This document shows positions 1 through 35,414 of a stretch of DNA of 35,414 nucleotides, in pieces. Below the pieces are notes generated by a model, which saw nothing but the letters and a program-made list of their open reading frames with translations, did no database searches and had not been told where the DNA came from. Numbering within the stretch: position 1 is the first letter of the stretch; every line of letters begins with the position of its first letter. The position numbers and the translations under genes were made by a program. This DNA comes from an uncultured Bacteroidia bacterium (GTDB taxonomy: Bacteria > Bacteroidota > Bacteroidia > Bacteroidales > F082), in contig CACXQV010000051.1 of NCBI GenBank assembly GCA_902769875.1, forward strand, positions 1-35,414. The letters are read 5' to 3'.

Positions 1-2699
1 TCGATGGCCGCGCTGCAGTTGCCCTTCTCGAAATACGACTTGCCCACGATGTGGTTGATTTGGTTCACCTGCTCGTCGGTCAGGTCGCGCGAGATGCGCA
101 AGTCCTCCCCCATCTCGATGGCCTTGTCGTAATTGCCGAGGAAGAAGTTGCTCTTCATGCTGCCTTCGAGGGCTTCGAGGCGTTTGAGCGGTTCCTCTGT
201 GATGCGCGAGAGGCGCTCGTAGTAGTCGCCTGCCGTGCTGTAGTTACCTTTTTCGTACTCGATGCGGGCTATTTTCAGCAAGGCATTGTCGGTATAGTCG
301 TTGTTGGGCTGTGCCAAGATATAATTAAGGTGCGCGATCACTTGTTCTTGCGTGCCCACCTTTTCGGCACATTCGTAGGCATAGTAATGGGCCTTCAATG
401 CATAGGCGCCGTTGCCGAAATTGTCGAAATAGTATTGCAAGGCGGTTTGGGCCTGCTGATAGCGGCCGTCGAGATAGAAGTTCTCCGCATTGGCGAAGGC
501 CAAGGAGTCTTGCTGCGTGACCTTCACCTTACCGCCATTCGCGTTGACATAGCCGAAGTATTCGTCCAACTTGTTCTGCTCCATATAGATGCTGCGGATG
601 ATGCTCAAGGCCTCGCGCGACTCGTCGGTGTTGGGATAATTGGACACGAGGCTCTTCAGGTTCTCCATCGCTTGGTCATACTGGTTGTTGTTGTAATAAA
701 TCATCCCGACCTTCATCAGTGCCTGACGGGTATAACTCGAGCGCGGACGGTCCTTGATGAGGCGGTTGAAGCTGGCGATGGCCGCACGCTTGTCGCCGTA
801 GACGAGATAGGTATTGCCGATTTCGAACAACGCCTGCTCATAATACGGGGTGCTTGGATAGGTCTGCACCAAGTCGTCCAGCATATTGATCTTTTGGTTC
901 ACGTTGCCTTTTGCGCCATAGCAAAGCCCTTGCTGGAAAAACGCATAGTCGGCGTTGCGTTTCCCGATGCGGGTGGCAAGGTCGTAATAATTGATGGCTT
1001 GGTCGTAGCTGCGTTCCATGTAGAAGCAGTCGCCGAGGCGGATGTAGGCGTCGGTCTTGAGCTCGTTTTGGCTGTCGTCGGCCTGACGGATGAAGCTCCT
1101 GAAGCATTCCTCGGCCAAGCCGTAGTCGGGCCTTTGGTAGTAGATGTAGCCCAAATCGTAGTCGGCGAGCTTGTGTTCGGGCAAGCCGGCTGCACCTTGC
1201 ATTTCCTTGAACTGCGTAAGGTAGTTGGCGGCTTTGCCATGGTCGCCCATCTGGTATGACGACTCGCCCATCCAGAAGCAGGCCAGCGCCTTGTTGGAAG
1301 CCGGGTGCCTGCCGTTCATGATTTTCGAGAAATAGACCTGCGCTTTGTCGTAGTTGCCCTTTTGGAAATTGTCGATGCCCGTCGCATAGAGCAATTCGTT
1401 GTAAACCGTTTGCAACTCACGGCTTTTCTTCTTCATGGCTTCAAGGCGTTTGAGCGCTTCTTCGTGTTCTTTCGCGTTGAGCAACAGATAGATGGACATT
1501 TCCTCCGCTTCGGCCTTGCGTTCCAGTGCGGGATGCTCGGCGATGTAGTTGTCAAGCAGTCCGACAGCCTCGTTGAAGGGGTCGGCACCGGGGATGAGGC
1601 TCAGGCGGGCATAGTCGAAAAGGGCTTCCTCGCTGAGTTCGGGGTCGAAGCCGGCTGAATAGGCGTTATAGAACGCGCTGCGGGCATATTTCATCTCGTC
1701 GGCCTTGGCATAGCACGAGCCCAAGTAATAGGAAGCGTATTGCGCAAGGATGTCGTTGTTGCCCGCGATTTTCTGCAAGTCGGCAACGGCTCCCTTGTGG
1801 TCGCCTTTCATCATCTTGCTCACGCCCATCTGGTAATAGGCCTCGCGCGACATGCCTCGGCTAAGGTTCCGCTTGTAGATGTCGTAGTATTCCAAGGTCT
1901 TGTCGTAGTCTTTCTGCTGGAAATAGGCATCGGCCACGATTTGCGCCATCTCCGACTTGCGTTTTTTGTCGGCTTGCTGGATATAGCCCGGCCCTTCCTC
2001 TATCACCGACTGGTAATCGCCTTTGAGGTAGTCGATTTGCATGATGTAGGCCGGCACCACTTTGGCGTAGTCGCTGTGCGAGCGCAGGCGGCGGAAATTG
2101 CCCAAGGCCTCGTCGTATTTCTCTTTGATGTATTGGATATGGGCGTAGTAATAGCGTGCCGGCTCTTGGTATTTGCCTTCGTTCATCATCAGGCCGTGGA
2201 AAAGCGGCATAGCCTTGTCGGTTTCGCCCGTCTGGAAATAGGCATAGCCCATATTGAATTGCATCTGCTGCGCCTCGTCGGTGTTGAGCGAGGTGGCATC
2301 GGTACTTACATAGATGGCCAAAGCCTCCTTGTAGTTCTTGTTTTGGAACAAATGGTTGGCATAGAGGAAGTTGGCGTGTTTTGCCCAAGTGCTGCCCGGA
2401 TTGTCGTTGACGAACTGCATCACTTTGGCAGGGCCGTCGGCGTGGCCGAGATACAACGCGCTGACCGCCTCGTAATACTGCGCATCGACGCAACGCTGGG
2501 CCTTGGCATCGGCGACATGGGCGCGATATTGCCCGAATGCCGACAACGCTGCGCCATATTCTTGGTTTCGGAACAGTAGCACTCCTTCCTTGAAGAGCGC
2601 CTCCGGGGCGTAGTCCTCAATATGCTTTTGCGCTGGCAATGAAACCGTTGCAAAAAGAAAAATCAAGGTTGCCAATGTTTTTGTCGGGTTGATGTTCAT
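1..2699 (-). CDS. Large exported tetratricopeptide-repeat protein (5' part, runs off left edge)
   Basis: An open frame of 899 codons on the minus strand starts at the ATG complementary to 2697-2699 and has no stop before the window edge, so the C-terminus is missing. The N-terminus (MNINPTKTLATLIFLFATVSLPAQ) is a signal peptide ending near residue 24. The rest is a chain of helical TPR-like units spaced about 34-37 residues, with typical A/Y/G positions such as AYFQTGETDKAMPLF, AYFQQKDYDKTLEYYD and GDCFYMERSYDQAINYYD. Proteins of this kind in Bacteroidales are periplasmic or outer-membrane-associated scaffolds; no enzymatic domain is visible and the partner is unknown. A possible weak -7 box (TATTTTCG, complement of 2716-2723) lies just upstream. 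The opposite strand also has long open frames here, but these lack family features and are antisense shadows in the same codon register. Confidence 0.9.
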   Translation of the reverse strand, partial: MNINPTKTLATLIFLFATVSLPAQKHIEDYAPEALFKEGVLLFRNQEYGAALSAFGQYRAHVADAKAQRCVDAQYYEAVSALYLGHADGPAKVMQFVNDNPGSTWAKHANFLYANHLFQNKNYKEALAIYVSTDATSLNTDEAQQMQFNMGYAYFQTGETDKAMPLFHGLMMNEGKYQEPARYYYAHIQYIKEKYDEALGNFRRLRSHSDYAKVVPAYIMQIDYLKGDYQSVIEEGPGYIQQADKKRKSEMAQIVADAYFQQKDYDKTLEYYDIYKRNLSRGMSREAYYQMGVSKMMKGDHKGAVADLQKIAGNNDILAQYASYYLGSCYAKADEMKYARSAFYNAYSAGFDPELSEEALFDYARLSLIPGADPFNEAVGLLDNYIAEHPALERKAEAEEMSIYLLLNAKEHEEALKRLEAMKKKSRELQTVYNELLYATGIDNFQKGNYDKAQVYFSKIMNGRHPASNKALACFWMGESSYQMGDHGKAANYLTQFKEMQGAAGLPEHKLADYDLGYIYYQRPDYGLAEECFRSFIRQADDSQNELKTDAYIRLGDCFYMERSYDQAINYYDLATRIGKRNADYAFFQQGLCYGAKGNVNQKINMLDDLVQTYPSTPYYEQALFEIGNTYLVYGDKRAAIASFNRLIKDRPRSSYTRQALMKVGMIYYNNNQYDQAMENLKSLVSNYPNTDESREALSIIRSIYMEQNKLDEYFGYVNANGGKVKVTQQDSLAFANAENFYLDGRYQQAQTALQYYFDNFGNGAYALKAHYYAYECAEKVGTQEQVIAHLNYILAQPNNDYTDNALLKIARIEYEKGNYSTAGDYYERLSRITEEPLKRLEALEGSMKSNFFLGNYDKAIEMGEDLRISRDLTDEQVNQINHIVGKSYFEKGNCSAAI

Positions 2700-2915
2700 A
2701 GGTTGAAATTTTGGACGAAAATACACAATTCGGCAATAGGTTCGACAAAAATGGTCAAATTTCGTGCCGAAAGCCTAATGAAAACGACGACCGACGGGAA
2801 TTATTGTAGGCCACGACCCGCAAATCCCAGCCAAACCGCCGCGAAATCACCTGCCTGCAACATTGGGGAAAAGATTCGCCAAAACCAATGACTACGCTTC
2901 GCGTTTCCGCCAACC

Positions 2916-2937
2916 CCAATTGCGGGGACGCAATTGG
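2916..2937. repeat. Perfect hairpin CCAATTGCG-GGGA-CGCAATTGG
   Basis: Two perfect 9-base arms flank a 4-base loop. It is the first of three hairpins in the roughly 400-base gap between the TPR gene and the DUF4465 gene. The gap has no convincing gene; the short open frames on both strands have no start context or family signal. Confidence 0.7.
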
Positions 2938-2971
2938 CGACAATGCGCCATTGGTGGTTTCCAGTGGCGTT

Positions 2972-2989
2972 GCAGGCGAGGCCGCCTGC
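2972..2989. repeat. Perfect hairpin GCAGGCG-AGGC-CGCCTGC
   Basis: Seven-base perfect arms with a four-base loop, second hairpin of the 2700-3095 intergenic cluster. There is no T-tract directly after it on either strand, so a simple intrinsic terminator is unlikely. Confidence 0.6.
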
Positions 2990-3071
2990 GAACCCAATGC
3001 GACGTTTGCCTACGCCGATAACGATGATTGCCCTCGCCTACCCTAAAACACCAAGCCATTCCAAGTTTCGC

Positions 3072-3088
3072 GCATCCCAACGGGATGC
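3072..3088. terminator. Hairpin GCATCCC-AAC-GGGATGC just past the DUF4465 gene
   Basis: Perfect 7-bp stem with a 3-base loop starting 8 bases beyond the stop codon of the minus-strand DUF4465 gene. The position suits a transcript 3' end. The U-tract is poor, and the same GCATCCC/GGGATGC hairpin is, from memory, a dispersed intergenic repeat in Bacteroidales, so terminator function is inference. Confidence 0.45.
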
Positions 3089-3095
3089 AAAGAAA

Positions 3096-4649
3096 TCATT
3101 TCACTATCACTTTCTGTATCAATCTGTTACCATTCCAACGGATGGACACGAAATACACGCCCTTGGGGCATTCGCCCAAATCAAGTTGGGTTTCATGTCC
3201 GACAACGCTGCCGCGCATCACCGCTTGACCTGAAATGTCATACAATTCGTAATCAAACCTTTGCGCATCAGCGACGGTCAATGTGAGCCTTCCCGATGTC
3301 GGGTTGGGATAGGCCGCAAAACTTGCCCCGCATTCATCAACGCCTTCCACATGATTCATCACCACATGAATCTCGAAATCCACAAACTGGCCGTCGCTGG
3401 TGGCACGCATGACGAGATCGGCCTCGGCTTGCTCTTCCACCAAACGGCTCAACACCAATATTTTGCCATCCATTTCAACAGAAAGGGCGGTTTCATTCGA
3501 ATTGGAAACGATGCCGTAAGTGATGCCTTCGTCGGGGTCGTCGGGGTCGGAAGCCACGCCATCAAGATTGACTTGGAGGGTTTGCGGAAACTCATCGAAA
3601 ACCAACTCCGTCACGGGATTGAGAATGAAAGGCGGCTCGTCGACAACCTGATGCATTATGACGTGCACGATGAAATCGACCGACTGGCCATCGCTGGTGG
3701 CACGCAACACAAGGTCGACCGTGGCTTCGTTCGCTGTTTGGCGGAACAGGTTCAAAATCCTGTTGTTGACTTGAGCCAACAACGCCGAAGGATTCGGATT
3801 GGAAACCACGCTGTAGGCAATCTGCTCATCGGGGTCGTCGGGGTCGGTGGCCACGCCATCAAGGTTGACTTGGAGGGTTTGCGGATATTCGTCAAAGACC
3901 ACATCCTGAACGGGATTGACGACATACGGCGGCAAGTCGGGAGCCGCGCCGCCCCCGTTGAAGTTGTCCATGCAGAAATAGGCCGGCGTAATCATGTTGT
4001 AGCCACTGCCTCTTGATGACGAAAGGCTAAAGGAAATGGTGGCCACATTACCCAAGGGGCTGAGATCGAACCACTCCCAAGTATTTAGGACATAGTCTTC
4101 ATCATTGTTGGCAAAGCGAAAGTCGGCGAGGTAGAAATCCAATGTACCCACGGTTTGTCCACTGGCATTCTTACCTGTCGCTGTCACCTTGAACCAGTCA
4201 GGGTCGTTGCCTGAAGGTCCTCCGTAGGGTGGCTCGCCATACCCACCTTGAAGAATGTCTTGATAAGTCCACAGATTGTTGGTGACATAGCAGCCTGTTA
4301 CGGTATGTGATTGCCCATCGGCGGCATAGACATCCGTCTGCACACCCATGGTATAGGCCACGGCATATTGGGTAGAGCCATCGTATCCGCAGCCGGTGGC
4401 AGCCGTGTATTGGGCATTCAGGCCCGTCTGGCTCAGGTCGGTGCGGTTGGAGGCCGTGAAGCCGCCCCAATAGCCGTATTGGGTAGAATTGGTAAAGAGC
4501 CAGCCGCCGCTGGACATCTCATTCTCGCCGACAGGGGGCTGCCAAATGCCGTTGCTTCCGAGTTGCACATCTTCAAAAGTGGCAGGTTCTTGCGCGAAGG
4601 CGAAGTTAGCCACAAAAAGCGAAAGGAAAAGGAAAAGATTTTTCCGCAT
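3096..4649 (-). CDS. Secreted DUF4465 (BtuH-like) protein with T9SS sorting domain
   Basis: 517 residues. Residues 1-19 are a signal peptide ending in AFA-Q. Residues about 21-232 match the DUF4465 pattern (ATFEDV near the start, GWLFTNSTQYGYWGGF, later DWFKVTATGKN and TWEWFDLSPLGNV, ending YFCMDNFNGG). Two tandem repeats of roughly 95 residues follow (about 236-330 and 332-425), sharing VFDEYPQTLQVNLDGVATDPDDPDE and VLRATSDGQ-type blocks, and look like Ig/cadherin-type spacers. The last 80 residues (AAYPNPTSGRLTL ... GVYFVSI ... QKVIVK) are a type IX secretion C-terminal sorting domain. DUF4465 proteins in gut Bacteroidetes include surface B12-binding proteins (BtuH). The cobalamin riboswitch directly upstream supports a role in corrinoid capture. 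Here surface delivery appears to be by T9SS rather than as a lipoprotein. Binding itself is inferred. Confidence 0.9.
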   Translation of the reverse strand: MRKNLFLFLSLFVANFAFAQEPATFEDVQLGSNGIWQPPVGENEMSSGGWLFTNSTQYGYWGGFTASNRTDLSQTGLNAQYTAATGCGYDGSTQYAVAYTMGVQTDVYAADGQSHTVTGCYVTNNLWTYQDILQGGYGEPPYGGPSGNDPDWFKVTATGKNASGQTVGTLDFYLADFRFANNDEDYVLNTWEWFDLSPLGNVATISFSLSSSRGSGYNMITPAYFCMDNFNGGGAAPDLPPYVVNPVQDVVFDEYPQTLQVNLDGVATDPDDPDEQIAYSVVSNPNPSALLAQVNNRILNLFRQTANEATVDLVLRATSDGQSVDFIVHVIMHQVVDEPPFILNPVTELVFDEFPQTLQVNLDGVASDPDDPDEGITYGIVSNSNETALSVEMDGKILVLSRLVEEQAEADLVMRATSDGQFVDFEIHVVMNHVEGVDECGASFAAYPNPTSGRLTLTVADAQRFDYELYDISGQAVMRGSVVGHETQLDLGECPKGVYFVSIRWNGNRLIQKVIVK

Positions 4650-4761
4650 AACTTATTGGTTATTAAACATTAAATAATAATGCAAGACCATCGCAAGCAG
4701 CTATGCCAATTGCCACGCTTAGCGTCGCCCTTGTTCCCGAAGGCTTGCAAAGAATTACCTT

Positions 4762-4905
4762 GTTTGGCAGGTCTTCTGACTTGCCCGAGCCTGTCGCCTT
4801 CCCATACGGATGGGCCGTACAGTGGCTTTTTCTTGACAGGCCTTACACGGGCTCACAGCAGCGGGCACTGTTGCCGATTTGCACGGCATTCCCTTAACCA
4901 AATCG
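4762..4905 (-). promoter_or_regulatory. Cobalamin (B12) riboswitch upstream of the DUF4465 gene
   Basis: Read on the minus strand the region carries the hallmark blocks in order: GGGAA near the 5' end, AAATCGGCAACAGTGCCCGC, GCTGTGA, CCACTG, GGGAAGGCGACAGGC, and AGTCAGAAGACCTGCC (complement of 4766-4781). This is the class with a full P7-P10 core. The aptamer ends 117 bases before the ATG. B12 riboswitches of this class normally reduce expression when cobalamin is bound, so the DUF4465 protein should rise when B12 is scarce. Confidence 0.93.
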
Positions 4906-4909
4906 GGCG

Positions 4910-4917
4910 CAAAGGTA
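4910..4917 (-). promoter_or_regulatory. -7 promoter box for the DUF4465 riboswitch transcript
   Basis: Reads TACCTTTG on the minus strand, an exact TAnnTTTG match, a few bases before the riboswitch 5' end. TTTGG sequences about 25-30 bases further upstream could serve as the -33 element. Confidence 0.6.
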
Positions 4918-4995
4918 AGGCATTTTTCCGAAATGGCAATTGCCAAAGCCAAAACATTATTTCGGGGTGATAGGCAAGCGTACAGAAATATTCCC

Positions 4996-5003
4996 TATTT
5001 TTG
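4996..5003 (+). promoter_or_regulatory. -7 promoter box for the CoA-transferase riboswitch transcript
   Basis: TATTTTTG, an exact TAnnTTTG match about 10 bases before the plus-strand riboswitch. With the minus-strand box at 4910-4917 it forms a compact divergent promoter pair. Confidence 0.6.
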
Positions 5004-5011
5004 CCGCCGAT

Positions 5012-5185
5012 TTGTGGTGTCCCTTGCGGACTCAATAGGGAATCGGGTGAAAGTCCCGTACAGTTCCCGCTGCTGTGATGGCCAATCGCCTGCCACTGTG
5101 CCACTGAAAGCCTTGTCTTTCGGGAAGGCGGCAGAAGCGAGGCCTCAGTCAGAAGACCTGCCTCAAGTCGCGAAACAAGGCTTCC
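5012..5185 (+). promoter_or_regulatory. Cobalamin (B12) riboswitch upstream of the CoA-transferase gene
   Basis: Plus strand holds GGGAATCGGGTGAAAGTCCC, then ACAGTTCCCGCTGCTGTGA, GCCACTG, GGGAAGGCGGCAGAAGCGAG and CAGTCAGAAGACCTGCC (ending near 5162), the standard order of the cobalamin aptamer core. Only about 47 bases separate the AGACCTGCC block from the ATG at 5209. No U-tract terminator is visible there, so control probably acts on ribosome access. A longer open frame that begins at 4879 runs straight through the aptamer and is not the real start. Confidence 0.93.
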
Positions 5186-5208
5186 GGGAATTGAAGTTAT
5201 TAAGTAAT

Positions 5209-6525
5209 ATGAAGAAACAATATCAACCAGTCACGGCTGAAGAAGCCGTCAAAGTCATCAAGTCGGGCGACCACGTCCACATCAGTTCGGTGTCGAATGT
5301 GCCGCAATGTTTGGTCAAGGCTATGTGCGACAGAGGTCGCGCGGGCGAGTTGAAGAATGTCTATATCCATCACCTTCACACCGAGGGCGCCGCGCCCTAC
5401 GTCAACCCTGAATTCGAGGGCATTTTCCAGCACAATGCCTTCTTCGTGGGTGCCAACGTGCGCGAAAGCGTCCAAAAAGGCTTGGCCGACTACATTCCCG
5501 TTTTCCTCGGCGAGACCTCGAAACTTTATCGCGAGCGTTACATCAAATGCAACGTGGCGATGATTCAGGTTGGCCCTCCCGACAAGTTCGGCTATGTGTC
5601 GCTCGGTTCGTCGGTCGATGCCACTTTGGCCGCAATGGAGAGTGCCGAGTTTGTCATTGCAGTGGTCAACAAGCACGTTCCGCGCACCTTCGGCGATGCT
5701 TTGGTTCATATTAGCAGAATCAATGTTTTTGTTGAGGACGATTCACCATTGCTCACCGTCGATATGCCCGAGCCAAACGAGGTGGAAAAAACCATCGGGC
5801 GTTATTGTGCCGAACTCATCGAAGACGGTGCCTGCCTCCAGATGGGTATCGGTTCCATACCCAACGCCATCCTTTCGTGCCTCCACAACCACAAAAACAT
5901 CGGCATCCATACCGAGATGTTCTCCGACGGCATTTTGCCGCTTGTCAAGAAAGGCGTCATCACTGGCGACAACAAGAAACTCAACAAAGGAAAAATCGTA
6001 TCCACCTTCGTGATGGGCTCGAAGAAAATCTATGACTTCATCAACGGCAACCACGAGGTGCTGCTGATGGACGTGGAATACACCAACGATCCCTTCATCA
6101 TTGCACAGCAACCCAAGATGACTTCCATCAACTCGGGCATCCAGATTGACCTGTCGGGACAGGTGTGCGCCGACTCGTTGGGCGAGCGCATCTATTCAGG
6201 TGTTGGCGGCCAAATTGACTACGTCTATGGCTCGTCGCGCTCGAAGGGCGGCAAGGCCATCATCGCAATGCCCTCCACCACGCGCAAAGGCATCAACAAG
6301 ATTGTGCCTGCCTTGGACTTGGGCTCGGGTGCCGTCACCACGCGCAACCATATCCACTGGTTCGTCACGGAATATGGCGCGGTGAATCTCTACGGACGCT
6401 CGCTTCAGGAAAGGGCAAAACTCATCATTTCGGTGGCGCATCCGCAGTTCCAAGAACAGTTGGACGAGGCCGCGTTCAAGAGGTTTGGGCCGCATTTCCA
6501 TTACCTTTGGAACAATATTGTTTGA
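5209..6525 (+). CDS. Acetyl-CoA hydrolase / 4-hydroxybutyrate-type CoA-transferase
   Basis: 438 residues starting MKKQYQPVTAEEAV. The family is the AbfT/Cat1 group, which moves CoA between acyl-CoA and a carboxylate such as acetate, butyrate, 4-hydroxybutyrate, propionate or succinate. Visible marks are the N-terminal HISSVSN block, LQMGIGSIPNA near 210-220, the catalytic Glu at about 236 in GIHTEMFSDG, the GVGGQIDY loop at 331-338, and the C-terminal TEYGAVNLYGRS segment. Length is normal for the family. The ATG at 5209 is chosen because everything upstream is riboswitch. No partner gene is adjacent downstream; the next gene is MarC. The exact acyl substrate cannot be read from sequence. Control by B12 suggests a link to the methylmalonyl-CoA (propionate) route or to an alternative used when that route is starved of cofactor. 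Confidence 0.93.
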   Translation: MKKQYQPVTAEEAVKVIKSGDHVHISSVSNVPQCLVKAMCDRGRAGELKNVYIHHLHTEGAAPYVNPEFEGIFQHNAFFVGANVRESVQKGLADYIPVFLGETSKLYRERYIKCNVAMIQVGPPDKFGYVSLGSSVDATLAAMESAEFVIAVVNKHVPRTFGDALVHISRINVFVEDDSPLLTVDMPEPNEVEKTIGRYCAELIEDGACLQMGIGSIPNAILSCLHNHKNIGIHTEMFSDGILPLVKKGVITGDNKKLNKGKIVSTFVMGSKKIYDFINGNHEVLLMDVEYTNDPFIIAQQPKMTSINSGIQIDLSGQVCADSLGERIYSGVGGQIDYVYGSSRSKGGKAIIAMPSTTRKGINKIVPALDLGSGAVTTRNHIHWFVTEYGAVNLYGRSLQERAKLIISVAHPQFQEQLDEAAFKRFGPHFHYLWNNIV

Positions 6526-6532
6526 TTGATTT

Positions 6533-6644
6533 AACTACGAATTACACAAATATTACTAATTTTGCACGAATATTCGTATGGATCCGCAGCCGTGGCTGCA
6601 TAATTCCGTAGCATACATTCGTTCAATTAGTGAAATTCGTAGTT
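6533..6644. repeat. MITE-like intergenic element, copy 1 (112 bp)
   Basis: Bounded by perfect 11-bp terminal inverted repeats AACTACGAATT (6533-6543) and AATTCGTAGTT (6634-6644), with an internal small hairpin around CGCAGCCGTGGCTGC (about 6585-6600). Copies 2 and 3 lie in the queuosine gene region at 18924-19087 and 20224-20304. The right half of copy 1 aligns with the right half of copy 2. It contains the likely marC promoter. Confidence 0.8.
6557..6564 (+). promoter_or_regulatory. -7 promoter box for marC, inside the MITE-like element
   Basis: TAATTTTG followed by CACGAATATT. The same 20-base string starting ACTAATTTTGCACGAATATT also occurs at the EamA gene promoter (12732-12751), which suggests a shared or copied promoter. 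Confidence 0.5.
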
Positions 6645-6665
6645 CTTTTTCTAAACTCAAATCCA

Positions 6666-7262
6666 ATGTTCGGTAGCATCAACTTCGTGGAAATCTTCGG
6701 CGCGTTCATCGTGATGGCCGCCATCATCGACATCTTCGGCTCCATTCCCATTTTCGTGGGTATGAAGGCGCAAAACAAGACCATCAAGGCGGGACAGGCC
6801 TGTCTGACGGCCTTGGGACTGTTTTTGGCGTTCTTCTTCGCCGGCGACGCGCTGCTCAAGCTCTTTGGCATCGATGTGGCTTCGTTTGCCGTGGCGGGTT
6901 CGTTCGTGCTGTTCATCCTCGCCGTCGAGATGATTCTCGGTCGCGAAATCATCAAGAACGAGGGCGGCAAGGGCGGCGCGAGCATCGTGCCCATCGCCTT
7001 CCCGTTGATTGCCGGTCCAGGCGCGCTGACAGCCTTGCTCTCGCTCCGCGCCGACTACGCCGTCATCAACATCATCATCGCGCTGTTGCTCAACATCTTG
7101 TTGGACTACATCGTCATCAGCCAGCTCGACCGCATCCAGAAACTCTTGGGCGAAAACCTGATTTTCATCCTCCGCAAGTTCTTCGGCGTCATCCTCTTGG
7201 CCATCGCCGTGAATATGTTCGTCAATAATATTTCGGTGATTATCGGGAATGTGGCGAGATAG
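6666..7262 (+). CDS. MarC family integral membrane protein
   Basis: 198 residues from MFGSINFVEIFGAFIVM. About six membrane segments are visible with the MarC family pattern: a first helix running into DIFGSIPIFVGM, then polar-break motifs, PIAFPLIAGPGALTALL in the fourth helix and a final FFGVILLAIAVNMFVNNI helix. The family lies in the inner membrane; its substrate is not established and the old multiple-antibiotic-resistance link is not supported by later work. An ATG 12 codons upstream is possible, but the family begins close to the internal Met and the upstream part overlaps the right terminal repeat of the MITE-like element, so 6666 is preferred. The gene stands alone, with the R-M locus promoter directly after it. 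Confidence 0.9.
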   Translation: MFGSINFVEIFGAFIVMAAIIDIFGSIPIFVGMKAQNKTIKAGQACLTALGLFLAFFFAGDALLKLFGIDVASFAVAGSFVLFILAVEMILGREIIKNEGGKGGASIVPIAFPLIAGPGALTALLSLRADYAVINIIIALLLNILLDYIVISQLDRIQKLLGENLIFILRKFFGVILLAIAVNMFVNNISVIIGNVAR

Positions 7263-7274
7263 GGGAAAAATGTG

Positions 7275-7282
7275 TAATTTTG
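7275..7282 (+). promoter_or_regulatory. -7 promoter box for the R-M operon
   Basis: TAATTTTG located 19 bases before the methyltransferase ATG, which implies a very short leader. Confidence 0.5.
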
Positions 7283-7301
7283 CATTTCAATCATTGACAA
7301 T

Positions 7302-8606
7302 ATGAGTTCAAAAACGCCAAAACTAAAATTCATAGATTTGTTCGCGGGTATTGGAGGTATCAGAAAAGGGTTTGAAATGGCCTGTTATGATAGTGGAATC
7401 CAAGCTGAATGTGTGTTTACGTCAGAAATAAAACCGGCCGCCATAAAGGTTCTATTGCAAAACAATCCCAAAGACACTGTAAATGGGGATATATGCACAA
7501 TTGAATCGTCACAAATACCAGAATTTGATATTCTTCTTGCTGGTTTTCCTTGTCAAGCTTTTTCTTATGCGGGGAAACGTTTGGGGTTTATGGACACACG
7601 AGGTACGCTATTCTTTGAGGTTGAACGCATTTTGAAAGATCATAAGCCCAAAGGGTTCATATTAGAAAATGTGGAGGGATTGGTCAGCCACGATAAGACA
7701 GATAAAACCAAACCAATTGGCAGAACTTTGGAAACCATTTTACAACACCTTAAAGACATAGGATACAAAGTTGATTGGCGATTGCTTAATTCAAAAGATT
7801 TTGGGATAGCTCAAGACAGGAAACGTATTTACATTGTTGGATCATTAACGGACAGCATTTCGCTTGATGGTTTTGAAATCAAACATACAAAACTATATGA
7901 AGTATTGGAACAAGGATTGCCAACATCAAATTCTCCTTTTGTCAAGAATGTACTATCACATTTTGCCGTTGAACAACTTGCAGGAAAATCAATAAAAGAT
8001 AAAAGAGGCGGAGACAATAACATCCATTCGTGGGATTTGGAGTTGAAAGGAACCGTATCACAAGAACAAAAACATTTGTTAAACAAGCTTTTTAAAGAAC
8101 GAAGGAAAAAGCATTGGGCAATAGAAAACGGGATAGATTGGATGGACGGAATGGCACTATCCTTGAAACAAATCCAAACGTTTTTCGATTCTCCTGATTT
8201 GAAGGAAATATTGGAGGATCTTGTCATAAAGGGTTATTTAAAAAAAGAATACCCAAAACGCCTAACAACCGATTTATTCGGGAATACGTTTAGGCAGCAG
8301 GATCCCTCTCTTCCTGTAGGCTATAACATAGTTGCAGGAAAAATGAGTTATGAAGTGGCAAAAATTCTTGACCCCAATGATGTTGCGCCTACTTTGGTCG
8401 CAATGGATATGGAAAGGCTATATGTCATTGATGGCAGCGGATTAAGACCATTAACTTTACGTGAGGGATTGAGATTGTTTGGTTACCCTGAAGATTTTAA
8501 ATTTGACATTGACACCAAAGATGGTTATGACTTGCTGGGCAACACTGTTGCTGTTCCCGTAATAAAACAAGTTGCATTAAGATTACTGAATAAAATCAAT
8601 CAATAA
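7302..8606 (+). CDS. DNA (cytosine-5-)-methyltransferase of a type II R-M system
   Basis: 434 residues with the ordered m5C-methyltransferase motifs: SAM-binding motif I FIDLFAGIGGIRKGFE (10-25), motif IV GFPCQAFSYAG with catalytic Cys at about 84, motif VI ENVEGL (122-127), motif VIII QDRKRIYIVG (171-180), a variable target-recognition region (about 230-370), then motifs IX-X LTLREGLRLFGYPEDF and LLGNTVAVPVI. It methylates cytosine in the recognition site so that the cognate endonuclease does not cut host DNA. The endonuclease gene starts 8 bases after its stop. Base composition is clearly more AT-rich than MarC and the permease on either side, as expected for a transferred defence locus. 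Confidence 0.95.
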   Translation: MSSKTPKLKFIDLFAGIGGIRKGFEMACYDSGIQAECVFTSEIKPAAIKVLLQNNPKDTVNGDICTIESSQIPEFDILLAGFPCQAFSYAGKRLGFMDTRGTLFFEVERILKDHKPKGFILENVEGLVSHDKTDKTKPIGRTLETILQHLKDIGYKVDWRLLNSKDFGIAQDRKRIYIVGSLTDSISLDGFEIKHTKLYEVLEQGLPTSNSPFVKNVLSHFAVEQLAGKSIKDKRGGDNNIHSWDLELKGTVSQEQKHLLNKLFKERRKKHWAIENGIDWMDGMALSLKQIQTFFDSPDLKEILEDLVIKGYLKKEYPKRLTTDLFGNTFRQQDPSLPVGYNIVAGKMSYEVAKILDPNDVAPTLVAMDMERLYVIDGSGLRPLTLREGLRLFGYPEDFKFDIDTKDGYDLLGNTVAVPVIKQVALRLLNKINQ

Positions 8607-8614
8607 TAAACGCT

Positions 8615-9328
8615 ATGAAATTAACAGCTGATGAGATATTCAATTCATTAAAAAATGAGTTCCACTTCGAAAGCGCAACAGGAAGAATAACATTCAACCT
8701 GCGAGACTACTCAATCGTTGTCGAACAGAATAATGTTGTAGGCAACATCTTGGAGGAATGGCTCGCCAAATGGTTCAACAGCAATGGTTACGAAAATATA
8801 CATAACTTAAAACAGGATGCTCCCGATTTTTGGCTCAACCCAGACAACTTGGAATCCGAGTGGCTCGAAATCAAGTCGTTTACTGGAAGTCCTAATTTTG
8901 ACATTGCAAATTTCCGTTCTTACATCAATGAGATTATTGAAAAACCATATAAACTCCATTCAAAGTATTTACTTATCAAATATAAAGCAGAAAAAGGCAT
9001 TGTTACCATAGAAGACTTTTGGTTGAAGAATGTTTGGGAAATCAGTTGCCCTAGTAGTGGATGGCCTGTGAAAGTTCAGGTCAAGCGTGGAATTATTTAT
9101 AATTTGCGTCCGTCTATATGGTATTCAGACGACACCAGCTATCCATCATTTAAAAGTTTGGAGCATTTTCTTGCGGCAATAGAACAGACTATGTATCGTT
9201 ATCACGACACAAATGTCTTGGCAGAAACTTGGTTGGATAAAATGAAAAAGTCATACAAGAAACACTATGGAATTGAATTGGATATTCCAAGATGGTTCGA
9301 CATAAAAACTGAATATGGCATTGTGTAA
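8615..9328 (+). CDS. Type II restriction endonuclease, possibly NgoBV/NlaIV-like
   Basis: 237 residues directly following the methyltransferase. A PD-(D/E)XK core is visible: a helix with GNILEEWL (43-50), then APDFW with Asp at about 71, and EWLEIKSF with Glu 85 and Lys 87. The remainder, including the [11 protein letters not shown] and YLLIKY strands and a C-terminal basic helix [11 protein letters not shown], is consistent with a small monodomain enzyme. Size, gene order and partner type resemble R-M pairs of the NgoBV/NlaIV group (site GGNNCC), but that assignment comes from memory of the family and is not proven here. Its role is to cleave unmethylated incoming DNA. Confidence 0.8.
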
Positions 9329-9330
9329 CC

Positions 9331-9462
9331 ACTTTCCTCAACAAAAAGGAGTTTCGCAAATGGGTGACAGAAATCGCTTGGGAAACAGAGGTTTGGATTG
9401 CCGATAGCCCCGAACAGATGATTCACTTCAACGGATACAAGTTTCTCGAAATCAACCAATAA
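9331..9462 (+). pseudogene. Orphan C-terminal gene fragment after the R-M locus
   Basis: Directly after the endonuclease stop, in a different frame, 43 codons read as protein-like sequence ([18 protein letters not shown], then [20 protein letters not shown] and INQ stop). The frame is closed by a stop at 9310-9312 and has no usable start. It looks like the 3' remnant of a gene whose 5' part is gone, probably lost when the R-M genes arrived. The parent family is not recognised. Confidence 0.55.
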
Positions 9463-9483
9463 TGAACAAATAACAAATCAACT

Positions 9484-10662
9484 ATGCTAAACCTTTTCAC
9501 CGGCTCGGGCGTCGGGCCTACCGTTTTGTATTTGGCCGTTTCCATCTTTGTCGGCCTGCTTTTGGGCAAAATCAAGATTGCCAATGTGTCGTTGGGCATC
9601 ACTTGGGTGCTTTTTGTGGGCATCGCGCTGAGTGCCTTCGGCGTTTCGCTCAACCACGACATGCTTCACATCATCAAGGAGTTCGGCCTCATTCTTTTTG
9701 TAGTGGCCGTGGGCTTGCAGGTTGAGCCTGGATTCTTCCGCTCGTTCAAGAAAGGCGGCTTGGCCATAAACCTGATGGCCTTGGCCAATGTTGCGCTTGG
9801 CGTGGCGATTACGGTGGTCATCGCCAAAGTCGCAAACCAAGACCTTGCCGACATGGCAGGCGTTTACACGGGTGCCATCACCAACACGCCCGGACTTTCG
9901 GCGGCGCAGCAGGCCGTCAATGACTTGGGCATCGCGGGGGCCTCCGACCGTTTGGCTGCGGGCTATGCCGTGGCCTATCCTTTGGCCGTCGTTGGCATGA
10001 TTATGACCTGCATCTTGCTCCGTCCGCTCTGCCGCATCGACCTGAAAAAGGAGCCTGCCACTTTGGAAAGCCTTTCTTCCGTTGCCCCGTCGAACAACAA
10101 AAGTAAAGGCGGTTTCTTGCTGATTCCCATTTTCGTCATCATTGCGCTCGGTCTTATCATCGGTTCCATACCAATTCCTGTAGGGCTGAAGGCTCCTATC
10201 AAACTTGGGTTGGCCGGCGGACCTTTGGTTGTGGCCATCATTGGCGGTTGGTTGGGTGTCAAAAAAGGTTGGTTCAGCACGGAATTTACTGAAGGGCAAG
10301 GCGTTCATGCGCTCCGCGAGGTGGGCATCGCGCTATTCCTTGCCGGAGTGGGCTTGGGCGCAGGCGGCCAATTCGTTGAAACCGTACAAGAGCATTATAT
10401 TTGGGTCGTTTATGGTGTCATCATCACCATGGTGCCGCCTATCTTGGTCGCACTTTTCGGGCGTTTGGTGCTGAAAATGAACTATTACACGCTGATGGGC
10501 TTCATCGGCGGCTCGCACACCGACCCTCCTACTTTGGCTTTTGCCAACACCGTGGCCCCCGAAGGTTGCAAACTGCCCAACATGGGCTATGCAACGGTGT
10601 ATCCTTTGACCATGTTTTTGAGGATTTTCACGGCCCAGCTTTTGGTGCTGATGGCGGTGTAA
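9484..10662 (+). CDS. AspT/YidE-family permease lacking RCK domains
   Basis: 392 residues and about ten to eleven membrane segments. The N-terminal half has the AspT-YidE-YbjL duplication pattern (GLLLGKIKIANVSLG, then GLILFVVAVGLQVEPGFF, and TPGLSAAQQA). The C-terminal half repeats it (KLGLAGGPLVVAIIGGWLG, VGIALFLAGVGLGAGGQFV, GGSHTDPPTLAFANT). In typical members of about 550 residues two cytoplasmic RCK/TrkA-C domains separate the halves. Here only a roughly 30-residue hydrophilic linker (about 190-215) is present, so the RCK pair is absent. Family members are secondary antiporters such as aspartate:alanine; the substrate here is unknown. The sequence immediately after the stop forms an intrinsic terminator. 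Confidence 0.85.
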   Translation: MLNLFTGSGVGPTVLYLAVSIFVGLLLGKIKIANVSLGITWVLFVGIALSAFGVSLNHDMLHIIKEFGLILFVVAVGLQVEPGFFRSFKKGGLAINLMALANVALGVAITVVIAKVANQDLADMAGVYTGAITNTPGLSAAQQAVNDLGIAGASDRLAAGYAVAYPLAVVGMIMTCILLRPLCRIDLKKEPATLESLSSVAPSNNKSKGGFLLIPIFVIIALGLIIGSIPIPVGLKAPIKLGLAGGPLVVAIIGGWLGVKKGWFSTEFTEGQGVHALREVGIALFLAGVGLGAGGQFVETVQEHYIWVVYGVIITMVPPILVALFGRLVLKMNYYTLMGFIGGSHTDPPTLAFANTVAPEGCKLPNMGYATVYPLTMFLRIFTAQLLVLMAV

Positions 10663-10666
10663 AACA

Positions 10667-10697
10667 AAGAGGCTCCACTTGAAAGTGGAACCTTTTG
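10667..10697 (+). terminator. Intrinsic terminator after the YidE-like permease
   Basis: AAAGAGGCTCCACTT pairs with AAGTGGAACCTTTT around a short loop with one mismatch, and the right arm runs into TTTTGT. Its left arm and flank (AACAAAGAGGCTCCACTTG) are identical to those of the rnpB terminator 164 bases further on. Confidence 0.75.
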
Positions 10698-10720
10698 TAA
10701 TACCGTAGGACAACATATCA

Positions 10721-10748
10721 ATGTAGTTTTTTCAAGAAATAACTACAT
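10721..10748. repeat. Hairpin ATGTAGTT...AACTACAT
   Basis: Eight-base perfect arms with a 12-base T/A-rich loop, in the otherwise featureless AT-rich gap between the permease terminator and the rnpB terminator. Confidence 0.4.
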
Positions 10749-10830
10749 CATTAGGCAGGATTTTACAATATTTTTCCGTCCCATATCAACATAAAAAAAG
10801 GCGTTTTCCTGACACTGCAATCCAAAAACA

Positions 10831-10860
10831 AAGAGGCTCCACTTGGAAGCGGAGCCTCTT
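10831..10860 (-). terminator. Intrinsic terminator of rnpB
   Basis: Perfect 10-bp stem AAGAGGCTCC/GGAGCCTCTT followed on the minus strand by TTTGTTTTT, placed directly at the 3' end of the RNase P RNA. Confidence 0.8.
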
Positions 10861-10865
10861 GTAAA

Positions 10866-11252
10866 ACAGCGACCCAAGCGAATAAGCGGGATTCTGTTCC
10901 CCTTGCGGGGCGACCGTCATTTCTCTCGGCCTGCGGTCGCCCGCAGGCTCAAGCGCCCTACCCTGAGACGACGGACGAGCAGCCCGTTCAAGGCCCGAAA
11001 GCCTCATTGCCTCTATACTTGGACTTGCAGCCCATAAGGTTTGCCCCGGCGGAATGTCGCCACCCGCCGCGTGAGCCCTTACCTCACGTTTTCACCCTTA
11101 CCCTTGCGGGCGGTATATTTTTCTGTGGCACTGTCTGTTACACTCGCGTGTACCTTCCTGTTAAGAAGTATGGTGCTCTGTGCTGTCCCGACTTTCCTCG
11201 CGCCGGCTTTCCCGACCGGCTTTCCCGACCCGCGACAGTCTGCCTGAATCGC
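10866..11252 (-). ncRNA. rnpB: RNase P RNA (rnpB), bacterial type A
   Basis: On the minus strand the diagnostic RNase P blocks appear in order: GCGAGGAAAGTCGGGACAGC near the 5' side, CCGCAAGGGTAAGGGTGAAA, GTGAGGTAAGGGCTCACGCG, GGTGGCGACATTCC, GGGCAAACCTTATGGGC, and close to the 3' end GGGAACAGAATCCCGCTTAT. This is the catalytic RNA that trims 5' leaders from pre-tRNAs. Ends are placed from the TAnnTTTG promoter box on one side and the terminator on the other, so are good to about 10 bases. A perfect 13-bp tandem duplication (unit CGGCTTTCCCGAC on the plus strand) lies at 11204-11229, near the P3 helix. Confidence 0.95.
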
Positions 11253-11256
11253 GGCG

Positions 11257-11264
11257 CAAAAATA
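11257..11264 (-). promoter_or_regulatory. -7 promoter box of rnpB
   Basis: TATTTTTG on the minus strand immediately before the RNA start, overlapping nothing coding; a TTG about 16 bases upstream may act as the -33 element. Confidence 0.6.
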
Positions 11265-11273
11265 GGGAAAATT

Positions 11274-11810
11274 TCAATGCAATTCGTGTATCGGTGCAAA
11301 TACCGAACCCTTATGATAATTGCCGCCTGCAACGCCCACATCGATTTCCTTCTTATCGATGATGCTCAATTTCTTGACCAGTGTACTCGGGCCAGCCTCA
11401 GACATAAAGTCAAAGAGATTGACATACCCGCTCAACACGATGCTCCCTTCCGAATGACCCAAGCACTCGGCAACTTTGGTCTGGATCTTTTTCGGCAAGG
11501 TGATGATATAATCGCCGAAAAGGCTGTTATTCGACTTCGTGACAGTGTAGGTCTCGTTTTGGAAAAGCCATTCACCATTGTAAGCGACGCTGATTTTGTT
11601 GTCGTCCTCAAAAGTGAGAACAAGGTTTTGCGAGGTGTCAGCACGAATAATTCCGATAACGCCGCCCACTGCGGATTCCTCCCATTGCCAAGAGCCTTTC
11701 AGTTGCGGGACTTGCACGGTGAGGTCGATTTTCTTGCAAGAGGCAAAGCCCATGAACACCGCCAACAGCACCAGCAGCGTTCCGAATTTGTTATTTCTGT
11801 TTGTAAACAT
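11274..11810 (-). CDS. Small lipoprotein of unknown function
   Basis: 178 residues from MFTNRNNKFGTLLVLLAVFMGFASC. The hydrophobic segment ends in the lipobox-like FASC with Cys at about 25, so it should be a lipoprotein. The rest (for example LKGSWQWEESAVGG, NLVLTFEDDNKISV, NGEWLFQNETYTV) is beta-rich and resembles lipocalin-like small lipoproteins common in Bacteroidales, in which strands begin with G-x-W. No catalytic motif is seen. The ATG at 11810 is preferred over one 26 codons upstream because it sits directly before the signal peptide and behind a promoter box at 11856-11863. The stop is about 22 bases before the rnpB promoter. Confidence 0.75.
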   Translation of the reverse strand: MFTNRNNKFGTLLVLLAVFMGFASCKKIDLTVQVPQLKGSWQWEESAVGGVIGIIRADTSQNLVLTFEDDNKISVAYNGEWLFQNETYTVTKSNNSLFGDYIITLPKKIQTKVAECLGHSEGSIVLSGYVNLFDFMSEAGPSTLVKKLSIIDKKEIDVGVAGGNYHKGSVFAPIHELH

Positions 11811-11855
11811 AATGATTGGATTTTGAGGTTTATAACTTGTTTGAAACTTGTTCCG

Positions 11856-11863
11856 CAAAAGTA
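11856..11863 (-). promoter_or_regulatory. -7 promoter box of the small lipoprotein gene
   Basis: TACTTTTG on the minus strand, 46 bases before the lipoprotein ATG. Confidence 0.5.
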
Positions 11864-11937
11864 TAGAAAAAAATTGTCGTTTTGGCATGTCTATGAGCCA
11901 TTACAAACTTTTTCAAAATATGTGTATTGATTTTCAA

Positions 11938-12708
11938 TTAGTTATTGAGGTTTATTACAACTTTTTTTGGAAAAACAATTCCTACAAGCACAGCAAACTC
12001 GTGGTTTTCCGGCAAAATCCTCCAAAATCTCCGCCTCCGAAAACCCCATTTCACGGCAAAGCGAAAGCATCTCTTCCCCCATCCGCTCATTGATTTCGAA
12101 CCAAATCTGGCCCTGTCGCAAACGTAGGGCGGATTGCTCACCACCAAATCCACGGGCTTGCTGAAATAGTCGGATGTCGGATTCAAGACATCATCTTGCA
12201 CGAAAGTCACTTTGGCATCATTGCTTTCGGCATTCCCTATGGCGATTTGCAAAGCCGCTTCCGAAACATCAAAGGCTATGACTTCGGCGTTCTCGAAATG
12301 TTTTGCCAAGGCAATGGCGATGCAGCCCGAACCCGTTCCAATGTCCCAAATGCGTATGGGCTTTTCCTTGGGCATCGAAGCGCAAATCTTCTGCACCATT
12401 TCCTCCGTCTCGGGGCGCGGAATGAGCACCGACGGCGACACCTTTATTAATAGGTCGCCGAAACGCGCCATACCCGTCACATATTGCACCGGCTCACCTG
12501 CCAATAGCCGCTTGACGGCTTGCTCCAACTGAAAATGTTGGAATTCGTCAATACGCAATTCGGGGTTCATCAACTGCCGTTTCAAGTCAACGCCGAAAAG
12601 GTCTTCCAACAGAATGCGCATCAATTGCTCCGCCTCGCGCTGTGGGAATTTTTCGGCCAATGCCTCCATGAAGTGGCGTTTTGTTTTTTGCAGATTAAAT
12701 CCAATCAT
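11938..12708 (-). pseudogene. prmC: prmC, release-factor glutamine methyltransferase, broken by internal deletion
   Basis: The first roughly 197 residues are a good PrmC/HemK: helical N-terminal domain, EPVQYVTGMARF, LIPRPETEEMV, SAM motif WDIGTGSGCIAIALA and the catalytic NPPYV loop (VVSNPPYVCD). PrmC methylates the Gln of the GGQ motif in RF1 and RF2. Directly after NPPYVCD the frame continues as unrelated basic sequence (RARFGSKSMSGWGKR) to a stop at 11938. In the next frame, starting at 12115, the genuine C-terminus appears: QGQIWFEINERMGEEM, LCREMGFSEAEILEDFAGKPRV, ending at 11942. The usual segment of about 45-55 residues between NPPYV and the Q-I-W-F-E-I-N-E strand is missing and the frame is shifted. 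Either the gene is inactivated or there is an assembly or base-calling error near 12108-12118. Family identity is secure. Confidence 0.85.
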
Positions 12709-12712
12709 GGGG

Positions 12713-12720
12713 CAAAATTA
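12713..12720 (-). promoter_or_regulatory. -7 promoter box of prmC
   Basis: TAATTTTG on the minus strand, only five bases before the ATG at 12708. Transcription would start at or near the start codon, so the mRNA may be leaderless or the true start may be the Met 13 codons later (MEALAEKF). Confidence 0.45.
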
Positions 12721-12733
12721 GGCAAAAAATCAC

Positions 12734-12741
12734 TAATTTTG
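12734..12741 (+). promoter_or_regulatory. -7 promoter box of the EamA-yigZ operon
   Basis: TAATTTTG followed by CACGAATATT, divergent from the prmC box 14 bases away and identical over 20 bases to the marC promoter. Confidence 0.55.
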
Positions 12742-12803
12742 CACGAATATTTACAGACACATTGACTACGTCGAATCTTCGATTTCGATGCGTCCCTACA
12801 ACT

Positions 12804-13664
12804 ATGATATACTTGATTCTTGCGATATTATTCTCCACCGGCGTTTTCGTAGCCATGCGCCTCTTCGAGCGTTTCAAACTCGACAACCACCAAGCGCTGA
12901 TGTGGAACTATGTATTCGCCGCTGGCACGGGGTTCCTGCTTTGCCACAACTTCCCCACCCTGCCCCAACTCACCGCCGAGCCGTGGTTCGGACTCTCGCT
13001 CATCACGGGCTTTTGGTTCATTTTCACCTACTTGCTGATGACGGCCTCCACCCAACGCTCAGGCGTGACCGTCACTTCGCTGTCGAGCAAGCTCTCCGTG
13101 GTGTTGCCCACCTTGGCGGGCGTGATGTTGTTCAACGAGAGGCTGAATTTCATGGCGATTTTGGGCATCGTGTTGGCTTTGCTGGCCTTGGTTTTGGTGG
13201 TCGGAGGCAAGAAAGAGACTTCCAAGACCAACAAAACCAATTGGTTGCTTCCGATCCTCATCTTTTTCGGCACAGGCACGGGCGACATCCTCATGAAACT
13301 CACCGAGCAACAGAACCAAGCCGACGACATGAGTTTCATGATTGCCTTCATCTATTTCATCGCCTTGCTGTTTGGCATCCTCATCGTGGCCTACGACCTC
13401 TTACGAGGCCGCTCAAAATGGCAATGGAAAAGCGCCGTCGGAGGCATCGGGTTGGGCATTATCAACTATTTCTCCACATTCTGCGTCTATCACGCCATGC
13501 GCTGCTTCGACAACGTTGTGCTGTTCCCTGTATATAATATAGGTGTGGTCAGCTGCACCGCCCTTGCCGGATGGCTTCTCTTCAAGGAAAAACTGACGTG
13601 GAAGAACTATCTCGGCTTGGCCATCGCCATCATTGCCGTCATCCTAATCACTTCGAAGCCATGA
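12804..13664 (+). CDS. EamA/DMT-family membrane transporter
   Basis: 286 residues from MIYLILAILFSTGVFVAM with ten membrane segments in two EamA halves. Marks include the conserved end of the first half SKLSVVLPTLAGVMLFNERLNF and its repeat in the second half, VVLFPVYNIGVVSCTALAGWLLFKEKLTWKNYLGLAIAIIAVILI. Drug/metabolite transporters of this type export small metabolites or take up nucleotide sugars; the substrate is not predictable. A TTG codon 14 codons upstream is open but ATG 12804 starts right at the first helix. Its stop overlaps the yigZ start (ATGA), so the two are translationally coupled. Confidence 0.88.
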   Translation: MIYLILAILFSTGVFVAMRLFERFKLDNHQALMWNYVFAAGTGFLLCHNFPTLPQLTAEPWFGLSLITGFWFIFTYLLMTASTQRSGVTVTSLSSKLSVVLPTLAGVMLFNERLNFMAILGIVLALLALVLVVGGKKETSKTNKTNWLLPILIFFGTGTGDILMKLTEQQNQADDMSFMIAFIYFIALLFGILIVAYDLLRGRSKWQWKSAVGGIGLGIINYFSTFCVYHAMRCFDNVVLFPVYNIGVVSCTALAGWLLFKEKLTWKNYLGLAIAIIAVILITSKP

Positions 13665-14272
13665 ACGAAGACACCTATAATATGCTTGCCACGACCGGCG
13701 ATGGCCTTTATAAGGAAAAAGGCAGCAAGTTCATCGCCGAGACCTTTGTCGTGATGAACGAAGACGAGGCCAAGGCAGCGGTCGCCTCTGTCAAGAAGAA
13801 ATATTTCGATGCGCGACACCATTGCTATGCCTACATAATTGGGCCCGACAAGAAAACCTTCCGCTCCAGCGACGACGGCGAACCCTCGGGCACGGCGGGC
13901 AAACCCATCCTCAACCAGATCCTGTCGAAGGACGTCACCAACGTTTGCGTGGTCGTGACGAGGTATTTCGGAGGCATCAAATTGGGCACTTCGGGGCTCA
14001 TCAACGCCTACAAGACAGCGGCTCGCGAAGCCCTTGACAATGCCCAAGTTGTAGAAAAAACCATAAACGAAATTTACAGTTTGGAATTTGAGTACCCTCT
14101 GATGAATGAGGTGATGCGCGTCATGAAAGAGGAAAATCTGGAGCAACAAAATCCCCGCTTCGAGATGGACTGCTATTTGGAGTTTTCAACAAGGAAAAAT
14201 TCCGCTTCAAGAATTTCGGAAAAATTCCGCAATTTGTTCGGGGTAAAAATAACGCACATTAAAACATTGTAA
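13661..14272 (+). CDS. yigZ: YigZ family protein (IMPACT N-terminal plus DUF1949)
   Basis: 203 residues. The N-terminal UPF0029/IMPACT domain is clear: GSKFIAETF, ARHHCYAYIIG, FRSSDDGEPSGTAGKPIL at about 67-84, VVVTRYFGGIKLGTSGLINAYKTAA at about 97-121. A C-terminal ferredoxin-like DUF1949 domain follows (IYSLEFEYPLMNEVMRVMKEE). YigZ is linked to translation or stress by fusion and distant homology, but has no settled reaction. The start ATG overlaps the EamA stop by four bases. The roughly 210-base gap after it holds only the dnaA promoter region. Confidence 0.9.
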   Translation: MNEDTYNMLATTGDGLYKEKGSKFIAETFVVMNEDEAKAAVASVKKKYFDARHHCYAYIIGPDKKTFRSSDDGEPSGTAGKPILNQILSKDVTNVCVVVTRYFGGIKLGTSGLINAYKTAAREALDNAQVVEKTINEIYSLEFEYPLMNEVMRVMKEENLEQQNPRFEMDCYLEFSTRKNSASRISEKFRNLFGVKITHIKTL

Positions 14273-14384
14273 TACAAAACATTACTGATTCATTAAGTTT
14301 TCAAAAACCGAAAACCTCGTAATTTCAGAAAAAGAAATTTGAAAAACAATAGGTTTTTGACTTTTTTATGAACAATTAATCGTA

Positions 14385-14392
14385 TATCTTTG
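14385..14392 (+). promoter_or_regulatory. Probable dnaA promoter -7 box
   Basis: TATCTTTG, with TTTTTG at 14354-14359 as a candidate -33 element about 25 bases upstream, slightly longer than the usual spacing. The leader is about 85 bases. No TTATNCACA-type DnaA box was found between 14273 and 14484. Confidence 0.55.
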
Positions 14393-14484
14393 CAAGGTCA
14401 AAACAAGCCCGGAAACGGGTTTCGAGACCCCTCAATTCAACGCCGTAAAAAGGTTGAACAACAATAAAATACTAAGGATTTCTG

Positions 14485-15906
14485 ATGACAAACGACCATG
14501 TGGAAATATGGAACAAGTGCCTTTCTGTGATTAAAGACAACGTCACGGAGCAAAGCTATTCGACATGGTTTGCCCCCATCGTGCCGCTTTCGATCGAAGG
14601 CAAGACACTCACCATTGAGGTGCCTACGCTTTTCTTCGTCGAATACCTTGAGGAGCACTACATTGACCTGTTGCGCACGGTCATCAGACGATTCGTCGGC
14701 GAGAAAGGAAAACTCGACTACAAGACCGCCGTCGACAGCAGCACAAGCGCCGGTAGCATCACCGTACCGAGTGCCAATCGAAGCTTCCCGAAGAACCCTA
14801 TCGGGCAACCCGCGCCACAGCGGCTGTCGGAAGGCCCCATCAACCCTTTCGTCATCCCTGGGCTGAAAAAACTGCAAATCGACTCGCAGCTCAACGAAAA
14901 CTACACTTTCGACAACTTCATTGAAGGCGAATGCAACCGATTGGCCCGATCAGCCGGCCTCGAAATCGCCAGAGTGCCTGGAAAAACCGCTTTCAACCCT
15001 TTAGTCATCTATAGCGGAACGGGATTGGGCAAGACGCACCTTTGCCACGCCATCGGATTGGAAACCAAGCGTTTGCATCCCGAAAAGACCGTGCTCTACG
15101 TTCAGGCCGAGCAGCTTTCCACCCAATATGTGACCGCCAACAAGAACAACAACCGCCCCGATTTCATCAATTTCTACCAGATGATTGACGTGCTCATCAT
15201 CGACGACATCCAATTCCTTTCGGGCAAATCGGGCACACAAGATGTTTTCTTCCACATATTCAACCACTTGCAGCAAAACAACAAGCAGATTGTCATCACC
15301 AGCGACAAGTTCCCATCCGACCTTCAAGGCATGGAAGACCGCCTGCTGTCGCGTTTCAAGTGGGGCCTGACGGCAGACTTGCAGTCGCCCGACCTTTCGA
15401 CCCGCACCTCCATCATCCGCGAGAAGCTGCACGACAATGGCATCACTTTCCCCGATGATGTGGTGCAATACATCGCCACCAACGTGCGCAACAACATCCG
15501 TGAATTGGAAGGCGTAATGAACTCGCTGATGGCACAATCGGTGCTCAACAAGAAGGCCGTCACCATCGAAATGACCCAACAAATCATCGACCGCTTCGTG
15601 CGCAACACGGTCAAAGAAGTCTCGGTGGAATACATCATCAACACCGTGTGCGACTATTTCAAGATTTCGCCTGAGCAGATGGCGCTCAACACCCGCAAAC
15701 GGCAAGTGGTGCAGGCACGCCAAATCGCGATGTACCTTGCAAAGAAATACTCCAATGCCAGCTTGGCCTCCATCGGGCAACAATGCGGCAAAAAAGACCA
15801 CGCCACCGTACACCACGCCTGCAAGACCATCGCCAACCAACTGGAAACCGACAAGCAATTCAAGGTGATGTTTGCCGACATCGAAAAGAAAATCGCCCTG
15901 TCATAA
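14485..15906 (+). CDS. dnaA: Chromosomal replication initiator DnaA
   Basis: 473 residues, normal length. Domain I is at 1-75 (IWNKCLSVIKDNVTEQSYSTWFAPI), followed by a variable linker to about 135. The AAA+ domain carries Walker A SGTGLGKTH (177-185), Walker B VLIIDDIQF (236-244), the arginine-finger region GMEDRLLSRFKWGL and sensor II NIRELEG. Domain IV ends with the DnaA signature GQQCGKKDHATVHHACKTI, which binds DnaA boxes. It opens oriC to start replication. The gene is not next to dnaN, and the flanks lack a box cluster, so this locus is probably not the origin itself. The RsmI-like gene follows after 14 bases and may be co-transcribed. Confidence 0.98.
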   Translation: MTNDHVEIWNKCLSVIKDNVTEQSYSTWFAPIVPLSIEGKTLTIEVPTLFFVEYLEEHYIDLLRTVIRRFVGEKGKLDYKTAVDSSTSAGSITVPSANRSFPKNPIGQPAPQRLSEGPINPFVIPGLKKLQIDSQLNENYTFDNFIEGECNRLARSAGLEIARVPGKTAFNPLVIYSGTGLGKTHLCHAIGLETKRLHPEKTVLYVQAEQLSTQYVTANKNNNRPDFINFYQMIDVLIIDDIQFLSGKSGTQDVFFHIFNHLQQNNKQIVITSDKFPSDLQGMEDRLLSRFKWGLTADLQSPDLSTRTSIIREKLHDNGITFPDDVVQYIATNVRNNIRELEGVMNSLMAQSVLNKKAVTIEMTQQIIDRFVRNTVKEVSVEYIINTVCDYFKISPEQMALNTRKRQVVQARQIAMYLAKKYSNASLASIGQQCGKKDHATVHHACKTIANQLETDKQFKVMFADIEKKIALS

Positions 15907-15920
15907 CCCATAATTCCCTT

Positions 15921-16670
15921 ATGACCAACAACTTCGGAAAACTCTATCTCGTGCCCAACCTGCTCGGTGCCACCAAACCAGAGCAAGTGATTCCTGTCGG
16001 GACACTTGAGATTGTGAAACGATTGAAACACTTCGTCGTGGAAAACACCCGCACTTCGCGCCGTGTTTTGAGCCGCATCGGGATGGATAATCCCATCGAC
16101 GACATCGATTTCATCGAATTGGACAAGCACAATGCCCGCAACCTCGACTTGATGGAACACCTCGGCGCATGCCTCCAAGGTGAGGACATGGGCCTGATGT
16201 CGGAAGCCGGCACACCCTGCGTCGCCGACCCGGGAGCGTTGGTAGTTGATTTGGCACATTCCGCTGGCATTCAAGTGGTTCCCTTGGTCGGACCCAATGC
16301 AATGGTTTTGGCATTGATGGCTTCGGGATTCAACGGACAAGCCTTCGCCTTCCACGGCTACCTGCCCATCAAAAGTCCCGAAAGGCAAAACGCCATCAAG
16401 GACTTGGAACGCCGCTCATTGGCCAACAACGAAACAGAGTTGTTCATCGAAACGCCTTTCCGCAACAACGCGATGCTGCAAGACCTTTGCAAAAACCTCC
16501 ATCCTGCCACAAGGCTTTGCATAGCCTGCAACCTCACTTGCGAGGACGAACTTATTATCAGTCAAGACATTGGTACTTGGAAAACCTTCAAAGGCGACTT
16601 GAACAAGAAGCCAGCGGTGTTCCTCATCTATAGTGAGCCGAAAAAAGGGTATTGGGGACGAAAGCACTAA
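15921..16670 (+). CDS. SAM-dependent methyltransferase, tetrapyrrole-methylase/RsmI-like
   Basis: 249 residues from MTNNFGKLYLVPNLLGA. It shows the RsmI/tetrapyrrole methylase fold signs: LYLVPNLLG at the start, GEDMGLMSEAGTPCVADPGALVV at about 89-111, VVPLVGPNAMVLALMASGFNGQAFAFHGYLP and later ETELFIETPFRNNAML. RsmI 2'-O-methylates C1402 of 16S rRNA. This Bacteroidetes group is shorter than RsmI and differs at the N-terminus, so the target is likely but not certainly RNA. The start is 14 bases after dnaA. The stop overlaps by four bases with the 3' end of the convergent AAA-ATPase gene. Confidence 0.85.
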   Translation: MTNNFGKLYLVPNLLGATKPEQVIPVGTLEIVKRLKHFVVENTRTSRRVLSRIGMDNPIDDIDFIELDKHNARNLDLMEHLGACLQGEDMGLMSEAGTPCVADPGALVVDLAHSAGIQVVPLVGPNAMVLALMASGFNGQAFAFHGYLPIKSPERQNAIKDLERRSLANNETELFIETPFRNNAMLQDLCKNLHPATRLCIACNLTCEDELIISQDIGTWKTFKGDLNKKPAVFLIYSEPKKGYWGRKH

Positions 16671-18226
16671 GCCTCCAAAGGCTCCCAAATGCAATCGTCG
16701 ATGTTTCGCGTTTCCTTCGAGAAATTGACTCCCACTTTGAAAACCTTGCGCCCCTCAAACTGAAAAGGCAAGGGATAATCCTTCGCGTTGATTTGCGCCA
16801 AAGCCTCCGCAGCCGTCTTATTGAACTTGAACTCAAAGACGTATGCAAACTGTTGGGTTTTCACTATCATATCAATGCGCCCATTTGAAGTGTGATATTC
16901 GGCAATCGTGTAATAACCCATCAGGCGGCAAATGGTGAACATCACGGTTTGGTAGTGGTTTTCCAAGTCGCGAACCAATTCGTAAGGCGTGTCGGCGAAA
17001 AAGGTCTTCATCCGGTTCAGGAAACTCTCAATGTCGCCTTTGCGGAGGTCGCGCACAAAATACTCAATGAAAGCCGAGGATCGATTGTCGGTATTGCCCG
17101 TGTAGCGCGGCAACAGAAAATTGAGGAAGCTCTGCTCCACTTCTCGATTTGGGAAGCCGAGACTGTAACTGCCAAACTCCTTGTCGTAGCCCTTAATGGT
17201 CAGATAACCAGTTTGATAGAACATTGCTATTGGCTCTTTGGTCAAACTCTCCTTTGCGGCGAGGTCATTAGCCAAAATGTTCCCCGAGGAGAAATCCCGC
17301 AAATCATAGTCGCCGTTTTGCAGCAGTTTGACGAGGAATGTCGGCGTGCCAGTCGAGAACCAATAGTTTTCAAAATCACACCTATTCAGTGCATTGAGTA
17401 CGCTGAACGGATTGTACATATCTTTCGATGCACTTTTTGAGAAATGATAACCATCATACATCTTTCGCATTTCTTCCATAATGGCGGTCTTGTCGGTGTC
17501 TTCCTTTTGGGCAAACGCTTCAAGATGTTCGCTGAAATGACGCTCAATTTCCTCGGCGGTAAGGCCGCAAATGTCGGCATAACGCTCATCCAACGAAATG
17601 TCTGTCAGGTTGTTAAGATCGCTAAATAGGCTGATTTTGGAGAATTTTGAAACACCCGTGAGCATTACAAAACGAATAAACTCGTCGCAGGTCTTGATGT
17701 TGCCATAAAACGCTTTCAGAATGGAACGGTATTCCTGTTGCAGTGGCTCGTTGTCGATGGCCTCAATGAGCGGCTTGTCGTATTCGTCGACGAGGATGAC
17801 GACTTGTTTTCCAGTTTTGGCGGCCACATTCCAAATGAGTTCCTTGAAACGCTGGGCGTTGTCATCGCTTTCTTTTGCGACACCGTGCGTTTTTTCCATA
17901 ATGTTGAGATTCGATTTCAGAGCATCCTGAAGACCTTGAATCGAATTGTAGATTCCCACATTCAAGTCCAAATGCAGAACAGGATAGGATTCCCAAGTCT
18001 GTTCCAATTCAGAGATAGCCAGACCCTCAAACAATTCTTTTTTCCCTTGAAAATAAGCCTTCAAGGTTGAAAGCAACAAACTTTTCCCAAACCTTCGCGG
18101 GCGGGAGAGGAAAATATACTTTCCGTTATGAGTGAGGTCATAAACGAGTTTGGTCTTGTCGACGTATGCGAAGCCGTCATTTCTGAGGCTCGCAAAACTC
18201 TGTAGTCCGATGGGTAGGTTTTGCAT
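16667..18226 (-). CDS. AAA-ATPase-like / PDDEXK_9 nuclease-fold protein
   Basis: 519 residues. The N-terminus MQNLPIGLQSFASLRNDGFAYVDKT leads into a P-loop, FLSRPRRFGKSLLLSTL (about 35-51), Walker B VVILVDEYDKPL (about 142-153), then the sensor block FVMLTGVSKFSKISLFSDLNNLTDIS. The C-terminal part has a PD-(D/E)XK pattern: GRIDMIV followed by YVFEFKF with Glu and Lys, and a trailing ALAQINAKDY. This PF09820 plus PF08011 architecture is very common and multicopy in Bacteroidales; its function is unproven, with defence or mobile-element roles proposed. It has its own promoter (18253-18260) and converges on the RsmI-like gene with a four-base overlap. Confidence 0.93.
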   Translation of the reverse strand: MQNLPIGLQSFASLRNDGFAYVDKTKLVYDLTHNGKYIFLSRPRRFGKSLLLSTLKAYFQGKKELFEGLAISELEQTWESYPVLHLDLNVGIYNSIQGLQDALKSNLNIMEKTHGVAKESDDNAQRFKELIWNVAAKTGKQVVILVDEYDKPLIEAIDNEPLQQEYRSILKAFYGNIKTCDEFIRFVMLTGVSKFSKISLFSDLNNLTDISLDERYADICGLTAEEIERHFSEHLEAFAQKEDTDKTAIMEEMRKMYDGYHFSKSASKDMYNPFSVLNALNRCDFENYWFSTGTPTFLVKLLQNGDYDLRDFSSGNILANDLAAKESLTKEPIAMFYQTGYLTIKGYDKEFGSYSLGFPNREVEQSFLNFLLPRYTGNTDNRSSAFIEYFVRDLRKGDIESFLNRMKTFFADTPYELVRDLENHYQTVMFTICRLMGYYTIAEYHTSNGRIDMIVKTQQFAYVFEFKFNKTAAEALAQINAKDYPLPFQFEGRKVFKVGVNFSKETRNIDDCIWEPLEA

Positions 18227-18252
18227 AATGGAGCAATTGGATAGTTATGCCG

Positions 18253-18260
18253 CAAAGATA
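18253..18260 (-). promoter_or_regulatory. Promoter of the AAA-ATPase/PDDEXK_9 gene
   Basis: Minus-strand TATCTTTG with TTTTG (complement of 18279-18283) 18 bases upstream, one of the cleanest -33/-7 pairs in the window. Confidence 0.6.
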
Positions 18261-18316
18261 CTACTTTTTCGCTTTATGCAAAACAATTGCCTCTGATTTT
18301 CAAGACAGTCCTTCTG

Positions 18317-18907
18317 CTACGGGATGTTCAACACCCTATGAATCTGCAACGAAAGCCGCCAATTCGGGTGGCGTTTCACAGCTTCAACACAGGCATGCAT
18401 ATTGGCTTTCCGTTGCTCCAAATCCTCAACAAAACAAGGCTGCAAAAAACGGTATTTGGCCTCAATGCCATCATATTGCGCCAAATCTTGACCGAGATAA
18501 ACTACTTTCAACTCATCGCAATGCGTTAAAACACAAGGTTCTATGTCACCGCCTTCAAAGGCTGATTTTGGAGAGAACGTCACCCAGTCCAGATTTATTG
18601 GCAAAAGACGAGTTCCGTTAGTCTCAATGGAGATCTTCTTGCCTGTCTTTTGTTTCAATTCCGCCACAAAAGCCTCATCAATGAACAAAGAAGGCTCGCC
18701 GCCAGTAAGTACGAGCAAGGGGGCAATAGGATATTTATTGACTTCATTCACAACCTCTTGCAATGACATCATCTCCCCTGTTTGGTGCTGCGTGTCGCAA
18801 AAAGTGCAACGCAAGTTACAGCCGCTGAAACGCACGAAAACGGCGGGCGTTCCCGTGTGGAAGCCTTCACCTTGCAATGAGTAAAATATTTCGTTTATGC
18901 GATACAT
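18317..18907 (-). CDS. queE: 7-carboxy-7-deazaguanine synthase QueE
   Basis: 196 residues. A radical-SAM enzyme that converts 6-carboxytetrahydropterin to 7-carboxy-7-deazaguanine. Marks: IFYSLQGEGFHTGTPAVFVRFSGCNLRCTFCDT with the CxxxCxxC iron-sulfur cluster site at about 30-37, LVLTGGEPSLF at about 65-75, SIETNGT and the C-terminal LQIHRVLNIP. Length and start fit the family. It is the last of four minus-strand que genes in the order queF, queC, queD, queE; a 164-bp MITE-like element separates it from queD. Confidence 0.96.
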   Translation of the reverse strand: MYRINEIFYSLQGEGFHTGTPAVFVRFSGCNLRCTFCDTQHQTGEMMSLQEVVNEVNKYPIAPLLVLTGGEPSLFIDEAFVAELKQKTGKKISIETNGTRLLPINLDWVTFSPKSAFEGGDIEPCVLTHCDELKVVYLGQDLAQYDGIEAKYRFLQPCFVEDLEQRKANMHACVEAVKRHPNWRLSLQIHRVLNIP

Positions 18908-18923
18908 TAGACATCGATTATTT

Positions 18924-19087
18924 AACTACGGATTCCACAGATTTGACAGATGGCTTCCGAATAATTTAGTGACGCAAGCGTCCAATTGATACGGATAGTT
19001 ATCATCTGGAAGAATCTGTACCAATCCGCAGCTTTAGCTGCAAAATCCTTTCATCGAATATCCGTTCAATCCGTATAATCCGTAGTT
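18924..19087. repeat. MITE-like intergenic element, copy 2 (164 bp), between queD and queE
   Basis: Perfect 11-bp terminal inverted repeats AACTACGGATT (18924-18934) and AATCCGTAGTT (19077-19087), with the same internal CGCAGC...GCTGC hairpin as copy 1 (about 19028-19041). It fills nearly all of the queE-queD gap. Confidence 0.85.
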
Positions 19088-19096
19088 CATTATTCC

Positions 19097-19450
19097 TTAA
19101 TCAAAATTCTGCGGCGCGTCGTCCTTGATGTAGGAGGCCTTGTTGTCGCGCGACTCCCACACATCGGCGCGGTAGCAGTTCGGGACGGTATCCACAATCC
19201 ACTTAGCCAAATTCTCGGCAGTAGGATTGAAGTCAAGTACCTCATTTATATTGGTATGGTCGATCTTGCCGTGAATCAAACGCTTAATCTCGGTGAAATC
19301 GCACACCATGCCATTGCTGTCAAGCTTTTCAGCACGGCAATACACATTGATCTTCCAGTTGTGGCCATGCAGGTTCTCGCATTTGCTCTCATAGTCGAGA
19401 TAGAGCTGATGGCATGCGGATATTTCCAAGGTTTTTCTGACGTAATACAT
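19097..19450 (-). CDS. queD: 6-carboxytetrahydropterin synthase QueD
   Basis: 117 residues, the normal compact size. The fold carries zinc-binding histidines in ISACHQL and NLHGHNW, and the catalytic Cys in YESKCENLHGH (about 24). GMVCDFTEIK and IDHTNINEVL are typical. It converts dihydroneopterin triphosphate to 6-carboxytetrahydropterin, the QueE substrate. It lies between queC and queE, with a GAGCCTGTCGAA inverted repeat upstream. Confidence 0.96.
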   Translation of the reverse strand: MYYVRKTLEISACHQLYLDYESKCENLHGHNWKINVYCRAEKLDSNGMVCDFTEIKRLIHGKIDHTNINEVLDFNPTAENLAKWIVDTVPNCYRADVWESRDNKASYIKDDAPQNFD

Positions 19451-19494
19451 TTTTCAGTTGATAGTTGTTTAGTTTTCAGTTATTGCAAGTCGTT

Positions 19495-19543
19495 GAGCCT
19501 GTCGAAACGCCGTCTTGGTTTCGGTCGGCCCTTCGACAGGCTC
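19495..19543. repeat. 12-bp inverted repeat GAGCCTGTCGAA / TTCGACAGGCTC, between queC and queD
   Basis: Perfect arms at 19495-19506 and 19532-19543 with a 25-base loop. The CTTCGACAGGCTC motif is, from memory, a dispersed intergenic sequence in Bacteroidetes genomes. Confidence 0.75.
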
Positions 19544-19556
19544 TGAGGCCTTAGCA

Positions 19557-20210
19557 TTACGATTCATATTCAGTATGGTCTTCAATTCCAGCATCTTGAA
19601 GGGCTTGACGGCGCTCGCGGCAAGTGCCACATTTGCCACAATGCTTCTCGCCGCCTTTGTAACAGGAATATGTTTCGGTATAATCGATACCCAAAGCCTT
19701 GCCATGCTCGGCGATTTCTTTCTTGCTCAAATAGGTATATGGAGCGTAAACAGTGATGTTTTCATACGTTCCTGCTGACATGGCCTCCGACATGGCATTG
19801 ACAAAGCCTGGGCGGCAGTCGGGATAGATGGAGTGGTCGCCCGCATGGTTGGCAATCATTACGCGCTTCAGGCCGTTGCTTTCGGCAATGCCAGCGGCAA
19901 TGGCCAGCATAATGCCGTTGCGGAAAGGCACCACCGTCGATTTCATATTCTCGTCGTCATAGTTGCCTTCGGGAATGTCATCGGCGGTCATCAGCAAGGC
20001 ACTCTTGAAATAGCGGTGCATAAATTCCAACGGAACAATGATATGCTTGATTCCCAAACGTTGGCAATGCGTGACGGCACACACGCGCTCGCGACCGTTT
20101 TGCGTTGAACCATAGTCAAAAGTGATGGCCAAGGCGATTTCGTCCATGTATTCGTAGAGCATCGTGGTCGAGTCCATTCCGCCGGAGATGATGATTACTG
20201 CATCTTTCAT
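19557..20210 (-). CDS. queC: 7-cyano-7-deazaguanine synthase QueC
   Basis: 217 residues. An ATP-dependent enzyme turning 7-carboxy-7-deazaguanine into preQ0. The PP-loop is IISGGMDSTTMLYEY (8-22). TFDYGSTQNGRER, STVVPFRNGIML and NHAGDHSIYPDCRPGF are family blocks. The zinc site is the C-terminal CYKGGEKHCGKCGTCRERR. Start MKDAVIIISGG is unambiguous. Confidence 0.97.
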   Translation of the reverse strand: MKDAVIIISGGMDSTTMLYEYMDEIALAITFDYGSTQNGRERVCAVTHCQRLGIKHIIVPLEFMHRYFKSALLMTADDIPEGNYDDENMKSTVVPFRNGIMLAIAAGIAESNGLKRVMIANHAGDHSIYPDCRPGFVNAMSEAMSAGTYENITVYAPYTYLSKKEIAEHGKALGIDYTETYSCYKGGEKHCGKCGTCRERRQALQDAGIEDHTEYES

Positions 20211-20223
20211 ATATTCAGTTTTT

Positions 20224-20304
20224 AACTACGGATTTAACGGATTTTATTGATATAATATTGGAAATTGAATTCGAAAATCCGTTGCATCCGTGCAATCCGT
20301 AGTT
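20224..20304. repeat. MITE-like intergenic element, copy 3 (81 bp), between queF and queC
   Basis: Perfect 11-bp terminal inverted repeats AACTACGGATT (20224-20234) and AATCCGTAGTT (20294-20304). It is the shortest copy and lacks the internal CGCAGC hairpin seen in copies 1 and 2. Confidence 0.85.
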
Positions 20305-20320
20305 TGTATTCATATTATAA

Positions 20321-20791
20321 CTATTGGTTATGGAAATTGGCCAAAAGGCGTTGCTTAACCATGTCTTGATGCTCGGCATCGCCGTAGTTGGCGAAAGGCT
20401 TGATGGAAATGCCACCACGGGGATTGAACAACCCGATGACCTCCAAATATTTGGGATTCATCAGCTTGACCAAGTCTTTCATAATGATGTTCACGCAGTC
20501 TTCGTGGAAGTCGCCATGGTTGCGGAAACTGAAAAGGTAGAGTTTCAGGCTCTTGCTCTCCACCATCAGCGTGCGCGGGATGTAATTAATAATAAGGTGC
20601 CCGAAGTCGGGCTGGCCTGTCTTGGGGCAAAGTGAGGTGAATTCTGGGCAATCCAAAGTCACAAGATATTCATTTTCTGGATGTTTGTTCTCAAACACCT
20701 CTAACACTTCGGGCGTATAGTCGTAACTGTAATGGGTGTTTTGGTTGCCCAGCAACGTAACGCCTTGCAGTTCTTGTTCGTTTCTTGACAT
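20321..20791 (-). CDS. queF: NADPH-dependent 7-cyano-7-deazaguanine reductase QueF
   Basis: 156 residues, the short unimodular type. It reduces preQ0 to preQ1, the only known nitrile-to-amine enzyme family. The catalytic Cys sits in [15 protein letters not shown] (about 50-64), the QueF motif [16 protein letters not shown] is at about 78-93, and [14 protein letters not shown] follows. It is the first gene of the que set, with a promoter box at 20809-20816. No preQ1 riboswitch aptamer is seen in the very short leader. Confidence 0.96.
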
Positions 20792-20808
20792 AGTTTGAAT
20801 TTTGGCTG

Positions 20809-20816
20809 CAAAATTA
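20809..20816 (-). promoter_or_regulatory. -7 promoter box of queF
   Basis: TAATTTTG on the minus strand, 18 bases before the queF start. It is part of a block of about 70 bases that recurs in front of the DUF1016 gene (24937-25008). Confidence 0.55.
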
Positions 20817-20839
20817 GCAAAATGTTTGCAATCAACATG

Positions 20840-20865
20840 AAAAAAGCCGACATTGCTGCCAGCTT
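20840..20865 (-). terminator. Terminator after the DUF3791-DUF3990 cassette
   Basis: Minus-strand AAGCTGGCA-GCAA-TGTCGGCTT forms a 9-bp stem with two G-U pairs and runs into TTTTTC. It is the diverged partner of the terminator at 24972-25003. Confidence 0.6.
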
Positions 20866-20904
20866 ATCGTACACAATTGAGGAAGATTTCGTGCTTTTTT
20901 AAAA

Positions 20905-21117
20905 CTATTCCTCCATCGTCTCAAACAAAGCCACAGGTCCCCAATGCCAAAGTTTGGTTTCTTCTTGTTCCAATTGCTTATAAACCTCCGAGCGATAGAA
21001 ACGCCTCAAAGCATCCAAGCCGCTGCCGCCGTGCATTTCCTGATAGATGCGGGCCACTTGCATAGCCTTACTCGGAAGCAACAGATATAAATTGTCGTTG
21101 GTGATTTCCGTATTCAA
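20905..21117 (-). CDS. Small protein, third gene of the DUF3791-DUF3990 cassette
   Basis: 70 residues starting [20 protein letters not shown], mostly helical and mildly acidic, with a conserved-looking end [15 protein letters not shown]. It is not a domain I can name. From memory, a small protein of this look follows DUF3990 genes in several Bacteroidales, so it is probably part of the module. Its ATG overlaps the DUF3990 stop by four bases, which implies coupled translation. No membrane segment or catalytic motif. Confidence 0.75.
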
Positions 21118-21596
21118 ATCTTTATCTCCTCTGCTTTTAAGAATGTCAAAAATGTCAACGCCTTTTCGGTATGGAACAGCATTTGGTCTACAAGTTGGTA
21201 TGTTTTCAGTTCCGCTATAAGCGTAGTTTTGCTAATCAATCCCCCTTCAAACAACGAAAACTGTGCATACACCGTATCATTGGCCACAGGACCGAAAACG
21301 ATGTCGTAATCGTGACGAAAGTTGGGATTCAACCTGTTTTGCATCACGAAATCCACCCATTCCTCATCTGCCCGTTTGAATGTCAGACTATTGACCAAAT
21401 CAAAGGCTGATTCCTGAAACTCATACACATTGACAAAGCCAAACGGTTGTTTTTCAGATAATTTCCTATGCACCCAACGCTCCGACTGTTCAAAGGAGGT
21501 CGTCGTATAGAAACCACTCCCATGATCCAATGCTCTTGATGGTTTCAATATCTTGGGCTTCTCAATGGTTATCAAACTTCCGTGATAGAGTTTCAT
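21114..21596 (-). CDS. DUF3990 protein, ADP-ribosyltransferase-like fold
   Basis: 160 residues. It begins [33 protein letters not shown], the DUF3990 pattern, which belongs to the ART-like clan. His 5 in LYHGS and Tyr 30 in GFYTTT occupy the first two ART motif positions. A third acidic candidate is in FSLFEGG (about 117), but I cannot assign it firmly. The block [15 protein letters not shown] (96-110) is typical of the family. The likely role is a mono-ADP-ribosylating toxin or modifying enzyme; this is inference from fold and context. It overlaps by four bases with DUF3791 upstream and the 70-residue gene downstream. Confidence 0.85.
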
Positions 21597-21808
21597 AATG
21601 ACCTCCTTTTCAGATAATCCTTCATTTCCTCAATCAGCCAACGATGGCCTTGGGTATGCAACACTTCATAATTCTCTGAGAGATAGTCAAGCAAGCCACT
21701 TCGGTCGAACAAATCCATCACTTCTGAACCACTCATCCCCAACTCGTGCTTGTATTGCTCGATGCAAAACGAAATGAAATACAATATGTCTTGTTCCTTT
21801 TTGCCCAT
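21593..21808 (-). CDS. DUF3791 protein, first gene of the cassette
   Basis: 71 residues, all helical. [55 protein letters not shown] is a clear DUF3791 sequence. Members sit next to DUF3990 genes repeatedly, and a small helical protein in front of an ART-like enzyme suggests an antitoxin or specificity partner. No DNA-binding motif is certain. Promoter box at 21828-21835, 20 bases before the ATG. Confidence 0.85.
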
Positions 21809-21827
21809 AACAAGGCGATTTCGATTG

Positions 21828-21835
21828 CAAACTTA
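21828..21835 (-). promoter_or_regulatory. -7 promoter box of the DUF3791-DUF3990 operon
   Basis: TAAGTTTG on the minus strand just upstream of the DUF3791 start; ACTTGGG about 17 bases further could supply the -33 TTG. Confidence 0.5.
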
Positions 21836-21881
21836 CAAATAAAAACCAAACCCAAGTATCTTTGAACTCGAAATAAAAATA

Positions 21882-21909
21882 GTAGAGACGGTGCATGCAC
21901 CGTCTCTAC
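21882..21909. terminator. 28-bp perfect palindrome GTAGAGACGGTGCA/TGCACCGTCTCTAC
   Basis: Perfect two-fold symmetry with no loop, 19 bases beyond the stop of the POT transporter. In the minus-strand direction it is followed by TATTTTTATTTC, so it can end that transcript. The GTAGAGACG...CGTCTCTAC palindrome is, from memory, a frequent dispersed element in bacterial genomes. Confidence 0.7.
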
Positions 21910-21927
21910 AACATAACTATCAGATTC

Positions 21928-23610
21928 TCAGCATCCCTGCGTTGCCCGTTCCAAGCGTTTCATTATCGAGAAGATGAACACGGCGGAGAGCAGACAGAGC
22001 ACGACGAGCACGCCCCAAACCATCCAGAGCGGCATACCTGTGCCCCAAATGCGGGCGATGACGCTGGTGAGGTAGTTACCGATGGCGGTCACGCAGAACC
22101 ACAAACCCATCATCATGCCCTTGTACTTGGGCGGTGCCACCTTCGTGACAAACGAGATGCCGATGGGACTCAACAGCAACTCGGCGAAAGTCAGGACGAA
22201 ATAGGTGCTAATCAGCCAGTTTGGAGAAACCAAAGTGCTGCTCACGCCACCGTGTACTTTCAGTTCGGCTGGACTGGACAATGGGATGGAACAAATCACC
22301 AAGATGAGGAAGCCGAGGGCGGCCACAATCATACCCAAGCCAATCTTGCGCGGCGAAGACGGCTCCTTGCCTTTCTTGGCCAAGACACCAAAGACGGCCA
22401 TCGAGACGGGTGTCAAGGCGACCACAAAGAACGGGTTGAACTGCTGGAACTGCTGCGGAAGGATGTTGATGGGGTCGGGCATAACACGATACACCGTCCA
22501 AGCCATAATCCACAGGAAAACCGTCACGCCACAACAAATTCCCCTGTTCATCGGTTTGGTCGCTTGGATTGCTCCAAACATCGTGTAAATCGAAACGGCG
22601 ACCAAAGCCAACGCCCAGATATTGAAGCCAAAACGGGTGAAACCACTTGCCGTGCTTTGCGTATAGTCGCGGGCGAAATAGGTCAGGCAAAGACCCGCCT
22701 GCTGGAACGACATCCAGAAGAAAATGACCACGGCAAAGACCATCACCAAGGCCGTAATGCGCTCGCGAGTCTGCTCCTTTGAGAGTTCCACCACGTTCAC
22801 AGTGGTGCTTTCCATCGCCTTGGCCTGCTTGGTGTTCACGTCGGCGTGCTTGAACCAATTGCGGCAACTCAAATAAATCGCCATCGAGAGGATCAATGAA
22901 ATGCAGGCCACGCCGAAACCGTAGTTGTAGGCACCCGACAAAGCGTCGATATAGTTGTTGGCAAAACCTGCCAAATTGCTGATGTCGCCCCCTTGTTGCA
23001 CGGCCAAAGCCTCAAACTTCGACAGCGCATGGGGCGTAATTGTGCCATCCAAATACTGGTGCGCCAACGAAGGAATCTGCGGGACGTAGGTGTAGCCCGC
23101 CTTGCCAAGGAACAAGTCCGTGACTTTGGTTGCCGCCATCGGTGCGAACATCGAACCAATGTTGATGGCCATATAGAACAGACTGAAACCGTTGTCGCGG
23201 AAAGCACTGTATTTGGCCTCGTCGTAGAGGTTGCCCACCATCACCTGCAAGTTGCCCTTGAACAAACCCGTTCCGATGGCGATAAAAGCCAATGCCGAAA
23301 ACATAGTGACTTTGGCTGTTTCGGTGGCCATCGGCACCGCCAAAAGCAGGTAGCCGATGAACATCACCACGATACCGATGCGCACCATCTTGCCGTAGCC
23401 AAAACGGTCGGCGAGCATACCGCCGATGAGGGGCATAAAATAGACGCATCCGAGGAAGATGCCATAAATGTGGCCCGCCTGCGCCTCGTTGTAGCCGAAC
23501 TTGGCTTGCAGGAAGAGCACGAAAATCGCCAACATCGTGTAGTAGCCGAAGCGCTCGCCCGTGTTGGCCAATGCGAGGGCGTAAAGCCCTTTGGGATGTC
23601 CTTTGAACAT
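21928..23610 (-). CDS. POT-family proton-dependent peptide transporter (first copy)
   Basis: 560 residues. The POT/PTR family imports di- and tripeptides with protons across the inner membrane. Family signs: the N-terminal ALANTGERFGYYTMLAIFVLFLQ with the ExxERFxYY motif, GGMLADRFGYGKMV, FKGNLQVMVGNLY, FYMAINIGSMFAP, then a central loop rich in charged residues around 270-300. The C-terminal half has FFWMSFQQAGLCLTYFARDYT, PIGISFVTKVAP and a final helix bundle. About 14 membrane segments. A second POT gene of equal length lies two genes upstream, and both run on the minus strand. Confidence 0.93.
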   Translation of the reverse strand: MFKGHPKGLYALALANTGERFGYYTMLAIFVLFLQAKFGYNEAQAGHIYGIFLGCVYFMPLIGGMLADRFGYGKMVRIGIVVMFIGYLLLAVPMATETAKVTMFSALAFIAIGTGLFKGNLQVMVGNLYDEAKYSAFRDNGFSLFYMAINIGSMFAPMAATKVTDLFLGKAGYTYVPQIPSLAHQYLDGTITPHALSKFEALAVQQGGDISNLAGFANNYIDALSGAYNYGFGVACISLILSMAIYLSCRNWFKHADVNTKQAKAMESTTVNVVELSKEQTRERITALVMVFAVVIFFWMSFQQAGLCLTYFARDYTQSTASGFTRFGFNIWALALVAVSIYTMFGAIQATKPMNRGICCGVTVFLWIMAWTVYRVMPDPINILPQQFQQFNPFFVVALTPVSMAVFGVLAKKGKEPSSPRKIGLGMIVAALGFLILVICSIPLSSPAELKVHGGVSSTLVSPNWLISTYFVLTFAELLLSPIGISFVTKVAPPKYKGMMMGLWFCVTAIGNYLTSVIARIWGTGMPLWMVWGVLVVLCLLSAVFIFSIMKRLERATQGC

Positions 23611-23682
23611 ATTTTTGAGTTTTTATTGTTAGTATTGGTTTGTTTTGGGCAGGGACTCACGTCGCCTGCTTATTGATATGTC

Positions 23683-23695
23683 GCCCCTACGGGGC
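23683..23695. repeat. Hairpin GCCCC-TAC-GGGGC in the POT1-DUF1016 gap
   Basis: Five-bp GC stem embedded in ATGTC...TATGT. It lies between the DUF1016 stop and the POT start and may end the DUF1016 transcript, though no strong U-tract follows. Confidence 0.45.
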
Positions 23696-23709
23696 TATGT
23701 ATAAACGAT

Positions 23710-24924
23710 TTATTCAATTCTATTATTCATTAGGCGTCTGGTTTCGCGGAGTTCCCTTTGCAGCAACTCCATTCGCTCTTTCAGATGCTCTTGCGAAGGC
23801 AAAGCGTCCTTGATGCGAATATTATTATAGGTGGCCACACCCATTGGCGTACTGATGCCCCTGAACGACCATTGCACATCGGTGCTGTTCATATCCGAGC
23901 AAATCAACAAACCGATGGTCGGGTTATCGTCGTCAGCTTTCAGCAGTTCGTCCACTGCATTCACATAATAGTTCAACTTGCCGGCAAATTCAGGCTCGAA
24001 AGGCTTGGCTTTCAACTCGCAAGCGATATAGCACCTCAATCGGATATGATAGAACAAAAGGTCAATTCGTCTCGTGCGGCCACCGACAATGATTTCCTTC
24101 TGTCGACCGATAAAAGCGAATCCCGTCCCCAACTCCAAAAGCAAATCTGTAATGTTTTTGGAAAGCGCATCCTCCAATTCAGCCTCATCGTAAATCTCAT
24201 GCCCCACCGTCGCAAAACCGAAGTCGTAGTTTTCCTTCAGCACTTCCTGAACGAGCTTGCTCTGCAAAGCGGGCAGATGCTCCGAAAAGTTGTTGATGAT
24301 TTTGCCTTGATGCTCAAAAAGATTGGCTTTGATGCAATTAATAAGTGCAGAACGACTTAAACCCTTTTCTATAGTCTGGCTAATATAGAATAATGCTTCT
24401 TTAATGGATTTGCATCTTGTGATTATTTCCACGTGATGCCGCCAAGGCACAAGGGCAAAGGGCAGCGGAAATTCTCTACCAGTTTGGTGGAGTTTTTCTT
24501 CATCCAATTCTGCACCAATCTGGTGCATTTTTATTGAACGTTGATTAACAACACTTTGCATTTCTGCACCAACTTGGTGCAGAAATAATGATTCGTTTTC
24601 TCGAACATAAAAAACATACCATTTCTTCATATACCATAGATTGCGAGCCGAGAAGCCATCATCTTCTGGAAACTCCTTTTTCAGATCAAGGCTAATTTGC
24701 TCCACCACACCCGCTCCCCAGCGTTCTTCGGCCTTTTTTTGCACAAGATCGCGGCCAAGTTGCCAGTTGAAAAGCAATTTCTCCACATTCACCCTTACGG
24801 CGGCCTTCACTTGCGCCGAGCGGTAACGGTGCTTCACTTCCGCAATCCAATCGGCATAGTCAGTATCAATGTGGATGTCGTGCGAACTGACGATGCGAGG
24901 CTGTTCCAAATCGTTGTTTTCCAT
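23710..24924 (-). CDS. DUF1016 (YhcG-type) PDDEXK nuclease-domain protein
   Basis: 404 residues from MENNDLEQPRIV. The N-terminal DUF1016 helical region (SAQVKAAVRVNVEKLLFNWQLGRDLVQKK, FSARNLWYMKKWY) is followed by a variable insert (about 113-150) with three HQxGAE/HQTGRE units. PWRHHVEIITRCKS resumes the domain. The C-terminal nuclease core has GGRTRRIDLLFYH with Asp and CYIACELKAKPFEPEFAGKLNYYV with Glu and Lys. Homologues are abundant in Bacteroidales and are often found in defence or mobile contexts; the substrate is presumed DNA. A TTG two codons earlier is open but ATG 24924 is preferred. It sits between two POT genes but has its own promoter. Confidence 0.92.
   Translation of the reverse strand: MENNDLEQPRIVSSHDIHIDTDYADWIAEVKHRYRSAQVKAAVRVNVEKLLFNWQLGRDLVQKKAEERWGAGVVEQISLDLKKEFPEDDGFSARNLWYMKKWYVFYVRENESLFLHQVGAEMQSVVNQRSIKMHQIGAELDEEKLHQTGREFPLPFALVPWRHHVEIITRCKSIKEALFYISQTIEKGLSRSALINCIKANLFEHQGKIINNFSEHLPALQSKLVQEVLKENYDFGFATVGHEIYDEAELEDALSKNITDLLLELGTGFAFIGRQKEIIVGGRTRRIDLLFYHIRLRCYIACELKAKPFEPEFAGKLNYYVNAVDELLKADDDNPTIGLLICSDMNSTDVQWSFRGISTPMGVATYNNIRIKDALPSQEHLKERMELLQRELRETRRLMNNRIE
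24511..24585. repeat. Palindromic repeats inside the DUF1016 coding sequence
   Basis: TGCACCA-ATC-TGGTGCA (24511-24527) and the longer TTTCTGCACCAA-C-TTGGTGCAGAAA (24561-24585, perfect 12-base arms) encode the HQIGAE and HQVGAE units of the variable insert. A degenerate third unit (CCAGTTTGGTGG, about 24479-24490) encodes HQTGRE. Confidence 0.8.
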
Positions 24925-24941
24925 TGGCAATTATTTTGCTG

Positions 24942-24949
24942 CAAATTTA
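24942..24949 (-). promoter_or_regulatory. -7 promoter box of the DUF1016 gene
   Basis: TAAATTTG on the minus strand, 18 bases before the ATG, the same spacing as in the related queF block. Confidence 0.5.
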
Positions 24950-24971
24950 GCAATTTGTTTGCAACCAGCAC

Positions 24972-25003
24972 AAAAAAAGCCGACATCACTGCCGGCTTTT
25001 TTT
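24972..25003 (-). terminator. Terminator after the second POT gene
   Basis: AAAAAAAGCCG-ACATCACTG-CCGGCTTTTTTT: strong stem with an A-tract on one side and a T-tract on the other, so it can work in both directions. It lies 19 bases past the POT stop and directly upstream of the DUF1016 promoter. Confidence 0.85.
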
Positions 25004-25021
25004 ACACAAAGATTTCAATTC

Positions 25022-26704
25022 TTATTCCGTCACTCTCTCCAACCACTTCACCATGCCGAACATGACGGACATAGAGACGAGGCAGATGAGCAGGAACACG
25101 CCCCAGCACTTCCAGATGTCCCAAGCGTTGAGCATGATGGGACCAACGAAGATGAAGAGGTTGCCGATGGCCGTGGCTCCGAGCCACAAGCCCTGGCAAA
25201 GGCCCACCATGTGGCGCGGAGCCACTTTCGAGACGAAGGACAAGCCTAACGGCGAGATGAACAATTCAGCCACGGTAAGGAAGAAATAGGTGACGATCAT
25301 CACCCACGGAGCGGCCTTGGCAAGGCCAACGGCGGCCATCTGGGCCATATCCATGGCGCGGAAAGCGTCGCCCGAAGGATAGTGCTTCATAATGGAGAAA
25401 ACCATCAGGAAGAGGTAGGCGCAACCGGCCAAACCCATACCGTAGGCAATCTTGCGAGGTGTTGAAACGGCCTTGCCCTTGCGAGCCAACATGGCGAAAA
25501 TGCCCATGACCAACGGGGTCAGAATGATGACGAACAAGGGGTTCAAAGCCTGCCAGATTTCGGGAGCGATGCTCGACGAATCAACGAAGTCGCGGGCAAA
25601 GACCGACAGCGACTGTCCGTTCTGGTGGAACGAGAGCCAGAAGAACACGGCGATGCCCAACACGGCAAACAAAGCGGCCATGCGCTGCTTGATTTCCTTG
25701 GCCATGGCAGCCTTTTCCTCGGCACTGTAGCCAGCGGTTTCGGCGGCCACCTTCTTGGCGGGCTGCGGGAACTTGTTCTTTTGCGTGAAGAAGATAATCA
25801 ACGAAATCAACATGGCGGCCACCGACACGAAGAACGAGAAGTGGACACCTTGGTTGAAAGTAAGGATATAATCGGAGCAGAACTGCGTCAGGTCGGCACC
25901 GTAATTGGCGGTGGGAAGGACGGAGTTTGCCATCGTTTCAGTGAACTTTTGCGTCACCTGACCATCGGCAAGATACTGGTGGCACAGAGCCGACATATCG
26001 GCGTTGTAGATGAAGTTGTGAGCCTTCAGCCACCATTCGCGAAGCATAGGAGCCACGAAGGGAGCAATCACGCCGCCAATGTTGATGAACACGTAGAAAA
26101 TCTGGAAACCGCTGTCGCGCTTGTCCTTGGCCACTGCCAAAGCCTCGGGGCCTTTCTTGGCAGCCTCGGCCTCGAAGTTGTCGTACATCTGTCCGACCAA
26201 AGCCTGCAAGTTGCCCTTGAACAGACCGTTACCGAAAGCAATGCAGAGCAAGGCCACGCAAGTGAAGATGAGGATGCCCCACCATTTCCCGTTGCCGTCG
26301 GCGATAATGCCTTGGGCGTCTTGGCTGAACAGCGGAATAGCCATACCCACATAACCGAGAGCCATGATAATCAAGCCCCACTGGATGGTGCGGTGGTAGT
26401 TCTGCGTGCGGTCGGCGATGATACCGCCCACCAAACTCAACACGTAAATGCCGAAGTAGAACACCGAGTAGATGAGGCCGGCGGTGGCATCGGGCAGTCC
26501 GAACTTCGACACGATGAACAGCAACAGGATGGCGTTCATGATGTAGTAGCCGAAACGCTCACCCATGTTACTTAAAGCGGCTGCAATCAAGCCTTTAGGA
26601 TGTTCCTTTTTTGCCTTCGAGAGGTAGAAAATCAGGAACGGGATGACCACTGCAAGGATGCAGATGAAGATCACCATTGTCACATTTGTTGATAATAATA
26701 CCAT
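25022..26704 (-). CDS. POT-family proton-dependent peptide transporter (second copy)
   Basis: 560 residues. Same family as the gene at 21928-23610 but clearly diverged. It begins with an additional N-terminal membrane helix (MVIFICILAVVIPFLIFYL) before the shared HPKGLIAAALSNMGERFGYYIMNAI, where the ERFxYY motif lies at about residue 50. GGIIADRTQNYHRTIQ, GLFKGNLQALVGQMY, FYVFINIGGVIAPFVAP, FFWLSFHQNGQSLSVFARDFVD and SPLGLSFVSKVAPRHMVG are characteristic. A long periplasmic or cytoplasmic loop (about 210-275) is specific to this copy. It probably imports short peptides, as expected of an asaccharolytic or amino-acid-using gut Bacteroidales. Confidence 0.93.
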   Translation of the reverse strand: MVLLSTNVTMVIFICILAVVIPFLIFYLSKAKKEHPKGLIAAALSNMGERFGYYIMNAILLLFIVSKFGLPDATAGLIYSVFYFGIYVLSLVGGIIADRTQNYHRTIQWGLIIMALGYVGMAIPLFSQDAQGIIADGNGKWWGILIFTCVALLCIAFGNGLFKGNLQALVGQMYDNFEAEAAKKGPEALAVAKDKRDSGFQIFYVFINIGGVIAPFVAPMLREWWLKAHNFIYNADMSALCHQYLADGQVTQKFTETMANSVLPTANYGADLTQFCSDYILTFNQGVHFSFFVSVAAMLISLIIFFTQKNKFPQPAKKVAAETAGYSAEEKAAMAKEIKQRMAALFAVLGIAVFFWLSFHQNGQSLSVFARDFVDSSSIAPEIWQALNPLFVIILTPLVMGIFAMLARKGKAVSTPRKIAYGMGLAGCAYLFLMVFSIMKHYPSGDAFRAMDMAQMAAVGLAKAAPWVMIVTYFFLTVAELFISPLGLSFVSKVAPRHMVGLCQGLWLGATAIGNLFIFVGPIMLNAWDIWKCWGVFLLICLVSMSVMFGMVKWLERVTE

Positions 26705-26752
26705 AATGTTATGAATTTAATTGATGAAATAAATTTCTACTACTTTGGCGGA

Positions 26753-26760
26753 CAAAGATA
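26753..26760 (-). promoter_or_regulatory. Promoter of the second POT gene
   Basis: TATCTTTG on the minus strand, with TTTTTTGC about 21 bases upstream as a candidate -33 element; leader of about 40 bases. Confidence 0.55.
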
Positions 26761-26807
26761 GGGAAAATTCGATTGCACACGCAAAAAAGGAGAAAAACAG
26801 AACAAAA

Positions 26808-26836
26808 AAAATCCCCGACCCGTAGGCCGAGGATGG
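26808..26836 (-). terminator. Terminator after the Rpn-family gene
   Basis: Minus-strand ATCCTCGGCCTACGGGTCGGGGAT stem followed by TTTTTTTT. It lies about 190 bases past the Rpn-family stop, on the far side of an inverted repeat. Confidence 0.6.
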
Positions 26837-26844
26837 ATTTGTCT

Positions 26845-26929
26845 CACGCAGAAATCGCTGAATACGCAGAAGCCTATCGGACAAAATTACGTCGCATTGC
26901 GATTCATAAGATTCTGCGATTTCTGCGTG
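26845..26929. repeat. 14-bp inverted repeat CACGCAGAAATCGC / GCGATTTCTGCGTG
   Basis: Perfect arms at 26845-26858 and 26916-26929 enclose 57 bases that contain another ACGCAGAA copy and GATTCTGCGA. The CGCAGAAATCGC theme is, from memory, a dispersed intergenic repeat. The remainder of the 26705-27022 gap contains nothing else recognisable. Confidence 0.75.
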
Positions 26930-27022
26930 CCAAAAAAACTATTCCACCACGATTTTCCGCGTCACGCCATTCATTTTCACGAGTTTGTCTTTTCTGTAAG
27001 CTATTGTTTTTATCTTGTTGGT

Positions 27023-27922
27023 TTATAACGATTTCAATTCATTTTCTTCCAATCCCGTCGTGGCGAGAATGACGGCATCGTCCACACCGGCGGCTCTCAG
27101 CTTGCGGGCTATGTCTAAGGCTTTTTTCCTTTCACCTTCTTTCATGCCTTCTTCCTTGCCTTCTCTCAAGCCTTCTTCCTTGCCTTCTCTCAGGCCTTCC
27201 TCTTTGCCCTCACGGAAGTGCTTCACATTACTATTATTAATGTCGTTGTAGTCAAACAAGGATTTTTCGTATTGTCTGCGCTCATCAGGTTGCATCTTGT
27301 CAATCTCGGCATGGCGGAACAGCGAGGCAAATACCCTTTCTTGTAAAGCAGCGGGGCGTTCCATCAGCCTCGAAAGGTTGCGCAACACAAACAACCACTT
27401 GTCGTAAAGCGTCACCAACTCGTCTTCTTTCTTATTGAACTTAGGCAACTCAATCGTGATGAACGACAACTTGTCGTAAAACACTTCCTTGGTCGCCACG
27501 TTCATTAGTTTGGCTTCATGGTGGACATCGTCGCTGCTCTTGTCGAAGATGAAATTGAGGATTCCTATCGTGTAGACGGGATTCAGCTTGTAGTCCCAAT
27601 CGCCGCGCTTGGCTTGCTCACGGATGGGAAAAGTGGAGTAATACACCATTCGGTCTGCGAAATAGTCCTGGTCCACGTTCTGCATCTCCACGATGATATG
27701 GTCGCCCTTGTCGGTGGTGCAATACACATCAAATATGGCACGGCGCGAATATACCACCTCGTCAAGATGTTCCGAATTCTGGTAAGTGACGTCCGTAATG
27801 TTGTGCCTGCCTTCGAAAAGGGCATTCAGGAACGAGATCAAGTATTCCTTGTTCAACTCACTGCCGAAGATGTACTTGAAACCGAAGTCGGTGTAAGGGC
27901 TGATGTATCGCTGTCCGTTCAT
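27023..27922 (-). CDS. Rpn-family PD-(D/E)XK nuclease / putative transposase-like protein
   Basis: 299 residues. Start MNGQRYISPYTDFGFKYIFGSELNKE matches the Rpn/PDDEXK_2 family (PF12784 type). The nuclease core is RRAIFDVYCTTDKGDHIIVEMQNVDQDYFADRMVYY, with Asp at about 64 and E-x-Q in place of E-x-K. Helical segments lead to a charged C-terminus with three tandem REGKEEGL-type octapeptides (about 237-260) and KEGERKKALDIARKLRAAGVDD. Homologues (RpnA-E of E. coli) promote RecA-independent recombination and are multicopy in Bacteroidales. Promoter box at 27961-27968. Confidence 0.92.
   Translation of the reverse strand: MNGQRYISPYTDFGFKYIFGSELNKEYLISFLNALFEGRHNITDVTYQNSEHLDEVVYSRRAIFDVYCTTDKGDHIIVEMQNVDQDYFADRMVYYSTFPIREQAKRGDWDYKLNPVYTIGILNFIFDKSSDDVHHEAKLMNVATKEVFYDKLSFITIELPKFNKKEDELVTLYDKWLFVLRNLSRLMERPAALQERVFASLFRHAEIDKMQPDERRQYEKSLFDYNDINNSNVKHFREGKEEGLREGKEEGLREGKEEGMKEGERKKALDIARKLRAAGVDDAVILATTGLEENELKSL
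27134..27215. repeat. 24-bp tandem repeats encoding REGKEEGL
   Basis: About three imperfect copies of a 24-base unit (CTTCCTTGCCTTCTCTCAAG type on the plus strand). Such in-frame units allow length variation by slippage without a frameshift. Confidence 0.75.
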
Positions 27923-27960
27923 AGCGTGGTCGTATTAGATCGTCGGTCACATATTTTTTG

Positions 27961-27968
27961 CAAAATTA
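27961..27968 (-). promoter_or_regulatory. -7 promoter box of the Rpn-family gene
   Basis: TAATTTTG on the minus strand, 38 bases before the ATG. Confidence 0.5.
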
Positions 27969-28116
27969 CCAAAATTTTCGAAAACCAATGCTATTGCGAG
28001 TGAATTTTCCTGAAAACAAAAGATCTAAGCCTTAATCCATTCACTTTTTGCCATCGTGCATTGCCTTATTTGACTGCAAAATTATGGAAAAGAAACCAAT
28101 CAAGCAAAAAAATCCC

Positions 28117-28124
28117 TACTTTTG
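28117..28124 (+). promoter_or_regulatory. -7 promoter box of valS
   Basis: TACTTTTG. The transcript would carry a leader of about 155 bases before the valS start. No T-box or attenuator structure is recognised in it. Confidence 0.5.
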
Positions 28125-28140
28125 CCGATTGTTTTAAACG

Positions 28141-28260
28141 AGGTTACTGGACTGCTTCGTTCCTCGCAGCGACGCAAAGCGACAACAAAAAAGTCCCGCG
28201 TCCCGAAGTCCCGCGTCAAACAACAAATCGAAGATTCGACGAAGTCAATTAAACAATTCA
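28141..28260. repeat. valS leader with dispersed-repeat sequence
   Basis: GGTTACTGGACTGCTTCGTTCCTCGCAGCGACG resembles, from memory, the common CGTCATTGCGAGGAACGAAGCAATCC intergenic repeat in reverse. It is followed by two GTCCCGCGTC units (28192-28219). No gene is visible here. Confidence 0.45.
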
Positions 28261-28286
28261 ACAGTCAACAATTAAACATCCTATAA

Positions 28287-30863
28287 ATGGAAATCAGCAG
28301 CAAATACAGCCCTCAGGAAGTTGAAGGCAAATGGTACGAACACTGGATGGACAAGAACTACTTCCACTCCACTCCCGATGAACGTGAACCCTATACCATC
28401 GTGATCCCGCCGCCGAATGTGACCGGCGTGCTTCACATGGGCCACATGATGAATAACACGATTCAGGACATCCTGATCCGTCGCGCCCGTATGCAAGGCA
28501 AGAACGCCTGCTGGGTGCCTGGCACCGACCACGCTTCCATCGCCACCGAAGCCAAGGTGGTGAACAAGCTGGCGCAACAGGGCATCAAGAAGACTGACAT
28601 TGGCCGCGAGGAGTTCCTCAAGCACGCTTGGGACTGGACCCACGAGCATGGTGGCATCATCCTCAAGCAGCTGCGCCGCCTTGGTTGCTCCTGCGACTGG
28701 GAACGCACCTCGTTCACCATGGACGACATCCGCTCGAAGAGCGTCATCCGCGCCTTCGTTGACCTGTATAACAAAGGCCTGATTTACCGTGGCGTGCGTA
28801 TGGTCAACTGGGATCCGAAAGCCTTAACGGCTTTGAGCGACGAGGAAGTCATCTTCAAAGATGAGCACAGCAAGCTGTTCTACCTGCGTTATTACCTTCA
28901 TGAGGACGATGGAACGGGTGCCACGGGCGCTGAAGGCGAGATCATCCATACCGACGAGCAAGGTCGCCGCTATGCCGTAGTGGCCACCACGCGCCCCGAA
29001 ACCATCATGGGCGACACCGCCATGTGCATCAACCCTGCCGACCCCAAGAACCAATGGCTGCGCGGCAAGAAAGTCGTGGTGCCGCTGGTCAACCGCGTCA
29101 TCCCCGTTATCGAGGACGGCTATGTCGACATCGAGTTCGGTACGGGTTGCTTGAAGGTCACTCCCGCCCACGACGTGAACGACTACATGCTCATGAAGGA
29201 AGCCGGCCTGCTGGAAAAGATCGAGGACTATAATAATAAGGTGGGGTACTCCGAGCGTACCAATGTGCCGATTGAGCCGAAGCTCTCGATGCAGTGGTTC
29301 CTCAAAATGGAACACCTCGCCGACATCGCCCTGAAACCCGTGTTGAATGGCGACATCAAGTTCTATCCTGCCAAATATGTCAACCTCTACCGTCACTGGT
29401 TGGAGAACATCAAGGACTGGTGCATCAGCCGCCAGCTGTGGTGGGGCCATCAGATTCCGGCCTACTACCAGATTCCGGCCTACTACCTGCCCGAAGGCGG
29501 TTTCGTGGTCGCCGAGACACCCGAAGAAGCCCTGAAACTCGCCATCGAGAAGACCGGCAACAAGAATTTGACCCTCAAAGACTTACGCCAAGACGACGAT
29601 GCTTTGGACACTTGGTTCAGCTCGTGGCTGTGGCCTTTGTCACTTTTCAACGGCATCCTCGACCCCGACAATGCCGAGTTCAAGTACTACTACCCCACCA
29701 ACGACCTCATCACCGCCCCCGACATCATCTTCTTCTGGGTGGCGCGTATGATTATGGCTGGCGAGGAATACCAAAATGAAGTGCCGTTCAAGAATGTGTA
29801 CTTCACGGGTATCGTGAGAGACAAGTTGGGCCGCAAGATGTCTAAGTCATTGGGCAACTCTCCCGACCCGATCGAACTCATCGACAAGTTCGGTGCCGAC
29901 GGAGTGCGTATGGGCATGATGCTCAGCGCCCCAGCCGGCAACGACATCCTCTTCGATGAGGCCCTCTGCGAACAAGGCCGCAACTTCTGCAACAAGATTT
30001 GGAACGCCTTGCGTCTCGTGAAAGGCTGGAATGTTGACCAAAAAGCCGCTCAACCCGAGGCCGCCAAGATGGCCGTCAAGTGGTTTGAGACCCGCTTCAA
30101 CCAAGTGCTGGCCGAAACCAACGACAACATTGACAAGTACCGTCTCAGCGACGCCTTGATGGGCATCTACAAGCTCACTTGGGACGACTTCTGCTCATGG
30201 TACCTCGAGATGGTGAAGGCTCCGCAAGGCCAGGGTATCGACCCCGTGACCTACGCCGCCACCATTAAGTTCTTCGAGAATCTGATGCTCTTGCTGCACC
30301 CCTTCATGCCGTTCATCACCGAGGAAATCTGGCACGCCATCGCCGAGCGCAAGGAGGGTGGCGACATCATCATTGCACAGCAGCCCAAACTGCAAGCTGC
30401 TGACGAGGCTATCCTGAAGCAGTTCGAGTTTACTCAAGAGGTCATCAACAACGTCCGCAAGGTGCGCAGCGACAAGAATATCGCCTTCCGCGACGCCATC
30501 CAACTCGTGGTGAAGGGCACGGCCAACAAGAACTTCGACTGCGTCATTGCCAAGCTCTGCAACGTGAGCGAAGTGAGTTATGTGGCTGAGGCTCCCGCCG
30601 GTGCCTTCGGCTTCATCGTGGGCAGCACCGAGTTCTTCGTGCCGCTCACCGGCAGCGTCGATGTGGAGGCAGAAATCAAGAAGCTGGAAGAAGAACTGAA
30701 ATATGCCCAGGGCTTCCTGAAGAGCGTTGAGGCGAAGCTCTCCAACGAACGCTTCGTAAGTGGTGCTCCTGCCGCCGTTGTCGACAAGGAACGCAAGAAG
30801 AAAGCCGACGCCGAAGCCAAGATTGCCGTGATTGAGCAGCAGCTGGCTGGGTTGAAGAAGTGA
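28287..30863 (+). CDS. valS: Valine--tRNA ligase ValS
   Basis: 858 residues, class I synthetase. HIGH motif [15 protein letters not shown] with HMGH at 50-53. [22 protein letters not shown] is the next conserved block. The editing (CP1) domain follows, with [36 protein letters not shown] is at about 378-393, [12 protein letters not shown] at 517-528, then the anticodon-binding domain and a C-terminal coiled-coil arm ([26 protein letters not shown]). It charges tRNA-Val and edits Thr-tRNA-Val. An in-frame perfect 18-bp duplication gives [12 protein letters not shown] next to the catalytic fold. No T-box leader. Confidence 0.98.
29451..29486. repeat. Perfect 18-bp tandem duplication inside valS
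   Basis: CAGATTCCGGCCTACTAC occurs twice in direct succession (29451-29468, 29469-29486), duplicating QIPAYY in frame. Confidence 0.9.
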
Positions 30864-30884
30864 TTCTCAACAGAATAAAAAAAG

Positions 30885-30924
30885 AAATCGGGCTTCATCA
30901 TTGGTTGGTGGAGCCCGATTTGTT
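30885..30924 (+). terminator. Intrinsic terminator of valS
   Basis: Perfect 10-bp stem AAATCGGGCT (30885-30894) / AGCCCGATTT (30912-30921) followed by TGTTTAATT. Located 22 bases past the stop. Confidence 0.8.
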
Positions 30925-30972
30925 TAATTGTGCATTGTCAATATCAGCATGATATATTTGTTCTCTTTAAAT

Positions 30973-32595
30973 TTATTTGTCATTCATGTATGATAGCAAA
31001 AATGAAGAATAGCTCTTGTTTGATGTTTTCTTGTATGCTTTACTTAAAGCACTTCGCCCTGAAACAAAATCCCCAAGTTTGCTTTCGGTATAATCGCAAA
31101 TATGATTGATGATCTCTACTTCCTCAGAACCACATTGGGCTTTCAAATTGCTCAATTGATTACACATATTACAGATTTGAATCAATTCATTTCTTCCAGG
31201 TTGCTTTTCATTTCTCAACTCTTTCCCCTCCAGAACTAAAGGATAAATATATTGGAGTATTTTCACAACACGCCTTTTGATTTCTTGCTCAACAAGATCG
31301 TTCTGTTTGACAACACATAATTCGTATTCTTCATCGGAATCAAACAAGAATCTGCAAACTTGAAATAACTCTTTATTACGTTCTTGCCTTAATGCTTCTT
31401 TTCTTTGATTCTCAAGATTAATTGAATCGTTTTTTCTTTGGGTTACAAGTTGAATCGAATCTCTTTTTATCTGTTCTCTTTTTTCAAGAGCTTCTTTCCT
31501 TTCTTGTTCTTTTGGATCAGGATAGAATGTATATTCATAAGAATACTCATAGCCACCTTTAATTATAGTAATATCACCATGAAGATAGTCTATGCAACGT
31601 ATTGGATTCCCGTCTTCTCCATATTCAAATTTATATTCGTGTTCTTCATTTTTTTTGTCATTTCGATAATAACTACGTCTGTAAGAAACTAAATTTCCTT
31701 TTTTGTCATAGTTCCAACGATGGTCATAACAATATGTATTATCAAAAATGTTCCCAACATCATAATAAGCAACCATTCTATGGTTGGCATCATATTGAAA
31801 TGTCCACTGATTTGATTTTATCTTTTCAGCATCTTTAAATTCACTTACACCTGTTATATTCCTTTTTCCATCTAATTCATACTTAACATAATAAGTGCCA
31901 TACATTGCAGAACCATCAGGACGACCCATTGCACTTTCTAGAAGACCATCAGAATCATATTTATATCTAAAGAGAGTCCTTTTTTCTCTAACACACTTTT
32001 CTATACTAATACTATCCAATAAATCATGAATATCAAGAATATTAAAAGTGAAACTATCATCATTATCTATAGTTACTCCTGTCGCAACTCTTGATTTTCT
32101 TTTAAACAGCACCTGTTCACCAGGAAATTGGGCCAAAAACAGTGATGGTTTTGTCATTTTTTCTGCTACTTCTTCCAACACTTTATTCGCATCAATTCTT
32201 CGAACAACTATTTCAACAATTCTATGCTTTTCATACATAAGAGATAACATTAAAACACTTTGCGTACCAGAAGACGTACTCAACAAAGTTTCAACGTTTC
32301 CCTTACTATCATACATTATTTTAGTTCCACGAGCATAACCATCTCCATGAATTCTTTTCAATTCACCAAAATCAGACCAAAGATCGTATGTTGTTATTGT
32401 GACAGTTTTTGCCAAAGGTATGCGTTTTGGCAAAAAGTTATAGTAATCCACTATTCCACCATAAAAAGAATCTGATGGACGTGCCAATAATTGACCTTGG
32501 CCTGAGATCAAAACAGGCTGGCCTTTTCCAATTAAAGGGATATACACCGCTGTAAACAGCATACATCCCATTATAATCCGTCCAAATTTGTTCAT
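30973..32595 (-). CDS. Secreted YD-repeat-like protein of unknown function
   Basis: 540 residues. An N-terminal hydrophobic segment (FGRIIMGCMLFTAVYIPLIGKG) is a likely signal peptide. The central part (about 195-375) has RHS/YD-like beta units: FRYKYDSDGLLESAM, WTFQYDANHRMVAYY, WNYDKKGNLVSYRRSYY, EYKFEYGEDGNPIRC. A charged coiled coil follows (about 380-425, KEQERKEALEKREQIKRDS), then a helical C-terminus. The family is not one I can name; many Bacteroidales secreted hypothetical proteins share such units. The region is much more AT-rich than valS next door, pointing to transfer. The ATG (32595) overlaps the stop of the upstream 92-residue gene by one base (TGATG), so they form an operon. 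A GTG one codon earlier is possible. Confidence 0.8.
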   Translation of the reverse strand: MNKFGRIIMGCMLFTAVYIPLIGKGQPVLISGQGQLLARPSDSFYGGIVDYYNFLPKRIPLAKTVTITTYDLWSDFGELKRIHGDGYARGTKIMYDSKGNVETLLSTSSGTQSVLMLSLMYEKHRIVEIVVRRIDANKVLEEVAEKMTKPSLFLAQFPGEQVLFKRKSRVATGVTIDNDDSFTFNILDIHDLLDSISIEKCVREKRTLFRYKYDSDGLLESAMGRPDGSAMYGTYYVKYELDGKRNITGVSEFKDAEKIKSNQWTFQYDANHRMVAYYDVGNIFDNTYCYDHRWNYDKKGNLVSYRRSYYRNDKKNEEHEYKFEYGEDGNPIRCIDYLHGDITIIKGGYEYSYEYTFYPDPKEQERKEALEKREQIKRDSIQLVTQRKNDSINLENQRKEALRQERNKELFQVCRFLFDSDEEYELCVVKQNDLVEQEIKRRVVKILQYIYPLVLEGKELRNEKQPGRNELIQICNMCNQLSNLKAQCGSEEVEIINHICDYTESKLGDFVSGRSALSKAYKKTSNKSYSSFLLSYMNDK

Positions 32596-32873
32596 CACTT
32601 ATCCTCCAATTCCGTGAAACTCTCAATCAGAACGCTGTTGGGCGTGTCGTTCTTTTGATTTGTACTCTTCAAGCCAAATTCTCGAGTGATAGCTTGAGCA
32701 AGCTGACTATTCAAGGTTTGCTTTCCCTTCTCATATTCTCTCATCAGTGCCAAATATCTGCGCATCAATTCTTTGTCGCTCTGAAGATAGCAGAAAACCG
32801 CGTCAGTGATGTTGTCTTTGAATTCTTTCAAAACATCATCGCAAAACTGTTTCAATTCGCTTGTTTCATTCAT
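32595..32873 (-). CDS. Small helical protein, first gene of the YD-repeat operon
   Basis: 92 residues beginning MNETSELKQFCDDVLKEFKDNITDAVFCYLQSDKELMRRYLALM. It is predicted all-helical, with an unstructured polar tail (KSTNQKNDTPNSVLIESFTELEDK). The ITDxVFxxxQxDxELMxxYL pattern appears, from memory, in other Bacteroidales small proteins, but no function is known to me. It is translationally coupled to the secreted protein. A stop codon (TAG, 32874-32876) immediately precedes the ATG in the same frame, and the frame before that stop is open for 78 codons. Confidence 0.75.
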   Translation of the reverse strand: MNETSELKQFCDDVLKEFKDNITDAVFCYLQSDKELMRRYLALMREYEKGKQTLNSQLAQAITREFGLKSTNQKNDTPNSVLIESFTELEDK

Positions 32874-32876
32874 CTA

Positions 32877-33215
32877 TTTATACCCTAAATCCGTCATCGG
32901 GCGCAACTTTAAGTTTAGCGGACTCCCGAACGCCAAATGATTTTGAAATGACAAGACATACAACGAAAGAAGCGCGGGAATCAACTTTTGCTTATCCCGC
33001 TTGTAGAGGCTCTCGCATTGCCCATTGTTAGAGATAAGCAATGCATCAACCCACGCTTTGGTATGATATTGAGAACAATATACACCAATTAAGGGACGAT
33101 GACCATCGCGTTATCGCGTAACAATTTAGAATTTGCGAGATTCTACAAGCCGCACATAAGCGCCAGTTCAGCGTCTTTGTCAATATGTCTGCCGCTTGGG
33201 CATTGCCAAACGACG
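32877..33215 (-). ncRNA. Candidate structured leader RNA upstream of the YD-repeat operon
   Basis: Between a TAnnTTTG box (33219-33226) and the first gene lie about 340 bases, less AT-rich than the operon, with successive hairpins on the minus strand. They are TAGAAT/ATTCTA (33127-33145), CGCG-TTAT-CGCG (33107-33118), an 11-bp stem with one bulge and TTCT loop (33060-33086), GCATTGC/GCAATGC (33015-33044) and GCGGGA/TCCCGC (32974-33000). In the frame of the downstream gene, codons 33110-32877 are open and read ...YHTKAWVDALLISNNGQ... to ...LKLRPMTDLGYK, then TAG. So part may instead be a decayed or short coding sequence. Structured RNA is the leading idea, not proven. Confidence 0.4.
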
Positions 33216-33218
33216 GTG

Positions 33219-33226
33219 CAAATATA
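33219..33226 (-). promoter_or_regulatory. -7 promoter box of the leader RNA / YD-repeat operon
   Basis: TATATTTG on the minus strand. A convincing -33 element at normal spacing is not seen. Confidence 0.45.
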
Positions 33227-33303
33227 AGGAAAATGACTCCAAACACACGAAAAAGAAGAAAAGTTTTTCAATAACACAATTCCGCAGAAAATCCAAAGAT
33301 AAC

Positions 33304-33339
33304 CTGCGCAAATGACATCAAAATGCATCATTTGCGCAG
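33304..33339. repeat. 12-bp inverted repeat CTGCGCAAATGA / TCATTTGCGCAG
   Basis: Perfect arms with a 12-base loop. Close by are the palindrome GTTGCGCAAC (33355-33364) and CTAAATTT/AAATTTAG (33408-33429). The 33227-33489 stretch is otherwise AT-rich and without a gene. Confidence 0.75.
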
Positions 33340-33489
33340 AAAATATTTCAATAAGTTGCGCAACTATATACCAATTTTACACACAAAATCAACCAAGTTT
33401 ATTCCGTCTAAATTTGCACTAAAATTTAGGCCATAATTGTATATCAAAACATATTAAAATACTGTTTTTCAAATATATAAGTAAAAATA

Positions 33490-33586
33490 TTTTCCGCCAA
33501 AACGGTTAAATTTTAATCGATTTGGCGGAAAACAATGCAAATATTTTCCGCCAAAACGATGATTTTTTTATCGATTTGGCGAAAAA
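33490..33586. repeat. Two direct copies of a TTTTCCGCCAAA/TTTGGCGGAAAA palindrome upstream of the ATPase gene
   Basis: Copy A: arms 33490-33501 and 33521-33532, perfect over 12 bases. Copy B: arms 33544-33555 and 33575-33586, one mismatch. The copies start 54 bases apart and have similar AT-rich loops (AATTTTAATCGA, TTTTTTATCGA). Placement just before the -7 box at 33614 suits operators, but they could be dispersed hairpins. Confidence 0.8.
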
Positions 33587-33613
33587 CAAGCGACGATTTT
33601 CGGAAAAGAATCG

Positions 33614-33621
33614 TACCTTTG
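33614..33621 (+). promoter_or_regulatory. -7 promoter box of the ATPase_2/DUF234 gene
   Basis: TACCTTTG, 21 bases before the ATG at 33643 and 27 bases after palindrome copy B. Confidence 0.55.
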
Positions 33622-33642
33622 CGGTGTAAAAAAACGGGAAAC

Positions 33643-34992
33643 ATGTGCAACATCATCGGCAGAGAACCTGAAATCGCCCTGTTGAGGGAATACGAAAACT
33701 CTGGCAAATCGGAATTCGTCGCGCTGTATGGCCGCAGACGGGTCGGCAAGACCTTCCTCGTCAGGGAGTTGTATGGCAGCCAGTTCGTCTTCGAAGTGTC
33801 GGGGCTTATCGAAGGCGAAGAGTACGACCAACTGAAAGTGTTCAACGAAGCTCTGAACAAGTACGGTCCAAGAGTCATCACGCCACCCCAAGACTGGTTT
33901 GAGGCCTTCGCCTGCCTGCAACTGCTGCTCAACAAGCACAAGCGCAAGAAGCGCATCATCCTGTTCATCGACGAACTGCCCTGCTTCGACACGCACGGAA
34001 GCAAATTCATCACCGCGCTCGACCATTTCTGGAACGGTTGGGCCGCCCACCAAAAGAACATCATGCTCATCGTGTGCGGGTCGGCCACCTCGTGGATGAT
34101 CAGGAACATCATCGACAACCACGGTGGGCTGCACAACCGAATCACACACGAAATGCACCTGCACCCTTTCACGCTGCACGAAACAGAACTTTACCTCAAC
34201 ACCAACAAGTTCAACTGGAACAGGCTTTCCACCGCCCAAGCCTACATGATTTTGGGCGGCATTCCCTATTATCTGAGCCTGCTACAGCCCAACGAAAGCC
34301 TCCCGCAGAACATCGACCGCCTGTTTTTTGCCGAAAACGCCGAGATGCACCGCGAATACAAGCGGCTGTTCAAGTCGCTGTTCAAGAATCCGGAGCCTTA
34401 CCTGCTCATCATGGAAGAACTCGCCAAAAAGAAATCGGGCATGACACGCGACGAGATTGCCACAGCCTTGGGACTTTCGTCGGGCGGAGGCCTGAGCGAC
34501 CGCCTCGAAGACCTCGTCTATTGCGACTTCATCAGGCGTTACTACGTGAAAGAGAAGAAGATAAAATCGACTTCGGCCATCTACCAAATGACCGATTTCT
34601 TCACCTTCTTCTACATATTGCATATCATCTTCTCCTTCTTCACCTTCATGAATAATATCTCCTTCCTGATTATATTCGTTGGCTGCTTCTTGCATATATT
34701 GTACTCCTTCTTCTCCATTCATATTTTCTTCACCCTCATAAACTTCTTCATCTCCTTCTCCATCTTGTATATAATGATGTTCTTCTATTCCTTCTCCTTC
34801 TTCTTTATCATGTATGATATATTGGCCATCTTTTCCAACTTGTATATTTTCATGTTCATCTTCATGTTCATTTTCAATTTCGTGACTTTCTTGTGCATTT
34901 CCATGACTTTCATTAATTTCTTGTTCTTTCTCATGACTTTCATTGATTGGAAATTGACCATTATTTTCTTGTTCATGTTCATGATCTTGTAA
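33643..34992 (+). CDS. ATPase_2/DUF234-type ATP-binding protein with aberrant C-terminus
   Basis: Start MCNIIGREPEIALLREYENSGKSEF at 33643. The P-loop is ALYGRRRVGKTFLV (27-40), Walker B IILFIDELPCF (about 106-116), sensor IVCGSATSWM, then the winged-helix part MTRDEIATALGLSSGGGLSDRLEDL and IYQMTDFFTFFY. The normal family continues about 130 more residues after that point. Here, from about codon 324 (nucleotide 34614), the frame turns into Phe/Ile/Met-rich sequence that is the exact antisense, in the same codon register, of a Glu/Gln/His/Asp-rich minus-strand frame. Only 33643 to about 34614 is therefore trusted. The family is common in archaea and Bacteroidales, with a role in defence or regulation suggested but unproven. 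Confidence 0.85.
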   Translation: MCNIIGREPEIALLREYENSGKSEFVALYGRRRVGKTFLVRELYGSQFVFEVSGLIEGEEYDQLKVFNEALNKYGPRVITPPQDWFEAFACLQLLLNKHKRKKRIILFIDELPCFDTHGSKFITALDHFWNGWAAHQKNIMLIVCGSATSWMIRNIIDNHGGLHNRITHEMHLHPFTLHETELYLNTNKFNWNRLSTAQAYMILGGIPYYLSLLQPNESLPQNIDRLFFAENAEMHREYKRLFKSLFKNPEPYLLIMEELAKKKSGMTRDEIATALGLSSGGGLSDRLEDLVYCDFIRRYYVKEKKIKSTSAIYQMTDFFTFFYILHIIFSFFTFMNNISFLIIFVGCFLHILYSFFSIHIFFTLINFFISFSILYIMMFFYSFSFFFIMYDILAIFSNLYIFMFIFMFIFNFVTFLCISMTFINFLFFLMTFIDWKLTIIFLFMFMIL

Positions 34993-35412
34993 TAACATTT
35001 GCTCATTATCATGATCTTGGACTTGGTCTTGTTCATGGTCTAATTCATGATTTTGTTCATGATCTAATTCATGGTCTTGTTCATGATCTTGTTCATGATC
35101 TTGTTCTTCAATATAATGTTCAGTTTCTTGATGTTGATTAGTATATTCTTCTTCATGACTTTCTATTTGGTCATGCTCATTTCCTTTTTCAATTTGGTGA
35201 TCTACTTCTTCATTATGCTCTATATTTTCTATGTCTTGTTCATCTTCATAATATTCAGTAACTTGATTGGCCTCTTGTTCTCCTTCATGTTCAGTTTCTT
35301 GAATTACTTCTTGTTCTTCTTCATTGTCATTTTCTAATTCATTGACTTGGACATGTTCATGATCTTCTTCCTGTTCTTCTTCTTGTTCTTCTCCTTCTTC
35401 AGTTTGATTTAT
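34282..35412 (-). CDS. Low-complexity Glu/Gln/His/Asp-rich protein frame (partial, open at right edge)
   Basis: On the minus strand the sequence is open for 377 codons from the window edge to a stop at 34282. From 35412 to about 34620 it is dominated by E, Q, H, D and N, with tetrapeptide runs such as DHEQDHEQDHELDHEQ, and third codon positions vary synonymously (GAA/GAG, CAT/CAC, GAT/GAC). That favours this strand as the coding one. Below about 34614 the frame is only the antisense of the ATPase gene, so the true end of the protein is unknown. No signal peptide or domain is visible; the start lies outside the window. Composition is unlike every other gene here and resembles acidic repeats of AT-rich genomes, including eukaryotic microbes. 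Confidence 0.5.
   Translation of the reverse strand: MNQTEEGEEQEEEQEEDHEHVQVNELENDNEEEQEVIQETEHEGEQEANQVTEYYEDEQDIENIEHNEEVDHQIEKGNEHDQIESHEEEYTNQHQETEHYIEEQDHEQDHEQDHELDHEQNHELDHEQDQVQDHDNEQMLLQDHEHEQENNGQFPINESHEKEQEINESHGNAQESHEIENEHEDEHENIQVGKDGQYIIHDKEEGEGIEEHHYIQDGEGDEEVYEGEENMNGEEGVQYMQEAANEYNQEGDIIHEGEEGEDDMQYVEEGEEIGHLVDGRSRFYLLLFHVVTPDEVAIDEVFEAVAQASARRKSQGCGNLVACHARFLFGEFFHDEQVRLRILEQRLEQPLVFAVHLGVFGKKQAVDVLREAFVGL
35025..35106. repeat. 12-bp tandem repeats in the low-complexity region
   Basis: About seven imperfect copies of TTGTTCATGATC, encoding DHEQ or DHEL on the minus strand. Confidence 0.75.
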
Positions 35413-35414
35413 TT

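What the first reader, a model, noticed from the sequence alone, without database searches (positions are those of the whole stretch)
5012..6525. CoA-transferase under B12 riboswitch control: possible metabolic switch
The gene behind the plus-strand riboswitch is an AbfT/Cat1-type CoA-transferase with a catalytic Glu at about 236, not a transport or cobalamin-synthesis gene. Class behaviour predicts expression when B12 is low. Propionate formation through methylmalonyl-CoA mutase needs B12, so this enzyme could run an alternative acyl-CoA disposal (for example acetate or butyrate) when that route stalls. That logic is inference; the substrate is unknown.
Basis: partly seen in the sequence, partly recalled or inferred. 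Interest (0 to 1): 0.7.

Follow-up and report, generated by a model that had tools for sequence, protein, structure and literature searches.

The report
B12-riboswitch-controlled CoA-transferase in rumen Bacteroidales
A rumen-type bacterium places an enzyme that probably releases short-chain fatty acids from CoA under a vitamin-B12-sensing RNA switch; its close relatives kept this control while rearranging what lies around the gene, which suggests that B12 supply helps to set how they ferment.

Summary
A cobalamin riboswitch (4998-5179 +, 105 bits) lies 29 nt before an AbfT-type CoA-transferase (5209-6525, 438 aa, Glu236). A second, divergent riboswitch precedes a DUF4465 (B12-binding family) surface protein. 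In the window and 70 close homologues the control is conserved: 66 of 71 have a riboswitch upstream on the same strand; contig ends cut the other 5. Arrangements differ: directly adjacent (45), tightly coupled behind another gene, 15 of 16 of DUF4465 clusters (16), behind other surface genes (5). Ten homologues at 71-73% identity have none in the 1.3-6 kb held. Sharing operons with B12-capture genes argues for an OFF switch. Elsewhere in the order, riboswitches also precede a 4-hydroxybutyryl-CoA-dehydratase/AbfT butyrate operon (5 of 7 testable in one survey); one Tannerella case was already in print, read differently. So the 'metabolic switch' idea gains comparative support. The window enzyme is not that operon's AbfT, and its substrate is unknown. 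Best reading: an acyl-CoA:acetate CoA-transferase made when B12 is scarce, a B12-independent exit while methylmalonyl-CoA mutase stalls. The regulatory link is well supported; polarity and metabolic role are inference.

The parts
4998..5179 (+). Cobalamin riboswitch aptamer (RF00174) upstream of the CoA-transferase
   Evidence: 105.4 bits, E 1.3e-25, model 1-189/189; own model R1, 154.7 bits (the window was in the model's training set)
5180..5208 (+). Short leader between aptamer and start codon; translational control inferred from its length
   Evidence: 5175-5183 is complementary over 9 nt to 5108-5116 in the P5 loop, but relatives L012 and L027 do not keep this match: inconclusive. Terminators were looked for only in leaders over 60 nt
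5209..6525 (+). AbfT-type CoA-transferase, 438 aa, Glu236
4749..4917 (-). Second, divergent cobalamin riboswitch aptamer
   Evidence: 89.9 bits, E 3.5e-21
3096..4649 (-). DUF4465 protein with a type IX secretion tail, 517 aa, behind the minus-strand riboswitch; probable surface B12-capture protein
   Evidence: PF14717 166 bits, PF18962 45.4 bits; function of DUF4465 from PMC13398666 (passages)
6630..7262 (+). MarC-family membrane protein, the usual downstream neighbour; co-transcription not shown
   Evidence: PF01914 104.5 bits; the next gene is of this cluster and strand in 49 of 70 loci that have a next ORF

Best explanation
The gene belongs to this lineage's B12-riboswitch regulon. The enzyme most likely moves CoA from a C3-C5 acyl-CoA (propionyl, butyryl or branched) to acetate, releasing the fatty acid. 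This gives a B12-independent exit that frees CoA while the adenosylcobalamin enzymes of the genus (methylmalonyl-CoA mutase, and in most near-complete genomes lysine 5,6-aminomutase) are idle. Shown by computation: riboswitch, gene, conserved linkage, change of surrounding parts, tight coupling to DUF4465-cluster genes. Inferred: OFF polarity, acetate as acceptor, acyl range, physiological purpose.
For: Riboswitch and gene. Linkage in 71 loci: 45 direct (window included) and 18 farther upstream with only same-strand genes between, by scan; L007 via L099, L006 and L008 by coordinates; 5 cut by contig ends. Homologues at 71-73% identity: 0 of 10. On quick gene trees the fewest changes are 8 for riboswitch subtype, assigned by nearest of four references, and 4 for arrangement. 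Gaps of -4 to +18 nt behind another gene in 16 loci, 15 of them of DUF4465 clusters c2 or c4. The third riboswitch of the own genome precedes a DUF4430/T9SS gene, a T9SS gene and a DUF5074 gene, which looks like uptake. AbfT-type P. gingivalis enzymes PGN_0725 and PGN_1888 are butyryl- and propionyl-CoA:acetate CoA-transferases (PMC4949257, passages). A separate clade, the AbfD-AbfT operon, has riboswitches too. MutB-class hit in 17 of 17 same-genus genomes at 90% completeness or more.
Against: No substrate evidence: the window enzyme is 45% identical to the AbfD-operon AbfT, sits in another clade and fails the butyryl-CoA:acetate equivalog cut-off (309.4 of 674.8). In L006, L007, L008 and L082 a terminator-like hairpin lies between the surface gene and the CoA-T, so those are weaker operons. 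The P5-loop/leader match is not kept in relatives. L075, which appears to be from a genome placed in the same genus (G006), has no riboswitch in 6 kb. The related rumen bacterium Xylanibacter makes propionate with B12 but has no riboswitch near propionate genes (PMC11575231, passages). No conserved neighbour names the substrate.
Confidence: 0.5

Rival explanations
1. Hitch-hiking: the locus is a B12-capture island, and the CoA-transferase came under riboswitches only because it sits among surface B12-binding genes; its regulation has no metabolic meaning.
For: Neighbours behind riboswitches are often DUF4465 or other T9SS surface genes. The window differs from L099 by a missing 6.0 kb (two surface genes) between riboswitch and CoA-T, so adjacency can arise by deletion.
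Against: Control is found in all 66 testable loci although arrangement and subtype changed (fewest changes 4 and 8); 45 of 71 have a riboswitch directly on this gene; a separate clade of the same enzyme family has riboswitches beside a dehydratase gene, though I did not scan those loci for DUF4465.
Confidence: 0.2
2. The enzyme is the propionyl-CoA:succinate CoA-transferase of the succinate pathway, needed with B12, and the riboswitch is ON or nearly constitutive.
For: It is the only PF13336 protein found in the own genome, and a Cat1-type enzyme was found in only 1 (G009) of 36 same-genus genomes.
Against: 5 of 17 same-genus genomes at 90% completeness or more have neither AbfT- nor Cat1-type gene but do have a MutB-class hit. 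Coupling to DUF4465 genes predicts OFF. PGN_0725 and PGN_1888 did not use succinyl-CoA with acetate.
Confidence: 0.12
3. It is a butyrate-specific exit: butyryl-CoA:acetate CoA-transferase standing in for the butyryl-CoA:acetoacetate enzyme of B12-dependent lysine fermentation when KamDE stalls.
For: A KamE-ScoB-crotonase-HBD-acyl-CoA dehydrogenase cluster in G017; KamE-class hits in 15 of 17 same-genus genomes at 90% completeness or more.
Against: Kam does not separate genomes with the CoA-T (10 of 11) from those without (5 of 6); no Kam hit in the incomplete window genome.
Confidence: 0.15

Closest known systems
AbfT-type CoA-transferases (PF02550 + PF13336; solved examples 3gk7, 3eh7, 3d3u, 2oas)
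   Same: Length, both domains, the loop with the catalytic Glu, near full-length alignment
   Different: In another clade than the AbfD-operon enzymes; 45% identical to one of them
Cobalamin riboswitch control of B12-independent isozymes (PMC3766115, passages)
   Same: Same RNA family; a non-uptake metabolic gene presumably made when B12 is low
   Different: Not an isozyme of a B12 enzyme but a fermentation end-step enzyme; the terms CoA transferase and acetyl-CoA hydrolase do not occur in that paper's main text (supplements not seen)
4-hydroxybutyryl-CoA dehydratase gene with a cobalamin riboswitch (Tannerella case in PMC7160235, passage)
   Same: Riboswitch ahead of a unit that, in the loci I fetched, contains an AbfT-type CoA-T
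   Different: Window genome has no dehydratase hit and its enzyme is in another clade. PMC7160235 files that gene under adenosylcobalamin biosynthesis
Riboswitch-controlled DUF4465 (BtuJ) B12-capture loci of B. theta (PMC13398666, PMC12751083, passages)
   Same: DUF4465 genes behind cobalamin riboswitches
   Different: Here they carry T9SS tails and are linked to a CoA-transferase

Membership tests
RF00174 cobalamin riboswitch | Full-length covariance match above gathering score 31.5 | tested here: met
   105.4 bits, 1-189/189
RF00174 cobalamin riboswitch | Binds cobalamin and lowers expression | not testable with these tools
   Only indirect: coupling to DUF4465-cluster genes
RF00174 cobalamin riboswitch | P5 loop-leader kissing interaction (expected position recalled) | tested here: inconclusive
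   9-nt match in window, not kept in L012 or L027
AbfT-type CoA-transferase | PF02550 N-terminal and PF13336 C-terminal domains over cut-off | tested here: met
   87 and 195.3 bits
AbfT-type CoA-transferase | Catalytic Glu in its loop | tested here: met
   Glu236; aligned with the Glu of solved enzymes; catalytic role recalled
TIGR03948 butyryl-CoA:acetate CoA-transferase | Curated cut-off 674.8 bits | tested here: not met
   309.4 bits
TIGR03458 Cat1/YgfH succinate CoA-transferase | Curated cut-off 658.7 bits | tested here: not met
   104.7 bits
4-hydroxybutyrate CoA-transferase of the AbfD operon | Partner 4-hydroxybutyryl-CoA dehydratase in the genome | tested here: not met
   No PF11794 hit in G000, which is 82.6% complete
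4-hydroxybutyrate CoA-transferase of the AbfD operon | Same clade | tested here: not met
   Tree of 124 rows, quick method
Acyl-CoA:acetate CoA-transferase (activity) | Activity on propionyl- or butyryl-CoA with acetate | not testable with these tools
   needs assay

The most novel reading that the evidence does not exclude
Bacteroidales have more than once wired a fermentation exit to B12: cobalamin riboswitches sit separately on stand-alone AbfT-type CoA-transferases (rumen F082-type clade) and on the 4-hydroxybutyrate AbfD-AbfT operon, so that B12 supply switches the fate of succinyl-CoA and acyl-CoA between propionate (B12-dependent mutase) and butyrate or acetate-coupled release. One genome (G153) has both systems.
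Probability: 0.4. Interest if true: 0.8.

Novelty: new variant of a known kind. Interest (0 to 1): 0.62.

Why it matters
Propionate matters for glucose formation and greenhouse-gas output in ruminants, and B12-dependent propionate formation is known in rumen Bacteroidales (PMC11575231, abstract and passages). A riboswitch that tunes an acid-releasing enzyme would be a direct genetic link from B12 supply to the acid profile, testable with a reporter and one purified enzyme. Riboswitch searches that expect only uptake, synthesis or isozymes may overlook such targets.

Tried and rejected
Rejected: a Cat1-type assignment; the 4-hydroxybutyrate pathway in the window genome (no hit); Kam lysine fermentation as the discriminating partner; gene context as a guide to the substrate (no conserved neighbour seen in the window's clade); the P5-loop/leader pairing as proof of an OFF platform. 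A first crude subtype count by regular expression gave 14 changes; I replaced it by assignment to the nearest of four chosen references, 8 changes; both depend on a quick tree of close sequences in which recombination is possible. The acyl-CoA dehydrogenase of the own genome (L109) sits beside a biotin carboxylase and was not taken as butyrate evidence. G038 carries an F082-like riboswitch and broken CoA-T, possibly transferred or contaminating; I did not count it as a further independent case. Paper searches that gave nothing further: two papers, seen as listings only; none; one search was seen as a listing only.

Limits: most genomes are metagenome bins; one search kept the best 80 of 153 relatives; one search's and 61's genomes are drawn evenly from a larger group; trees are quick searches and their counts of change cannot tell gain from loss. 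In some searches only about 2.7 kb upstream was held (less at contig ends; 3 of 99 loci had under 150 bp), so 11 of 99 is a lower bound. The 20 Cat1-type controls are the best-scoring ones listed. In one search, two fragments under 380 aa were dropped and 23 of the fetched F082-type, outgroup and other loci were chosen by hand; labels for L220 and L222 rest on L057 and L052. L008's contig was matched by its offset alone.

Full report
What is there. The window carries two divergent cobalamin riboswitches: 4998-5179 (+), 105.4 bits, and 4749-4917 (-), 89.9 bits. The plus one ends 29 nt before the ATG at 5209 of a 438-aa protein. It has the acetyl-CoA hydrolase/transferase domains PF02550 and PF13336, Glu236 in HTEMFSDG, and aligns over almost its whole length with solved enzymes named 4-hydroxybutyrate CoA-transferases. 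It misses the butyryl-CoA:acetate (309.4 against 674.8) and Cat1/YgfH (104.7 against 658.7) cut-offs. The minus riboswitch precedes a DUF4465 protein with a type IX secretion tail. DUF4465 is a B12-binding family (PMC13398666, passages).

Own genome. Three riboswitches were found. The third precedes a DUF4430/T9SS gene, another T9SS gene and a DUF5074 gene, which looks like uptake. So of the three units the CoA-transferase is the only one that does not look like capture. It is the only PF13336 match; the only PF02310 match is methylmalonyl-CoA mutase large subunit, beside the small subunit. The assembly is 82.6% complete, so absences are soft.

Conservation of the control. One search kept the best 80 of 153 homologues from named genome records. 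Seventy are 85-99% identical, from uncultured Bacteroidales, many with titles that name ruminants or rumen projects; one record is bacterium F082, hence 'F082-type'. With the window that is 71. My covariance model R1 and simple gene calls give a riboswitch upstream on the same strand in 63: 45 directly adjacent and 18 farther upstream with only same-strand genes between. L007 has one 6.0 kb upstream (seen in L099), and L006 and L008 likewise by coordinates, making 66. The remaining five (L011, L016, L019, L024, L054) end at a contig edge 0.5-4.1 kb upstream. The ten homologues at 71-73% identity have none in the 1.3-6 kb held (0 of 10). One of these, L075, appears to come from the same genome as G006, which the kinship table puts in the same genus, so the control is fixed in a clade, not in the whole genus.

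The control was kept while its parts changed. Assigned to the nearest of four reference aptamers, the upstream riboswitches split 25, 16, 14 and 8 of 63, with at least 8 changes on the gene tree; arrangement changes at least 4 times. In 16 loci the preceding gene ends -4 to +18 nt from the CoA-transferase; 14 of these genes are of cluster c2, one of c4, one unclustered. A member of each of c2 and c4 has the DUF4465 domain. The window and L099, a near relative, share the riboswitch region (98.8% over window 4937-5196) and the gene with its downstream neighbour (95.4% over 5209-7261), but 6.0 kb with two surface genes lies between them in L099 only. Against this, L006, L007, L008 and L082 have a terminator-like hairpin just before the CoA-transferase, so control there may be partial.

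Polarity. It cannot be read from the leader. Coupling to DUF4465-cluster genes is the best argument for OFF: in B. theta most riboswitch-controlled B12-uptake proteins rise without cobalamin (PMC12751083, passages). Exceptions to OFF exist, such as the Listeria antisense case cited in PMC11575231 (passage).

A second, separate case. Only 1 of the 60 relatives (G012) has a PF11794 hit, but that one is striking: a riboswitch, then a protein matching 1u8v at 852 bits, then a 93-aa NifU-like ORF (my reading), an AbfT-type CoA-T, an Fe-alcohol dehydrogenase-like and an acylating aldehyde dehydrogenase-like gene. I read it as the succinyl-CoA-to-crotonyl-CoA route. Over 393 genomes of the order, 13 pass the PF11794 cut-off. 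Nine are AbfD-like by score (350-373 bits; one more of them checked against 1u8v, 790 bits). Five of these nine have RF00174 directly upstream, two do not, and two have under 200 bp upstream. The other four (262 bits, f82) have none. A Tannerella example is in print (PMC7160235, passage), labelled adenosylcobalamin biosynthesis. That route turns succinyl-CoA towards butyrate without B12 and so competes with the mutase (pathway knowledge; P. gingivalis enzymes in PMC4949257, passages).

Survey and tree. One search lists 102 AbfT-type places (187 bits or more). I fetched 99 (leaving out G000, G033 and G038): 11 have RF00174 upstream on the same strand within the about 2.7 kb held, namely five AbfD operons, one stand-alone gene in G392 (f80) and five of the window's clade. 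Of 20 Cat1-type controls, 0. In a tree of 124 rows the riboswitch-bearing genes form the window clade (23 rows, all positive, G038's fragment included) and part of the AbfD-type group with 3eh7; at least three changes of state. The window enzyme is 45% identical to an AbfD-operon AbfT. Genome G153 has both systems (its second place shares the contig length of L052, whose riboswitch is).

Function. AbfT-type P. gingivalis enzymes use butyryl-CoA and propionyl-CoA with acetate, not succinyl-CoA; no 4-hydroxybutyrate activity was found for PGN_0725 (PMC4949257, passages). By family I infer acyl-CoA:acetate transfer here. B12 use in the genus: hits of the MutB score class in 17 of 17 genomes at 90% completeness or more (named by NCBIfam only for the own genome); KamE-class hits in 15 of 17, one verified; no frame over 1000 aa (MetH length) listed for the genus, the longest being 812 aa in G025, while many other families show one. 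Six of these 17 lack an AbfT-type gene, one of the six having a Cat1-type instead, but have the MutB hit, so the enzyme is accessory and not the obligatory propionate step. An exit used when the mutase is idle fits best, but no flux or assay supports it yet.

Novelty. Cobalamin riboswitches on B12-independent isozymes are known (PMC3766115, passages). In Xylanibacter none lies near propionate genes (PMC11575231). My searches showed no paper that joins a cobalamin riboswitch to a CoA-transferase gene, within an open-licence library only and with the two papers unopened. I rate it a new variant of a known kind.

Noticed in passing
L098 (G038:C41), 5660-5837 and following gene: A genome placed in another family carries an F082-like riboswitch plus CoA-transferase whose frame is broken (pieces of about 262 and 213 aa); transfer of riboswitch and gene as a unit, or contamination.
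   Followed up: partly
window 7302-9328: DNA cytosine methyltransferase followed by an NgoBV-type restriction endonuclease: a type II restriction-modification pair just beyond the MarC gene.
   Followed up: no
window 10866-11251 (-): RNase P RNA class A, 237 bits.
   Followed up: no
L139 and L222 (G153): One 99%-complete genome has both the riboswitch-AbfD-AbfT operon and an F082-type CoA-transferase of the riboswitch-controlled clade.
   Followed up: partly
L148 1507-1697 (-) and 65-1369 (-) (G392): Stand-alone AbfT-type gene with its own cobalamin riboswitch about 140 nt upstream, in a genome that is not among the dehydratase matches.
   Followed up: partly
L018, L009, L015, L028 leaders: Long leaders (214-262 nt) with a strong hairpin plus T-run 27-31 nt before the start codon, possibly a relic of deleted c5/c12 genes or a transcriptional platform; the window has a short leader instead.
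   Followed up: partly
L096 6473-6760 (cluster c6): 95-aa membrane-like protein without a Pfam match, a recurrent neighbour of the CoA-T, for instance in L062-L065 and L070-L074.
   Followed up: no
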